A stretch of DNA of 64,000 nucleotides from Leclercia adecarboxylata (lineage in GTDB: Bacteria; Pseudomonadota; Gammaproteobacteria; Enterobacterales; Enterobacteriaceae). A program made the position numbers and the translations under genes. Under the pieces are notes generated by a model. The model was not told where the DNA came from, searched no databases, and worked only from the letters and a program-made list of their open reading frames with translations. Shown here piece after piece: positions 1 to 64,000 of the stretch; within the stretch, counting starts at the first letter, position 1, and every line of letters begins with the position of its first letter. The stretch is from NCBI RefSeq assembly GCF_023639785.1, contig NZ_CP098325.1, positions 372,001 to 436,000 on the forward strand. Direction: 5' to 3'.

Positions 1-1062
1 TGAAGCGTAGGGAACGATATAGTTTTGCTTAGTCCCATCAGATTCTTCTATAGTGACGTATAAGTCACCATTACCGCCCGTGGCATAGATATCGGTGATC
101 TCAAATGCACCGGGCGCAACGAAGGCCTGGTAAATTTGATAGCCATTCTGCTTAATCACGACACGTGCATTTGTTTTGGCAATACCACGCACGACTGGCG
201 CATAACCACGAAGGCTATCTGGCATCATGTCAATATCGGTAGCAAGCTGCAAGCCTGTGAAAGGAACACTGTCGAAAATATTGGATAATGAAGAACTTTC
301 ACCAACAACAAGTGTACCGTTTAATGGAGTAATACTGCGCTGAGCATACAGGTATACTGAATCCCATTTGCCATTGTCGTAGTTTGTCTTATTCCAGGTG
401 CCAAGATTACGAATACGCCATGCACCGATATTTAAACCAGACTGTAAGTTGAGGCTATAGTTCTCATTTTCTATCTCAAAATCTTTACTGGCGTTAAATT
501 GATAGTTAGTAAATAGCGCATTAATCCCTTCATCAAATTCTTCAGAAGGGATATAACCTTGAGCATTGTTATTCAACGCAGCCTGAGGAATTGAAATAGA
601 CAATTGTTGCTTATTAAAGTTGAATTCAGTTTTGAAATCAGGAATAATGCTAGTATTAGTACAACCAGTAGCATCTTCCTTTAACTCGGGAAAAGCGCTA
701 ACGCGCAATCCGTAACGTTTAAGCCTGTCCAGGCTTAAACAAGGTACTAGCGTGGTTTTCTCATCACCGCTATCATTTACCTTTTCCATGAAAAGAATAG
801 TTGTTATTTCCTGGTAGTCATTATTTAACAGGATTTCAACACGATATTCTCCCGGGGATTGGGCATCTTTGGTTGAGAAAATGGTTAAGTCAGGTACCGT
901 TGCTGCATTGTTCTGACCAACTGAACTAATAAATGCAGGGTCAAAAAAGTCGCGAGCTAGTGTTTTGTTACATAGGCCCACAATTATAGCCGGCACAAGA
1001 ACGGTAATTTTCGGAGATATTATGGCAAATAATTTATCCCATTTTTTGCTGGATGCAGACAT
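1..1062 (-). CDS. Fimbrial outer-membrane usher, N-terminal part (runs off window)
   Basis: The reading frame is open from an ATG at 1062 to the window edge, giving 354 codons of a FimD/PapC-type usher, the outer-membrane pore that assembles pili from chaperone-subunit complexes. Residues about 15-36 form a signal peptide, followed by FFDPAFI, which resembles the start of mature ushers. C108 and C134 fit the disulfide pair of the usher N-terminal chaperone-binding domain. Around residues 290-325 there is a typical usher barrel signature (VRGIA, VVIKQNGYQIY, VAPGAFEITD). The gene starts 34 bases after the chaperone stop and is probably in the same operon. The C-terminal half of the barrel and the adhesin genes lie outside the window. 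Base composition is markedly AT-rich. Confidence 0.9.
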   Translation of the reverse strand, partial: MSASSKKWDKLFAIISPKITVLVPAIIVGLCNKTLARDFFDPAFISSVGQNNAATVPDLTIFSTKDAQSPGEYRVEILLNNDYQEITTILFMEKVNDSGDEKTTLVPCLSLDRLKRYGLRVSAFPELKEDATGCTNTSIIPDFKTEFNFNKQQLSISIPQAALNNNAQGYIPSEEFDEGINALFTNYQFNASKDFEIENENYSLNLQSGLNIGAWRIRNLGTWNKTNYDNGKWDSVYLYAQRSITPLNGTLVVGESSSLSNIFDSVPFTGLQLATDIDMMPDSLRGYAPVVRGIAKTNARVVIKQNGYQIYQAFVAPGAFEITDIYATGGNGDLYVTIEESDGTKQNYIVPYAS

Positions 1063-1096
1063 ATTTTTAACCCGGTTGGTCTAAAAGCGGTCATCA

Positions 1097-1789
1097 TCAA
1101 AGTGATGTCGTATGAGTAGATCCAGTTCCACCATGCTCGTTAGCTATTGCCCAAATGACTTGATTGCCATCTGTGCCTGCTGGAAGGGTGAAGTCGTTGG
1201 TCGAGAAGGGATCAATATGTGGAACTGATTCACGCAGTTGTTTGCCGTTAATCATCACTGATTTGAAATAGATGAAGAAAGGCGTTGGGTTTTTAATTGT
1301 TATTTTATTATGGGTTTTGCGCCATTCAAGCTTAGTGACTTCACTGTCTACTTTCATATTCTGAATCGCTTTGGGACGATAAATCAGACGCATTCTATGG
1401 CGAACCGCAAGCTGCAGTTTATTTTCACCCTCAATGGTGTCGTTAGTCGGTGGAATGGACATCACGTCAAAGAAATAAACGCTGTCTCGATCTTTCGGCG
1501 CTTTGGAAATGTAAGCGTTGGGGAAAATACGAACCGTATTTTTTTGTTTTCCTTCCAGACGGAATAATGGCGGTGTAACCATAAAGTAAGAGTTACTCTC
1601 ACCTTCGGCAGGTTCAACCCATGATTTCATCAGGAATGGGCCATCATCCTTATTTTCCATTTGAGCGCTGATTTCACGCGATCCCTCTTTGTAGAGATAA
1701 CGCGTAGATTCAATCACAACACCACTGTTAGCGATACCGCTCACCGCCATCGTGGCCACTGCGATTAATTGATAAATAGACTTACGCAT
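1097..1789 (-). CDS. Periplasmic fimbrial chaperone (PapD/FimC family)
   Basis: This 230-residue protein has a signal peptide ending near residue 22, then two immunoglobulin-like domains. Arg30 in ESTRYLY matches the conserved Arg that anchors the subunit C-terminus in PapD-like chaperones. DSVYFFDVMSIPP (about 102-114) and LRLIYRP-like HRMRLIYRP (131-139) are the usual F1/G1 strand signatures. Such chaperones complete the fold of pilin subunits by donor-strand complementation and deliver them to the usher. It lies between the major subunit and the usher, the common order in chaperone-usher operons. An AGGGA ribosome site lies 8 bases before the ATG. The fimbrial type cannot be named from this alone. 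Confidence 0.93.
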   Translation of the reverse strand: MRKSIYQLIAVATMAVSGIANSGVVIESTRYLYKEGSREISAQMENKDDGPFLMKSWVEPAEGESNSYFMVTPPLFRLEGKQKNTVRIFPNAYISKAPKDRDSVYFFDVMSIPPTNDTIEGENKLQLAVRHRMRLIYRPKAIQNMKVDSEVTKLEWRKTHNKITIKNPTPFFIYFKSVMINGKQLRESVPHIDPFSTNDFTLPAGTDGNQVIWAIANEHGGTGSTHTTSL

Positions 1790-1813
1790 AATTCAATCCC
1801 TGAATATAAAAAA

Positions 1814-1840
1814 ACGGAGTCTGCACACGGCAGACTCCGT
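1814..1840 (-). terminator. Stem-loop with U-tract between pilin subunit and chaperone genes
   Basis: A perfect 10-bp stem (ACGGAGTCTG / CAGACTCCGT) with a 7-base loop is followed, on the minus strand, by a run of seven T residues. It lies directly after the major subunit stop. In fimbrial operons such an element commonly lowers expression of downstream chaperone and usher genes relative to the abundant subunit; here that role is inferred from position and structure. Confidence 0.75.
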
Positions 1841-1847
1841 TCGAAAA

Positions 1848-2408
1848 TTAGTAAGTGATGGTAAAGGTTGCAACACCTTTAACTTCACCTGCAGTTACGC
1901 CTGCTGCGGTTTTAACATATGCAGCTTTATAGCTCAGCAGAGTAGGAGTAGTGCTGGTATAAGCGATAGTTTTCGGTGAAGTACCGTCAAATTTAACGCG
2001 GGTAGAATCGCTGTTGATCAGGGCCAGACCAGTATTTTTAGCTGGGTTAGCTGCCTGGTTGGTCAGAATGTCAGGCGTACCGGAGATGTAATCACCAGAT
2101 ACGTTAACGTTCAGGTTGCCAGCGAAATCAGCACCAGCTTTCTTACAATCGGTGATTTTGTAAGTAATGTCCTTCGCAGAAGCCATAGATGGGGTGTTGA
2201 TCGCCAGGCCTTCTAAGGTAGACACTTTGATGTCATCCAGAACAACAGTGCCGCCAGTAATAGAACCGTATGGGGTGATATTACAAGAGTTATCGGTATC
2301 AGTTACGTTACCGTGGATAACGATTTGAGCAGTGTTACCTGCAGCGAAAGCCTGAGCACTCATAACTGCAGCAGCAGCAACCATAACAGCAATAATATTT
2401 TTTTTCAT
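1848..2408 (-). CDS. Fimbrial major subunit (type 1 pilin family)
   Basis: This 186-residue pilin starts MKKNIIAVM, with a signal peptide cleaved near AFA-AGN at residue 22. The mature domain has the pilin Cys pair (C42, C88) and ends GVATFTITY, the penultimate-tyrosine beta strand recognised by chaperones. A longer open frame begins ten codons upstream, but MKKN starts the signal peptide and is the likely start. It is first in the operon, consistent with the most abundant product, and is followed by a terminator-like hairpin. It acts as the polymerising shaft subunit on the cell surface. Confidence 0.9.
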   Translation of the reverse strand: MKKNIIAVMVAAAAVMSAQAFAAGNTAQIVIHGNVTDTDNSCNITPYGSITGGTVVLDDIKVSTLEGLAINTPSMASAKDITYKITDCKKAGADFAGNLNVNVSGDYISGTPDILTNQAANPAKNTGLALINSDSTRVKFDGTSPKTIAYTSTTPTLLSYKAAYVKTAAGVTAGEVKGVATFTITY

Positions 2409-3237
2409 TTGTTCAATCCATAAATTAATGATAACCATTCCTGAAGGAAAATAGACGCGTCATGGTTATTGGGCGAGTCTATCTCTCTTTCTTCCTCTTA
2501 TACATTGCCTGAGCTGCTATTGGTGCGTGTCGATATCACCCTTTGGCGTACTGGCTCGCATCAATAGTTAAAATCGATGTACCGAGGTGGAGCGTAATTT
2601 ATTACTTTTTTTTACTGGCTGCATGTGAATTTATTTTGAATTAGCGATCATGAACAATATCTGCATTGTTTTTTATATTTCTTTCTTTATGTGACTTTTT
2701 AGTTCGCTGGTTTTTGTAATATAATTTGGTTTAGAAATGTGTTTTTTCTTTCTATAAGCGTGGAGAATGCTATTTTTGATAGATATGCTTTGAATATGAA
2801 AGGCTTATGGATTTGTTAAAAAAGCGTGAAAAAATATTTTATGTATGAACTGTAAGGCTTCACTTTCGTTTGTGGGTGTGATCTTTCCGTCGAAGGGGCA
2901 ATAAATAGCGAATCAATTAAATCATTTGTCTAATATTTTTAAACACAGTAAAAAAAGCCAAATCATTTTGTGAAGCAATCCTGGTGATTGCTTAAGAGGG
3001 GGTTTATTTTTAATTAAGTTTAAATTGTGTGATTTTGTTGATCCTGCATATGTTTTGAATGCCATAAACGTGCTTTTTAAGATATCTTCTCATATAATAA
3101 TATCTATATTGCGCACATAATATAAATCATATGAATAACCTATTTGATGATTATTTATATGAATTACAATGCTTCGTGTTACTCAGGATGAGTAGCAGTG
3201 TCTAACCCTTTGAGCGTATAAGGAAATTTTACGAACA
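2409..3237. promoter_or_regulatory. AT-rich divergent regulatory region of the fimbrial island
   Basis: There is no credible gene in these 829 bases. The stretch separates the pilin gene (minus) from the winged-helix regulator (plus) and is very AT-rich with many T-runs, the kind of DNA H-NS prefers. A hairpin lies at 2973-2993 (AAGCAATC, loop CTGGT, GATTGCTT). I looked for paired inverted repeats that would mark a fimS-like invertible promoter and did not find any. A large UTR or small RNA is possible but not supported. Confidence 0.5.
2973..2993. other. Stem-loop in fimbrial upstream region
   Basis: Two 8-base arms (AAGCAATC and GATTGCTT) pair perfectly around a 5-base loop. A T-rich stretch starts about ten bases downstream, so weak termination of a plus-strand transcript is possible. 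Its role is unknown. Confidence 0.4.
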
Positions 3238-3810
3238 ATGGAATTCGATTTTTTTATAATTAATGATGAAATTATTTTTGATGTGAATTCTTGTCAAGTA
3301 AAGGCCCTTGATGGTCCCGACGAAGGCATCATACTTAACACACCAACTGCGCGTTGTTTGCAGCTTTTAATTGATAAAAGAGGTGAGGTTGTTTCCAGAG
3401 AAAGCTTTCTGGAGCAGGTCTGGCAGGTACGAGGGATCGTAGTATCACAAAATACGTTTTACCAAAATATCTCACTATTAAGGAAGTCGCTAAAAAAGGT
3501 AGGTTTAACGGAAGATATAATTGTTACTGTTCGCCGTAAAGGATTTATGCTTGCTACTGATACTCGTATTCAACCAATAGAAGATAAAAATAGTCTTGTA
3601 GGGGAAGGGGCTGAAGCTAATATAACGAATGATAGACAGTCTTCTCCCTTGCCTAACGTGGCGTATAAAGCGCGTGGTTTTAACTTAATGAACGCCTTTC
3701 TTCAGTCAATGGGCCGGGAATCGAAAATGCCGAAGTGGTTCATAGTGCTCATCATTCTTTTTATCATTTTAGAACTCATTTCACTTATTTCTGGCTATCT
3801 AAACAGATAG
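3238..3810 (+). CDS. Membrane-anchored winged-helix transcriptional regulator (CadC/ToxR-like)
   Basis: This 190-residue protein has an OmpR/PhoB-type winged-helix DNA-binding domain at residues about 20-110: RCLQLLIDKRGEVVSR, then the recognition helix region SQNTFYQNISLLRKSL and the wing TVRRKGFML. A polar linker follows, and one hydrophobic helix (about 166-186) lies near the C-terminus, leaving only a few periplasmic residues. That layout matches short membrane-bound regulators of the CadC/ToxR type that lack a sensor domain. It is divergent from the fimbrial operon and AT-rich like it, so control of the fimbriae is the natural inference. The AAGGAA ribosome site is 12 bases from the ATG, longer than usual. 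I do not recognise a gene name. Confidence 0.8.
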   Translation: MEFDFFIINDEIIFDVNSCQVKALDGPDEGIILNTPTARCLQLLIDKRGEVVSRESFLEQVWQVRGIVVSQNTFYQNISLLRKSLKKVGLTEDIIVTVRRKGFMLATDTRIQPIEDKNSLVGEGAEANITNDRQSSPLPNVAYKARGFNLMNAFLQSMGRESKMPKWFIVLIILFIILELISLISGYLNR

Positions 3811-3878
3811 TGTTGTTCGCATAGCATTGGAACTAAAAGCATTATGGTTGCCTGGTTCTATGGGCCAGGCAACGTTTC

Positions 3879-4907
3879 TCAGGATTGTTGCAAACCCAAA
3901 TCTATTGGCGTCTTACTGGGTTCTCCGCTAATTTCACGTGCCAGTTTTGGTACCATATAGCCCGAAACGAGAGTTAACAACTCACGCATAATTTTGCGAG
4001 CTTCGTCATCATTCACCATGAAATGTGCGGCTCCCTGCACTTTATCAAGTACGTGAATGTAGTATGGCATTACGCCGGCGTCGAACAGGGCATTACTCAG
4101 TCTGGCCAGGGTATGGGCATTATCATTTACGTCTCGCAACAGTACGCTTTGATTAAGCAGGGTAACGCCAGCCTGACGTAGTCTTAACATTGCCTGGCGG
4201 AATGATTCGTCAATTTCGTTGGCGTGATTAATATGGTTCACCAACAAGATTTGCAGTGAAGAACGCGCCAGTCGCTGGGCCAATTCATCTGTAATACGCG
4301 CCGGGATAACAATAGGTAAACGGCTGTGAATGCGTAACCGTTTAATATGTGGGATAACTTCCAACTGAGCGATCAGCCAGTCCAGCTCGTGATCTTTCGC
4401 CATCAGCGGATCGCCACCCGAGAAGATAATCTCATCCAGTTCCGGGTGGGCGGTGATGTAATCGAGTGCAGCCCGCCAGTTACGTTTGTTCCCCTGATTA
4501 TCGGCATAGGGGAAGTGACGACGGAAGCAATATCGGCAATTTACCGCACAACCGCCCTTTACCAGTAATAAGGCGCGGTTTCGGTACTTGTGCAGCAAAC
4601 CGGGCACTACGCTGTTCTGCTCTTCCAGGGGATCGGTGCTGAAGCCAGGGGCGGCGATAAACTCTTCTTGTGCAGTAAGCACCTGTTTTAAGAGTGGATC
4701 GTCAGGGTTACCTTTCTCCATTCGGGCAACAAAAGCGCGCGGAACACGGAGCGCAAACAGGCGCTTCGCATCACGGCCAGCCAGGAGTTTTTCGTTAGCG
4801 TCCAGATTTAAAAGACGCAGCAGTTCATCCGGACTGGTGATTACATCTGCAAGTTGCAATAACCAATCTTCTCTGGATGGGGTGTTTAGGGTTACAATAT
4901 GCGCCAT
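3879..4907 (-). CDS. epmB: EF-P (R)-beta-lysylation enzyme, lysine 2,3-aminomutase EpmB
   Basis: This 342-residue radical SAM protein converts (S)-alpha-lysine to (R)-beta-lysine, which EpmA then attaches to EF-P. The cluster motif is C120-A-V-N-C124-R-Y-C127, followed by [12 protein letters not shown] and the FSGGDPL motif that contacts SAM. Length and sequence match E. coli EpmB (YjeK) throughout. It is divergent from efp across 40 bases, so modifying enzyme and substrate share an upstream region. The other partner gene, epmA, is 6.5 kb away at 11412. Confidence 0.97.
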
Positions 4908-4947
4908 TTTGTGGCTTAGCTACCAGTTAACAATTTCAGAGGGCCTT

Positions 4948-5514
4948 ATGGCGACTTACTATAGCAACGATTTTCGTGCCGGTCTTAAAATCATGATGGA
5001 CGGCGAACCTTACGCGGTTGAAGCCAGTGAATTCGTGAAACCAGGCAAAGGCCAGGCTTTCGCACGCGTAAAGCTGCGCCGCCTGCTGACCGGTACTCGT
5101 GTTGAGAAAACCTTCAAATCCACCGACTCCGCTGAAGGCGCAGACGTAGTGGATATGAACCTCACCTACCTGTACAACGATGGTGAATTCTATCACTTCA
5201 TGAACAACTCTACTTTCGAACAGCTCTCTGCTGATGAGAAAGCGGTCGGTGACAGCGCTAAATGGCTGCTGGATCAGGCTGAGTGCATCGTGACGCTGTG
5301 GAACGGCCAGCCTATCGCTGTGACCCCGCCAAACTTCGTTGAGCTGGAAATCGTTGAAACCGATCCAGGTCTCAAGGGTGACACCGCAGGTACTGGCGGC
5401 AAGCCAGCTAAGCTGTCTACCGGTGCCGTGGTTAAAGTTCCACTGTTCGTCCAGACTGGCGAAGTGATCAAAGTTGACACCCGCTCTGGTGAATACGTTT
5501 CTCGCGTGAAGTAA
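4948..5514 (+). CDS. efp: Translation elongation factor P
   Basis: This 188-residue EF-P rescues ribosomes stalled at polyproline. The modified residue Lys34 is visible in KPGKGQAF. The three domains are KOW-like (about 1-64), OB (65-128) and a C-terminal OB-like domain (129-188) ending GEYVSRVK. The frame stays open far upstream, but MATYYSNDF at 4948 gives the exact family length and has an AGAGGG ribosome site. Both modification enzymes, EpmA and EpmB, are encoded in this window. Confidence 0.98.
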
Positions 5515-5531
5515 TTCATTTCGGGATGCCG

Positions 5532-5551
5532 GGCGCAGCAGTCGCTGCGCC
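5532..5551 (+). repeat. GC-rich hairpin between efp and ecnA
   Basis: An 8-bp perfect stem (GGCGCAGC / GCTGCGCC) with an AGTC loop follows the efp stop. There is no T-run, so it may be an mRNA-stabilising or REP-like hairpin, not a strong terminator. Confidence 0.5.
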
Positions 5552-5579
5552 TTACCATTCTAAAGAAGGGTCATGGAAG

Positions 5580-5711
5580 ATGCCGCGCACACTCAAAATT
5601 ATCCTGATGACGATTATTGCCAGCGCTCTGCTTTCCGGCTGCAACACTGCTCGTGGTGTCGGGGAAGATATCAAAAGCCTGGGTAACGCTATTTCGCACG
5701 CCGCCTCCTGA
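5580..5711 (+). CDS. ecnA: Entericidin A family lipoprotein
   Basis: This 43-residue lipoprotein precursor starts MPRTLKIILM, with lipobox LLSGC so the lipidated Cys is residue 19, and mature sequence NTARGVGEDIKSLGNAI as in entericidins. The start at 5580 is preferred because AAGAAGGG lies 9 bases upstream; an in-frame start further upstream would add an unrelated hydrophilic extension. EcnA was described in E. coli as the antidote partner of the bacteriolytic EcnB. Whether that toxin-antidote role is physiological is debated. Confidence 0.9.
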   Translation: MPRTLKIILMTIIASALLSGCNTARGVGEDIKSLGNAISHAAS

Positions 5712-5766
5712 TATTTTCTACTTTTCCTAAAAATTCTTCCTTTTCCGTCACTCGCCGGGATCCTGG

Positions 5767-5775
5767 CTATGCTTA
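5767..5775 (+). promoter_or_regulatory. Candidate sigma-S-type -10 element of ecnB
   Basis: CTATGCTTA fits the extended -10 preferred by stationary-phase sigma-S polymerase and lies 42 bases before the ecnB ATG. E. coli ecnB is known to be sigma-S-dependent in stationary phase. The assignment here is by pattern only. Confidence 0.45.
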
Positions 5776-5817
5776 TGTTGCTGTACACAATAACTTTGCC
5801 TAAAAAAGGAAGACATT

Positions 5818-5964
5818 ATGCTTAAGAAAACATGTGTAGCGATCTTTTCTGTCCTGGTGCTTTCATCAGTTTTAACCGCCTGTAACACTACTCGTGGTGT
5901 TGGTGAGGATATCTCTCAGGGCGGCAGCGCAATTTCTGGCGCAGCAACTAAAGCTCAGAACTAA
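5818..5964 (+). CDS. ecnB: Entericidin B lipoprotein
   Basis: This 48-residue lipoprotein has a signal peptide, a lipobox-type LTAC (Cys21) and mature sequence [14 protein letters not shown] followed by [11 protein letters not shown]. Its length equals that of E. coli EcnB. An AAAGGAAG ribosome site precedes the ATG. It parallels ecnA closely: the mature parts share the N-T-x-R-G-V-G-E-D-I core, so the pair is a tandem duplication. EcnB is reported as a bacteriolytic lipoprotein expressed in stationary phase under high osmolarity. Confidence 0.93.
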
Positions 5965-6028
5965 AGCACAGGCGTAATTTGGGCGGTACGGTGCTGAATA
6001 TCGAATCGCCGTACCCTCAGTTTAACGC

Positions 6029-6619
6029 TCAGGGCAGTGACAGAAACGGCGAGTAACGGGTATCCATATGCAATTTCATCCTGATATTGCGCTTGTAGGT
6101 ATACACCGTTTTTCCATGAATACTCAGCTTGCTGGCAATTTTCTGATTGCTGGCCCCATCCATCCAGAGCGTTAACACTTTCTCCTCCTGACGTGTCAAT
6201 AGTGTTGTAGCGGCAGGCCCGGATTCATTGCACTCCTGTGCTGCCAGCGTCTCATTAATCACTTTTGCCAGTGCCTTCAGCGGTGTCGTTTTGGGTAACG
6301 ATGGGCCTAAAGCAAATGTGCCAGTAAAGGCTGTCATGTCAGGGGGCTCATCCGAATGGAGCAAAATGAAAGGTACGGTCTCACTGGCATTCATCACTGA
6401 AGAGAACTGTTGGGTGTCGGCGGTGAATCCCTGAAAATCCGCGATAACCAACGCCGGTTTCCACTGCAGGATATGCTCTCTGGCAAGGAAGAGGTTATTA
6501 AGGCCCGTCACCAGCACTGGTGAAGGAAAAAGCCCTGAATGATTGATCCACATTTCCAGGCCCATACGGGTGTAATGACACCGGTCAATCAAGAGAATTT
6601 TGAACATGTTATTTCGCAA
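6029..6619 (-). CDS. ecnR: LuxR-type regulator next to the entericidin genes
   Basis: This 196-residue protein has a receiver-like N-terminal half (LLIDRCHYTRMGLEMW) and a C-terminal LuxR/NarL helix-turn-helix at about 138-190: LLTRQEEKVLTLWMDGASNQ, KIASKLSIHGKTVYTYKRNI. The receiver lacks the full acidic pocket of a true response regulator, so phosphorylation is doubtful; it resembles RcsA/BglJ-type auxiliary regulators. The convergent position beside ecnAB matches a gene called ecnR/entR in Citrobacter, as I recall it. E. coli K-12 lacks it here. The start at 6619 could be replaced by the Met four codons later. Confidence 0.7.
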   Translation of the reverse strand: MRNNMFKILLIDRCHYTRMGLEMWINHSGLFPSPVLVTGLNNLFLAREHILQWKPALVIADFQGFTADTQQFSSVMNASETVPFILLHSDEPPDMTAFTGTFALGPSLPKTTPLKALAKVINETLAAQECNESGPAATTLLTRQEEKVLTLWMDGASNQKIASKLSIHGKTVYTYKRNIRMKLHMDTRYSPFLSLP

Positions 6620-6803
6620 TCGGCAAAGTGTAGTCGCTTCCTGCTATCAGGAAGTGCCTCATCATAAAGAAGTCGGATGAGTAATAAATGACTGAATTTC
6701 GCTCCTAATTGCGTCTAATTCTTGGCTTCAGTGACATAACTGGGCCTCAAACAAACAAGTTGAAAAAAAAGTTCATGCTCTTCACAATATGAAATTCATA
6801 TAT

Positions 6804-6848
6804 CTTGCAGGACGACCTGTAAGCTTTTCTCTCATCGGGGACGGCCCC
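6804..6848 (+). promoter_or_regulatory. Guanidine-II (mini-ykkC) riboswitch
   Basis: Two short hairpins lie in tandem, both with the diagnostic ACGR loop: CTTGCAGG-ACGA-CCTGTAAG at 6804-6823 and GGGG-ACGG-CCCC at 6837-6848. The gdx ribosome site AAGGAG follows at 6866-6871. This is the architecture of guanidine-II riboswitches, in which guanidinium pairs the two loops and exposes the ribosome site. The downstream gene is the matching exporter. Confidence 0.93.
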
Positions 6849-6877
6849 AGACTGTTATTTAAGTTAAGGAGCCTGAT

Positions 6878-7195
6878 ATGCCCTGGATCATACTTTTTAT
6901 TGCAGGTTTACTCGAAGTTGTATGGGCCATTGGCCTGAAATACACCCACGGCTTTACGCGCCTCACGCCCAGCATTATTACCGTTTCCGCAATGATTGTG
7001 AGCATTGTGCTGCTCTCGTGGGCCATGCGTTCGCTACCTGTAGGGACAGCATATGCGGTATGGACGGGGATTGGTGCGGTAGGTGCGGCCATTACCGGGA
7101 TTTTACTGCTGGGTGAATCTGCGAGCCTGGCGCGTATTGCCAGTCTCGCATTGATTGTTGCCGGTATTATCGGCCTGAAGCTCAGCACGCATTAA
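6878..7195 (+). CDS. gdx: Guanidinium exporter, SMR family
   Basis: This 105-residue four-helix small multidrug resistance protein has the catalytic Glu13 in [12 protein letters not shown]. It exports guanidinium in exchange for protons (formerly SugE) and works as an antiparallel dimer in the inner membrane. The [11 protein letters not shown] segment after helix 1 is typical of the Gdx branch, as opposed to drug-exporting EmrE. Its mRNA carries a guanidine-II riboswitch just upstream. Its stop overlaps the convergent blc stop by four bases. Confidence 0.96.
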
Positions 7196-7722
7196 TGGGG
7201 CTGCTCAACCCAGATGAGCTTACTGACATCAAATCCCTGACGCGTTGCGGAATTCAGTAACCTTTGTTTCATCTCATCTGAAATCGTCGGTGTGCGGGAA
7301 AGGATCCACAGATAATCACGATCTGGCCCGCACACCAGCGCATGTCGGTAATCTCTATCCAGTCCAATCACGTTATAGCCGCCATAGAAGGGGCCAATGA
7401 ATGAGACTTTCAGGGCCGCAGTATCAGATGCGCCGGTAAAATACGCTTTGCCCGTCACCTTTTGCCACATACCGCGTTCAGGATTATAGCCCCGGTTGAT
7501 AACCTGAATTCCACCGTCGTTCATCAGGCTATAATTCGCCGTCACTTTCTCCAGGCCACGTTCAAAACGGTGGTCAAAGCGGGCAATTTCATACCAGGAG
7601 CCCAAATATCGCTGGACGTCGAAGGGATGGACGACAGTCACGCCCCGGGGAGGGGTAGGGGAACTGCAGGCGACGACCAGGAACGCAACGGTAACTGCGG
7701 CGATGACAGGCAGGATGCGCAT
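7192..7722 (-). CDS. blc: Outer-membrane lipocalin Blc
   Basis: This 176-residue lipoprotein has lipobox VVAC (Cys19) and a Ser at the next position, which favours outer-membrane sorting. The lipocalin motif G-S-W-Y-E ([10 protein letters not shown]) starts the barrel, and the second structurally conserved region is near [10 protein letters not shown]. It binds lysophospholipids and fatty acids at the outer membrane under envelope stress. In E. coli K-12 ampC sits between frdD and blc; here only 86 bases separate blc from frdD. Confidence 0.96.
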
Positions 7723-7772
7723 AGAAGTATCCTTACAGGATTTTTGTTAAGTGTAGAACCTGTCAGGAATTT

Positions 7773-7800
7773 TGCTCTCCCACCGGCAGGCGGGAGAGCA
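7773..7800 (-). terminator. Hairpin after frdD
   Basis: A 9-bp stem (TGCTCTCCC / GGGAGAGCA) lies just after frdD on the minus strand. It has no good T-run. In E. coli the equivalent frd terminator doubles as the ampC attenuator; here it stands in front of blc instead. Confidence 0.5.
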
Positions 7801-7808
7801 AGGAACGG

Positions 7809-8168
7809 CTACATAAAGACGACGGCAACCAGCGTAACCACGCTTAGGATAGCCGCCAGGCCATAGAACACCCATTTACCGTTAGGAACGTGGATCTTCA
7901 GGTCATGCATGGCGTGATGGATACGGTGCAAACCGCACCACAGTGGCAGAACAATCATCAGGAAAATGAATACGCGGCCAATGAAGCTGTGGGCAAAGGC
8001 CAGCACCCGCTCGTAGCTCAGCGCATCACCAGGGTAGAGCCCCAGCGGCAGCATAATTCCCACCAGCAGAATAATGACCGGCGCGATAATGGCGCACCAC
8101 ATGCCGCCAGCCCCAAAGAGACCCCAGAAGACGGGCTCATCAGAACGTTTTGGATTTGGATTAATCAC
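7809..8168 (-). CDS. frdD: Fumarate reductase membrane subunit D
   Basis: This 119-residue subunit has three transmembrane helices (about 25-50, 60-85, 95-118). With FrdC it anchors FrdAB to the inner membrane and forms the menaquinol sites used in anaerobic fumarate respiration. It starts [20 protein letters not shown] like the E. coli protein. It is last in frdABCD, 10 bases after frdC. Confidence 0.96.
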
Positions 8169-8178
8169 TGTGGTCTCC

Positions 8179-8574
8179 TTACCAGAACAGGGCTACACCG
8201 AGAATGACCACGGTCACCACCGCAGTTAACACCCAGAGTCCTTTGATAATTGGCTCTGGCCCAAGTTTTTCGTTTTTCACGATGATATTTGCCGCTTTTG
8301 GCGCCAGTTCAAACCAGGTTTTGGTATGCAACAGCGCCGCTGCCAGCACGATGATGTTCAGGATCACCACAATCGGGTTCTGCAGGAACCCGACATAACC
8401 AGCCCAGGTTTCCGGGCCGTGTTTCAGGGCAAACAGGCCGTACATCAGTTCAATACTGAACCATACCGCCGGCACTGCCGTGCCTTCACGCAGCATATAG
8501 AAGCGATAAAACGGCAGATTTTTCCACCAGGTGGACGGCATCGGCCGTACATAGGCTTTGCGTTTAGTCGTCAT
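8179..8574 (-). CDS. frdC: Fumarate reductase membrane subunit C
   Basis: This 131-residue anchor subunit has three transmembrane helices and the conserved [20 protein letters not shown] region near the quinone site. Two Met codons are adjacent; MTTKRKAYV is chosen because it gives the E. coli length. It is spaced 10 bases from both frdB and frdD. Confidence 0.96.
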
Positions 8575-8584
8575 CATGCACTCC

Positions 8585-9319
8585 TTAGCGTGGTTTCAGG
8601 GTGGCGATAAGAAAGTCTTTCGAGCTTTCCACTTTACCCTGCTGGATCGCGGCGGCCGGGTCGACGTGCTTCGGACACACTTCCGAGCAGTAGCCGACAA
8701 AGGTACAGGTCCATACGCCGTTCTGACCGTTCAGCTGCGCCATACGTTCTTTCTTACCCCGATCGCGGCTGTCTTCGTTGTAGCGATGCGCCAGAGTAAT
8801 GGCTGCCGGCCCGATAAATTCCGGATTCAGACCAAACTGCGGGCAGGCGGCATAGCACAGGCCGCAGTTAATACAGCCGGAGAACTGGTGATACTTGGCC
8901 ATCTGCGCCGGGGTCTGCTTGTTAGGCCCTTGCTCCGGCGTGCGTGGGTTACCAATGATGTACGGCTTAATGGCCTCCAGGCTTTCGATAAAGTGGGTCA
9001 TGTCGACCACCAGATCGCGCTCAATCGGGAAGTTGGCCAGAGCTTCGACTTTCATCCCCTTCGGGTATTCACGCAGGAACGTTTTACAGGCCAGCTTTGG
9101 CACCTTATTGACCATCATGCCGCAGGAGCCGCAAATCGCCATACGGCAGGACCAGCGGTAGCTCAGGTCCGGCGCCAGGTTATCTTTGATGTATCCCAGC
9201 GCATCCAGCAGGGAGGTCTGTTCATCGTAAGGCACTTCATAGAAAGCACTGTGCGGGGCGCTGTCCACTTCCGGGTTATAGCGCACCACTTCAACTTTCA
9301 GGGTTTGCATCTCAGCCAT
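8585..9319 (-). CDS. frdB: Fumarate reductase iron-sulfur subunit B
   Basis: This 244-residue subunit passes electrons from menaquinol to the flavin. The [2Fe-2S] ligands are C58, C63, C66 and C78 in the N-terminal ferredoxin domain. The C-terminal domain carries [12 protein letters not shown] and [12 protein letters not shown] for the [4Fe-4S] and [3Fe-4S] clusters. The start [11 protein letters not shown] gives the family length and overlaps the end of frdA by 8 bases; a longer upstream in-frame extension is basic and not conserved. Confidence 0.97.
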
Positions 9320-11102
9320 TCGCCGTCTCCTTCTTATCGGCTGCTTCCGCTTCTGCACCGTAAACGCGTTTGGCCGGTGGCAGCGTGGTGATCTTCACGT
9401 CGCTGTAGTCCAGACGGGTAGTGCCGTCTGCGTCGCGATAAGCGAGGGTGTGCTTGAGGAAGTTAACGTCGTCACGCTCGGTGCAGCCTTCGTCCAGACG
9501 CTGATGCGCGCCGCGTGACTCTTTACGCGCCAGGGCGGAGTGCGCCATACATTCGGCAACATTCAGACCGTGGCCCAGCTCGATGGTGTAGAGCAGATCG
9601 GTGTTGAATACGCTGGAAGTGTCTGTGACACGCACACGTTTGAAACGCTCCTGCAGCTCAGCCAGTTTATCAATGGTTTTCTGCATCAGCTCCGGCGTAC
9701 GGTAAATTCCGCAGCCTTCTTCCATGGAAAGGCCCATCTCATCACGGATCTTCGCCCAGTTTTCACTGCCTTCCTGATTAACCAGCTTTTTCAGACGCTG
9801 CTCAACATCTGCTGCCTGCGCATCCAGGGCGGCACCGTTAGCTACGCCAGCAGCAGCAGCGCGCGCCATGGCCTGCTCACCGGCCAGACGGCCAAACACC
9901 ACCAGTTCTGCCAGCGAGTTTGAGCCCAGACGGTTAGCCCCGTGCAAGCCGACGGATGAACATTCGCCCACTGCAAACAGGCCCTGAATTCGGGTTTCAC
10001 ACTGTTGATCGGTTTCGATACCGCCCATGGTGTAGTGTGCGGTTGGACGCACTGGAATCGGCTCTTTAACCGGATCGACGCCAACATAGGCTTTGGACAG
10101 TTCACAGATAAACGGCAGGCGCTCCAGCAGCTTTTTCTCACCCAGGTGGCGTAGATCGAGATAGACCACATCGCCGCGCGGGGTTGGGATAGTGTTGCCT
10201 TTGCGCCACTCATGCCAGAAGGCCTGAGACACTTTATCGCGTGGGCCAAGCTCCATGTATTTGTTCTTCGGCTCGCCGAGCGGGGTTTCCGGGCCCATTC
10301 CGTAATCCTGCAGATAGCGGTAGCCATTTTTATTCACCAGAATACCGCCTTCACCGCGACAGCCTTCCGTCATCAGAATGCCGGAACCCGGCAGACCGGT
10401 GGGGTGATACTGCACAAACTCCATGTCACGCAGCGGAACGCCGTGCTGCAGCGCCATGCCCATGCCGTCGCCCGTCACGATGCCGCCGTTGGTGTTGTAG
10501 CGGTAGACGCGTCCGGCCCCGCCGGTCGCCATCACCACTGCATTGGCGCGGATCTGGACCAGCGTACCTTCCATCATGTTCATCGCTACCAGGCCGCGAG
10601 CCTGACCGTCATCAACCAGGATGTCGAGGACGAAATGTTCGTCGAAGCGCTGGATCTGGGGGAACTGCAGTGAAGTCTGGAACAGGGTATGAAGCATATG
10701 GAAGCCGGTCTTATCGGCGGCAAACCAGGTGCGTTCAATTTTCATGCCGCCGAAACGACGCACGTTGACGCTACCATCGTCCCGGCGGCTCCACGGGCAG
10801 CCCCACTGCTCCAGTTGGGTCATTTCCGTCGGGCAATGATGGACGAAATAATCGACGACATCCTGTTCGCACAGCCAGTCACCGCCGGCCACTGTGTCGT
10901 GAAAATGATAATCAAAGCTGTCATGATCCTGCGCCACGGCGGCGGATCCCCCCTCGGCGGCAACCGTATGGCTGCGCATAGGGTATACTTTTGAAATCAG
11001 GGCGATTTTAGCGTTTGGATTAGCCTGGGCTGCAGCTATCGCTGCGCGTAATCCCGCTCCGCCAGCGCCAATAATGGCAAGATCGGCTTGATAGGTATGC
11101 AC
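9312..11102 (-). CDS. frdA: Fumarate reductase flavoprotein subunit A
   Basis: This 596-residue catalytic subunit reduces fumarate to succinate. It has a Rossmann GAGGAG motif at residues 12-17, His45 in [10 protein letters not shown] for covalent FAD, and the active-site region around HPTGLPGSG and RLGSNSL. The family length is about 600. It is the first gene of the frdABCD operon and is preceded by an FNR-type promoter region. The gene on the other side is epmA, divergent. Confidence 0.98.
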
Positions 11103-11202
11103 GACATTCCTCCAGATTTTTGATATTTCGCATCTTAACTACCTAAGGTAGTGCACGGCCCGGGAGGGCAAATGCGAAAGCGATTCCACTGCTCCTTTAT
11201 GG

Positions 11203-11250
11203 GTAACGCAGTATAGCCGTAGGAAAGGAAGGGAAATTTGACGTGTTCGA
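11203..11250 (-). promoter_or_regulatory. Candidate frd promoter with FNR site
   Basis: Read on the minus strand, TCGAACACGTCAA (11238-11250) corresponds by position and sequence to the E. coli frd FNR site, with a good right half (GTCAA) and a poor left half. A -10 TATACT lies at 11210-11215. The predicted start near 11203 places the FNR site at about -41, a class II arrangement. The rest of the 309-base gap between frdA and epmA shows nothing else clear. Confidence 0.55.
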
Positions 11251-11411
11251 TTTTTTTGCGGTTATTTCCCTCCATTTATCATTGCAATTGATGAATTGCG
11301 TCACGTTATTATTGAAGATTATGAAAACCACAAAATTCACTGGGCAAAATTTGTCTCTGCCATGGGTTACGAGTAGACTTCGTCCCCTTGTCTGAAATCG
11401 GAGAAATTCTC

Positions 11412-12389
11412 ATGAGCGAAACGGCCACCTGGCAGCCGAGCGCATCCATCCCCAATCTGTTAAAACGCGCAGCAATTATGGCGGAGATCCGCCGCTTCTT
11501 TGCCGACCGCGGTGTGCTGGAGGTGGAAACGCCCTGCATGAGTCAGGCGACGGTGACCGATATTCATCTGGTGCCGTTTGAAACCCGTTTTGTTGGTCCC
11601 GGTCACTCCCAGGGGATGAATCTCTACCTGATGACCAGCCCGGAATACCACATGAAGCGCCTGCTGGCGGCGGGGTGTGGCCCGGTTTATCAGCTGTGCC
11701 GCAGCTTCCGCAACGAAGAGATGGGACGACATCACAACCCGGAATTCACCATGCTGGAGTGGTACCGCCCGCATTATGATATGTATCGCCTGATGAATGA
11801 GGTGGACGATCTGCTGCAGCAGGTACTGGAGTGCCCGGAAGCCGAGACGCTCTCTTATCAGCAGGCTTTCCAGCGTTATCTGGAGATTGACCCGCTCTCT
11901 GCTGACAAAACCCAACTGCGTGAAGCGGCAGCGAAGTTGGATCTCAGCAATATCGCCGATACCGAAGAGGATCGCGACACGCTGCTGACGATGCTCTTTA
12001 CCTTTGGCGTTGAGCCGCAGATTGGCAAAGATCGCCCGACCTTCGTCTATCACTTCCCGGCAAGCCAGGCGTCCCTGGCGCAGATCAGCACGGAAGACCA
12101 CCGCGTGGCGGAGCGTTTCGAGGTGTACTTTAAAGGTATTGAACTGGCGAATGGTTTCCATGAGCTGACCGATGCCCGTGAACAGCAGCAGCGTTTTGAT
12201 CAGGATAACCGCAAGCGCGCCACGCGCGGCCTGCCGCAGCAGCCTATCGACCACAATTTGCTGGACGCGTTAAAAGCCGGCCTGCCGGACTGCTCCGGCG
12301 TGGCGCTGGGTGTCGATCGTCTGGTGATGCTGGCGCTGGGCGCCGCGCAGCTGGGTGATGTGATTGCCTTTACCGTAGACCGCGCCTGA
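11412..12389 (+). CDS. epmA: EF-P beta-lysine ligase EpmA
   Basis: This 325-residue class II lysyl-tRNA-synthetase paralog (PoxA/GenX) lacks the anticodon-binding domain. It adenylates (R)-beta-lysine and attaches it to Lys34 of EF-P. Class II motifs are visible: motif 2 [20 protein letters not shown] and motif 3 [12 protein letters not shown]. The start [10 protein letters not shown] gives the E. coli length; a Met eight codons upstream (MSEIGEIL) is within the probable ribosome-binding region GGAGAAA. Confidence 0.97.
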
Positions 12390-12394
12390 CTGCA

Positions 12395-12464
12395 CGCCGG
12401 GTGGCGCTGCGCTAACCCGGCCTACGAAGCATGTAGGCCCGTGCAAGCGTAGCGCCGCCGGGCA
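12395..12464. repeat. Pair of inverted REP elements
   Basis: Two REP units face each other: 12395-12425 (GCCGGGTGGCGC ... CCCGGCCTAC) and 12433-12464 (GTAGGCCC ... GCCGCCGGGC). They sit between the convergent epmA and mscM stops, a classic BIME position. Confidence 0.85.
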
Positions 12465-12471
12465 TGCTGAC

Positions 12472-15400
12472 TTACAGACTCCCCGCCGGGCGCGCCTTCG
12501 CCGCCGACGTTAACGTTCTTCCCGTCTTACGACCGTCCAGACTTTCCAGACGCATCTGGAACGGTGGGAACGGCAAGTCGATACCGTGTTCACGGAAGCC
12601 CGCCAGAATCAGCTGGTGGATTTCGTGGCGCAGCGGCATACGATGGCCCATTTCCGCAGCGTAAATACGCAGTTCGAAAATCTGGATCCCCTGCTGTAAA
12701 TCCACCAGGAACACTTCCGGCTCTGGCGTGCTGATCACCAGCGAGCAGCGCTCGGCCGCCGTGTAGAGGATCTGCGTTACCTCTTCGCTATTGGCATCCG
12801 ATGGGGCTGGTACGGTCAGGACCACACGCGTGACGGAGTCCGACAGCGACCAGTTAATAAACTGCTCGGTGATAAAGGCTTTATTAGGGACGATGATCTC
12901 TTTACGGTCCCAGTCGCTGATGGTGGTGGCACGGGTGTTGATTTTGGAGATGCTGCCGGTCAGATCGCGAATTGTCACGGTATCGCCAATACGGATCGGC
13001 TTTTCAAACAGGATAATCAGGCCAGAGATAAAGTTGGCGAAGATCTCCTGCAGACCAAACCCGAGCCCGACACCCAGAGCGGCAACCAGCCATTGCAGCT
13101 TCGACCACTCAATCCCGATCATCGAGAAGCCCACCAGCCCGCCAAACAGCATCAACAGGTATTTGGTGATGGTGGTGATGGCGTATCCGGTACCGGGCGT
13201 TAAATCCAGGTGCTGTAACAGCGCCAGCTCCAGCAGGGCCGGGAAGTTACGGATCAGTTGAGTGGTGATGATGAACACCAGAATGGCAATCAGCACCGCG
13301 CCGAGCGTTATTGGCTCCAGGCTCTCCACGCCCTGCACCGTCGAGGTCACATCCCAGAGGGTAATGTTCTCAAGGAAGCCAAACGCCGAGTGAATTTCCG
13401 ACCACAGCACGATCACGGAGAGCAGGGCGATCAGCATCAGGATGGAGCGCACCAGGCGCAGTGACTGGGTACTGATGGCATCCAGATCCAGCTCGGTTTC
13501 ATCGACCTCTATCGCGCCTTCGGTGCTGAGCGTATGGGCCGGCTCCTCTTCACCACGCGCACGCTGGGCGAGAATTTCGGCCCGGCGGTTCTTCGCCCGG
13601 TCGAAGGCCAGACGACGGCGTTGAATCAGCATCCAGCGGCGAATCACGTGGTAGACCACCAGCAGCAGGAACCAGATCGCCACCGACGTCTCAAGGCGTG
13701 CCAGCAGCGCCTGAGCGGTCGCCAGATAGCCGACGGCTGCCGCGAGAATTGCCGCCAGCGGAGCGCTGAGCAGCAGGTTCCACAGCATGCGGTTAATCAT
13801 GTTATCGCCGCTGCCCTCTTTGTCGAGATAGAGCGGTATCCCTGCCTTCTTCAGGCTCAGCGTAACCACCGCCAGCGCACCGCAAATCAGCATAAAGCAC
13901 AGACGACCCAGCGAGCCGGAAAACTCCCGATCGTTGAGATTATCAAACATGATCAGGGCCATAATCAGCGGCACGATAAGCCCGATGCTCATCAGGTAGT
14001 AGCGCATGGCGCGCGCCACGCGATTACGTGGCCAGCCAAAGTGCGCGACAAAGAGTCCATTAGGACGGGCGAAGGTGGCGCAGATCATCACCACCCACAG
14101 CAGCGGCACGGTGGCCGTCACCCCGGCACCGATAGCCACCGCCAGCGGATAAGGCCAGGCTTCGCGCAGACCATAACCCAGCGTCATCCACAGGACCGGC
14201 AGCGGGGAGGCGACCAGAATCGACCAGAAGACCGTGCGCAGCGTGAGCCAGAAATGGTCCTGCGTCACTTTGCCGACGCGCGCGCTGGAGCGATCGAGGA
14301 AACGGGTGAAGTGGCGGCGCGAGTAAATGCTGAATCCAACCAGAATCAGCGCCCCCAACAGCGGGAAAATCGTCTCCTTGTTGGTAAGCATCATGATGCT
14401 GGCTTTGCCGAGCTGGCTAAAGGTATCCAGGGAAATCAAACGCCGCAGATCCTGAACAATATCAATTGGCCAGGAGAAGGAGACCGGCCGTACATCCGAC
14501 GTCCAGAACAGATAGCGGTGAGTGGCTTCGTTAACCTCTTTTAGTGCATCTTCCAGCTGGCTGTTCGATACCTTCAGTTTGGTTAACTCGAGCAGCAGGG
14601 TATCGCCGCCCTGCAGCAGGGAGTTCAGTAGCTCACGCTGCGTTCTCAGTTGCGCTTCCAGGATCCGGTTTTGCTCGGCGGTAAGGGGTTTGCCGTCCGG
14701 CTGGTGGATCTGGCGCAGTTGCGGCTGCTTGTTCAACTGATCTTCAAAGCGCAGACGCTGTACGCGAAGCTGCGCCATTTCGGTGTCGAGCTGCTGAGGT
14801 TTGGGCATCTCGGGCAGACGAGCCACCTGAGCACGCAGGGCTTCACCGAGCAGATTCGATGAACCCAGCCACTGAGACTGTTCCCGCAGGGTGTTCAGCG
14901 CCTGGCGCACCTGCAGGGTCTGATTTGTTGCCTGGCGCTGCTGCGAGGCCACCAGATCCATACGCTGCGCCTGCTGGTTAAGCGCGGCCGAAAGCTCACG
15001 GTTAACCTTGAACTGCTCAACGATGCCAGCCGGCAGGTTCTCGCTGTTTTCCGCCAGCAGCTCGGTGCTTTCCAGCGCCCGTTCTGCTTCGCGCTGGCGC
15101 TGGCTGTTCAACTGATTGCGTAGCGCCTGAAGATAGGCATCCAGCTGCTCACCCTGCTTCTTCGCCAGCTCAGAGCGCATACGCGCCAGCTCCTGGCGAT
15201 TATTGGCCGACAGTTGCGCCAGCTCCAGCTCATCCACCAGGGCTTTTAACCTGGCGGATTCTGCCTGCATACCCAGACTCTGCGCCTGGTTAAGAGGAGT
15301 ATTGCCGGTTTGCGCCCCGGCCCGGCGCTCAACCTCATTGAGCTGCCGGCGGGCATCGGTTTGTTGCTGGGGCAGCTGGCTCAGGGAGTCAGCGATATCA

Positions 15401-15795
15401 CGGGCACGCTCCTGCTCCTGCTGCGCCTGGCGGGTTTTTTCCAGTAACTGGCTGCTGACCTGCAGGATCTCCTGATTGAGCGCATCTGAGGTCAGTCCCG
15501 CAGGTACCTGACGCGGCTCTTCACGAATATCGCTCAGCTGCGTGCGCAGGGTTTGTGAAAGTTTGGGGAAGTTATCGATAACTTGCTGATACTGCGTGGC
15601 GCGCTCAAGGGAACCTTTACGCTCCTCAAGGGCATTCAGCGCAGCCTGGAGCGCCTCGACGGCTTCCGGCTGAGCGGGTTTTGCCGCCTTCGCCTGCTCC
15701 AGTTCTTGCGTGATTTGTTTGGTATCAGGGGCCGTCGCTGCGTACGCCCCCATGCTGAGGCACCAGGCCATCAGAAAAGTGATAATCAGGCGCAC
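12472..15795 (-). CDS. mscM: Miniconductance mechanosensitive channel MscM
   Basis: This 1107-residue protein belongs to the large MscK/MscM branch of MscS channels and protects against hypo-osmotic shock. A signal peptide (about 1-19) is followed by a long Gln/Leu-rich coiled-coil periplasmic domain (about 20-470), then many membrane helices, and a C-terminal MscS pore and beta domain with GLGFGLQEIFANFISG and EKPIRIGDTV. The length equals E. coli YjeP. It follows psd by 16 bases and is co-transcribed with it. Confidence 0.97.
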   Translation of the reverse strand: MRLIITFLMAWCLSMGAYAATAPDTKQITQELEQAKAAKPAQPEAVEALQAALNALEERKGSLERATQYQQVIDNFPKLSQTLRTQLSDIREEPRQVPAGLTSDALNQEILQVSSQLLEKTRQAQQEQERARDIADSLSQLPQQQTDARRQLNEVERRAGAQTGNTPLNQAQSLGMQAESARLKALVDELELAQLSANNRQELARMRSELAKKQGEQLDAYLQALRNQLNSQRQREAERALESTELLAENSENLPAGIVEQFKVNRELSAALNQQAQRMDLVASQQRQATNQTLQVRQALNTLREQSQWLGSSNLLGEALRAQVARLPEMPKPQQLDTEMAQLRVQRLRFEDQLNKQPQLRQIHQPDGKPLTAEQNRILEAQLRTQRELLNSLLQGGDTLLLELTKLKVSNSQLEDALKEVNEATHRYLFWTSDVRPVSFSWPIDIVQDLRRLISLDTFSQLGKASIMMLTNKETIFPLLGALILVGFSIYSRRHFTRFLDRSSARVGKVTQDHFWLTLRTVFWSILVASPLPVLWMTLGYGLREAWPYPLAVAIGAGVTATVPLLWVVMICATFARPNGLFVAHFGWPRNRVARAMRYYLMSIGLIVPLIMALIMFDNLNDREFSGSLGRLCFMLICGALAVVTLSLKKAGIPLYLDKEGSGDNMINRMLWNLLLSAPLAAILAAAVGYLATAQALLARLETSVAIWFLLLVVYHVIRRWMLIQRRRLAFDRAKNRRAEILAQRARGEEEPAHTLSTEGAIEVDETELDLDAISTQSLRLVRSILMLIALLSVIVLWSEIHSAFGFLENITLWDVTSTVQGVESLEPITLGAVLIAILVFIITTQLIRNFPALLELALLQHLDLTPGTGYAITTITKYLLMLFGGLVGFSMIGIEWSKLQWLVAALGVGLGFGLQEIFANFISGLIILFEKPIRIGDTVTIRDLTGSISKINTRATTISDWDRKEIIVPNKAFITEQFINWSLSDSVTRVVLTVPAPSDANSEEVTQILYTAAERCSLVISTPEPEVFLVDLQQGIQIFELRIYAAEMGHRMPLRHEIHQLILAGFREHGIDLPFPPFQMRLESLDGRKTGRTLTSAAKARPAGSL

Positions 15796-15811
15796 GTCAG
15801 TTTACCTTTAC

Positions 15812-16780
15812 TTAGCTTTCGTCTTTCTTGTCGTCAACCAGTGGGCTGGCTTCGAGTTCGGCGGCAATTTCTTCTTCTGGCAGCGGCGCAGGCTCTGCAT
15901 CCGTTGTTACGAAGGGCTCCGTCGACACTGCCAGCGGCTGGCCGAGTTTGGTCACGGACAGGCTTTCGAGCTGCTCTACCAGCTGCACTTTACCCGGGGC
16001 AAAGAGGTTAATAACGGTAGAGCCGAGCTTGAAGCGTCCCATCTCCTGGCCTTTCAGCAGCGCCACGGAGCCTTCGCTTTCGCCCGCAGGCCACGTCCAG
16101 CGTTTGATCACGCCTTCACGCGGCGGCGTAATGGTGCCAGCCCAGACCGTTTCAATGCTGCCAACAATGGTCGCACCCACCAGAATCTGCGCCATCGGGC
16201 CAAACTCGGTGTCGAACAGGCAGATCACACGCTCGTTGCGGGCAAACAGGTTCGGCACGTTTTGCGCCGTCAGGTGGTTAACCGAGAACAGATCGCCCGG
16301 TACGTAGATCATTTCACGCAGGATGCCGTTGCACGGCATATGCACGCGGTGATAGTCGCGCGGCGACAGGTAGGTGGTGGCAAACGACCCGTTGCGGAAC
16401 AGATCCGCCATGATGTAGTTACCTGCCAGCAGGGCTTCGAGGCTGTAGTTGTGGCCTTTGGCCTGCAAAATCTTGTCGTTTTCGATAGCGCCCAGCTGGC
16501 TGATCACGCCGTCGGCAGGCATCACCAGCACGTTCGGGTCAGTATTCAGGGGGCGCACTTCGTCGCGCAGTGGGCGGACAAAGAAATCATTGAAGGTGCG
16601 GTAGCTGGCTGTATCCGGCTTCTGCGCTTCCTTCATATCGACCTTGTAGTATTTGACGAACAGATCGATTACCAGCTTCGTCAGCCAGCCCGCTCGTTTG
16701 CTCGCGCCCCAGCCCGCCAGGCGAGTGAGCCACAGTTTCGGCAGAATGTATTGAAGCGAAAGTTTAAATGAGTTTAACAA
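15812..16780 (-). CDS. psd: Phosphatidylserine decarboxylase proenzyme
   Basis: This 322-residue inner-membrane enzyme makes phosphatidylethanolamine. It is cut at the L-G-S-T motif (residues 252-255), with Ser254 becoming the pyruvoyl group. The charge-relay residues Asp90, His147 and Ser254 are all present. An acidic tail (DDKKDES) ends the protein. It lies between rsgA and mscM in the usual order. Confidence 0.98.
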
Positions 16781-16878
16781 GGTAGCCTCCAGGCCATTGT
16801 TTTGTCGTTCCTGATCCGGCCGTCAGACAGCCGGAACCTGAAAAAAGGGGACGATTTTAGCGACGCTTAGCTTAGTTG

Positions 16879-17931
16879 TCAGTCATCAGATTCAGAAAAG
16901 CTTTTACGCGTTTTTACCTGCGCCATGCTTTCAAGAATATGGTGATAGTTTGCAAAACGGGTTTCCGCAATGTCACCCTTTTCAACCGCGGCACGAATGG
17001 CGCAACCAGGGTCGTTATCGTGCTTACAGTCGCGGTATTTACACGCGCCTAAATAGTCGAGAAATTCGACAAAGCCGTTAAATATTTGATCGGGTTCGAG
17101 ATGCCACAGACCAAATTCACGTACTCCCGGGGAGTCGATGACATCGCCGCCATGCGGGAAGTGATACAGACGTGAGGCGGTGGTGGTGTGCTGACCCAGC
17201 CCCGAATTATCAGAGACATCGTTGGTCAGGATCTCTTGTTGCAAGCCGAGCAAATTATTCAGCAGGCTGGATTTGCCCACCCCGGACTGGCCGGCGAAAA
17301 TGCTGATGCGATCGGTCAACGCCTCTTCGAGCGGCTTCAGGCCATCCTGCGTACGGCTTGAAACCATCAGCACGCGATAGCCAATCTCGCGATAGATATC
17401 CATCTGCTCGTTCACAAATTTCATGCCTTCGTCGTCGAGCAAATCAATCTTGTTCAGCACGATCAGCGGTTCAACCTGCAGGGTTTCACACGCGACGAGA
17501 TAGCGGTCGATAATGTTCAGCGACAGTTCCGGCAGAATGGCAGAGACAATCACGATCTGATCGATATTGGCAGCAATCGGTTTTACGCCATCGTAAAAGT
17601 CAGGACGCGTTAATACCGACGTACGTTCATGTACGGCTTCGACGATGCCTTTCACCGCTACGCCTTCTGCGGCAGTTTTACCCGGGCGCCATACCACGCG
17701 ATCACCGGTGACCAGCGAGCGGATGGTGCGGCGAATATTACAGCGGTGAACGTCGCCATCGGCAGACTCCACGTCGGCATGCATACCGAAGCGGCTAATC
17801 ACGATGCCTTCCGCGGGCTCGCCAAACAGGTTGTCGTCGTAGTCGACCTTCTCCGAAGTGGTTTTAAGGCGGCGCTGGTGATTGGCTTTTACGCGGCGCT
17901 GCTGCCCTTTGGAGAGTTTATTTTTACTCAA
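16879..17931 (-). CDS. rsgA: Small ribosomal subunit biogenesis GTPase RsgA
   Basis: This 350-residue circularly permuted GTPase acts late in 30S maturation. The order is OB fold (about 36-110), then NKIDLLDD (G4), [12 protein letters not shown] (G1) and [10 protein letters not shown] (G3), then a zinc-binding [14 protein letters not shown] segment. A TTG start at 17931 is chosen because CCAGGAG lies 9 bases upstream and the length equals E. coli RsgA. An in-frame ATG eight codons upstream (MGDQEPAR) overlaps that ribosome site and is less likely. Confidence 0.94.
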
Positions 17932-18038
17932 TCGTGCTGGCTCCTGGTCGCCCATATTGGGCAAAACCTCTATGATACACACTAATTAATACTAGTTAAC
18001 CTGCCACGGCCGGTTATGCGAGAAGGGTGGAAAATAAC

Positions 18039-18584
18039 ATGAGTGCAGATGAAAACAATCTGATTTGGATCGATCTGGAGATGACCGGACTGGATCCCGA
18101 GCGCGATCGCATTATTGAGATCGCCACGCTGGTGACCGACGCAAACCTGAATATCCTGGCGGAAGGGCCTACCATTGCCGTACACCAGTCTGACGAACAG
18201 CTGGCGCTGATGGATGACTGGAACGTGCGCACTCACACCGGCAGCGGGCTGGTGGATCGCGTGAAAGCCAGCACTCAGGGCGACCGCGATGCTGAGCTGG
18301 CGACAATCGAATTTCTGAAACAGTGGGTGCCGCAGGGCAAGTCGCCGATTTGTGGCAACAGCATCGGCCAGGATCGCCGCTTCCTGTTTAAGTATATGCC
18401 GGAGCTGGAAGCTTATTTCCACTACCGTTATCTGGATGTCAGCACCCTGAAAGAGCTGGCGCGTCGCTGGAAACCCGAAATCCTCGACGGCTTTAAGAAG
18501 CAGGGCACTCATCAGGCCATGGACGACATCCGGGAGTCGGTAGCCGAGCTGGCTTACTACCGCGAACATTTTATTAATTTATAA
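18039..18584 (+). CDS. orn: Oligoribonuclease
   Basis: This 181-residue DEDDh 3'-5' exonuclease finishes RNA decay by degrading 2-5-mers and pGpG. Motifs: [10 protein letters not shown] (DxE), [11 protein letters not shown] (second Asp region) and [11 protein letters not shown] (His and Asp). [10 protein letters not shown] is preferred to the Met four codons earlier because GGGTGG is well spaced and the length matches. It is divergent from rsgA, as in E. coli. Confidence 0.97.
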
Positions 18585-18696
18585 GCGGTATTCCCGGCAG
18601 CACCGCGCTTGCCGGGCAATGACGCTCTAAATTTGCGCAATGTGATGGATATTGCAGCACTTGAACTAAATTTATAAAAAAACGCTTTTGAGGGGG

Positions 18697-18724
18697 TTGC
18701 AGGAGAAAAGATTTCTCGTATAAT
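18697..18724 (+). promoter_or_regulatory. Promoter of the tRNA-Gly operon
   Basis: A -35 TTGCAG (18697-18702) and a consensus -10 TATAAT (18719-18724) are separated by 16 bp. A GC-rich discriminator (GCGCCTCCCG) follows directly, typical of stable-RNA promoters under stringent control. Confidence 0.85.
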
Positions 18725-18773
18725 GCGCCTCCCGTAACGACAGAGAATTCATCGTTACGACAGCAATAAATTT

Positions 18774-18849
<76 letters not shown>

Positions 18850-18999
18850 AAATTTATTCGCAAAGAAGTAAGACCACCAATCGCAGGATTTCAAGTTGCA
18901 ACAAGGCGCAACTGAACGAATTCTTAGGAGCTTACTCAAGTAAGTGACTAAGGTGAGTGAGGGCAGCCACGCAGTGGCGGCTTGAAAGACGAAGATTAA
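18850..18999 (+). other. Structured spacer between tRNA-Gly copies 1 and 2
   Basis: These 150 bases contain three hairpins: GTTGC/GCAAC near 18895, CTTAC-TCAA-GTAAG near 18935, and GCCAC-GCA-GTGGC near 18968. The spacer ends CTTGAAAGACGAAG. The second spacer is only 32 bases and lacks this block. It would be co-transcribed and released during tRNA processing. Confidence 0.6.
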
Positions 19000-19075
<76 letters not shown>

Positions 19076-19107
19076 AAATTTGTTTGCAAAGCAGTAACAC
19101 CACCCAA

Positions 19108-19183
<76 letters not shown>

Positions 19184-19453
19184 AATTTTATCTCCTCCTC
19201 CAGATATCCACAGCGGAAAGCCCCGCCGGGGATGATTTGTTTCATTTCTGACAAACTCTTCTTAACAGACTTATCCACAGCTTTATCTTTTTCTGACTAC
19301 TATCAGAATACTTCGCCTGATGAATAGTAACTTCTTAATAGCCTGAAAATTATAAAGAAAATATCATTTCAAATTGTTAAGCCGATCACTTGACCTGTGG
19401 CCGCACCCAGAGTACTTCTGGCTTTTGATTTTTATTCACAGGCTGTGGAAACA

Positions 19454-20593
19454 TCATGCATCGCGTGGAAGCCCTTTTTCGATCACGCGTACCAGCCTGA
19501 TTTTCTGCGGTAATTGTACCTCCACCACACAGGCGTTTCGCTTGTCTATTTGCTGCGCAATCGCCCACTCTATGTGCTCATCAAGAAGTGGGTGCTCACC
19601 CCGGCGACTTTCCAGCGCCTTAAGGTTAGCCTCATCCCAGGGGGCATTGCCCAGCGCGACGGCGATATTACGCAGCCAGCGCAGGTGGCCGATACGGCGA
19701 ATCGCCGATCCTTCTGTCACTTTCAGGAACCAGGCCTCGCTCCAGGCGAACAGTTCGATAAGCGGCGGCGCGTGCAATGCCTTGCGGGGGCTGAAGTCGT
19801 CCTCTTCCGTTAACTGCGAATAACGGTTCCACGGGCAAATCAGCTGACAGTCATCGCAACCGTAGATGCGATTGCCGATCAACGGACGAAACTCTTCCGG
19901 GATCGCCCCTTCAAGTTCAATGGTCAGGTACGAGATGCAGCGGCGGGCATCGACGGTATAAGGCTCGACAATGGCCCCGGTGGGGCAGATAGTCATACAG
20001 GCCACGCAGCGGCCACAGCCTTCTTCGACCGGTTTATCCACCGGTAAAGGGATATCAATCAGTAACTCGCCAAGGAAAAAGAAAGAGCCAGCGTCGCGGC
20101 TCAGGATAAGTGAGTGCTTACCTGTCCAGCCGAGCCCGGCTTTTTCAGCCAGCGGACGCTCAAGAACAGGCGCAGAATCGACAAAGGGTCTAAAATTCAG
20201 CGTGGCGCACTGCTCCTGAATCATTTCCCCAAGCTTTTTGAGTCGGTTACGCAACAGTTTATGATAATCACGCCCCAGGGCATAACGGCTGACATAGCCC
20301 AGCGATGGGTTTTTCAGCGTACTGGCAAAAGCGGCTCCGGTGGGAAGGTAGTTCATACGCACGCTGATCACGCGCAGGGTTCCTGGCAACAGTTCATGCG
20401 GGCGGGCGCGCATCATACCGTGGCGCGCCATCCACTCCATCTCGCCGTGGTATTGATTATCCAGCCATGCCTGCAGTTTTGGCTCGCTGGCAGAGAGATC
20501 GGTATCGGTGATACCCACGTGTTGAAAACCAAGCTCAGCGCCCCACTGTTTAATGTTTTGCGCTAACTGATTGAGATCGAGGGGCTGTGACAT
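19454..20593 (-). CDS. queG: Epoxyqueuosine reductase QueG
   Basis: This 379-residue cobalamin-dependent iron-sulfur protein reduces epoxyqueuosine to queuosine in tRNA wobble positions. Two cluster motifs are visible: CGRCVACMTICPTGAI and CDDCQLICPWN. The C-terminal HEAT-like segment RRIGHLRWLRNIAVALGN contacts tRNA. MSQPLDLNQ gives the E. coli length; 35 codons of upstream open frame run antisense into nnr and are rejected. Its ATG and the divergent nnr ATG share the same CATG, so the two coding regions overlap by two bases head to head. Confidence 0.97.
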   Translation of the reverse strand: MSQPLDLNQLAQNIKQWGAELGFQHVGITDTDLSASEPKLQAWLDNQYHGEMEWMARHGMMRARPHELLPGTLRVISVRMNYLPTGAAFASTLKNPSLGYVSRYALGRDYHKLLRNRLKKLGEMIQEQCATLNFRPFVDSAPVLERPLAEKAGLGWTGKHSLILSRDAGSFFFLGELLIDIPLPVDKPVEEGCGRCVACMTICPTGAIVEPYTVDARRCISYLTIELEGAIPEEFRPLIGNRIYGCDDCQLICPWNRYSQLTEEDDFSPRKALHAPPLIELFAWSEAWFLKVTEGSAIRRIGHLRWLRNIAVALGNAPWDEANLKALESRRGEHPLLDEHIEWAIAQQIDKRNACVVEVQLPQKIRLVRVIEKGLPRDA

Positions 20594-22097
20594 GACGGAC
20601 CATACTGTGAAGAAAAACCCCGCAAGTATACCACACTCTGTCTGGCCCGCAGATGACCTGCGGCACGCCGAAAAAGAGGCGGCAGACAGTCTCGGCATAA
20701 CCCTTTATGAACTGATGCAGCGCGCGGGCGAGGCGGCTTTCACCGTTGCCCGCACCGCATACCCGCAGTCCCGCCACTGGCTGATCCTGTGCGGTCATGG
20801 CAATAACGGCGGCGATGGCTATGTGGTTGCCCGACTGGCGCTTGCCGCAGGCATTACCGTTACGCTGCTGGCGCTGGAGAGTGACAAACCGCTTCCTGAA
20901 GAAGCAACAAACGCCCGGCAAGCCTGGCTGGATGCGGCGGGGGTGATACACGCCGCAGATACGCCCTGGCCAGAAGGCATCGACCTGATCGTCGACGGCC
21001 TGCTGGGTACCGGTTTACGCAGCGCACCTCGCGATGAGGTTGCTGTCCTGATCGCCCATGCTAACCAACACAGGGCTCCCGTCGTGGCGCTGGATATTCC
21101 CTCCGGGCTGGTAGCCCAGACGGGCACCACGCCAGGTGAGGTCATTCATGCCGCCCATACGGTGACGTTTATCGCCCTCAAACCCGGCCTGCTGACCGGT
21201 AAAGCGCGCGATGTGGTCGGCGCGTTACATCATAATGCCCTTGGGCTGGAGGGGTGGCTCGCCGGGCAGGAGACCGCTATCACGCGCTTTGATGCGGCGC
21301 ATCTGGCGCAATGGCTTCCTCCGCGCCGCCCCACATCCCATAAGGGCGATCACGGCAGGCTGGTGATTATCGGTGGCGATCGTGGTACGGCGGGGGCTAT
21401 CCGCATGACCGGCGAAGCGGCGCTGCGTACCGGGGCGGGGCTGGTGCGCGTGCTGACGCGCAGCGAAAATATTACGCCGATCGTCACCGCCCGGCCTGAA
21501 CTTATGGTGCATGAACTGACGCCGAAGTCGCTGGACGACAGCCTGCAGTGGGCGGATGTGGTGGTGATTGGCCCTGGTCTGGGCCAGGAGTCGTGGGGGA
21601 AGGAGGCGCTACGCAAGGTCGAAAACTTCCGGCATGCGATGCTGTGGGACGCTGACGCGCTCAACCTTCTGGCAATCAACCCGGATAAACGTCACAATCG
21701 CATCCTGACGCCGCACCCCGGCGAGGCCGCGCGGCTGCTTAACTGCAGCGTTGCAGAAATTGAAAGCGATCGCTTACATTCTGCCCGACGTCTGGTAAAA
21801 CGTTACGGTGGTGTTGTCGTTCTGAAAGGCGCCGGTACTGTCGTCGCCAGCGAGAGCGGCGTGGCTGGCATCGTGGATGTCGGCAATGCCGGAATGGCGA
21901 GCGGCGGAATGGGCGACGTGCTTTCGGGTATCATCGGCGCGTTGCTCGGACAAAAACTGGCGCTTTATGATGCCGCCTGCGCAGGCTGCGTCGCGCATGG
22001 TCTGGCCGCCGATATGCTGGCCGATCAGTACGGCACGCGTGGCATGCTGGCAACCGATCTTTTTGACACGCTGCGGCGTGTCGTTAACCCAAAATAA
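20592..22097 (+). CDS. nnr: Bifunctional NAD(P)H-hydrate repair enzyme
   Basis: This 501-residue protein joins an N-terminal epimerase domain (YjeF_N, about 1-225; CGHGNNGGDGYVVARL) to a C-terminal ADP-dependent NAD(P)HX dehydratase (about 230-500; HKGDHGRLVIIGGDRGTAGA, WDADALNLLA, NAGMASGGMGDVLSG). It repairs hydrated nicotinamide cofactors. It is about 14 residues shorter at the C-terminus than E. coli Nnr, whose gene runs into tsaE; here 12 bases separate the two genes. Confidence 0.97.
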   Translation: MTDHTVKKNPASIPHSVWPADDLRHAEKEAADSLGITLYELMQRAGEAAFTVARTAYPQSRHWLILCGHGNNGGDGYVVARLALAAGITVTLLALESDKPLPEEATNARQAWLDAAGVIHAADTPWPEGIDLIVDGLLGTGLRSAPRDEVAVLIAHANQHRAPVVALDIPSGLVAQTGTTPGEVIHAAHTVTFIALKPGLLTGKARDVVGALHHNALGLEGWLAGQETAITRFDAAHLAQWLPPRRPTSHKGDHGRLVIIGGDRGTAGAIRMTGEAALRTGAGLVRVLTRSENITPIVTARPELMVHELTPKSLDDSLQWADVVVIGPGLGQESWGKEALRKVENFRHAMLWDADALNLLAINPDKRHNRILTPHPGEAARLLNCSVAEIESDRLHSARRLVKRYGGVVVLKGAGTVVASESGVAGIVDVGNAGMASGGMGDVLSGIIGALLGQKLALYDAACAGCVAHGLAADMLADQYGTRGMLATDLFDTLRRVVNPK

Positions 22098-22106
22098 TTG
22101 ACGTAG

Positions 22107-22571
<465 letters not shown>

Positions 22572-22587
22572 GTTAAGAGATAACGGG

Positions 22588-23916
22588 ATGATTAATCGCG
22601 TTAAAGGTTGGTTGATAGCAGCAGCGGTACTGTTTTGTGCGCAGGCCGGTGCAGCAACGTTGTCCGATATTCAGGTTTCCAACGGAGATAATCAGGCCCG
22701 AATTACTTTTAGTTTTATGGGCGATCCTGAGTATGCATTTTCGCAGATCGATAAGCGCAGCGTTGCACTGGATATTAAACAGACCGGCGTCATCAAGGGT
22801 TTGCCGCTTCAGTTCAGCGGCAACAATCTGGTGCACAGCATTCGGTCCGGCACGCCGAAGGACGCGCAGTCCCTGCGTCTGGTGGTCGATTTAACACAGA
22901 ACGGCAATACCCGGGCGGTGAAGCAACAGAACGGTGCGAGCTATATGGTGGTCTTTACCATCAACGCCGATGCGCCGCCACCGCCGCCACCTCCTCCGGT
23001 GGTGGCGAAGCGGGTGGAGCAGCCTGTCGTTGCGCCACGTCCTTCAGAGCCAGCAAGAAACCCGTTTAAATCCGGCAGCGATCGCATGACCAGCGTCACC
23101 AGCAGCAACACGGTGACTCGCCCGGCGGCACAGGCGCGCCCCTCAAATGGTGAGAAGGTGATTATCGCTATCGATGCCGGGCATGGCGGGCAGGATCCCG
23201 GCGCAATCGGGCCTGGCGGCACACGTGAGAAGAACGTGACCATCGCCATTGCCCGTAAGCTCCGGACGCTGCTCAATGATGACCCGATGTTTAAAGGCGT
23301 CCTGACCCGCGACGGCGACTATTTCATTTCCGTCATGGGCCGCTCAGACGTGGCGCGCCAGCAGAACGCCAATTTCCTGGTCTCTGTTCACGCAGATGCA
23401 GCACCGAATCGCGACGCCACCGGCGCTTCTGTCTGGGTGCTTTCCAACCGTCGCGCCAACAGCGAAATGGCGGGCTGGCTGGAACAGCACGAGAAGCAGT
23501 CAGAGCTGCTGGGTGGGGCGGGTGATGTGCTGGCAAACAGCCAGGCGGATCCTTACCTGAGCCAGGCGGTGCTGGATTTACAGTTCGGCCATTCCCAGCG
23601 CGTCGGGTATGATGTGGCGACTAACGTCCTGAGCCAGCTGCAAAGCGTGGGTTCCCTGCATAAGCGCCGTCCGGAGCATGCCAGCCTGGGTGTGCTGCGC
23701 TCGCCGGATATTCCGTCCATCCTTGTGGAAACGGGCTTCATCAGTAATAACGGTGAAGAGCGCCTGCTGGCCAGCGACAGCTATCAGCAGCAGATTGCCG
23801 AAGCGATTTATAAAGGCCTGCGTAAGTACTTTGATGCGCATCCGCTCCAGTCTGCACCACAGGGTGGCGCGGGGCAGACCGCCATGTTACCGGGCGAGTC
23901 GTCCTCGACCCATTAA
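22588..23916 (+). CDS. amiB: N-acetylmuramoyl-L-alanine amidase AmiB
   Basis: This 442-residue periplasmic enzyme splits septal peptidoglycan. It has a signal peptide (1-22), an AMIN domain (about 24-125), a proline-rich linker with seven Pro near 131, and an Amidase_3 zinc domain (about 190-420). The metal-site motifs are [22 protein letters not shown] and the catalytic Glu in [10 protein letters not shown]. EnvC activates the E. coli enzyme. Confidence 0.97.
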
Positions 23917-23925
23917 GGAGATTTC

Positions 23926-25773
23926 ATGCCGATTCAGGTTCTGCCGCCGCAGCTTGCGAACCAAATCGCCGCCGGTGAGGTGGTGGAACGTCCTGCGTCG
24001 GTAGTGAAAGAGCTGGTGGAAAACAGCCTCGATGCAGGGGCAACCCGCATCGACATTGATATTGAACGCGGCGGTGCGAAACTCATTCGAATTCGCGATA
24101 ACGGCTGCGGCATCAAAAAAGAGGAGCTGGCGCTGGCGCTGGCTCGTCACGCCACCAGTAAAATTGCCTCACTCGACGATCTTGAAGCCATCATAAGCCT
24201 CGGTTTTCGCGGTGAAGCGCTGGCCAGTATCAGCTCTGTTTCCCGCTTAACGCTCACCTCCCGCACCGCTGAACAGCAGGAAGCCTGGCAGGCTTATGCC
24301 GAAGGCCGGGATATGGACGTGACGGTTAAACCTGCCGCGCATCCGGTGGGTACGACGCTGGAAGTGCTGGATCTCTTCTATAACACCCCCGCACGGCGCA
24401 AATTTATGCGCACCGAAAAAACCGAATTCGGACATATAGACGAGATCATTCGCCGAATTGCCCTGGCACGCTTCGATGTCACCATCAATTTGAGCCACAA
24501 CGGCAAGATGATGCGTCAGTATCGCGCCGTGGCGCCGGGCGGCCAGAAAGAGCGTCGGCTGGGCGCCATCTGCGGAACCCCGTTTCTTGAACAGGCGCTG
24601 GCCATCGAGTGGCAGCATGGCGATCTGACCCTCCGCGGCTGGGTAGCTGATCCCAAAGCGACCAGTACCGCGTTTGCCGAGATCCAGTATTGCTATGTAA
24701 ACGGACGCATGATGCGTGACCGTCTCATCAACCATGCGATCCGCCAGGCGTGCGAAGATAAACTGGGTGCGGGTGAGCAGCCCGCTTTTGTGTTGTATCT
24801 GGAGATCGACCCGCATCAGGTGGACGTCAACGTCCACCCGGCGAAACATGAAGTGCGTTTTCATCAGTCGCGGCTGGTTCATGACTTCATCTACCAGGGC
24901 GTGCTGAGCGTGTTGCAGCAGCAGGCCGAGCCGGGCTTGCCGTTGAGCGAAGAGGTGCCTGCTCCGCGTCAGATCCCGGAGAACCGCGTTGCGGCGGGCA
25001 GAAACCAGTTTGCTGAACCCGCTGTGGCGCGGGAACCTGCCGCCCCGCGTTTTTCGTCTGGCGGCTCAGCCCTCAGGCCGTCTGGCGCTAATTATCCTCA
25101 TGCCCAGCCGGGCTACCAGAAGCAGGCGGGCGCGGTGTATCGCACATTGCTCGACACGCCGGCTCCGGTGCAAAAAGCGGATGAGGTCATTCCTGCTACG
25201 CCTGCGCTAACGGGCCATAGCCAGAGTTTTGGCCGGGTGCTGACCATCATCGCGCCCGATGCGGCGCTACTGGAGCGTGACGGCCAGCTGGCGCTGTTAT
25301 CCCTGCCGGTCGCCGAGCGCTGGCTGAAACAGGCGCAGCTGGCACCGGGCCCGCATCAGGCCTGCGCACAGCCTTTACTGATCCCGGTGCGGATAAAAAT
25401 CTCACCGCAGGAGACGCAGGTTGTGCAGCGACATCAGGCTGCCCTTGCTGAAATGGGTATCGAAATGGTGCAGGAGTCGCATCATGTCACGCTTCGTGCC
25501 GTGCCTTTACCCTTACGCCAACAAAATTTACAAAACTTGATTCCTGAACTGATAGGCTACCTGGCGCAGCAGACAACGTTTGATGCCGCCAACACCGCGC
25601 AGTGGATCGCCCGCCAGCTGGCAAGCGACCATCCGACGTGGAGCATGGCACAGGCGATTACCGTGCTGGCGGAGGTTGAACGTCTCTGCCCACATCTGGT
25701 AAAAGCGCCACCGGGTGGTTTGTTGCAACTTATCGATCTACAAACGGCTAAGACCGCCCTGAAAAATGAGTGA
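23926..25773 (+). CDS. mutL: DNA mismatch repair protein MutL
   Basis: This 615-residue protein, equal in length to E. coli MutL, links MutS to MutH and UvrD. The N-terminal GHKL ATPase motifs are [20 protein letters not shown] and [11 protein letters not shown] low-complexity linker (about 335-430) precedes the dimerisation domain. It lacks the metal-binding endonuclease motif of MutH-less species, as expected. Its stop overlaps the miaA start by 8 bases. Confidence 0.98.
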
Positions 25774-26716
25774 CTTGAGTAATACCAGCCTGCCAAAGGC
25801 GATATTTTTGATGGGGCCAACGGCCTCGGGCAAAACTGCGTTAGCCATTGAGTTACGTAAAGTTTTGCCAGTAGAGTTGATTAGCGTTGATTCCGCCCTT
25901 ATTTATCAGGGGATGGATATCGGTACGGCAAAGCCTAACGCAGATGAGTTACGCGCGGCACCGCACCGATTGCTGGACATTCTCGACCCGGCGCAGGCTT
26001 ATTCGGCGGCTGATTTTCGTCGCGATGCGCTGGCGCACATGGCGGAGATCACAGCAGCAGGGCGTATCCCGCTGCTGGTGGGCGGAACAATGCTGTATTT
26101 CAAAGCCTTACTGGAAGGATTGTCGCCGTTACCGTCGGCAGACCCCGCAGTAAGAGCAAAGATTGAGCATCAGGCAGCAGAGCAGGGATGGGGTGCGCTG
26201 CATGAGCAACTGAAAGAGATTGATCCGGTTGCTGCAGCACGTATTCATCCAAATGATCCGCAAAGGCTTTCCCGGGCACTGGAAGTTTTTTTCATTTCGG
26301 GTAAAACTTTAACGGAACTGACGCAAACGTCAGGAGAGGCTCTGCCGTATCAGGTGCATCAGTTCGCCATCGCCCCGGCGAGCCGTGAACTGCTCCATCA
26401 GCGAATTGAGCAGCGTTTTCATCAGATGTTGGCTTCAGATTTTGAAGCAGAAGTGCGGGCGCTATTTGCCCGTGGAGATTTGCATACGGATATGCCTTCC
26501 ATTCGTTGCGTGGGTTATCGCCAGATGTGGTCCTACATTGAAGGTGAAATTTCACATGATGAAATGGTTTATCGAGGTGTTTGCGCCACGAGACAGTTGG
26601 CGAAGCGCCAGATAACCTGGTTACGCGGTTGGGACGAGGTTCACTGGTTAGACAGTGAAAAGCCACAACAGGCGTTACATGATGTATTACAGGTTGTTGG
26701 TGATATCGCAGACTGA
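25766..26716 (+). CDS. miaA: tRNA dimethylallyltransferase MiaA
   Basis: This 316-residue enzyme adds the isopentenyl group to A37 of UNN-reading tRNAs. The P-loop is [27 protein letters not shown] and the RCVGYRQMW segment are family signatures. Translation is probably coupled to mutL through the 8-base overlap. Confidence 0.98.
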
Positions 26717-26789
26717 ATGTGTACAATTAAGCCGTATCGTGCGCAATTTTTCAGAATCGCAAGGTTCTAAGTACAAAACAAGCATATAA

Positions 26790-27110
<321 letters not shown>

Positions 27111-27186
27111 GGTTACTGGCTGTTATTTCCATATCGGGGAGCCAGGTTTCTGCGTTCCCCGCTGATCTTTTTTGAGGGGTTTACGC

Positions 27187-28467
27187 TTGTTTGACCGTTA
27201 CGATGCCGGTGAGCAGGCGGTGCTGGTACACATCTATTTTTCGCAAGACAAAGATATGGAAGATCTCCAGGAGTTTGAATCTCTGGTCTCTTCCGCCGGT
27301 GTCGAAGCAATGCAGGTGATTACCGGTAGCCGTAAAGCGCCGCACCCAAAGTATTTTGTTGGTGAAGGTAAAGCAGTAGAGATTGCGGATGCCGTTAAAG
27401 CGACTGGCGCATCAGTCGTGCTATTTGATCACGCCCTGACACCGGCCCAGGAACGCAACCTGGAACGTCTGTGCGAATGCCGGGTTATCGATCGGACGGG
27501 TTTGATTTTAGACATTTTTGCCCAACGTGCACGTACCCATGAAGGGAAATTGCAGGTTGAGCTGGCGCAGCTGCGCCATCTGGCGACGCGCCTGGTGCGT
27601 GGCTGGACACACCTTGAACGACAAAAGGGCGGGATTGGTTTGCGCGGCCCGGGTGAAACCCAGCTCGAAACCGACCGTCGCTTGCTGCGTGGCCGTATTA
27701 CCCAGATCCTCTCACGACTGGAAAAAGTTGAGAAGCAACGCGAGCAGGGGCGCCGCTCCCGACAGAAGGCTGACATCCCGACGGTGTCGCTGGTCGGTTA
27801 TACCAACGCCGGTAAATCCACCCTGTTTAACCAGATAACCGAGGCCCAGGTGTATGCCGCAGACCAGTTGTTTGCGACCCTGGATCCGACGCTGCGCCGT
27901 ATTGACGTAACGGATGTCGGTGAAACCGTGCTGGCGGATACCGTTGGGTTTATCCGTCATTTGCCGCACGATCTGGTGGCCGCGTTTAAAGCCACTCTGC
28001 AGGAGACGCGTCAGGCGACGTTGCTGCTGCACGTCATTGACGCTGCGGATGTCCGCCTGCAGGAAAATATTGATGCAGTGAATATCGTGCTGGAAGAGAT
28101 TGATGCACACGAGATCCCGACGCTGCTGGTGATGAATAAGATCGATATGCTGGACGGTTTTGAGCCGCGTATCGACAGGGATGAAGAGAACATACCGATT
28201 CGGGTCTGGCTATCTGCCCAGACCGGTATTGGTGTACCACTGCTTTTCCAGGCCTTAACAGAACGTCTTTCTGGTGAAGTGGCTCAGCACACGCTGCGTT
28301 TACCACCCGAGGAAGGCCGACTGCGCAGCCGTTTTTATCAGCTTCAGGCGATAGAAAAAGAGTGGATGGAGGATGACGGCAGCGTGGGGTTGCAGGTGCG
28401 TATGCCAATCGTTGACTGGCGTCGCCTCTGTAAACAAGAACCTGCGCTGGTCGACTACGTCGTCTGA
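27187..28467 (+). CDS. hflX: Ribosome-splitting GTPase HflX
   Basis: This 426-residue GTPase splits stalled ribosomes after heat stress. N-terminal HflX domain (about 1-195; [21 protein letters not shown]), then G1 [13 protein letters not shown]3 [10 protein letters not shown] and G4 NKID. A TTG start ([10 protein letters not shown]) gives the E. coli length; another in-frame TTG lies five codons earlier. The ribosome site is GAGGGG. Confidence 0.96.
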
Positions 28468-28583
28468 CCAGAAAGGAGATGCCTGAAGGATTTTGCCCTT
28501 TGGGATACCCACACCGCTGCGAATGCTCCGGCATGACAGGCGTTTGAGGGTATATCACCGCATAACAAATATGGAGCACATAC

Positions 28584-29837
28584 ATGGCGTGGAATCAGCC
28601 CGGTAATAACGGACAAGACCGCGACCCGTGGGGGAGCAGCAATAATCAAGGCGGCAACTCCGGGGGAAATGGCAACAAAGGTGGTCGCGAGCAGGGGCCA
28701 CCCGATCTGGATGATATCTTCCGCAAGCTGAGTAAAAAGCTGGGCGGACTTGGCGGTGGTAAAGGCACTGGCGGTGGTACTGGCCAGGGGCCGCGTCCTC
28801 ATATGGGCGGTCGCGTGGTGGGCATTGTTGCAGCAGCAGCGGTGATCATCTGGGCAGCCAGCGGGTTCTACACGATCAAAGAAGCAGAACGCGGTGTTGT
28901 GACCCGTTTTGGTAAATTCAGCCATCTGGTTGAGCCAGGCCTGAACTGGAAGCCAACCTTTATCGATGACGTCACGGCGGTGAACGTTGAATCGGTACGT
29001 GAACTGGCGGCATCCGGCGTGATGCTGACGTCCGACGAGAACGTCGTACGCGTCGAGATGAACGTGCAGTACCGTGTGACCGATCCACAGCACTATCTGT
29101 TCAGCGTGACCAGCGCCGATGACAGCCTGCGTCAGGCGACCGACAGCGCCCTGCGCGGCGTCATCGGTAAATACACCATGGACCGCATTCTGACTGAAGG
29201 TCGTACCGTTATTCGTAGCGATACCCAGCGCGAGCTGGAAGAGACCATCCGTCCGTACAACATGGGTATTACCCTGCTGGACGTCAACTTCCAGGCTGCT
29301 CGTCCGCCGGAAGAGGTGAAGGCCGCTTTTGATGATGCGATTGCTGCACGTGAAAACGAACAGCAGTACATCCGTGAGGCTGAGGCCTACACCAACGAAG
29401 TTCAGCCGCGTGCGAACGGTCAGGCCCAGCGTATTCTTGAAGAAGCGCGTGCCTACAAGACGCAGACCGTGCTGGAAGCTCAGGGTGAAGTGGCTCGCTT
29501 TGCCAAGATCCTGCCGGAATATAAAGCCGCGCCGGAAATTACCCGTGAGCGTCTCTATATCGAGACCATGGAGAAAGTGCTGAGCCATACCCGTAAAGTG
29601 CTGGTTAACGACAGCAAGAACGGCAACCTGATGGTTCTGCCGCTGGATCAGATGCTGAAAGGCGGTAACGCCCCGGCGGCAAAAAATGACAACAGCGGCG
29701 CCAATAACCTGCTGCGTCTGCCGCCTGCGTCTACCAACAGCTCCAGCGCGAATACCACCTCAACTAATGAGCGTGACATCATGGACCAACGCCGCGCCAA
29801 CGCGCAGCGTAACGACTACCAGCGTCAGGGGGAATAA
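28584..29837 (+). CDS. hflK: FtsH regulator HflK
   Basis: This 417-residue SPFH/prohibitin protein has a Gly/Asn-rich cytoplasmic head (1-75), one transmembrane helix (about 78-98, VGIVAAAAVIIWAAS) and a periplasmic SPFH domain. With HflC it forms a cage around FtsH and limits its proteolysis. The C-terminal tail is Asn/Ser-rich. It is two bases upstream of hflC. Confidence 0.97.
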   Translation: MAWNQPGNNGQDRDPWGSSNNQGGNSGGNGNKGGREQGPPDLDDIFRKLSKKLGGLGGGKGTGGGTGQGPRPHMGGRVVGIVAAAAVIIWAASGFYTIKEAERGVVTRFGKFSHLVEPGLNWKPTFIDDVTAVNVESVRELAASGVMLTSDENVVRVEMNVQYRVTDPQHYLFSVTSADDSLRQATDSALRGVIGKYTMDRILTEGRTVIRSDTQRELEETIRPYNMGITLLDVNFQAARPPEEVKAAFDDAIAARENEQQYIREAEAYTNEVQPRANGQAQRILEEARAYKTQTVLEAQGEVARFAKILPEYKAAPEITRERLYIETMEKVLSHTRKVLVNDSKNGNLMVLPLDQMLKGGNAPAAKNDNSGANNLLRLPPASTNSSSANTTSTNERDIMDQRRANAQRNDYQRQGE

Positions 29838-29839
29838 CG

Positions 29840-30841
29840 ATGCGTAAGTCAGTTATTGCGATCATTATTATCGTGCTGGTTGTACTTTACACCTCGATTT
29901 TTGTGATTAAAGAGGGTGAGCGTGGGATTAAATTCCAGTTCAGCAGCGTCGTGCGTGATGGCGACAAGCGTCCGGTAATTTATGAGCCAGGCCTGCATTT
30001 CAAAGTGCCGTTTATTCAGTCAGTGAAAACGCTTGATGCGCGTATTCAGACCATGGATAACCAGGCCGATCGTTTCGTGACCAAAGAGAAAAAAGACCTG
30101 ATCGTTGACTCCTACATCAAGTGGCGTATCAGCGACTTCAGCCGTTACTTCCTGGCGACCGGTGGCGGTGACGTCTCCCAGGCCGAAGTGCTGCTGAAAC
30201 GTAAGTTCTCTGACCGTCTGCGTTCTGAAATTGGTCGTCTGGACGTGCGCGACATCGTAACCGACTCTCGCGGTCGTCTGACCTCTGAAGTGCGCGATGC
30301 GCTGAACTCCGGCTCCGCGGGCACGGAAGATGAAGTGACCACCCCAGCGGCCGACGATGCCATCGCCAAAGCAGCTGAACGCGTTCAGGCTGAAACCAAC
30401 GGCAAAGTAGCGGTTATCAACCCGAACAGTATGGCGGCGTTGGGTATCGAAGTGGTTGACGTGCGTATCAAGCAGATCAACCTGCCGACGGAAGTGTCTG
30501 AGGCTATCTACAACCGTATGCGTGCCGAACGTGAAGCGGTAGCGCGTCGCCATCGTTCACAGGGTCAGGAAGAAGCTGAAAAGCTGCGTGCAACCGCAGA
30601 CTATGAAGTGACTAAAACTCTGGCAGAAGCGGAGCGTCAGGGTCGTATTCTGCGCGGTGAAGGTGATGCCGAAGCCGCGAAGCTGTTTGCCGATGCATTC
30701 AGCCAGGATCCCGACTTCTATGCCTTTATCCGTAGCCTCCGCGCCTACGAGAGTAGCTTCCAGAGCAATCAGGACGTGATGGTTCTGAGCCCGGATAGCG
30801 ATTTCTTCCGCTACATGAAGTCGCCTACGACAACCCGATAA
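29840..30841 (+). CDS. hflC: FtsH regulator HflC
   Basis: This 333-residue partner of HflK has a signal-anchor helix at residues 5-20 (VIAIIIIVLVVLYTSIFV) and an SPFH domain with VVDVRIKQINLP. It is the last gene of the amiB-hflC superoperon and is followed by a strong terminator. Confidence 0.97.
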   Translation: MRKSVIAIIIIVLVVLYTSIFVIKEGERGIKFQFSSVVRDGDKRPVIYEPGLHFKVPFIQSVKTLDARIQTMDNQADRFVTKEKKDLIVDSYIKWRISDFSRYFLATGGGDVSQAEVLLKRKFSDRLRSEIGRLDVRDIVTDSRGRLTSEVRDALNSGSAGTEDEVTTPAADDAIAKAAERVQAETNGKVAVINPNSMAALGIEVVDVRIKQINLPTEVSEAIYNRMRAEREAVARRHRSQGQEEAEKLRATADYEVTKTLAEAERQGRILRGEGDAEAAKLFADAFSQDPDFYAFIRSLRAYESSFQSNQDVMVLSPDSDFFRYMKSPTTTR

Positions 30842-30852
30842 TTGCGGGCTGT

Positions 30853-30892
30853 AAAAAAGCCAGTCAGGCATTTTACCTGGCTGGCTTTTTTT
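30853..30892. terminator. Bidirectional rho-independent terminator
   Basis: A 10-bp stem (GCCAGTCAGG 30859-30868 with CCTGGCTGGC 30876-30885) is flanked by six A residues on the left and seven T residues on the right, so it can end both hflC (plus) and the peptide gene (minus). Confidence 0.93.
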
Positions 30893-30909
30893 ATTGCAAA
30901 ACTGGCTGA

Positions 30910-31203
30910 TTAGTTGCCCAGCATTCTGTTTAGCAGTCCACCAACCAGCGGTACACCTGCCAGCGCGGTTTCAATGGTAAAACCAACCGTCAGGCCAACC
31001 ATTTTGCCCAGTTGGGTGCCCAGATCTGGAGCAAGTGATACCAGATTGACGTTACCAACGATTGGTAATTCAATTTTGCTGATAATATCGCTGCCCATTG
31101 ACCATACAGACGTACCAATGTTGCTGCCCAGAGAAGCCAGGCTGTCTTGCAGCCAGCCTGCGCCGCTTACGGCTTCAAGTTCAAATGCGTTCAATTCTTT
31201 CAT
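30910..31203 (-). CDS. Microcin-like peptide precursor with double-glycine (GA) leader
   Basis: This 97-residue precursor starts MKELNAFELEAVSGAG. Residues 1-15 fit the double-glycine leader consensus (L-x-x-x-E-L-x-x-V-S-G-A), and the GA|G junction resembles that of microcin E492. Cleavage after Ala15 would leave 82 residues starting GWLQDSLASLG. The mature part has no Cys, GxxxG pairs (GSNIG, GLTVG) and a hydrophobic C-terminal half, as in membrane-active class II bacteriocins. AGGA 8 bases before the ATG at 31203 selects this start over the Met three codons upstream. No exporter or immunity gene is in the window. E. coli has yjeT at this position. Confidence 0.72.
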   Translation of the reverse strand: MKELNAFELEAVSGAGWLQDSLASLGSNIGTSVWSMGSDIISKIELPIVGNVNLVSLAPDLGTQLGKMVGLTVGFTIETALAGVPLVGGLLNRMLGN

Positions 31204-32872
<1,669 letters not shown>

Positions 32873-32882
32873 TAATGGTTTC

Positions 32883-32910
32883 GCCCGGCGGCGCTGTGCT
32901 TGCCGGGCCT
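32883..32910. repeat. REP-like palindrome after purA
   Basis: GCCCGGCGGCGC and TTGCCGGGC arms form a single REP-type hairpin 11 bases after the purA stop. Confidence 0.7.
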
Positions 32911-32923
32911 GCAAAACCCATCC

Positions 32924-32953
32924 GCCGGATAAGCCATGCGTATCCGGCTTTTT
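32924..32953 (+). terminator. purA terminator
   Basis: An 8-bp stem (GCCGGATA / TATCCGGC) is followed by five T residues. Confidence 0.85.
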
Positions 32954-33070
32954 AGCCCTCCTTCTCCCTTTCAGTTCAAATAAATTCGCCGCGGACTATC
33001 TGGCTGGTTTATCATCATTAATGAATATCTCTGCGGATATACCGCGTTTTACCCTTTTCCTGAGGTTGAT

Positions 33071-33496
33071 GTGCAGTTAACGAGTTTCACCGATTACGGA
33101 TTACGCGCGCTGATCTACATGGCGTCGTTACCCGATGGGAAAATGACCAGTATCTCTGAGGTGACAGAGGTGTACGGTGTGTCCCGTAATCATATGGTCA
33201 AAATAATCAATCAACTTAGCCGTGCCGGATACGTTGCTGCCGTCCGCGGGAAAAATGGCGGCATCCGCCTGGGTAAACCGGCACAGAGTATTCGTGTTGG
33301 TGATGTGGTGCGCGAACTGGAGCCCTTGTCTCTGGTGAACTGCAGCAGCGAGTTCTGCCACATTACCCCCGCCTGTCGACTGAAACAGGCGCTTTCGAAG
33401 GCCGTGCAAAGTTTTCTCATGGAACTGGATAACTACACGCTGGCCGATTTGGTTGAAGAGAATCAACCGCTGTATAAATTATTGCTGGTGGAATGA
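33071..33496 (+). CDS. nsrR: Nitric-oxide-sensing repressor NsrR
   Basis: This 141-residue Rrf2-family repressor starts with GTG, as in E. coli. A winged helix at about 1-70 is followed by the cluster ligands C91, C96 and C102 ([18 protein letters not shown]). NO modifies the [Fe-S] cluster and releases DNA. A perfect NsrR palindrome precedes ytfE at 58.9 kb in this window. It lies 38 bases upstream of rnr, probably in one transcript. Confidence 0.97.
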
Positions 33497-33534
33497 AGAA
33501 AACGTCCACCGGAGATGACAACGGAGGAACCGAT

Positions 33535-35976
33535 ATGTCACAAGATCCTTTCCAGGAACGCGAAGCTGAAAAATACGCGAACCCTATCCCCAGCCGCGAG
33601 TTCATCATTGAACACCTCACAAAACGTGAAAAACCTGCCAACCGTGAAGAACTTGCCGTTGAATTAAATATTGAAGGTGAAGAGCAAATCGAAGCCCTTC
33701 GCCGTCGTCTGCGCGCGATGGAGCGCGATGGACAACTCGTCTTTACCCGCCGTCAATGCTATGCCCTGCCAGAACGTCTCGATCTGCTGAAAGGCATAGT
33801 GATTGGCCACCGTGATGGTTACGGCTTCCTGCGCGTTGAAGGCCGCAAGGACGACCTCTACCTCTCTTCTGAGCAGATGAAGATGTGTATCCACGGCGAC
33901 CAGATCCTGGCCCAGCCGCTGGGCGCAGACCGTAAAGGCCGTCGTGAAGCGCGCGTGGTGCGCGTACTGGTACCAAAAACCAGCCAGATTGTGGGCCGCT
34001 ACTTCACCGACGCGGGTGTGGGTTTTGTTGTCCCGGACGACAGCCGCCTGAGCTTTGACATCCTCATTCCGCCTGAAGAGGTGATGGGCGCGCGGATGGG
34101 CTTTGTGGTTGTCGTTGAGCTGACCCAGCGTCCAACCCGCCGCACCAAAGCGATCGGTAAGATTGTCGAGGTGCTGGGCGATAACATGGGCACCGGCATG
34201 GCCGTAGATATGGCGCTGCGCACCCATGAAATCCCACACGTCTGGCCAAAAGCGGTTGAAGAGCAGGTTGAAGGCCTGAAAGAGCAGGTGCCGGAGTCGG
34301 CAAAAGCGGGCCGCGTGAATCTGCGCAGCCTGCCGCTGGTTACCATTGATGGCGAAGACGCCCGTGACTTCGATGACGCCGTGTACTGTGAGAAAAAGCG
34401 CGGCGGCGGCTGGCGTCTGTGGGTGGCGATTGCCGATGTGAGCTATTACGTCCGTACCGGTACGCCGCTGGATGGTGAAGCGCGCAACCGCGGCACCTCG
34501 GTCTACTTCCCGTCACAGGTGGTACCGATGCTGCCGGAAGTGCTCTCCAACGGTCTCTGCTCGCTCAACCCGCAGGTTGACCGTCTGTGCATGGTGTGTG
34601 AAATGACCATCTCCAGCAAAGGGCGTTTAACCGGCTACAAATTCTATGAAGCGGTGATGAGTTCACATGCGCGCCTGACCTACACCAAAGTGTGGCATAT
34701 GCTGCAGGGTGACCAGGATCTGCGCGAGCAGTACGCTCCGCTGGTGAAGCACATCGAAGAGCTGCATAACCTCTATAAAGTGCTGGATCAGGCACGTGAA
34801 GAGCGCGGCGGGATCTCATTTGAGAGTGAAGAGGCGAAGTTCATCTTTAACGCCGAGCGTCGTATTGAGCGTATCGAGCAGACTCAGCGTAACGATGCTC
34901 ACAAGCTCATTGAAGAGTGCATGATCCTGGCGAACATCTCTGCGGCACGCTTTGTTGAGAAAGCCAAAGAGCCTGCGCTGTTCCGTATTCACGATAAACC
35001 AACCACTGAAGCCATCACCTCTTTCCGCACCGTGCTGGCGGAACTGGGTCTTGAGCTGCCGGGTGGCAACAAGCCGGAGCCGCGCGATTACGCTGAGCTG
35101 CTGGAATCTATCGCCGATCGCCCGGATGCAGAAATGCTGCAAACCATGCTGCTGCGCTCTATGAAGCAGGCGATTTACGATCCTGAAAACCGCGGTCACT
35201 TTGGTCTGGCACTGCAGTCGTATGCCCACTTCACTTCGCCGATTCGCCGTTATCCGGACCTCTCCCTGCACCGTGCCATTAAGTATCTGCTGGCGCATGA
35301 ACAGGGACATAAGGGCAATACCACGGAGACCGGTGGGTATCACTACTCCATGGAAGAGATGTTGCAGCTGGGCCAGCACTGTTCAATGACCGAACGCCGT
35401 GCTGATGAAGCAACGCGCGACGTCGCTGACTGGCTGAAGTGTGACTTCATGCTGGATCAGGTCGGAAACGTATTTAAAGGCGTCATCGCCAGCGTCACCG
35501 GCTTTGGTTTCTTTGTTCGCCTTGATGAACTGTTTATTGATGGCCTGGTTCATGTTTCATCCCTGGACAACGACTACTACCGGTTTGACCAGGTCGGACA
35601 ACGCCTGATTGGCGAATCTGGCGGTCAGACGTATCGCCTGGGCGATCGCGTGGAAGTGAAGGTTGAAGCCGTCAACATGGACGAGCGTAAGATCGACTTC
35701 AGCCTCATCTCCAGCGAACGTGCGCCGCGCAACGTGGGTAAAACCGAGCGCGAGAAAGCGAAGAAAGGCGCTGCCGGCAAAACCAGCGGTAAACGTCGTC
35801 AGGCCGGCAAGAGAGTAAACTTCGAGCCGGATAGCGCGTTCCGCGGCGAGAAAAAACAGAAGCCGAAGGCCGCGAAGAAAGAGGCCAGAGCGGCGAAAAA
35901 ACCGTCGGCTAAAACCCAGAAAATCGCTGCTGCCACCAAAGCGAAGCGCGCAGCGAAGAAAAAAGTGGCGGAGTAA
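33535..35976 (+). CDS. rnr: Ribonuclease R
   Basis: This 813-residue processive 3'-5' exonuclease degrades structured RNA and works with trans-translation. The order is an N-terminal helix-turn-helix, two cold-shock domains, the RNB catalytic domain ([13 protein letters not shown]), an S1 domain and a Lys/Ala-rich basic tail (about 730-813). The start MSQDPFQER is chosen for a perfect GGAGGA site and family length; a 14-codon upstream extension overlaps nsrR. Confidence 0.98.
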
Positions 35977-36040
35977 TTCTCCCCTGACCCTGAGCCTCTC
36001 CCGACAGGGAGAGGCGAACAGTAATTAACGAGAACCATCA

Positions 36041-36775
36041 ATGAGTGAAATGATTTACGGCATCCACGCGGTGCAGGCCCTGCTGGAGCGCGCACCGGAG
36101 CGTTTTCAGGAAGTCTTTATTCTGAAAGGGCGTGAAGACAAACGCCTGATGCCGCTGATCCACGCGCTGGAAGCGCAGGGCGTGGTGATCCAGCTGGCGA
36201 ACCGTCAGTACCTGGATGAGAAAAGCGAGGGCGCGGTACACCAGGGGATCATCGCCCGCGTGAAGCCGGGTCGCCAGTATCAGGAGAACGATCTGCCGGA
36301 TCTCATTGCCGCGCTGGATAACCCGTTCTTACTGATCCTCGACGGCGTGACCGATCCGCACAACCTCGGTGCTTGCCTGCGTAGCGCAGATGCGGCGGGC
36401 GTCCATGCGGTGATCGTGCCGAAAGACCGCTCCGCGCAGCTCAACGCGACGGCCAGGAAAGTGGCCTGCGGCGCGGCGGAGAACGTGCCGCTGATCCGCG
36501 TGACCAACCTGGCGCGCACCATGCGCCAGCTGCAGGAAGAGAATATCTGGATCGTTGGCACCGCAGGTGAGGCGGACCATACCCTGTTCCAGAGCAAAAT
36601 GACCGGCCGTCTGGCGCTGGTGATGGGTGCGGAAGGGGAAGGTATGCGCCGCCTGACGCGCGAGCACTGCGACGAGCTGATCAGCATTCCGATGGCGGGC
36701 AGCGTGTCGTCCCTGAACGTCTCCGTGGCAACCGGCATCTGCCTGTTTGAAGCGGTGCGCCAGCGCGGGAAATAA
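36041..36775 (+). CDS. rlmB: 23S rRNA Gm2251 2'-O-methyltransferase RlmB
   Basis: This 244-residue SPOUT (SpoU) enzyme has an N-terminal L30e-like substrate domain (1-75) and the knotted catalytic domain with [31 protein letters not shown] and [15 protein letters not shown]. It methylates G2251 of 23S rRNA. It follows rnr by 64 bases that include an imperfect CCTCTCCC-type palindrome. Confidence 0.98.
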
Positions 36776-36780
36776 ACAGC

Positions 36781-36802
36781 AAGGCCTTCGAAGAAGGCCT
36801 TT
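36781..36802 (+). terminator. rlmB terminator
   Basis: A perfect 9-bp stem (AAGGCCTTC / GAAGGCCTT) with a GAA loop lies right after rlmB. The T-run is short. Confidence 0.7.
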
Positions 36803-36810
36803 AGTGTTTT

Positions 36811-36850
36811 CTCCCTCTCCCCGTGGGAGAGGGGCGGGGTGAGGGCACCA
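36811..36850. repeat. CCCTCTCCC palindromic intergenic element
   Basis: CCTCTCCC-CGT-GGGAGAGG is followed by GCGGGGTGAGGGCA. The same design occurs after cycA (56921-56937 and 58157-58181, split by the insertion sequence), and shorter relatives lie near 35985-36015 and 55180-55200. Confidence 0.75.
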
Positions 36851-36866
36851 GACGGTGATCATCCTG

Positions 36867-36894
36867 GCCGGGTAAGGCGAAGCCGCCACCCGGC
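36867..36894. repeat. REP element between rlmB and the MHS transporter
   Basis: GCCGGGTAAGGCG and GCCGCCACCCGGC arms make a REP hairpin a few bases from the transporter stop codon. Confidence 0.75.
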
Positions 36895-36898
36895 ACTG

Positions 36899-38188
36899 TC
36901 ACTCCTCCAGCGACCGCAAATGGTCATCCTTCTTAAGCGTCATCAGCGCCACAATACTCACTACCGCCGTCGCCATAACGTAATAGGCCGGAATATCCAG
37001 GTTGCCCGTCTCTTTAATCAGCCCGGTAATGATTAACCCCGCACAGCCCGAGAAGATGGCGTTCGACAGAGAATAGGCCAGCCCCAGCCCGGTGTAGCGC
37101 ACCCGCGTCGGGAACATCTCTGACAGCATCGCTGGCCCAGGTCCCGCCAGCATTCCCACCAGACCACCGGCAATGAGCACCACCAGCGCTTTTACCGCCA
37201 GCGTGCTGGCCTCCGCCTGCAGAATTTTCAGCAGAGGCAGGGCGAGGATCAGCAGCAGCGCGGCGGCGATCACCATCACCGTCCGCCGTCCGATGCGGTC
37301 GCTGAGCATGCCCGACGGGATAATGGTCAGCGCAAAGCCGATATTGGAGATCACCGCAATCAGCAGCGCCTGGTTAAAGCCGGTATGCAGGGCTGATTGC
37401 AGATAGGCGGGCATGATCACCAGATAGGTATATCCCGCGGCGGACCACACCATCACCCGGCCGATGCCCATGACAATCGCCTTCAGCGTATCGCGGACGC
37501 GAGCCTTGACGGCCACCGGTTTGGTTTGCTGCTTCACGAAGCTCGGCGTCTCTTCCATGCTCACCCGCAGCCACAGGGCCACAGCCCCCAGCGGCAGGGC
37601 GATAAAGAACGGAATGCGCCAGCCCCAGTCGTGCAGGGCTTCTGGCGTCAACAGCGCAGAGAGCAGCGCCACGATACCCGCTCCGGCCAGCAGGCCCAGC
37701 GCAACGGTAAAGGACTGCCATGCGCCGTACAGTCCGCGTTTACCGCGCGGAGCGAACTCGGTCATCAGCGACACCGCACCGCCGTATTCGCCGCCAGCAA
37801 AAAGTCCCTGCAGGATCCGCAGGCCGGTAATGATCAGCGGAGCGGCAATCCCGATGCTGGCATACACCGGCACGAGGCCTATTGCCGCCGTTGCCAGCGT
37901 CATCATCACCAGGACGATAATCAGCGTGGGCTTGCGCCCGATACGATCGCCAATCCGGCCAAATACGATGGCACCCAGCGGGCGGAAGAAAAAGGCGATG
38001 GCGAACGAGGCGTAGGTGAGGATCAGGCTGGTCAGCCCCGCTTCGCCGCTGAGCTGGAAGAAGTTTTTCGCAATCACGGTGGCCAGAAAACCGTACACCG
38101 CAAATTCATACCATTCGATGAAATTGCCGATGGAGCCAGCAATCAAAGCGCGCTTGTGGGCATCCGGCGCCCGGGGTGTGTTGTGCAT
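36899..38188 (-). CDS. MFS transporter, metabolite:H+ symporter (MHS) family
   Basis: This 429-residue, 12-helix transporter carries the MHS signatures GSIGNFIEWYEFAVYGFLA in helix 1, FGRIGDRIGRKP in loop 2-3 and GLFAGGEYGGAVSLMTEFAP. Relatives (ProP, KgtP, ShiA) import betaine, 2-oxoglutarate or shikimate; the substrate here cannot be read from sequence. MHNTPRAPD is preferred over the Met five codons earlier because GGAGAG lies 7 bases before it. In E. coli the yjfIJKLMC genes occupy this position between rlmB and aidB. Confidence 0.88.
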   Translation of the reverse strand: MHNTPRAPDAHKRALIAGSIGNFIEWYEFAVYGFLATVIAKNFFQLSGEAGLTSLILTYASFAIAFFFRPLGAIVFGRIGDRIGRKPTLIIVLVMMTLATAAIGLVPVYASIGIAAPLIITGLRILQGLFAGGEYGGAVSLMTEFAPRGKRGLYGAWQSFTVALGLLAGAGIVALLSALLTPEALHDWGWRIPFFIALPLGAVALWLRVSMEETPSFVKQQTKPVAVKARVRDTLKAIVMGIGRVMVWSAAGYTYLVIMPAYLQSALHTGFNQALLIAVISNIGFALTIIPSGMLSDRIGRRTVMVIAAALLLILALPLLKILQAEASTLAVKALVVLIAGGLVGMLAGPGPAMLSEMFPTRVRYTGLGLAYSLSNAIFSGCAGLIITGLIKETGNLDIPAYYVMATAVVSIVALMTLKKDDHLRSLEE

Positions 38189-38370
38189 TGTTATTCTCTC
38201 CATGAGTCGAGAATAAATTATTCACCATAACATTTGATAAGAAATTTATTATTCGCTCATTGTGTGACCATGTTCACGCTTCGGAGTGGCGTTAATGTGC
38301 GCTCACTGTAGTGCAGCGTCTGCCCGGTCTGTCCATACTTACCCCGTTGCCATAGAAGGAGGGATACAAC

Positions 38371-39993
38371 ATGCACTGGCAGACGCACACTGTTTTTAAT
38401 CAGCCTGCGCCACTCACCAACAGCAACCTTTTTCTTTCCGATCGTGCCCTGTGTGAAGCGGTCAATCGTGAAGGTGCCGACTGGGACGCTGACCTGCTCG
38501 CCAGCATCGGCCAGCAGTTGGGGACGGCAGAATCTCTGGAGCTTGGCCGCCTGGCTAACGTTAACCCGCCCGAACTGCTGCGCTATGATGCCAGCGGCTC
38601 CCGGCTGGACGATGTGCGCTTTCACCCCGCCTGGCACCTGCTGATGCAGGGACTCTGCGCCAACCGGGTACATAACCTGGCGTGGGAAGAGGAGGCGCGA
38701 AAAGGGGCCTTCGTGGCCCGGGCGGCACGTTTTATTCTGCATGCCCAGGTCGAAGCCGGTACGCTTTGCCCCATCACCATGACCCATGCCGCTACACCGC
38801 TATTGCAGCAGGCGCTACCGCGCACATTTCACGACTGGCTGTCGCCGTTGCTGAGCGACCGCTACGACTCCCATCTGGCACCGGGTAATCAGAAGCGCGG
38901 CCTGTTAATCGGGATGGGGATGACGGAAAAGCAGGGCGGTTCGGATGTCCTGAGCAACACCACCCGGGCAGAGCGCTGCGGCGATGGCAGCTACCGGCTG
39001 GTGGGGCATAAGTGGTTTTTCTCGGTACCGCAAAGCGATGCGCACCTGGTGCTGGCCCAGGCCAAAGGCGGCCTGTCGTGCTTCTTCGTTCCCCGTTTTC
39101 TGCCTGACGGCCTGCGCAATGCCGTGCATCTGGAGCGTCTGAAAGACAAGCTGGGCAACCGCTCGAATGCCAGCAGCGAGGCCGAGTTTCTCGACGCCAC
39201 CGGCTGGCTGCTGGGTGAGGAAGGGGAAGGCGTGCGCCAGATCCTGAAGATGGGCAGTCTCACCCGTTTCGACTGCGCCCTCGGTAGCCACGGCCTGATG
39301 CGTCGCGCCTTCTCGGTAGCGTTGTACCACGCCCATCAGCGGCAGACCTTTGGCAAAAACCTGATCGATCAGCCGCTGATGCGTGATGTATTAAGCCGCA
39401 TGGCGCTGCAGCTCGAAGGCCAGACGGCATTGCTGTTCCGCCTGGCGCGGGCCTGGGATCGCCGTGAAAACGAGCCTGAGGCGCTGTGGGCGCGGCTGTT
39501 TACCCCGGCCGCGAAACTGGCGATCTGTAAAGCGGGCATCCCGTTCGTTGCGGAGGCGATGGAGGTTCTGGGGGGAACTGGCTACTGCGAAGAGAGCGAG
39601 TTACCGCGCCTGTACCGCGAGATGCCGGTCAACAGCATCTGGGAAGGCTCGGGCAATATTATGGGTCTGGACGTGCTGCGGGTGCTGACGAAGCAGCCAG
39701 GCGTTGTCGATCTGCTTGCGGCTGATTTTGCTGAGGTAAAAGGCCAGGATCGTCATTTCGATCGCAGCTGGCGCCAACTCCAGCAGAAGTTACGCAAACC
39801 GCAGGAGGCGCAGGGCAGGGAGATCGCCCGGCAGATTTACCTGCTGGGCGCGGGGGCGCAGATGCTGCGTCACGCCTCTCCACCGCTGGCGCAGGCCTGG
39901 TGCCGTGAAATGCTTGACGCCCGGGGCAGATCCCTGCTCAGCGAACAGATACAGGACGACCTGCTGCTGCGCGCCACGGGCGGCGTGGCCTGA
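38371..39993 (+). CDS. aidB: Acyl-CoA dehydrogenase-like DNA alkylation-response protein AidB
   Basis: This 540-residue flavoprotein is a member of the Ada response in E. coli that binds DNA and is proposed to protect it from alkylation. ACAD signatures are present (GMGMTEKQGGSDVLSN, GGTGYCEESELPRLYRE), followed by an AidB-specific C-terminal extension. It ends tail to tail with the chemoreceptor gene, three bases apart. Confidence 0.95.
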   Translation: MHWQTHTVFNQPAPLTNSNLFLSDRALCEAVNREGADWDADLLASIGQQLGTAESLELGRLANVNPPELLRYDASGSRLDDVRFHPAWHLLMQGLCANRVHNLAWEEEARKGAFVARAARFILHAQVEAGTLCPITMTHAATPLLQQALPRTFHDWLSPLLSDRYDSHLAPGNQKRGLLIGMGMTEKQGGSDVLSNTTRAERCGDGSYRLVGHKWFFSVPQSDAHLVLAQAKGGLSCFFVPRFLPDGLRNAVHLERLKDKLGNRSNASSEAEFLDATGWLLGEEGEGVRQILKMGSLTRFDCALGSHGLMRRAFSVALYHAHQRQTFGKNLIDQPLMRDVLSRMALQLEGQTALLFRLARAWDRRENEPEALWARLFTPAAKLAICKAGIPFVAEAMEVLGGTGYCEESELPRLYREMPVNSIWEGSGNIMGLDVLRVLTKQPGVVDLLAADFAEVKGQDRHFDRSWRQLQQKLRKPQEAQGREIARQIYLLGAGAQMLRHASPPLAQAWCREMLDARGRSLLSEQIQDDLLLRATGGVA

Positions 39994-39996
39994 CTT

Positions 39997-41922
39997 TTAC
40001 AGGCGGAACAGGCTGACCAGCTCGGTCAGGTGCGAACCCTTCTCCCGCAGGGTTTGCGCCGTCTGTTCGCTGCGCGAGACGCGATCGGCGTTGATATGTG
40101 ACGCTTCGCCGATATGCGTCATCGCCAGATTCACCTGACCAATACCTGCCGACTGCTCACGCGAGGCGTGGTTAATCTCCGTGACCAGTTGGTTGATGTT
40201 ATCGATGTGCTCGATGATGCTTTCCATCGCCTGGCGGGTCTGCTCCGACAGGGCGTGTCCCTCGCTTACCTTGCTGAGCGTATCGCCAATCAGCTGCTCA
40301 ATCTCCTTCACCGCGTTGGCGCTGCGTGCTGCCAGGGCGCGAACTTCCTGGGCGACCACGGCGAAACCTTTACCGTGTTCGCCTGCCCGGGCGGCTTCTA
40401 CAGCGGCATTCAGCGCCAGAATATTGGTCTGGAAGGCGATGCTCTCAATCACCCGGGTGATAGCTTCGATACGTTTCGATGCTTCGCGAATATCATCCAT
40501 GGTGGAGACAGCATTGCTGACGGTCTCCCCGCCCTGATGCACTGCCCGGGAGGTTTCGCCCACCAGCTGCTGGGTCTGCTCCATATTGGCCGCGTTCTGC
40601 TGCACGGTGGCCGCCAGCTGCTCCATACTGGCGGAGGTCTCTTCCACGCTGCTGGCCTGCTTGTTGATCTGCCCGGAAATCTCGCCGGTGTCCGCCGCGA
40701 GAGCGTTGGTGCCCAGATGAATATCTCCCGCCGCTTCCCGCACCTGTAGCACGATTTTTTGCAGTCCCCTGCCAATGCCGTTGATGGCATTGATGAGCTG
40801 GCCAACCTCATCCTGACGTCCTGCAGGCAGGGTGGCGCGCAGATCGCCTGCGGCATATTGTTCGGCCAGGCCAATCACATCGCGCAGCGGGCGTGACAGC
40901 CAGCGGCGAATAATAAACACGAACAGCATGGCAAAGAGCGCTGACAGTGCGAGACCCGCCAGCAGGAAGCGATCGCGCAGGTGGGTCACGTCGGCCAGCA
41001 GCACGCTTTTATCCACTTCGCCCACGATCGTCCAGTTCCAGCCCGGAAGCGGCGTCCAGGCCATAATCAGCGTGCGGCCATCGACGCTTTTGCGCTCCAG
41101 GGTACCGGAACGATCTCCCAGCAGCTGCTGCTGAACGGCGTTGTCCCATTTCGGTCGCTGCCCCTCTTCGGCGCTATGGAACAGATACTGGCCGTGATTT
41201 TTGCCATTGCTGCGGTCCAGCACAAAGAAGTGGCCGCTTTCGCCCAGACGGCGGCTGAGGATCTTCTCGCGCATGACGTTCCATGAGTGAGTGATGTCGA
41301 CCCCGACAAAGATAATGGCGATCACCTGTCCGCCCGCGTCTTTTACCGGCTGATACTGGGTGATATAGCGTTTGCCAAACAGCAGGGCGAGGCCGCGGTA
41401 AACTTCGCCTGCGTTGACCACCGCCCAGGCCGGGCTGGCATGATCGAGGACCGTCCCAATGGCCCGGTCGCCATTCTCTTTACGCAGCGAGGTTGCCACA
41501 CGGACAAAATCGTCGCCGCTGCGGACAAACAGCGTAGAGATGGCTCCGGTGCGATTCAGAAAATCATCCGGCGTGGCGTTGTTCTCGTGAAGTTCCGTAT
41601 CGCCGCCCTTCAGTAGCGGAACGTTTTGACCGTTTATCGTCCGGGTCTGGCTGGCATCAAGGTTCAGCGGCTGCGGCAGGAAGGTGGTGAACAGGCGGGT
41701 ATAGCTCTCTACTTCTTCAGTGAGGCTGGTGTTGAACATCTCCACCATATCCACCACGCCGGTGGACTGATTATGCAGGTCTTCAATGGCCAGCGATTCA
41801 AGTTTTTGACTGGTGTTGTAGCTCAGGAGAAAAGTGAAAAACAGAAAGAGCGTGGCAACGCTCAAGCCGGTAAGCAGCGATAGCTTAGTGCCCAGACCTG
41901 CACGGCGGAAAAAATTGATCAT
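39997..41922 (-). CDS. Methyl-accepting chemotaxis protein, Cache-type sensor
   Basis: This 641-residue chemoreceptor has a transmembrane helix at about 12-33, a large periplasmic Cache_3/Cache_2-like sensor (about 35-310; [34 protein letters not shown]), a second helix (about 318-342), HAMP, and the signalling hairpin with [20 protein letters not shown]. It ends SLFRL and lacks the NWETF-type CheR/CheB tether, so it is probably an assistance-dependent receptor. The ligand is unknown. A sigma-28 promoter lies upstream. E. coli has no receptor gene here. Confidence 0.93.
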
Positions 41923-41953
41923 AAATTGCTCATAGTTAAAAAGGTATCGCTTT

Positions 41954-41980
41954 TCAACGGCAGAGCGGGGATAACATTTA
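41954..41980 (-). promoter_or_regulatory. Sigma-28 (FliA) promoter of the Cache chemoreceptor
   Basis: On the minus strand TAAATGTT, an 11-base spacer and GCCGTTGA match the flagellar consensus (TAAAGTTT, N11, GCCGATAA) at 12 of 16 positions. The -10 element is 31 bases from the start codon. Confidence 0.75.
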
Positions 41981-42055
41981 TTCAGTTTATGTAACGGGAT
42001 GTTACAAGAATGTCTCGAGGTAGTAACGGCAAGGATAACAGAATTGTAAATATTA

Positions 42056-42083
42056 AAAAGCCACCCTTTTTTAGTGGCTTTTT
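42056..42083. terminator. Terminator after yjfN
   Basis: Arms AAAAGCCAC and GTGGCTTTT pair perfectly around a T-rich loop, with T-runs on both strands. It insulates the chemoreceptor promoter from yjfN transcription. Confidence 0.85.
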
Positions 42084-42094
42084 ATTCGCATTGT

Positions 42095-42370
42095 TCAGAC
42101 ATACAGAATGGCCTGTGCCCGCCAGCGATCGACATGGCTCTCTTCCTGCATTTTAATGATGCGATACCAGGAGGCACCCTGTTCATCGGCTTTTAGCGCA
42201 ATCATACGCTCTACATCCTGCGGGCTCCCTGAGATATCACTCACGGAGATCAATCCAATTTCATTTAAGCCCGTCACACAATCCGCGCTGGCAAATTCAG
42301 CTGACTGTGCTGCCGTACTCACCAGACCGGCTGAGAGCAACAGAGAGGTTAAAGCAAGAGATCGTTTCAT
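42095..42370 (-). CDS. yjfN: DUF1471 (YhcN/BhsA family) periplasmic protein YjfN
   Basis: This 91-residue protein has a signal peptide cut near SAEFA (residue 24) and one YdgH/BhsA/McbA-like DUF1471 domain. Start MKRSLALTS gives the E. coli YjfN length; the Met four codons upstream is less likely. E. coli YjfN has been described as an activator of periplasmic DegP-type proteolysis. It is one of three DUF1471 genes in this window. Confidence 0.9.
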   Translation of the reverse strand: MKRSLALTSLLLSAGLVSTAAQSAEFASADCVTGLNEIGLISVSDISGSPQDVERMIALKADEQGASWYRIIKMQEESHVDRWRAQAILYV

Positions 42371-42518
42371 CGTTAGCTCCATTTTACGTATCCCCGGAAT
42401 CCGCCGGGCAATCCTTCGCTAATAAACCCACTTCCATTGTCACAGGCATGGAGTTTATTGTGGACAGGAAAACGTCTATGGACGCAAAGCAGTGTAAATG
42501 TCGTTTAAATACCGCGCG

Positions 42519-42827
42519 TTATTTACGGTATAAAATGGCCTGCGAATACCATTGCCCTGTTACGATGGTTTCATCTATAAGGAGAATGACGTAATAATCT
42601 GCGTTCGCGGCGACAGCTTTTGCTTTAATGGCATCTTCCACATCTGCGGGAGAGCCGCGCTCAAGGGCGGTAACGGTACCCATTCGCTGTAATCCTTCCG
42701 TCTGATTACGGCGTATTTCCTGAGGGTGATCGGCAACCGGTGGCGCAGGCTGTGGCGTACCTTCCAACACGCTACATCCGGCCAACAGCAGTATCAGCGT
42801 TAAAGCAGCAACCCTTCGCATAACCAT
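42519..42827 (-). CDS. bsmA: Biofilm/peroxide stress lipoprotein BsmA (DUF1471)
   Basis: This is a lipoprotein with lipobox LLAGC and a C-terminal DUF1471 domain ending TGQWYSQAILYRK, as in E. coli BsmA (YjfO). MVMRRVAAL is chosen because AGGA lies 8 bases upstream (102 residues). A Met seven codons earlier (MTIRKRDMV) would restore the 109-residue E. coli length and cannot be excluded. It faces yjfP divergently. Confidence 0.88.
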   Translation of the reverse strand: MVMRRVAALTLILLLAGCSVLEGTPQPAPPVADHPQEIRRNQTEGLQRMGTVTALERGSPADVEDAIKAKAVAANADYYVILLIDETIVTGQWYSQAILYRK

Positions 42828-42986
42828 ATCTCGTTTCCTGATAGTCATAGTGTAGATCTCTGTTGATTTGAGATTGGGGGAATGTTCCCAAATTGTTATC
42901 TGAGACGTAAATTTCGAATGAAAATTGTGTGAAAGCGTAAGCCAGTTCTCAACATTATGATTCACACATAAGTATGAGGCCCAATG

Positions 42987-43718
42987 ATGATTGAACTCGA
43001 CGTCCGGCAGCTTGGCGACCATGAGATTGTACACGCCATTCCGGCGGGAAAAGCATCTCAACCTTTGCCGGTTGTTATTTTTTATCATGGTTTTACTTCA
43101 TCAAAGCTGGTCTACAGCTATTTTGCGGTAGCGCTGGCGCAGGCAGGCTTTCGGGTGGTGATGCCGGATGCACCCGATCACGGGGCGCGTTTTACGGGAG
43201 ATGAGCAGGCCCGCCTGGGGCAGTTCTGGCCGATTCTGCATGGCAATCTCACCGAGTTTGCCGCCCTGCGGGATGCGCTGTATCAGGCCGGGCTGGTAGC
43301 CGATGAACGCCTTGCTGTGGCCGGGGCCTCCATGGGAGGGATGACCGCGCTGGGGATAATGACGCGCTACCCTGAGGTGAAGTGTGTGGCAAGCCTGATG
43401 GGCTCTGGCTATTTTACATCGCTGGCCCGTACGCTGTTTCCGCCGCTGCAACCTGAGGCATTCGCAGCGATGGTCTCTCCGCTTGCCGACTGGGAAGTGG
43501 CGACCGCGCTGCCGCATCTTGCCGACCGTCCACTGCTGCTGTGGCATGGCGAGGAAGATGATGTGGTGCCCGCCGGAGAAACATTCCGTCTCCAACAGGC
43601 GTTACAGCAGCAAGGGCTGGATAAAAACCTGACCTGTCTGTGGGAGGCGGGAGTGAAACACCGGATTACGCCGACCGCGCTCGAGGCCACGGTGGCGTTT
43701 TTCCGCCAGCACCTTTAA
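42987..43718 (+). CDS. yjfP: Alpha/beta-hydrolase esterase YjfP
   Basis: This 243-residue serine esterase has oxyanion motif YHGFTSS, nucleophile elbow GASMGGM and catalytic His in KHRITP. Substrates of the E. coli enzyme are short acyl esters in vitro; its physiological role is unclear. Of two adjacent ATGs the second (MIELDVRQL) is better spaced from GAGG. Its stop overlaps the ulaR stop by four bases. Confidence 0.9.
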
Positions 43719-44470
43719 ACGCGCAGGATCTTCACGCCCTGATCTTCCAGCTTCTGGAGGATCTGCGGGTTGGCATTTTTGCCGGTGATCACCAGGTCTA
43801 TCTGCTCTGCACGGCTGAACAGCATGCCCGCGCGCTCCCCAACCTTGCTGCTGTCGACCAGCACCACCAGCTTGCCGACCACGTTCAGCATGTTCTGCTC
43901 AGCCATCGCCGTCAGCATATCGGTTTTATAGAGCCCTTCTGCGGTGAGGCCTTTGCCGCTGGTAAACATCCAGTGCCCGGCATAGAGCGTGTTCTCGCTG
44001 TCCTGCGGGCTTAAGGTGATGGACTGGCTCTTATTGTACTGGCCGCCCATGATCACCACGCTCTCATGCTCCTGATCGATCAGGTAATTGGCCAGCGGCA
44101 GGTAGTTAGTGATGATTTGCACCGGTTTGCCGCACATTTCACGGCCCAGCAGAAACGCGGTGGAACCGCAGTTAATCACCACGCTTTCGCCAGGATTAAC
44201 CAGCTGGGAGGCGGCCCGGGCAATACGCACTTTCTCGTCATGATTCTGCGCCTGATGAATATTCATCGGCGACCAGCGTGGGCGCTGCTGGCTGATGCCT
44301 TCGGCGCCGTTACGGACCTTTTTCAGCTTGCCGCTTTCATCAAGTTTGTTGATATCCCGGCGCGCGGTGGCGGGAGAAACGCCCAGCCGGGCAATCACCT
44401 GCTCAACGGTGACAAATCCCGTTTGCGCCAGGAGATCCAGTAAAATTTGATGCCGCTGTGCTTCCGTCAT
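43715..44470 (-). CDS. ulaR: Ascorbate utilisation repressor UlaR
   Basis: This 251-residue DeoR-family repressor has an N-terminal helix-turn-helix ([20 protein letters not shown]) and a sugar-phosphate-binding domain of the DeoR C-terminal type. In E. coli it represses both ulaG and ulaABCDEF and is released by L-ascorbate-6-phosphate. It lies downstream of ulaG on the same strand. Confidence 0.97.
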
Positions 44471-44578
44471 GAGCTATTCCGAAATAAATTGATGTTAAAA
44501 GATGATATTTGAAATAGCCTGAAAATACTAAGCAAAATGTTCTGTCGCCAGGCGAGAAGCCTGGCGATCGCCTGAAGA

Positions 44579-45643
44579 TTACAGGAACGATTTGAATGGC
44601 AAATCGGGCTCAATCGTGAAGCAATCTTCAAAGCCGCGAGGGTAGTGATATTCAAAATTGTCTTTATCCAGCGGCCAGGTAAATTTGCCCCCCACCTGCC
44701 AGATAAACGGCTTGAAGCCATACTTCAGCCGATCTTTTTTCATCTCCCACAGCACGCGGATCTCCTGGGGATCGGCCTGGAAATTAGACCAGATATCGTG
44801 GTGGAACGGGATCACGACCTGCGTGTTCAGTGCTTCAGCCATACGCAGGATATCGGCACTGGTCATCTTATCGGTGATACCGCGCGGGTTCTCACCGTAG
44901 GAGCCCAGCGCCACGTCGATATGGTGCTCGTTACCGTGTTTGGCATAGTAGTTAGAGTAGTGAGAGTCACCGCTGTGATACAGCGAACCGCCCGGGGTTT
45001 TGAACAGATAGTTCACCGCGCGCTGGTCCATGCCGTCCGGTAACACGCCGGCTGCCTTCTGATCGGCCGGCAGGGTAATCAGCGCGGTGCGGTCAAACGC
45101 GTCAAGGGCATGGATTTCAATGTCTTTGATTTTCACCACGTCGCCCGGTTTTACCACGATGCAGCGCTCTTTTGGCACGCCCCAGCCGATCCAGAGATCG
45201 ACGCAGGTTTGTGGCCCAATAAACGGCACGTCCTGCGGGCAGTTTTGCATCACCGCCGCCGCAACGTTGACGTCGATATGATCGTTATGATCGTGGGTCG
45301 AAAGAACGGCATCGATCTGACGAATGGCAAAGGGATCAAGGACAAACGGCGTGGTACGCAGGTTTGGCTGCAGCTTTTCAACGCCCGCCATTCGTTGCAT
45401 CTGATGGCCTTTTTTCATCAGCGGGTTGCCATGGCTCTGCTTGCCGGTGCCGCACCAGAAATCGACACAAACATTGGCGCCGCCCTGGGACTTCAGCCAG
45501 ATACCGGTACAGCCCAGCCACCACATCGCGAATGTGCCCGGCGCAACCTGCTCCTGCTCGATCTCTTCATTCAGCCAGCTACCCCATTCCGGAAAAGTAC
45601 TCAGGATCCATGATTCGCGGGTAATGGTGTTCACTTTACTCAT
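44579..45643 (-). CDS. ulaG: L-ascorbate-6-phosphate lactonase UlaG
   Basis: This 354-residue metallo-beta-lactamase-fold enzyme opens the lactone of L-ascorbate-6-phosphate. The metal motif [11 protein letters not shown] is visible, with later His ligands in HSGDSHYSN and FHHDIW. It is divergent from ulaA, allowing joint control by UlaR. Confidence 0.97.
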
Positions 45644-47397
<1,754 letters not shown>

Positions 47398-47409
47398 GGA
47401 GTTTTGATT

Positions 47410-47715
47410 ATGACCGTACGTATCCTGGCTGTGTGTGGCAATGGGCAAGGGAGCTCCATGATCATGAAGATGAAAGTGGACCAGTTTTTGACCCAGTCAA
47501 ACATCGACCACACGGTAAACAGCTGCGCGGTGGGGGAATACAAAAGTGAACTGAACGGCGCGGACATCATCATCGCCTCTACCCATATCGCCGGTGAGAT
47601 TAACGTGACCGGCAATAAATACGTGGTAGGTGTACGCAACATGCTGTCGCCAGCGGACTTTGGCCCAAAACTGCTGGAAGTGATCAAAGCGCACTTCCCA
47701 CAAGACGTGAAGTAA
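47410..47715 (+). CDS. ulaB: L-ascorbate PTS EIIB component UlaB
   Basis: This 101-residue EIIB carries the phosphorylated Cys in [10 protein letters not shown]. It is almost identical to the E. coli protein. It has a strong AAGGAG site, and the first Met of MTVRIL is the start. Confidence 0.97.
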
Positions 47716-47725
47716 AGAGGCTCCT

Positions 47726-48193
47726 ATGAAACTACGTGATTCGCTGGCAGAGAATGACGCCATTCTTTTACAGGCCGAGGCCAGCACCTGGCAGGAGGCG
47801 GTCAAGCTGGGCGTCGATCTGCTGGTTAAGGCTGATGTGGTTGAGCCGCGCTATTACCAGGCCATTCTTGATGGCGTGGAGCAGTTCGGGCCGTACTTTG
47901 TCATTGCGCCGGGGCTGGCCATGCCTCATGGCCGCCCGGAAGAGGGCGTCAAAAAAACCGGTTTCGCGCTGGTCACCCTGAAAACGCCGCTGGTGTTTAA
48001 CCACGAGGATAACGACCCGGTCGACATCCTGATCACCATGGCGGCCGTTGATGCCAACACCCACCAGGAAGTGGGCATTATGCAGATCGTCAATCTGTTT
48101 GATGATGAAGCCAATTTCGACCGTTTACGCGCCTGCCGCACCGCGCAGGAAGTGCTGGATTTAATCGACAACGCCACAGCGGCGACAGTTTAA
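47726..48193 (+). CDS. ulaC: L-ascorbate PTS EIIA component UlaC
   Basis: This 155-residue EIIA of the mannitol/fructose type has the phospho-accepting His in [11 protein letters not shown]. It transfers phosphate from HPr to UlaB. It lies 10 bases after ulaB. Confidence 0.97.
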
Positions 48194-48205
48194 GAGGGAT
48201 TTGAA

Positions 48206-48856
48206 ATGTCATTACCTATGTTGCAGGTTGCCCTGGATAACCAGACTCTGGCCCACGCTTACGAAACGACGCGTCTCATCGCCGAAGAGGTGGACATCAT
48301 TGAAGTGGGCACCATCCTGTGTGTCGGCGAGGGGGTGCGCGCCGTCCGCGACCTGAAAGCCCTCTATCCGCATAAAATTGTGCTGGCCGACGCCAAAATT
48401 GCCGATGCGGGCAAAATTCTGTCGCGGATGTGCTTCGAAGCTAACGCGGACTGGGTCACGGTGATCTGCTGCGCGGATATCAACACCGCCAAAGGCGCGC
48501 TGGAAGTGGCAAAAGAGTTTAACGGCGACGTGCAGATCGAACTCACCGGCTTCTGGACCTGGGAGCAGGCTGAGGAGTGGCGCGCCGCAGGCATTCAGCA
48601 GGTTGTCTATCACCGCAGCCGCGATGCACAGGCCGCGGGCGTCGCCTGGGGCGAGGCGGATATCAGCGCCGTTAAGCGCCTGGCGGATATGGGCTTTAAG
48701 GTCACGGTTACCGGCGGGCTGGCACTGGAGGATTTACCGCTGTTCGCCGGTATTCCGATTCACGTCTTTATTGCCGGTCGCAGCATTCGCGATGCCGCCT
48801 CGCCGGTGGAAGCCGCGCGACAGTTTAAACGTTCCATCGCCCAGCTGTGGCGATAA
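48206..48856 (+). CDS. ulaD: 3-keto-L-gulonate-6-phosphate decarboxylase UlaD
   Basis: This 216-residue (beta/alpha)8 enzyme of the OMP decarboxylase suprafamily yields L-xylulose-5-phosphate. The Mg-site motif is [12 protein letters not shown], and the phosphate site is near IAGRSIRDA. Confidence 0.97.
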
Positions 48857-48865
48857 GGAGCGGCT

Positions 48866-49732
48866 ATGTTAAGCAAACAGGTGCCGCTTGGCATTTATGA
48901 AAAGGCGCTCCCCTCGGGGGAGTGCTGGCTCGAACGGCTGAAACTGGCGCAGTCGCTGGGATTCGATTTCATCGAAATGTCGGTGGATGAGACGGACGAA
49001 CGCCTCGCCCGCCTCGACTGGAGCCGCGAACAGCGCCTGGCTCTGGTGAACGCCGTCGCCGACACCGGCGTGCGTGTGCCCTCGATGTGCCTGAGCGCCC
49101 ACCGCCGCTTTCCACTCGGCAGTGAAGATGACGCCGTGCGGGCGCAGGGGCTTGAGATCATGCGTAAAGCGATTCGCTTTGCCCAGGATGTGGGGATCCG
49201 CGTCATCCAGCTGGCCGGTTATGACGTTTACTACCAGGAAGCCAATGACGAAACGCGGCGTCGTTTCCGTGATGGGCTGAAAGAGAGCGTTGAGATGGCC
49301 AGCCGTGCGCAGGTCACGCTGGCGATGGAAATCATGGATTACCCGCTGATGAACTCTATCAGCAAGGCGCTGGGGTATGCCCACTATCTGAATAATCCGT
49401 GGTTCCAGCTCTATCCCGATATCGGCAATCTTTCGGCGTGGGATAACGATGTGCAGATGGAACTGCAGGCGGGCATCGGCCATATCGTGGCGGTCCATGT
49501 GAAAGATACCCGTCCGGGCGTCTTTAAAAACGTGCCGTTTGGCAGCGGGATAGTCGATTTTGAACGCTGCTTCCGGACGCTAAAACAGAGCGGCTATTGT
49601 GGGCCTTATCTGATCGAGATGTGGAGCGAAACCTCAGACGATCCGGTTCGCGAAGTGGCGCAGGCGCGCGACTGGGTGCTGGAACGTATGGCGCGAGCCG
49701 GGCTCGGAGAGGATCATCATGAAGCAGCTTAA
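48866..49732 (+). CDS. ulaE: L-xylulose-5-phosphate 3-epimerase UlaE
   Basis: This 288-residue xylose-isomerase-like TIM barrel makes L-ribulose-5-phosphate. Metal ligands lie in [18 protein letters not shown] and LIEMWSE. The C-terminus is a few residues longer than in E. coli (GEDHHEAA) and the gene overlaps ulaF by 14 bases. Confidence 0.96.
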
Positions 49733-50405
49733 GCAGCAGGTATTTGAGGCAAACATGGATTTGCCGCGTTACGGTCTGGTCACTTTCACCTGGGGCAACG
49801 TCAGCGCCATCGATCGCGTGCGTGGGCTGGTGGCGATCAAACCCAGCGGTGTCGCCTACGAGACCCTGCGTGTCGATGACATCGTGGTGGTGGATCTCAG
49901 CGGCAACGTGGTAGAGGGGCAATGGCGCCCTTCGTCTGATACCGCAACCCATCTGGCGCTGTACCGGCGTTACCCCTCCCTTGGCGGGGTGGTGCATACC
50001 CACTCGACCCATGCGACCGCCTGGGCACAGGCAGGTCTGGCGATCCCCGCGCTCGGCACGACCCATGCTGACTACTTTTTCGGTGATATTCCCTGCACCA
50101 GGGCCTTAACCGAAGCAGAAGTGCAGGGGGAGTACGAGCTCAACACCGGCAAGGTGATCATTGAAACGCTGGGTGAGGGTGAACCGCTACACAGGCCGGG
50201 GATTGTGGTCTATCAACATGGCCCCTTTGCCTGGGGAAGTGATGCTCACGACGCCGTGCACAATGCCGTAGTCATGGAAGAGGTGGCGAAAATGGCGTGG
50301 ATAGCCCGCGGCATTAATCCGCACCTGAAGCCTGTCGACAGCTATCTGATGAACAAACATTTCATGCGCAAGCATGGCGCCAATGCTTATTACGGGCAGA
50401 AGTAA
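49719..50405 (+). CDS. ulaF: L-ribulose-5-phosphate 4-epimerase UlaF
   Basis: This 228-residue class II aldolase-fold zinc enzyme yields D-xylulose-5-phosphate and so links ascorbate to the pentose phosphate pathway. [21 protein letters not shown] (Zn His residues) and QHGPFAWG are visible. It is last in the operon and is followed by a hairpin terminator. Confidence 0.97.
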
Positions 50406-50410
50406 AAGAA

Positions 50411-50440
50411 GAAAAAAAGCCCCCGGGCAGGGGGCTAATG
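50411..50440 (+). terminator. ula operon terminator
   Basis: Stem GCCCCC / GGGGGC at 50419-50435 has an A-run before it and no T-run directly after it, so termination may be partial or favour the minus-strand yjfY transcript. Confidence 0.6.
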
Positions 50441-50492
50441 AGACTATGACAATTTTTTCGTTGTTGGCTTTCCTGGTGCTAGCGTCAAAGCG

Positions 50493-50768
50493 TTACCGAT
50501 AGATATCTGCGCTGACGTGCATATTGCCGTTGCTGCCCGGTTCACGGGTGAGCATGACGTGATAGTAGCGGGCATCCCGCGCATCGGCTTCTGCATGAAT
50601 AGCTTCAGTCGCTTCACTTTCCGTGGCGAAATTATGGTTGATATAAATGACGCCCAGACTTTGCACATCATCCATATTTCTGGCCTGTCGGCCGTCAACC
50701 TGAATGGCTGCAGTCGCGTTTGCACTCAGCAAAAGCGCAGCCAGAAGGGCAAAAGTGATTTTTTTCAT
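50493..50768 (-). CDS. yjfY: DUF1471 periplasmic protein YjfY
   Basis: This 91-residue protein has a signal peptide (1-20) and one DUF1471 domain (QSLGVIYINHNFATESEA ... SADIYR). It occupies the same position as E. coli yjfY between ulaF and rpsF. Function is unknown; family members (BhsA, McbA, YhcN) act in stress and biofilm responses. Confidence 0.92.
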   Translation of the reverse strand: MKKITFALLAALLLSANATAAIQVDGRQARNMDDVQSLGVIYINHNFATESEATEAIHAEADARDARYYHVMLTREPGSNGNMHVSADIYR

Positions 50769-50984
50769 GATATGCGCTCCACAGCAAACTACGGTGCGAC
50801 GATATTCACGGCTGTCTTATTTTCTGAGACAGGGTCTGATTAAAGTTTAAGCATGAATCTCACAGGCTATGGCGACCATTTCTGATGCTGTTGTTCAAAA
50901 AAACGCCGCGATCGCCCGTGAGCAATGGTAAATCACCCACTTAGACCCGCTTTGCGCTTTGTGCGAATTATTTGCGCAATCAGC

Positions 50985-51013
50985 TTGAGTTTCCTGGGGG
51001 GCGCAAGTATTAT
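50985..51013 (+). promoter_or_regulatory. Promoter of the rpsF operon
   Basis: TTGAGT (50985-50990) and TATTAT (51008-51013) are separated by 17 bp. Transcription would start near 51020, leaving a leader of about 90 bases. The rest of the 344-base gap between yjfY and rpsF shows nothing else clear. Confidence 0.75.
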
Positions 51014-51052
51014 GACGCGTCAATTTTTCAGCCGACCTTTAACACGTTCCTT

Positions 51053-51087
51053 GCCTCCCCGGGCCTCGGCTGACCCAGACAGGAGGC
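51053..51087 (+). promoter_or_regulatory. Candidate S6:S18 autoregulatory leader RNA
   Basis: Arms GCCTCC (51053-51058) and GGAGGC (51082-51087) enclose an inner GGG/CCC helix and an unpaired CC just before it. This fits the S6:S18-binding leader known upstream of rpsF in many bacteria, by which the S6:S18 complex controls its own mRNA. The exact fold was not computed. Confidence 0.55.
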
Positions 51088-51094
51088 TGAATAA

Positions 51095-51508
<414 letters not shown>

Positions 51509-51514
51509 TTTCTG

Positions 51515-52061
<547 letters not shown>

Positions 52062-52090
52062 TCGGGCACGGTCCATTAATACGACTTTAA

Positions 52091-52552
<462 letters not shown>

Positions 52553-52577
52553 GTAATTACTCTTCACCACGTCGAAG

Positions 52578-52600
52578 CGCCGGCCTTGTGCCGGCGTTTT
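52578..52600 (+). terminator. rplI terminator
   Basis: Stem CGCCGGC / GCCGGCG with a CTTGT loop is followed by TTTT. Confidence 0.9.
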
Positions 52601-52706
52601 GCTTTTTAACGCGACCGGCTCCCCCTCTTTGTGACTTGTATGGTGGCTATTCCTTGCGCATTCCCGGATAATAAAATGAAACGACATTTTAACTTTGGGA
52701 TTTGTC

Positions 52707-53648
52707 ATGGACACCGCTCTGCCTGCACCGCTTTTCTCTCGTAAAAACATCGTCTTCGCCAGCGCGACGCTGTGCTGCCTGTTATGGGGTAGCTCTTATC
52801 CCGCAATCAAGAGTGGCTACGAACTCTTTCAGATCGCCGCTAACGACATTCCATCAAAAGTGGTGTTTGCCGGTTATCGCTTTGTTTTTGCAGGCCTGCT
52901 GTTGCTGCTGTTTGCCCTGGCTCAACGCAAGCCAATTGGTCGCCTCAGCCCGCGACAGTTTGGGCAGCTGACGGTTCTTGGCCTGACGCAGACGGCCATT
53001 CAGTACACCTTCTTTTATATCGGCCTTGCCTACACCACGGGTGCTAAAGGCTCGATCATGAACGCGACCGCCACCTTCTTCAGCGTTATGCTGGCTCACT
53101 TCATCTATCAGAACGACAGGATCAGCTACAACAAGGCCCTCGGTTGTATCCTCGGTTTTGCCGGGGTGATGATCGTGAACTTTAACAGCGGCTTGCAGGA
53201 CTTCCACTTTGTCTGGAACGGGGACGGTTTTGTGGTGCTGGCGGCGTTTATCCTCTCTGCCGCCACGCTCTACGGTAAGCGTATTTCTCAGACGGTGGAC
53301 CCGATGGTGATGACCGGCTGGCAGCTGGCGATAGGCGGGGTGATGCTGGTGGTGGGGGGCTATATCACGGGCGGGACGCTGGCAGTCCCCAGCGTTAAGG
53401 CGGCAGCTATCCTGGGTTATCTGACCCTGCTCTCCTCGGTGGCGTTTGCCCTGTGGAGTTTGCTGCTGAAACACAACCGCGTCAGCATGATCGCCCCGTT
53501 CAACTTTTTAGTGCCGGTCGCCGGAACGGTACTCTCTGCCATTTTCCTGGGGGAGAACATCCTGGAGATCAAATATGCCGTGGCGCTGGTGCTGGTCTGC
53601 TCAGGGATCTGGTGGGTCAATAAAGAGAGTGGAAAACAGGCCCGGTAA
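52707..53648 (+). CDS. DMT-superfamily (EamA) transporter
   Basis: This 313-residue membrane protein has ten predicted helices in two EamA repeats (LLWGSSYPAIKSG in helix 1; AAATLYG-like AATLYGKR in the second half). EamA proteins usually export amino acids or metabolites; the substrate here is unknown. The ATG at 52707 starts MDTALPAPLF; an in-frame upstream extension of four codons is less likely. E. coli K-12 has yjfZ and ytfA at this position. Confidence 0.88.
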   Translation: MDTALPAPLFSRKNIVFASATLCCLLWGSSYPAIKSGYELFQIAANDIPSKVVFAGYRFVFAGLLLLLFALAQRKPIGRLSPRQFGQLTVLGLTQTAIQYTFFYIGLAYTTGAKGSIMNATATFFSVMLAHFIYQNDRISYNKALGCILGFAGVMIVNFNSGLQDFHFVWNGDGFVVLAAFILSAATLYGKRISQTVDPMVMTGWQLAIGGVMLVVGGYITGGTLAVPSVKAAAILGYLTLLSSVAFALWSLLLKHNRVSMIAPFNFLVPVAGTVLSAIFLGENILEIKYAVALVLVCSGIWWVNKESGKQAR

Positions 53649-53671
53649 GCATTACCCCACCGGGCGAACTG

Positions 53672-54310
53672 CTATTTGGCGCGGATAAAGCTGCCGTCAG
53701 ACTGACGGGTAAACAGCACCTGCTGGCCATTGCCGATGTCAATGGTCAGCCCTGTTACCACGCCGCTCGCATTCTGGCGGATCTGCACCATCTGGCCGTT
53801 TTGCAGGTTGCTCAACGGCTTGCCCGCCCCTTCAACCTGCGCCATTGCATAAACATCAGTCGGCGGCAGGTTATGATCGCGGAACAGCTGCGCCAGCGTT
53901 TTCCCCGGCTCTACCCGATAGGTCCGCCACTGCTGCTCAATACCGGGAGGGGTCTGCTGGGACTGGGCAGGCGCGGCGGCCTGCTCCTGAGGTTGATCCT
54001 CCTGAATCGGCTCCGGCTCAACAGGAGCGACCTGGTCGGGATCGTTAGAGGGTGCCACCAGCTGCGTCTGCATCGGCTGTGCATCAGGCTGCGGTTGCGT
54101 CTGCGAACGGAAATCCAGTTCGGCATCGCGGCGAACCGGCGCCGTCGTGCTGTCGTCTGCCCCTGGCAGCAGAAAACCGACAATCACCATCAGCGCACCA
54201 ATAATAATGCCTCTGCGGTGCAGGGGCGGCAGCGGGTCCATGATGCGAAAGTTGTCTGGCGCATGCCAGATTTTCGTCAGGGTAGGTTTTAGTTCAAATG
54301 GCCCGGGCAT
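53672..54310 (-). CDS. ytfB: OapA-family cell-envelope/division protein YtfB
   Basis: This 212-residue protein has a cytoplasmic N-terminus, one transmembrane helix (about 34-50, GIIIGALMVIVGFLLPG), a Pro/Gln-rich periplasmic linker (about 55-125) and a C-terminal OapA/LysM-like domain (YRVEPGKTLAQLFRDHNLP). The E. coli homolog is linked to cell division and glycan binding. Length and ends match it. Confidence 0.93.
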   Translation of the reverse strand: MPGPFELKPTLTKIWHAPDNFRIMDPLPPLHRRGIIIGALMVIVGFLLPGADDSTTAPVRRDAELDFRSQTQPQPDAQPMQTQLVAPSNDPDQVAPVEPEPIQEDQPQEQAAAPAQSQQTPPGIEQQWRTYRVEPGKTLAQLFRDHNLPPTDVYAMAQVEGAGKPLSNLQNGQMVQIRQNASGVVTGLTIDIGNGQQVLFTRQSDGSFIRAK

Positions 54311-54541
54311 GGCTCTCCTCCTGCTCCGCGTCTTTTTTCCTGTCCCGAGAAGTATAGTTTGCTAACTGCCTGATGAGCGTAACAAAGCCGGCTTCCGTGA
54401 CACGCATTCGGGAAAAATCCAGATAGTCTCTATTGTTTCCGTTTCGTCGCAATTTGTCATCTTTCCATAAGACAAAGTTTTACCGGATGGAAGGTGGCTG
54501 TTATGCTGCCCGCTACTTTAAATTTGATGGAAGGAAATCCC

Positions 54542-55162
54542 ATGACCACCCCGACTTTTGACACAATCGAAGCGCAAGCAAGCTACGGCATTGGTTTGCA
54601 GGTAGGACAGCAGCTGAGCGAATCAGGTCTGCAGGGTCTGTTACCTGAAGCGCTGGTGGCGGGTATCGCCGATGCGCTGGAAGGTAAACAACCGGCGGTT
54701 CCGGTAGATGTGGTTCACCGCGCGCTGCGTGAAATTCACGAACGTGCAGACGCTGTGCGTCGCGCCCGTTTCGAAGAGATGGCTGCGGCAGGCGAGAAAT
54801 TCCTCGAAGAGAACCGTGAGCGTGAAGGCGTGAACAGCACCGAAACCGGCCTGCAGTTCCGCGTCTTGACTCAGGGTGAAGGCCCAATTCCGGCGCGTAC
54901 CGACCATGTTCGCGTGCACTACACCGGTAAACTGATCGACGGTACTGTGTTCGACAGCTCCGTTGCCCGCGGCGAACCGGCAGAATTCCCGGTAAACGGC
55001 GTGATCCCAGGCTGGATCGAAGCCCTGACCCTGATGCCGGTCGGCTCTAAATGGGAACTGACTATCCCGCAGAACCTGGCCTACGGCGAGCGTGGCGCTG
55101 GCGCGTCGATTCCGCCATTCAGCACCCTGGTCTTCGAAGTTGAGCTGCTGGAAATCCTGTAA
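54542..55162 (+). CDS. fklB: FKBP-type peptidyl-prolyl isomerase FklB (FKBP22)
   Basis: This 206-residue dimeric isomerase has an N-terminal dimerisation domain and long linker helix (1-110), then an FKBP domain ([42 protein letters not shown]). [10 protein letters not shown] with GGAAATCCC upstream is the start; 16 upstream codons are open but not conserved. Confidence 0.97.
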
Positions 55163-55471
55163 GCGACCTGCCTTCTTCCTCTCCCCAAACGGGGAGAGGA
55201 AATCAGTTTAAAAACCTATAGTTACGCGCCAATCAACAGATTATCTTGCAAAAGGTCACAGTAAGTGTATTTTTGTGAGCTGTTTTACATGGCTTAAGTG
55301 ACATGACACTAAGTTTCAACAAGTTGTTAACATAATATTTAAATCACAGTATTCATCCCGCCGATTCTTACCTAATATCGATGAGTCCTTAAACGGGGCC
55401 ATCGCTTTTCGACGTAATAAAGGGCCAGAAGAGCCTAAACAACACAGGCAGTAACAACAGGAAAACATCAC
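55163..55471 (+). promoter_or_regulatory. cycA upstream region with CA-rich leader
   Basis: These 309 bases hold no gene. After fklB comes a CTCTCCCC-AAAC-GGGGAGAG hairpin (55180-55200). The last 40 bases before cycA are rich in CA (AACAACACAGG, AACAACAGG), the kind of sequence the GcvB small RNA pairs with; cycA is an established GcvB target in E. coli. Confidence 0.5.
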
Positions 55472-56881
55472 ATGGTAGATCAGGTAAAAGTCGTTGCCGA
55501 CGAAGAGGCACCGTCTGAACAGTCGCTACGGCGCAATCTCTCAAACCGTCATATTCAGCTTATCGCCATCGGCGGTGCTATCGGCACCGGGCTGTTTATG
55601 GGGTCAGGCAAAACCATCAGTCTTGCCGGTCCGTCGATCATTTTTGTCTATATGATCATCGGCTTCATGCTCTTTTTCGTGATGCGTGCAATGGGCGAGT
55701 TGCTGCTCTCGAATCTCGAATACAAATCCTTCAGCGACTTTGCCTCCGACCTGCTCGGGCCCTGGGCAGGCTATTTCACCGGCTGGACCTACTGGTTCTG
55801 TTGGGTGGTTACCGGCATGGCCGACGTTGTCGCCATTACGGCCTATGCGCAGTTCTGGTTCCCGGGGCTGTCAGACTGGGTAGCATCGCTGGCGGTCATC
55901 GTCCTGCTGTTGAGCCTTAACCTTGCTACCGTGAAAATGTTCGGTGAGATGGAGTTCTGGTTCGCGATGATCAAAATCGTCGCCATTGTTGGCCTGATCG
56001 TGGTCGGCCTGGTGATGGTGATGACGCACTTCACCTCTCCGGGCGGCGTGCAGGCTTCGTTTACCCATCTGTGGGATGACGGCGGTTGGTTCCCGAAAGG
56101 GCTGAGCGGATTCTTTGCTGGCTTCCAGATTGCGGTCTTTGCTTTCGTGGGGATTGAGCTGGTAGGCACCACTGCCGCTGAAACCAAAGATCCTGAGAAA
56201 TCTCTGCCACGGGCGATAAACTCCATTCCCGTGCGTATCATCATGTTTTACGTCTTTGCGCTGATCATCATTATGTCGGTCACGCCGTGGAGCTCCGTCG
56301 TACCGAGCAAGAGCCCGTTCGTTGAGCTGTTTGTGCTGGTCGGGCTGCCTGCTGCGGCGAGCCTGATTAACTTCGTGGTACTGACCTCTGCGGCCTCGTC
56401 GGCTAACAGCGGCGTATTCTCCACCAGCCGTATGCTGTTTGGTCTGGCTCAGGAAGGCGTGGCGCCGTCCGCGTTTGCGAAGCTCTCTAAGCGTGCGGTA
56501 CCGGCGAAAGGGCTGACCTTCTCCTGTATCTGCCTGCTGGGCGGGGTGGTGATGCTCTACGTGAACCCGAGCGTGATTGGTGCGTTCACCATGATCACTA
56601 CCGTCTCTGCGATCCTGTTCATGTTCGTCTGGACCATTATCCTGTGCTCGTACCTGGTGTACCGCAAACAGCGTCCGCATCTGCATGAAAAATCGATCTA
56701 CAAGATGCCGCTGGGCAAGCTGATGTGCTGGGTCTGTATGGCGTTCTTCGTGTTCGTGCTGGTCCTGCTGACGCTGGAAGAGGATACCCGCCAGGCGCTG
56801 ATCGTCACGCCGCTGTGGTTTATCGCGCTGGGGCTGGGCTGGCTGTTTATCGGTAAGAAACGGATGGCAGGCGTAAGATAA
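55472..56881 (+). CDS. cycA: D-serine/D-alanine/glycine:H+ symporter CycA
   Basis: This 469-residue APC-superfamily permease has 12 helices. LIAIGGAIGTGLFMGSG is the amino-acid permease helix 1 motif, and FVGIELVGTTAAETKDPEKS follows helix 6. It imports glycine, D-Ala, D-Ser and the drug D-cycloserine. Confidence 0.97.
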   Translation: MVDQVKVVADEEAPSEQSLRRNLSNRHIQLIAIGGAIGTGLFMGSGKTISLAGPSIIFVYMIIGFMLFFVMRAMGELLLSNLEYKSFSDFASDLLGPWAGYFTGWTYWFCWVVTGMADVVAITAYAQFWFPGLSDWVASLAVIVLLLSLNLATVKMFGEMEFWFAMIKIVAIVGLIVVGLVMVMTHFTSPGGVQASFTHLWDDGGWFPKGLSGFFAGFQIAVFAFVGIELVGTTAAETKDPEKSLPRAINSIPVRIIMFYVFALIIIMSVTPWSSVVPSKSPFVELFVLVGLPAAASLINFVVLTSAASSANSGVFSTSRMLFGLAQEGVAPSAFAKLSKRAVPAKGLTFSCICLLGGVVMLYVNPSVIGAFTMITTVSAILFMFVWTIILCSYLVYRKQRPHLHEKSIYKMPLGKLMCWVCMAFFVFVLVLLTLEEDTRQALIVTPLWFIALGLGWLFIGKKRMAGVR

Positions 56882-56888
56882 AAGCAAA

Positions 56889-56912
56889 ACGGCAACTTCG
56901 GTTGCCGTTTTT
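56889..56912 (+). terminator. cycA terminator
   Basis: Stem ACGGCAAC / GTTGCCGT closes a UUCG tetraloop and is followed by a T-run. Confidence 0.93.
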
Positions 56913-56937
56913 TATGTTTTCTCCCTCTCCCTGAGGG

Positions 56938-58156
56938 TGTACAGTCCGGGGACATGGTAAACAGGTGTTCGGGGACATGGTGAACACTTTTTAACATCCT
57001 TTACCCATGGTGATCGACTTTTTCTTCAGGTCGATCACCCCCACTTCCCTGAACGCCTTGCCCGCACTCAGGCTGACCCCCTTCACGCTCAGCTTCCCGC
57101 TGACATCCACCTTCCTGATCATCACGCCCCCGTCATATTCCGGCGGCGTTATATGGCCTCTGTACTGCCGCGCGGACGGCTGATACCGCGAGGCCGGAAC
57201 CGCCATATCCAGCCCCTCATGCGGGCGCTCAAGGTTATAGACCGTCCGCCAGTGGTCAAAGGCGCGCTGCAGCTCGCCCTCGCTCGCAAACCACTTCCCC
57301 TGCAGGACTTCCGCCTTCAGGCTGCGGTGAAAGCGCTCCAGCTTGCCCTGCGTCTGGGGATGGTAAGGCCGGGAGTGGCCCACCCGGATACCCTGGCGCA
57401 TCAGCCACAGCTCAAGCGCCGTCCAGGTGCCGGTGGTGTCGCCCCACGGTGAGCCGTTATCCATCGTCATCCGGTCCGGCAGGCCGTAGCGCTCAAACAC
57501 CCTGACCAGCTGCTGCTGCACGGTCTCGCGCCGCTCATCGGGGCAGTGCATCAGGCACAGGGAAAACCGGGAGTGGTCGTCCAGCAGGGTCAGCGGGTGA
57601 CAGCGGCCGCCGCCGAAGGGGAAATGCCCCTTGAAATCCATCTGCCAGAGCCGGTTCGGTGCGTCGTGTTCGAAGCGTCCCGTGGCGGGAATACCCGGTG
57701 AAGTACCCGGCAGCAGACCGTGGCGGGCCATCAGGCTGTGGACGGTACTGAAGGCGGGCATGCGGTGCCCCTGGTCTTCGAGCCAGCGCTTTATCTTGCG
57801 TGCACCCCAGCGTTCATGACGGGCATGGGCCATCCGCAGCAGGTCAGCGATGTCGTCTGATGAACGGTTCGGGGAGTGGTGAGGCGTGCGGGAGCGGTCC
57901 TGAAGACCAGGCAGACCGTCCTCAGCCCAGCGGCGGAGCCACTTGTAGCCGGTGGCAGGTGAGATGCCGTAGTGACGGCACAGTGCGCGGATGTTCGCCC
58001 CGTCCTGCGAGGCGAACAGTACAAACTCAGTACGTAATGACATGGTATCTCTCGCATCCCACGGCATAAGCGACTCCATAAACGGGTTCTTATGCTTCAG
58101 TTGTAAGTGTCTACCATGTCCCCGAACAAGTGTTCATGATGTCCCCGGACCGTACA
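56938..58156 (-). mobile_element. IS481-family insertion sequence, complete
   Basis: This 1219-bp element carries one DDE transposase. Its ends are imperfect inverted repeats of about 52 bp starting TGTAC, matching at 44 positions. Each arm holds two tandem versions of a CGGGGACAT unit. A 5-bp direct repeat GAGGG flanks it (56933-56937 and 58157-58161). Removing the element and one repeat restores a palindromic CCCTCTCCCT/AGGGAGAGGG intergenic element between cycA and ytfE. The insertion breaks no gene. Confidence 0.93.
56991..58067 (-). CDS. IS481-family transposase
   Basis: This 358-residue transposase has an N-terminal helix-turn-helix (ALCRHYGISPATGYKWLRRW) and an rve-type DDE core: WQMDFKGH, MTMDNGSPW, and the Glu in GKLERFHRSLKAEVL. 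All three catalytic residues are present and the frame is intact, so it may be active. MPWDARDTM is favoured because GGAG lies 6 bases upstream; a Met four codons earlier is the alternative. The stop codon lies just inside the inverted repeat. Confidence 0.95.
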   Translation of the reverse strand: MPWDARDTMSLRTEFVLFASQDGANIRALCRHYGISPATGYKWLRRWAEDGLPGLQDRSRTPHHSPNRSSDDIADLLRMAHARHERWGARKIKRWLEDQGHRMPAFSTVHSLMARHGLLPGTSPGIPATGRFEHDAPNRLWQMDFKGHFPFGGGRCHPLTLLDDHSRFSLCLMHCPDERRETVQQQLVRVFERYGLPDRMTMDNGSPWGDTTGTWTALELWLMRQGIRVGHSRPYHPQTQGKLERFHRSLKAEVLQGKWFASEGELQRAFDHWRTVYNLERPHEGLDMAVPASRYQPSARQYRGHITPPEYDGGVMIRKVDVSGKLSVKGVSLSAGKAFREVGVIDLKKKSITMGKGC

Positions 58157-58200
58157 GAGGGAGAGGGCCGGGGTGAGGGCATCAGGCCGCAGCGGCCTTT

Positions 58201-58863
58201 TTATTCCCCGGCCAATGCCCGCGGGAACAGCACGTTATTCTCCAGGCTGATGTGCTCCATCAGGTCGTCGATCATCTCGTTAATCCCGTTATACATCGCG
58301 CGCCAGGTGGTGCAGGCATCCGCAGGCGGGGTCACGTTATGGGTGATGTGCTTAATGACCTCGACCAGCTCACCGGCGTCGTCATGCTCGCTTTCCATCA
58401 CGCTGACAGGCCCCGTCGCCTGGCTACCCATCCCCTGTTTGATCATCGGGAACAGGATCTGCTCTTCCTTCATCATGTGGCTGGAGAGCTCTTCATGCAG
58501 CATGGTCAGGTGTTTCGCCAGGCCGCGCGGCACAGACGCCTTCTCCGCATGCACGCGCTCAACTTTGGTGGCCTGCAGGATCAGCTCCGGCAGCTGTTCG
58601 CGGTGGCGGTCATGGAACCGCACGATGATGTGGTCGATGATCTCTGCCAGCGCCACGCTGCGCCAGTCTTTTTCCAGCGGCTGCTCGGCCAGTTTTGCCA
58701 GTTCAGCTTCGATGAGGTCCAGATCCAGCGCCTTGCGCGACGCCGCCCGCGCCAGGGTTTGCTTACCGCCGCAGCAGTAATCCATATCGTATTTACGAAA
58801 CAGCGCAGACGCGCGTGGGATGGAGAGCGCCAGCTCGCCTAAAGGTTGGTCGCGGAAGGCCAT
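58201..58863 (-). CDS. ytfE: Di-iron protein for Fe-S cluster repair, YtfE (RIC)
   Basis: This 220-residue hemerythrin-like protein repairs iron-sulfur clusters damaged by nitric oxide or peroxide. The N-terminal ScdA domain has DYCCGG (C30, C31); the di-iron domain has [33 protein letters not shown] and [10 protein letters not shown], with the last His/Glu in [14 protein letters not shown] perfect NsrR operator lies upstream. Confidence 0.97.
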
Positions 58864-58888
58864 AGTCGTTACCTCAATGTTAGTTTAT

Positions 58889-58911
58889 AAGATGCATTTT
58901 AAATGCATCTT
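58889..58911. promoter_or_regulatory. NsrR operator upstream of ytfE
   Basis: A 23-bp perfect palindrome has 11-bp arms, AAGATGCATTT and AAATGCATCTT, around a central T. It matches the NsrR consensus (two ATGCATTT half-sites) and lies 26 bases upstream of the ytfE ATG. Confidence 0.95.
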
Positions 58912-59039
58912 TAAGGCAAGGCTATAACCCTTTATAGGCAGGGGTAAAAAAGCGAAGCAGATCACAAAAAAAAGCTGATTTAACTCTATGAATGAATTTA
59001 AAAAACGAGTTTAGAAACTTTTTAAAGGCTCTGAGACGG

Positions 59040-59066
59040 TAAACAACCCGCTAAGCCTGCCGATAG
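59040..59066 (+). promoter_or_regulatory. Sigma-28 (FliA) promoter of the second chemoreceptor
   Basis: TAAACAAC, an 11-base spacer and GCCGATAG match the flagellar consensus TAAAGTTT-N11-GCCGATAA closely, 40 bases before the ATG. Confidence 0.9.
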
Positions 59067-59106
59067 ATACAGGTCAGACAATACCTGCATATAAAAAAGG
59101 CAACGC

Positions 59107-60756
59107 ATGTTTAAACGTATAAAAGTGATAACCCTTCTGGTTTCGGTGCTGCTGGCGCTCGGGATCATGCAACTGATCTCCGCCGGCATTTTCATCAAGG
59201 CGCTAAATAACGACAAAGAGAACTTCACCGTTTCTCAGGTTTCCAGCCAGAATGTGGCCGAATTCACCGACGCGTGGATCAGCCTTAACCAGGCGCGCGT
59301 CACCCTGAACCGCGGCATGCTGCGCCTGCAAAGCAGTATGGCTTCGCAGATCAACGGTGGGCAGTTGAACGAGCTGGTCAACACGGCGAAAAATCTGCTG
59401 GCTGACGCCCAGTCCCATTACGACAAATACTACGCGCTGCCGGAAACGCCGGGCCTGGATGAAAAGCTCTCCAGCCAGCTGGAAGAGCAGTACCGCATCT
59501 ACTCGGCCACCCTGACCCAGATGAACCTCCTGCTCTCCCAGGGCAATCTCGAAGATATGTTTAAGCAGAACGCCGAGCAGAAGCAGACCGCAATGCAGAA
59601 AGTCTATCGTGAATGGCGCCAGGCACAGGCTGCCCTTACCGATAAAGGCATTCAGGATAACGAAAGCGACTACAAACGTATCCTGTGGATCCTTTCCGGA
59701 ATGATGGTTCTGGTGATCGCCGTTATTGTCTCCAGCTGGATCGCCATGCGACGTGTGCTGCTGCTGCCGTTGCAGGAGGTCATCGATCATATCCGTGCAA
59801 TCGCCGCAGGAGACCTGACGCAGCCTGTCGATGCCCGGGGCAAAAATGAAATGGCGGTGCTGGCGCATAATGTGCATGAGATGCAGAAGGCGCTGGCTAA
59901 TACCGTGGGCGTGGTCCGCGAGGGCTCTGACACCATTTATACCGGTGCGGGCGAAATCTCCGCAGGCAGCAACGACCTCTCTTCCCGTACCGAGCAGCAG
60001 GCGGCCTCTCTGGAAGAGACCGCCGCCAGCATGGAGCAGCTGACCGCGACCGTGAAGCAGAACGCCGATAACGCCCGTCAGGCGTCACGTCTGGCGCTGG
60101 ATGCCTCCAGCACCGCGAAGAAAGGCGGCAATGTGGTTGAAGGCGTAGTGCGCACCATGGACGAGATCGCCAACAGCTCCAGCAAAATCGCCCAGATCAC
60201 CAACGTGATCGACGGTATCGCCTTCCAGACCAACATCCTGGCGCTGAACGCAGCGGTCGAGGCGGCGCGTGCCGGAGAGCAGGGACGTGGGTTTGCGGTG
60301 GTCGCCGGGGAAGTGCGTACGCTGGCCCAGCGCAGCGCCCAGGCGGCGAAAGAGATCAAAGGCCTGATTGACGACTCTGGTGCGCGCGTGAGCGCCGGGT
60401 CCGCGCTGGTACACGAAGCCGGAGAGACGATGGCGGAAATCGTCAGCGCCGTCACCCGCGTGACCGACATCATGGGCGAAATTGCTTCCGCTTCTGATGA
60501 ACAGAGCCGGGGTATCGATCAGGTCGGCCAGGCGGTGGCCGAGATGGATCGCGTCACCCAGCAGAACGCCTCGCTGGTGGAGGAGTCTGCGGCAGCGGCG
60601 GCGGCGCTGGAAGAGCAGGCGGCACGCCTGAACGAAGCGGTGGCGGTGTTTAAGATTACGAAGGGCCAGGCCGCTAAGGCCGCGCCGGTGAAAACCTGGA
60701 CCGCAAAAGCGAAACCGGTGCAGGCGACCACGGACGCGAACTGGGAAACCTTCTGA
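59107..60756 (+). CDS. Methyl-accepting chemotaxis protein with four-helix sensor
   Basis: This 549-residue Tar/Tsr-type receptor has helix 1 (about 7-30), a four-helix-bundle periplasmic domain (about 32-190), helix 2 (about 193-213), HAMP, methylation helices and the tip [20 protein letters not shown]. It ends NWETF, the pentapeptide that tethers CheR and CheB, so it is a full-strength receptor. The ligand is not known; the periplasmic residues do not allow a firm choice between serine, aspartate, citrate or other. E. coli has no receptor gene at this site. Confidence 0.95.
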
Positions 60757-60761
60757 CAGAC

Positions 60762-60829
60762 GCCGGGTGGCGCTTCGCTTACCCGGCCTACAAAACCTGC
60801 CGGGTGGCGCTAACGCTTACCCGGCCTAC
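60762..60829. repeat. Two direct REP elements
   Basis: Units at 60762-60791 and 60799-60829 both read GCCGGGTGGCGC ... TTACCCGGCCTAC. The second one contains the ytfF stop codon. Confidence 0.85.
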
Positions 60830-61785
60830 GAGACCGGAACGACCCTCGGTTTTTCCGGTTTCGCGCTCACCGCAATCACCACACCCACCACCAGCAATAT
60901 AATCCCCGTGCTGGTCAACAGCGGCGGCAGACTCTGGCGCATCAGGAAGGTATACAGCAGCCCGGCCAGGGTTTCGAAGACAATCAGCGGGCCTAAAATC
61001 ACCGTCGGCAGTTTCTGGCTGGCGACGTTCCAGCACAGCGCGCCCACCCACGAGCAGCAGACGGCAATCGCCACCATCAGCCCAAGAAAGACCCAGGGGC
61101 GCGGCCCCAGCGGCAGCGCAAAATCCGGCTGCTGCATATTCAGCCATGCGCAGGCGGCGATATACCCCACCAGCGAGACTGGCAGCGTCACCAGCGCCTG
61201 GGCGGTCGCCCACATCATCGGATGCTTGTCGGGGTTTTCCCGCAGCCAGCGGGCATTATGCAGGGCATACCACGCCCAGCAGACCACTGAAACTGACGCC
61301 AGCAGGATACCGGACACATAGCGCCAGCCGCTGCCCCCGGCCACGCCATGGCGCAGCTCGGCGATATTCACGCACACCAGCCCCAGCGCAATGGCAAGCA
61401 GGCCAGGGATCATCTTCGACCACGCCAGTTTGCCGTCGCGCTGGCTGTAGAGCAGATTGGCGAACACCGGGATCACCACCGGCAGCGTGCCGATAATCAT
61501 CGTCGAGACGGGGGCGCCGGTACGCTGAATGGCGCTTGCCAGGCAGATGTAATAGATGAGGTTACCCATCATGGTCAGCGACAGCGCGGTCAGCCAGTCC
61601 CGGCCTGTAAGCTGGCGTAACCGCGCCCGGCCAAGCCAGGCGATGGGCAGGGCGATCAGCCCCAGCGCCAGATAGCGCCCCATCGACTGCAACGCCGCCG
61701 GGTATTCCGGGACGATCAGCGGACCGACAAAAATCAGCCCCCACATTAACCCTGCAAGCAGGGCATACAACACGCCGCTAATCAT
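60826..61785 (-). CDS. ytfF: DMT-superfamily (EamA) transporter YtfF
   Basis: This 319-residue protein has ten predicted helices (LLAGLMWGLIFVGPL, TMIIGTLPVVIPVFANLLYS) and the same length class and sequence as E. coli YtfF. Substrate unknown. MISGVLYAL is taken as start, with the Met four codons upstream as alternative. Its last codons run into a REP element. It lies downstream of an AraC regulator on the same strand. Confidence 0.93.
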   Translation of the reverse strand: MISGVLYALLAGLMWGLIFVGPLIVPEYPAALQSMGRYLALGLIALPIAWLGRARLRQLTGRDWLTALSLTMMGNLIYYICLASAIQRTGAPVSTMIIGTLPVVIPVFANLLYSQRDGKLAWSKMIPGLLAIALGLVCVNIAELRHGVAGGSGWRYVSGILLASVSVVCWAWYALHNARWLRENPDKHPMMWATAQALVTLPVSLVGYIAACAWLNMQQPDFALPLGPRPWVFLGLMVAIAVCCSWVGALCWNVASQKLPTVILGPLIVFETLAGLLYTFLMRQSLPPLLTSTGIILLVVGVVIAVSAKPEKPRVVPVS

Positions 61786-61860
61786 TTTTCCATCCATCTT
61801 AGTTGAACCTGCTGGCAGTGTAGAAAGGCAAAAGGGGGGCGTATTGTATGAGATTGCGCA

Positions 61861-62685
61861 TTAGCGCTGCGTGACCTGTTTCTGGTAGCGCACGGGGGTG
61901 ATGCCATACCGACGCGTAAACGCCCGGGTCAGGTGCGACTGGTCGGTCAGGCCCGTCGCAGCGGCCACCTCTGCCGCAGGCAGCCCCTGGGTGAGAAAAG
62001 CTTTGGCGCGCCAGAGGCGGATCGCCATCAGCATCTGATGGGGCGTGACGTGAAAATGGGCTTTGAACTGGCGCTGGAAATGGTACGGGCTGAGCGAGAC
62101 CACCTGCGCCAGCTCATCGAGCGTCAGGGAGTGCATATAGTTGTCGTGCAGATAGTCGCGTACGCGATCAAAACGATGGGCGCCTTCCTGCAGGACAGGC
62201 GCATGGCGCGCCAGCGGCTGGAAGGTATCGATCAGATCCAGCAGCAGCCCTTTTTGCGCCAGGGGATCGTCGGTGTGCCACAGGCCGTAGATCAGCTGAC
62301 AGATCTGCTGCGAACGGCGGGGATCGTGGCGAGTAACGTCGCTGAACCACCAGTGGCGGATCCCCGTCACCTCTTCAAGCAGATCCGGCTCGAGATAGAT
62401 CATCCGGTAGCGCCAGCCGTCGGCGGTTTCGGCCTCTCCGGTGTGCAGCTCATCAGGATTCATGGTAACGACGGAGTGGACCGGGGCGACGTACTGCGTC
62501 CCGCGATAGCGAAAGCGTTCGGCACCGGCTTCAATGGCACCGATCCCGAAGGCCTCGTGGGTATGGGGCTCAAACGCGTAACGGGAGATGTGCGCGTGAT
62601 ACAGTTCGACGCCCGGCACCTGCGCCAGATGGCGGAAGCGCGCGCTGTCTCTCTCATCAATGAACTGTTCCGGTACGCCTTGCAC
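61861..62685 (-). CDS. AraC-family transcriptional regulator
   Basis: This 274-residue protein has an N-terminal cupin sensor (ISRYAFEPHTHEAFGIG, HTGEAETADGWRYRMIYLEP) and a C-terminal double helix-turn-helix (SLTLDELAQVVSLSPYHFQR, AAATGLTDQSHLTRAFTRRY). It lies 75 bases upstream of ytfF on the same strand, so control of that exporter is plausible. This pairing with EamA transporters is common. E. coli lacks this gene here. Confidence 0.9.
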   Translation of the reverse strand: MQGVPEQFIDERDSARFRHLAQVPGVELYHAHISRYAFEPHTHEAFGIGAIEAGAERFRYRGTQYVAPVHSVVTMNPDELHTGEAETADGWRYRMIYLEPDLLEEVTGIRHWWFSDVTRHDPRRSQQICQLIYGLWHTDDPLAQKGLLLDLIDTFQPLARHAPVLQEGAHRFDRVRDYLHDNYMHSLTLDELAQVVSLSPYHFQRQFKAHFHVTPHQMLMAIRLWRAKAFLTQGLPAAEVAAATGLTDQSHLTRAFTRRYGITPVRYQKQVTQR

Positions 62686-62766
62686 GGTGAGCCTCCTCGC
62701 GGGTCAGACTGTTATTATCAGAGATGACCCGCAGGGATGCCACACTAATTAACCAGCTTTTAACAA

Positions 62767-63615
62767 TTACAGGATATGCTTCACGCTCTCCGCCAGCGGA
62801 GTGGTCGGGCGCCCCAGGAGCGTGCTCAGGGTGCGGCTATCATCAAACAGGCCGCCTTTCGAGGCCCCCACGTCGGAATCGGCCAGCATATCCGCCAGTC
62901 CCGCCGGCAGGCCCACGCTCTTCAGCGCGGCGGCAAAATCGGCTTCGCTCAGGTTCTGATAGACCACATTTTTACCGCTCTGGCGGCTGAGTTCGGCTGC
63001 CAGTTCTCCTAATGTCCACGCATGGTCACCCGCCAGCTCATATACTTTACCGGCATGGCCCTCTTCGCTGATGACCCGGGCAGCGGCGGCGGCATAGTCG
63101 GCACGGGTGGCGGAGGCGATTTTGCCTTCACTGGCCGCACCGATGAACACGCCGTGCTCCAGCGCAGGCGGGGCGCTGGCGAGATAGTTTTCGGTATACC
63201 AGCCGTTACGCAGCAGGGCATAAGGAATGCCCGCGTCTGCCAGAGCCTGTTCGGTGGCGACATGCTCCACGTGCAGGCCCAGCGGCGAGGTATCGGCATG
63301 CAGCAGGCTGGTATAAACGATGAATTTCACCCCCGCCGTCTTCGCCGCGTTAATAACGTTCTGATGCTGCGGGGCGCGCTGGCCCACTTCGCTGGAGGAG
63401 ATCAGCAGCAGTTTATCTACGCCTGCAAGCGCACGGGTGAGGGCGGCCTGGTCGGTGTAATCGGCCTGACGCACGGTCACGCCCTGCTGGCTCAGCGCCT
63501 CAGCCCTGGCCGGGTTACGTACAATGGCGACCAGCTGGCTGGCCGGAACGGTGTTCAGCAGTTGTTCAATAACGAGTTGGCCAAGCTGGCCGGTAGCGCC
63601 GGTGATTGCGATCAT
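62767..63615 (-). CDS. qorB: NAD(P)H:quinone oxidoreductase QorB
   Basis: This 282-residue atypical short-chain dehydrogenase of the NmrA type has the N-terminal GATGQLGQLV dinucleotide motif. It reduces quinones with NADPH. MIAITGATG is the start; 15 upstream codons are open but cross the promoter. It is divergent from ytfH, its likely redox-responsive regulator. Confidence 0.95.
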   Translation of the reverse strand: MIAITGATGQLGQLVIEQLLNTVPASQLVAIVRNPARAEALSQQGVTVRQADYTDQAALTRALAGVDKLLLISSSEVGQRAPQHQNVINAAKTAGVKFIVYTSLLHADTSPLGLHVEHVATEQALADAGIPYALLRNGWYTENYLASAPPALEHGVFIGAASEGKIASATRADYAAAAARVISEEGHAGKVYELAGDHAWTLGELAAELSRQSGKNVVYQNLSEADFAAALKSVGLPAGLADMLADSDVGASKGGLFDDSRTLSTLLGRPTTPLAESVKHIL

Positions 63616-63704
63616 AATGAATATCCTTCGTATCGGGTGACTGTTGTGGCACACTATCACTCAAACTAACTTTTAGTAAGTACGTACAAAAAGGTAAGTA
63701 TCAA
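63616..63704. promoter_or_regulatory. qorB-ytfH divergent promoter region
   Basis: In these 89 bases a perfect GTACGTAC palindrome (63680-63687) sits between flanking CTTTT and AAAAG. Such sites are bound by HxlR-family regulators like YtfH (HypR/YodB relatives). Confidence 0.6.
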
Positions 63705-64000
63705 ATGACGAATCGGACCCTCAGCGAGCAGATGCGCGACGGCAATCTGTTTGCCGAGCAGTGCCCCTCCCGGGATGTGCTCAAACATGTGACCAGCCGC
63801 TGGGGCGTGCTTATTCTGGTGGCCCTGCGTCAGGGAACGCATCGCTTCAGCGATCTGCGCCGCAAAATGGGCGGGGTGAGCGAGAAGATGCTGGCCCAGT
63901 CGCTGCAGGCGCTGGAGCAGGACGGCTTTATCAATCGCGTGTCGTTTCCGGTGGTGCCCCCGCACGTGGAGTACAGCCTGACCCCGCTGGGGGAAGAGGT
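63705..64000 (+). CDS. ytfH: HxlR-family regulator YtfH, N-terminal part (runs off window)
   Basis: The 98 codons in view encode a winged helix of the HxlR/MarR-like type: CPSRDVLKHVTSRWGVLILV, HRFSDLRRKMGGVSEKML and PPHVEYSLTPLGEEV. Cys20 corresponds to the redox-sensing Cys of the family. E. coli YtfH is about 126 residues, so most of the protein is present. It is divergent from qorB. Confidence 0.95.
   Translation, partial: MTNRTLSEQMRDGNLFAEQCPSRDVLKHVTSRWGVLILVALRQGTHRFSDLRRKMGGVSEKMLAQSLQALEQDGFINRVSFPVVPPHVEYSLTPLGEE

What the first reader, a model, noticed from the sequence alone, without database searches (positions are those of the whole stretch)
30910..31203. Orphan microcin-like precursor with a GA-type leader between hflC and purA
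The N-terminus MKELNAFELEAVSGAG fits the leader recognised by C39-peptidase ABC exporters, and the predicted GA|G cut resembles that of microcin E492. The remaining 82 residues are Cys-free, hydrophobic and hold GxxxG pairs. It has its own ribosome site, shares a bidirectional terminator with hflC, and replaces yjeT of E. coli. No exporter or immunity gene is nearby, so if active it needs a system elsewhere. It could be a new class II microcin, a signalling peptide or a contact-dependent effector.
Basis: partly seen in the sequence, partly recalled or inferred. Interest (0 to 1): 0.8.

Follow-up and report, generated by a model that had tools for sequence, protein, structure and literature searches.

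The report
Stray secreted peptide with distant exporter
A small gene between two housekeeping genes encodes a bacteriocin-like peptide whose likely export pump lies about 39 kb away, and it is one of about a dozen such peptide genes scattered round this bacterium's chromosome.

Summary
The ORF is real: minus strand 30910-31203, 97 residues, GA leader. Orthologs sit in the same hflC-purA gap elsewhere, under purifying selection (pN/pS 0.35). The leader reading holds. The missing exporter is found: a CvaB-like C39 exporter with a HlyD partner about 39 kb away, in a fimbrial island between yjeJ and epmB. Its ABC gene lies about 6 kb outside the window; the island's far end is window 1-3810. The peptide family follows that exporter (28 of 29 carriers against 78 of 363 non-carriers). 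In G046, which has an intact exporter, the orphan is the only leader match found. It is not alone: this genome has about 12 leader-bearing precursors at five sites, and a leader profile shows the same link family-wide. No immunity gene was found in the gap; yjeT is not "replaced"; killing is untested. I file it as a new variant: a double-glycine, glycine-zipper peptide exported in trans. Antibacterial action is plausible, not shown.

The parts
30910..31203 (-). 97-residue precursor peptide gene with stop (orphan GA-leader peptide)
   Evidence: orthologs; pN/pS
31159..31203 (-). leader, residues 1-15 (MKELNAFELEAVSGA); hydrophobic residues at -4, -7, -12 (V12, L9, L4)
   Evidence: leader rule read in PMC10680697; alignment
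30913..31158 (-). predicted mature peptide, residues 16-97, with glycine zipper G62-x3-G66-x3-G70-x3-G74
   Evidence: cut site inferred
31201..31219 (-). conserved 5' block AATTAGGATGATTATTATG with ribosome site (AGGA at 31212-31215) and start codon
30853..30892 (.). hairpin that can end transcription of hflC (+) and of the peptide gene (-)
   Evidence: the simple scan lists it on the - strand only
29840..30841 (+). hflC, convergent neighbour
31574..32872 (+). purA, divergent neighbour
   Evidence: annotated neighbours in K. pneumoniae
1..1062 (-). fimbrial usher-like gene, cut by the window edge: far end of the island whose HlyD and ABC genes lie 5.1 to 8.6 kb left of the window (G000:C1:363448-366866)
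   Evidence: usher name by likeness to the island annotated
1097..1789 (-). fimbrial chaperone-like gene of the exporter island (named by position and likeness to the island, not family-tested)
1848..2438 (-). fimbrial subunit-like gene of the exporter island (named as above)
3238..3810 (+). winged-helix (Trans_reg_C) regulator-like gene of the island; family search made on its counterpart in G045
3879..4907 (-). epmB, right border of the exporter island

Best explanation
The gene encodes the precursor of a secreted, Cys-free, hydrophobic glycine-zipper peptide. The GA leader is read and cut after A15 by the C39 peptidase of the CvaB-like ABC exporter encoded about 39 kb away (G000:C1:363448-365580), which with its HlyD partner and, by inference, TolC passes the 82-residue peptide out of the cell. 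It is one of about 12 precursors at five chromosomal sites that carry this kind of leader. Outside, it most likely inserts by its zipper helix into membranes of related bacteria, as a bacteriocin would. Shown here: gene, leader, conservation, distribution with the exporter. Inferred: cleavage, export in trans, TolC. Guessed from anatomy: membrane target and killing. My estimates: export in trans about 0.85; antibacterial role about 0.5.
For: Exporter with C39 domain (E 8.7e-36) and HlyD partner, with the ECG..C, H and D motif residues visible (motif recalled). An island precursor that starts at a GTG, MKELNAFEM.., shares its first eight residues with P0001. Co-occurrence: peptide and island exporter in 60 genus genomes, 9 both, 2 peptide only, 2 exporter only, 47 neither; peptide family in 392 family genomes, 28 of 29 against 78 of 363; leader profile trained outside the genus, anchored matches in 20 of 21 exporter genomes and 2 of 39 others; family-wide 75 of 82 against 31 of 310. 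Of the 7 family-wide leader-positive exceptions, 4 do have C39 matches over the Pfam cut-off. G046: HlyD and ABC intact, one leader match in the genome, the orphan, 34 kb off. Relatives lie inside or beside exporter operons in seven stretches from other genera. G028 has transposase-like ORFs in place of the exporter, and its peptide has a divergent tail. An E492-group microcin gene is likewise away from the exporter, on another contig, in G020.
Against: No immunity gene: no other conserved small ORF in the gap of 13 carriers. No export or activity data. The fold could not be modelled (pLDDT 51.8). Fisher values ignore shared ancestry; the trait needs 6 changes on the hflC+purA tree, so it is patchy but clustered. 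G032 and G036 keep the exporter without this peptide. The genome's second C39-like protein also scores over the Pfam cut-off (33.6 bits against 22); it lacks the ECG..C motif, but a part in export is not formally excluded. Leader matches without any C39 match over cut-off remain in G399 and G414, as in G028 and G033. 31 exporter genomes of 106 show no such leader. The Neisseria Nap peptides, also of double-glycine type, had no antimicrobial activity (PMC11798529).
Confidence: 0.6

Rival explanations
1. Secreted but not a killer of rivals: the peptides stay at the cell surface and act with the fimbria encoded in the same island, as adhesive, aggregating or biofilm components. This would explain many paralogs and no immunity gene.
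For: Exporter, zipper peptides, adhesin-like, usher-like, chaperone-like and subunit-like genes and a winged-helix regulator form one island; no immunity ORF; cyoE-site peptides show, by eye, repeated phenylalanine-rich steps; Caulobacter zipper proteins aggregate on the producer surface (PMC5380434, passages).
Against: G046 has exporter and orphan with no hit to the island's usher or adhesin in the 20 kb read; an E492-group microcin gene shares the leader type in G020; stretches with relatives beside exporters in other genera gave no hit to the usher or adhesin either.
Confidence: 0.2
2. Self-acting peptide: promotes autolysis or stress death of its own population, like the gonococcal Naps.
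For: Double-glycine peptides without antimicrobial activity that drive autolysis are known (PMC11798529); no immunity gene.
Against: Naps are short and cationic (PMC11798529); this peptide is 82 residues with net charge -2.
Confidence: 0.1
3. Cell-to-cell signal exported by the C39 system.
For: Leader and exporter would fit.
Against: Long hydrophobic zipper core, neighbours are hflC and purA, many paralogs.
Confidence: 0.05
4. Relic: the gene is no longer exported or expressed, and persists at a neutral site.
For: Patchy presence, absence in G032 and G036; divergent tail in G028.
Against: pN/pS 0.352, no stop inside the match in any of the 11 genus copies, conserved 5' block.
Confidence: 0.05

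Closest known systems
Class II microcins (MccV, E492 group) with CvaB/CvaA-type export
   Same: GA/GG leader of 15 residues with hydrophobic -4, -7, -12; Gly-rich hydrophobic core; C39 exporter and HlyD partner in the genome
   Different: About 39 kb from the exporter, alone, no immunity gene found in the gap, no family match above cut-off (MccV E 0.061, 14.3 bits against 27)
Caulobacter CdzC/CdzD glycine-zipper bacteriocin (PMC5380434, passages)
   Same: Small T1SS-exported GxxxG peptides
   Different: Cdz genes are clustered with exporter and an essential immunity gene cdzI; here neither
Neisseria Nap peptides (PMC11798529, abstract and section 5)
   Same: Double-glycine peptides with a C39 peptidase nearby, no killing of rivals found
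   Different: Naps are cationic, 16-36 residues when mature, clustered in one island
Serratia marcescens class II microcins (PMC13101503, passages)
   Same: [quoted passage not shown] all but 5 of 1,562 microcin-bearing assemblies have a C39 exporter
   Different: In the passages read, not described as conserved single-gene cassettes in fixed housekeeping gaps; whether this peptide is in their lists was not seen
DUF5862 (Pfam PF19180)
   Same: Two of the three zipper peptides at the mpl-yjgA site were tested and score above its cut-off; the five island zippers score below it
   Different: P0001 itself does not match it

Membership tests
Class II microcin | Double-glycine type leader, 15-18 residues, hydrophobic at -4, -7, -12 | tested here: met
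   V12, L9, L4 before the GA cut (rule in PMC10680697); leader kept in 16 aligned sequences
Class II microcin | Gly content 12-26% | tested here: met
   15.9% of the mature part (range in PMC10680697)
Class II microcin | C39-type exporter with membrane fusion partner in the genome | tested here: met
Class II microcin | Encoded near its exporter | tested here: not met
   About 39.5 kb; 34-41 kb in the 8 own-genus genomes with both on one contig and in G211, 55 kb in G061
Class II microcin | Adjacent immunity gene | tested here: not met
   No other small ORF conserved in the hflC-purA gap of 13 carriers; a remote one is not excluded
Class II microcin | Curated family match | tested here: not met
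   Pfam MccV 14.3 bits, cut-off 27; NCBIfam none relevant
Class II microcin | Antibacterial activity | not testable with these tools
   needs a bench assay
Cdz-like contact-dependent zipper bacteriocin | Extended GxxxG zipper | tested here: met
   G62, G66, G70, G74, invariant in 16 sequences
Cdz-like contact-dependent zipper bacteriocin | Clustered exporter and three-TM immunity gene | tested here: not met
Cdz-like contact-dependent zipper bacteriocin | Surface aggregates, contact-dependent killing | not testable with these tools
   bench assay needed
Substrate of a C39 peptidase exporter | Family distribution follows the exporter | tested here: met
   28 of 29 against 78 of 363; ancestry not corrected
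Substrate of a C39 peptidase exporter | Cleavage after GA | not testable with these tools
   needs mass spectrometry

The most novel reading that the evidence does not exclude
Enterobacteriaceae hold a scattered secretome: single-gene precursor cassettes parked at a small set of fixed gaps between housekeeping genes (hflC-purA, cyoE-yajR, mpl-yjgA, yegQ-yegS, aqpZ-ybjD, plsY-tsaD, ytfE-fklB, metR-yigM, clpA-aat), served by one exporter that in the window's genus is often tied to a fimbria, with different cargo at the same site in different species. They need no individual immunity genes and work as a set at the cell surface, not as separate microcins.
Probability: 0.25. Interest if true: 0.85.

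Novelty: new variant of a known kind. Interest (0 to 1): 0.66.

Why it matters
Microcin searches lean on closeness to the exporter: one paper read in part here lists it as a trait of class II microcins and proposes that future searches could be restricted to ORFs near the exporter (PMC10680697). This peptide and its stray relatives would be missed by that rule. It bears on a puzzle in the same paper, Enterobacter and Klebsiella genomes with an exporter but no microcin found by an earlier method; that paper's own new method then found 9 and 16 putative ones there, in lists not seen here. It also gives candidate cargo that can be tested gene by gene, a natural minimal pair (G046: one exporter, one leader match) for export in trans, and a possible origin for the unexplained E. 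coli gene yjeJ, which stands alone at the island site in K-12.

Tried and rejected
Rejected: a Rhizobium hit (L003) is a chance match inside a 745-residue ORF. The idea that the peptide replaced yjeT. Phage or plasmid carriage: no match in phages; the two plasmid-collection hits are K. pneumoniae records of 550 kb and 5.37 Mb, the latter with chromosomal gene order where read; the 550 kb one was not opened. The second C39-like protein as exporter: over the Pfam cut-off but without the ECG..C motif; its neighbours look like a T1SS cluster but were not family-tested. AlphaFold model: pLDDT 51.8, so no fold search was made. Literature: DUF5862 0 papers; yjeJ is in 20 papers, of which one was opened (passages) and uses it as a linked marker; the listings showed nothing on this locus. 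PMC11494933 was seen only in a listing.

Rows dropped before counts: G028's copy was cut before its divergent tail in alignment A1, and G028, the second G033 gene and G061 were left out of the pN/pS set of 12. Of 23 genomes given for the hflC gap, 2 (G009, G007) gave no gap. G009, G007 and G033 lacked enough sequence for the tree (34 of 37 rows). In the leader counts I kept only matches that start at profile position 1-2, reach 15, and have E at most 0.05; one exporter-negative genome, G025, has an unanchored match at 0.048. The match list and the output were cut; genome counts come from its genome table, and the loci cut were printed again.

Full report
What is there. Window 30910-31203, minus strand, encodes 97 residues beginning MKELNAFELEAVSGAG. 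The gene is convergent with hflC and divergent from purA. A hairpin at 30853-30892 can end transcription on both strands (dG -29.3, z -4.4; dG -23.7, z -3.9). A start at the ATG of MKEL is supported by the genus relatives, which start M[KR] there, and by the conserved block AATTAGGATGATNANNATG. In 15 genomes searched it occurs once, at this gene, in each of the 11 own-genus carriers and in none of G032, G036, G211 and G061, with 0 hits for the reversed control; G211 and G061 carry the peptide but not this exact block.

Relatives. The protein database gave four relatives at 49-64% identity. In 60 genomes of the same genus 11 carry it, the own genome included. Alignment of 16 sequences shows invariant M1, L4, E8, V12, G14-A15-G16-W17-L18-Q19 and an invariant zipper G62, G66, G70, G74. 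Over 12 orthologs pN/pS is 0.352 (leader 0.271, residues 16-36 0.266, residues 37-96 0.407); mean amino-acid identity is 0.74, 0.71 and 0.60.

The site. Of 23 non-carriers given, the gap could be read in 21. In 19 of these it is 370-374 bp, and the four of them that were printed hold yjeT there (G025, G006, G058, G035); the other two, G032 and G036, have 286 and 262 bp with neither yjeT nor peptide. The 13 carriers have 692-1323 bp. yjeT and peptide stand side by side in K. grimontii, G211 and G046 and in a K. pneumoniae record where the peptide is annotated as a hypothetical protein. E. coli K-12 has hflC-yjeT-purA. The peptide therefore does not stand in for yjeT. On an hflC+purA tree of 34 rows the carriers need 6 changes, at least 5 forced by supported branches: patchy gain and loss, not one clade.

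The exporter. The window's genome has two matches to the C39 peptidase family, both over the Pfam cut-off. One, at G000:C1:363448-365580, is a peptidase-containing ABC exporter (C39 E 8.7e-36, ABC membrane E 1.3e-45, ATPase E 6.4e-29) next to a HlyD-family protein. The other lacks the ECG..C motif (motif recalled) and has T1SS-like neighbours by look. The first is about 39.5 kb from the peptide. It lies in an island between yjeJ and epmB that also carries five paralogous glycine-zipper peptides of 107-108 residues, a 75-residue double-glycine peptide, a weakly MrkD-like adhesin (20 bits, cut-off 27) and an usher-like gene. The usher-like, chaperone-like and subunit-like genes and a winged-helix regulator continue inside the window at 1-3810 (regulator family from the G045 counterpart). 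One island peptide, with a GTG start, begins MKELNAFE, as does P0001. In the 11 genus genomes with this exporter the core HlyD, ABC, YjeJ is present in all (YjeJ of G046 by tblastn); 8 have 1-5 zipper peptides and fimbrial genes directly beside it; G011, G032 and G046 do not, and in G011 and G032 zipper and fimbrial genes lie on the other side towards groEL.

Co-occurrence. Genus, 60 genomes: peptide and island exporter 9 together, peptide only G028 and G033, exporter only G032 and G036, neither 47 (p 1.9e-7). Family, 392 genomes: 28 of 29 peptide-family carriers have the exporter, against 78 of 363 non-carriers (p 1.5e-16); among the 14 genomes with the strongest matches 13 do. These figures are and are not corrected for ancestry. 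The exceptions point the same way: G028 has transposase-like ORFs where the exporter should be and a peptide with a divergent tail, and G033 is 79% complete.

Best single case. G046 has the HlyD and ABC genes intact with no hit to the island's usher, adhesin or zipper peptides near, and no leader-like ORF by a loose pattern in 20 kb around the exporter; the leader profile finds one match in the whole genome at E up to 1, the hflC-purA peptide 34 kb away. A cargo with a very different leader would escape these tests.

A scattered set. Relatives of P0001 lie inside or beside exporter operons in seven stretches from other genera (G337, G152, G264, G322, G133, G101, G168) and elsewhere as lone genes in other gaps: plsY-tsaD, gltA-nei, a gap near aspS/yebC (recalled names), and others. 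A profile of shorter partner peptides then found more in the window's own genome. Reading those places gave three peptides between mpl and yjgA (two tested, both DUF5862 above cut-off), one between trhP (yegQ) and yegS, and, from the leader profile, one beside cyoE. With the island's six and P0001 this makes 12 precursors at five sites. In other genomes further gaps are used: aqpZ-ybjD, ytfE-fklB, metR-yigM, clpA-aat. Gene names are from NCBIfam except yajR, ybjD, yigM and fklB, which are recalled. Peptides of two kinds with different cores occupy the cyoE side in different species. In G020 a gene away from the exporter is a member of the E492 microcin group by NCBIfam (E 2.1e-29, above cut-off), so microcin-type cargo shares this arrangement.

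Leader test. A profile of 37 N-terminal 30-residue segments, none from the window's genus, was run over the 60 genus genomes. Anchored matches at E at most 0.05 occur in 20 of 21 genomes with any CvaB-like exporter (E at most 1e-100; the miss, G016, is 86% complete) and in 2 of 39 without (G028, G033). Over 392 family genomes 82 have a match at E at most 0.003; 75 of these have the exporter, against 31 of the 310 without a leader match. Dropping the 18 genomes that supplied the profile: 57 of 64 against 31 of 310. Of the seven exceptions four have C39 matches over the Pfam cut-off after all; G028, G399 and G414 do not, and one of G414's matches has an internal stop. So 31 exporter genomes show no such leader, which is expected if other leader types exist, and three leader genomes have no C39 match over cut-off.

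How it works. Shown: gene, leader, zipper, conservation, distribution. Inferred: cutting after A15 by the C39 domain and passage through ABC-HlyD-TolC, from the established CvaB/CvaA/TolC route of class II microcins (passages of PMC13174018). Guessed: action on membranes. The lack of any conserved second ORF in the gap of 13 carriers is the main result against a plain microcin, since class II microcins are described as encoded beside their immunity gene (PMC13101503, passages). That paper also found that only 7 of 40 tested candidates gave zones, so absence of killing would not be unusual. A remote or shared immunity function is possible. YjeJ is next to the exporter in all 11 genus islands but gave no hit in the seven exporter stretches of other genera, so it is at most a candidate within this group.

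What is known. Surveys report putative class II microcins across Enterobacterales (PMC9746304, abstract and passages) and exporter-positive Enterobacter and Klebsiella genomes without microcins by an earlier method (PMC10680697, passages and half of its results). The Serratia study notes two putative microcins at different genome locations (PMC13101503, passages). I found no description of this locus or of fixed-gap orphan cassettes in the listings, but a 2025 survey by the same group is not held and no supplement could be read, so priority is open.

Verdict. A real, conserved, probably exported bacteriocin-like peptide; not shown to be a microcin.

Noticed in passing
window 1-3810 and L017:8578-19062: Exporter and fimbrial island between yjeJ and epmB; its far end, with a winged-helix regulator-like gene, opens the window.
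   Followed up: yes
G000:C1:459530-460864 (L158:4530-5864): Three tandem zipper precursors between mpl and yjgA, two of them nearly identical; the two that were tested match DUF5862 above cut-off.
   Followed up: partly
L206-L211, L213-L215, L217, L219: The cyoE side holds peptides of two kinds in different species; one kind has, by eye, repeated phenylalanine-rich steps of about 11 residues.
   Followed up: partly
L092, L093, L094, L096, L106-L109, L014: Short partner peptides (67-85 residues, often GAGFIADA), all but L014 in tandem with longer relatives of P0001, like two-peptide bacteriocins.
   Followed up: partly
L216:2653-2919 (G020): E492-group microcin gene standing away from the exporter, on another contig.
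   Followed up: partly
L222 (E. coli K-12 MG1655, NC_000913.3): yjeJ stands alone between yjeI and epmB, the island site: it may be a leftover of a lost exporter island.
   Followed up: no
L090, L091, L095: SPFH/Band 7 gene upstream of the peptides in exporter operons of one genus (family tested for L090 only); P0001 also neighbours an SPFH gene, hflC. Probably coincidence.
   Followed up: no
L050, L211 (G028): The same transposase-like ORF pair (IS3-like by recall) at two places: at the lost exporter island and beside the cyoE-side peptide.
   Followed up: partly
L044:8257-10336 (G053): Island adhesin-like gene split by a DDE transposase gene.
   Followed up: no
L092:3406-4248, L093:8637-9587, L094:8370-9239: Crp-like helix-turn-helix proteins (weak, below cut-off) beside exporters of other genera: possible regulators.
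   Followed up: no
CP125156.1 (L221): A 5.37 Mb K. pneumoniae record filed as a plasmid has chromosomal gene order in the 49.5 kb read.
   Followed up: no
G000:C1:3306001-3318000 (L018): A degenerate C39-like ABC protein with T1SS-like neighbours near a long low-complexity ORF, perhaps a repeat adhesin.
   Followed up: no
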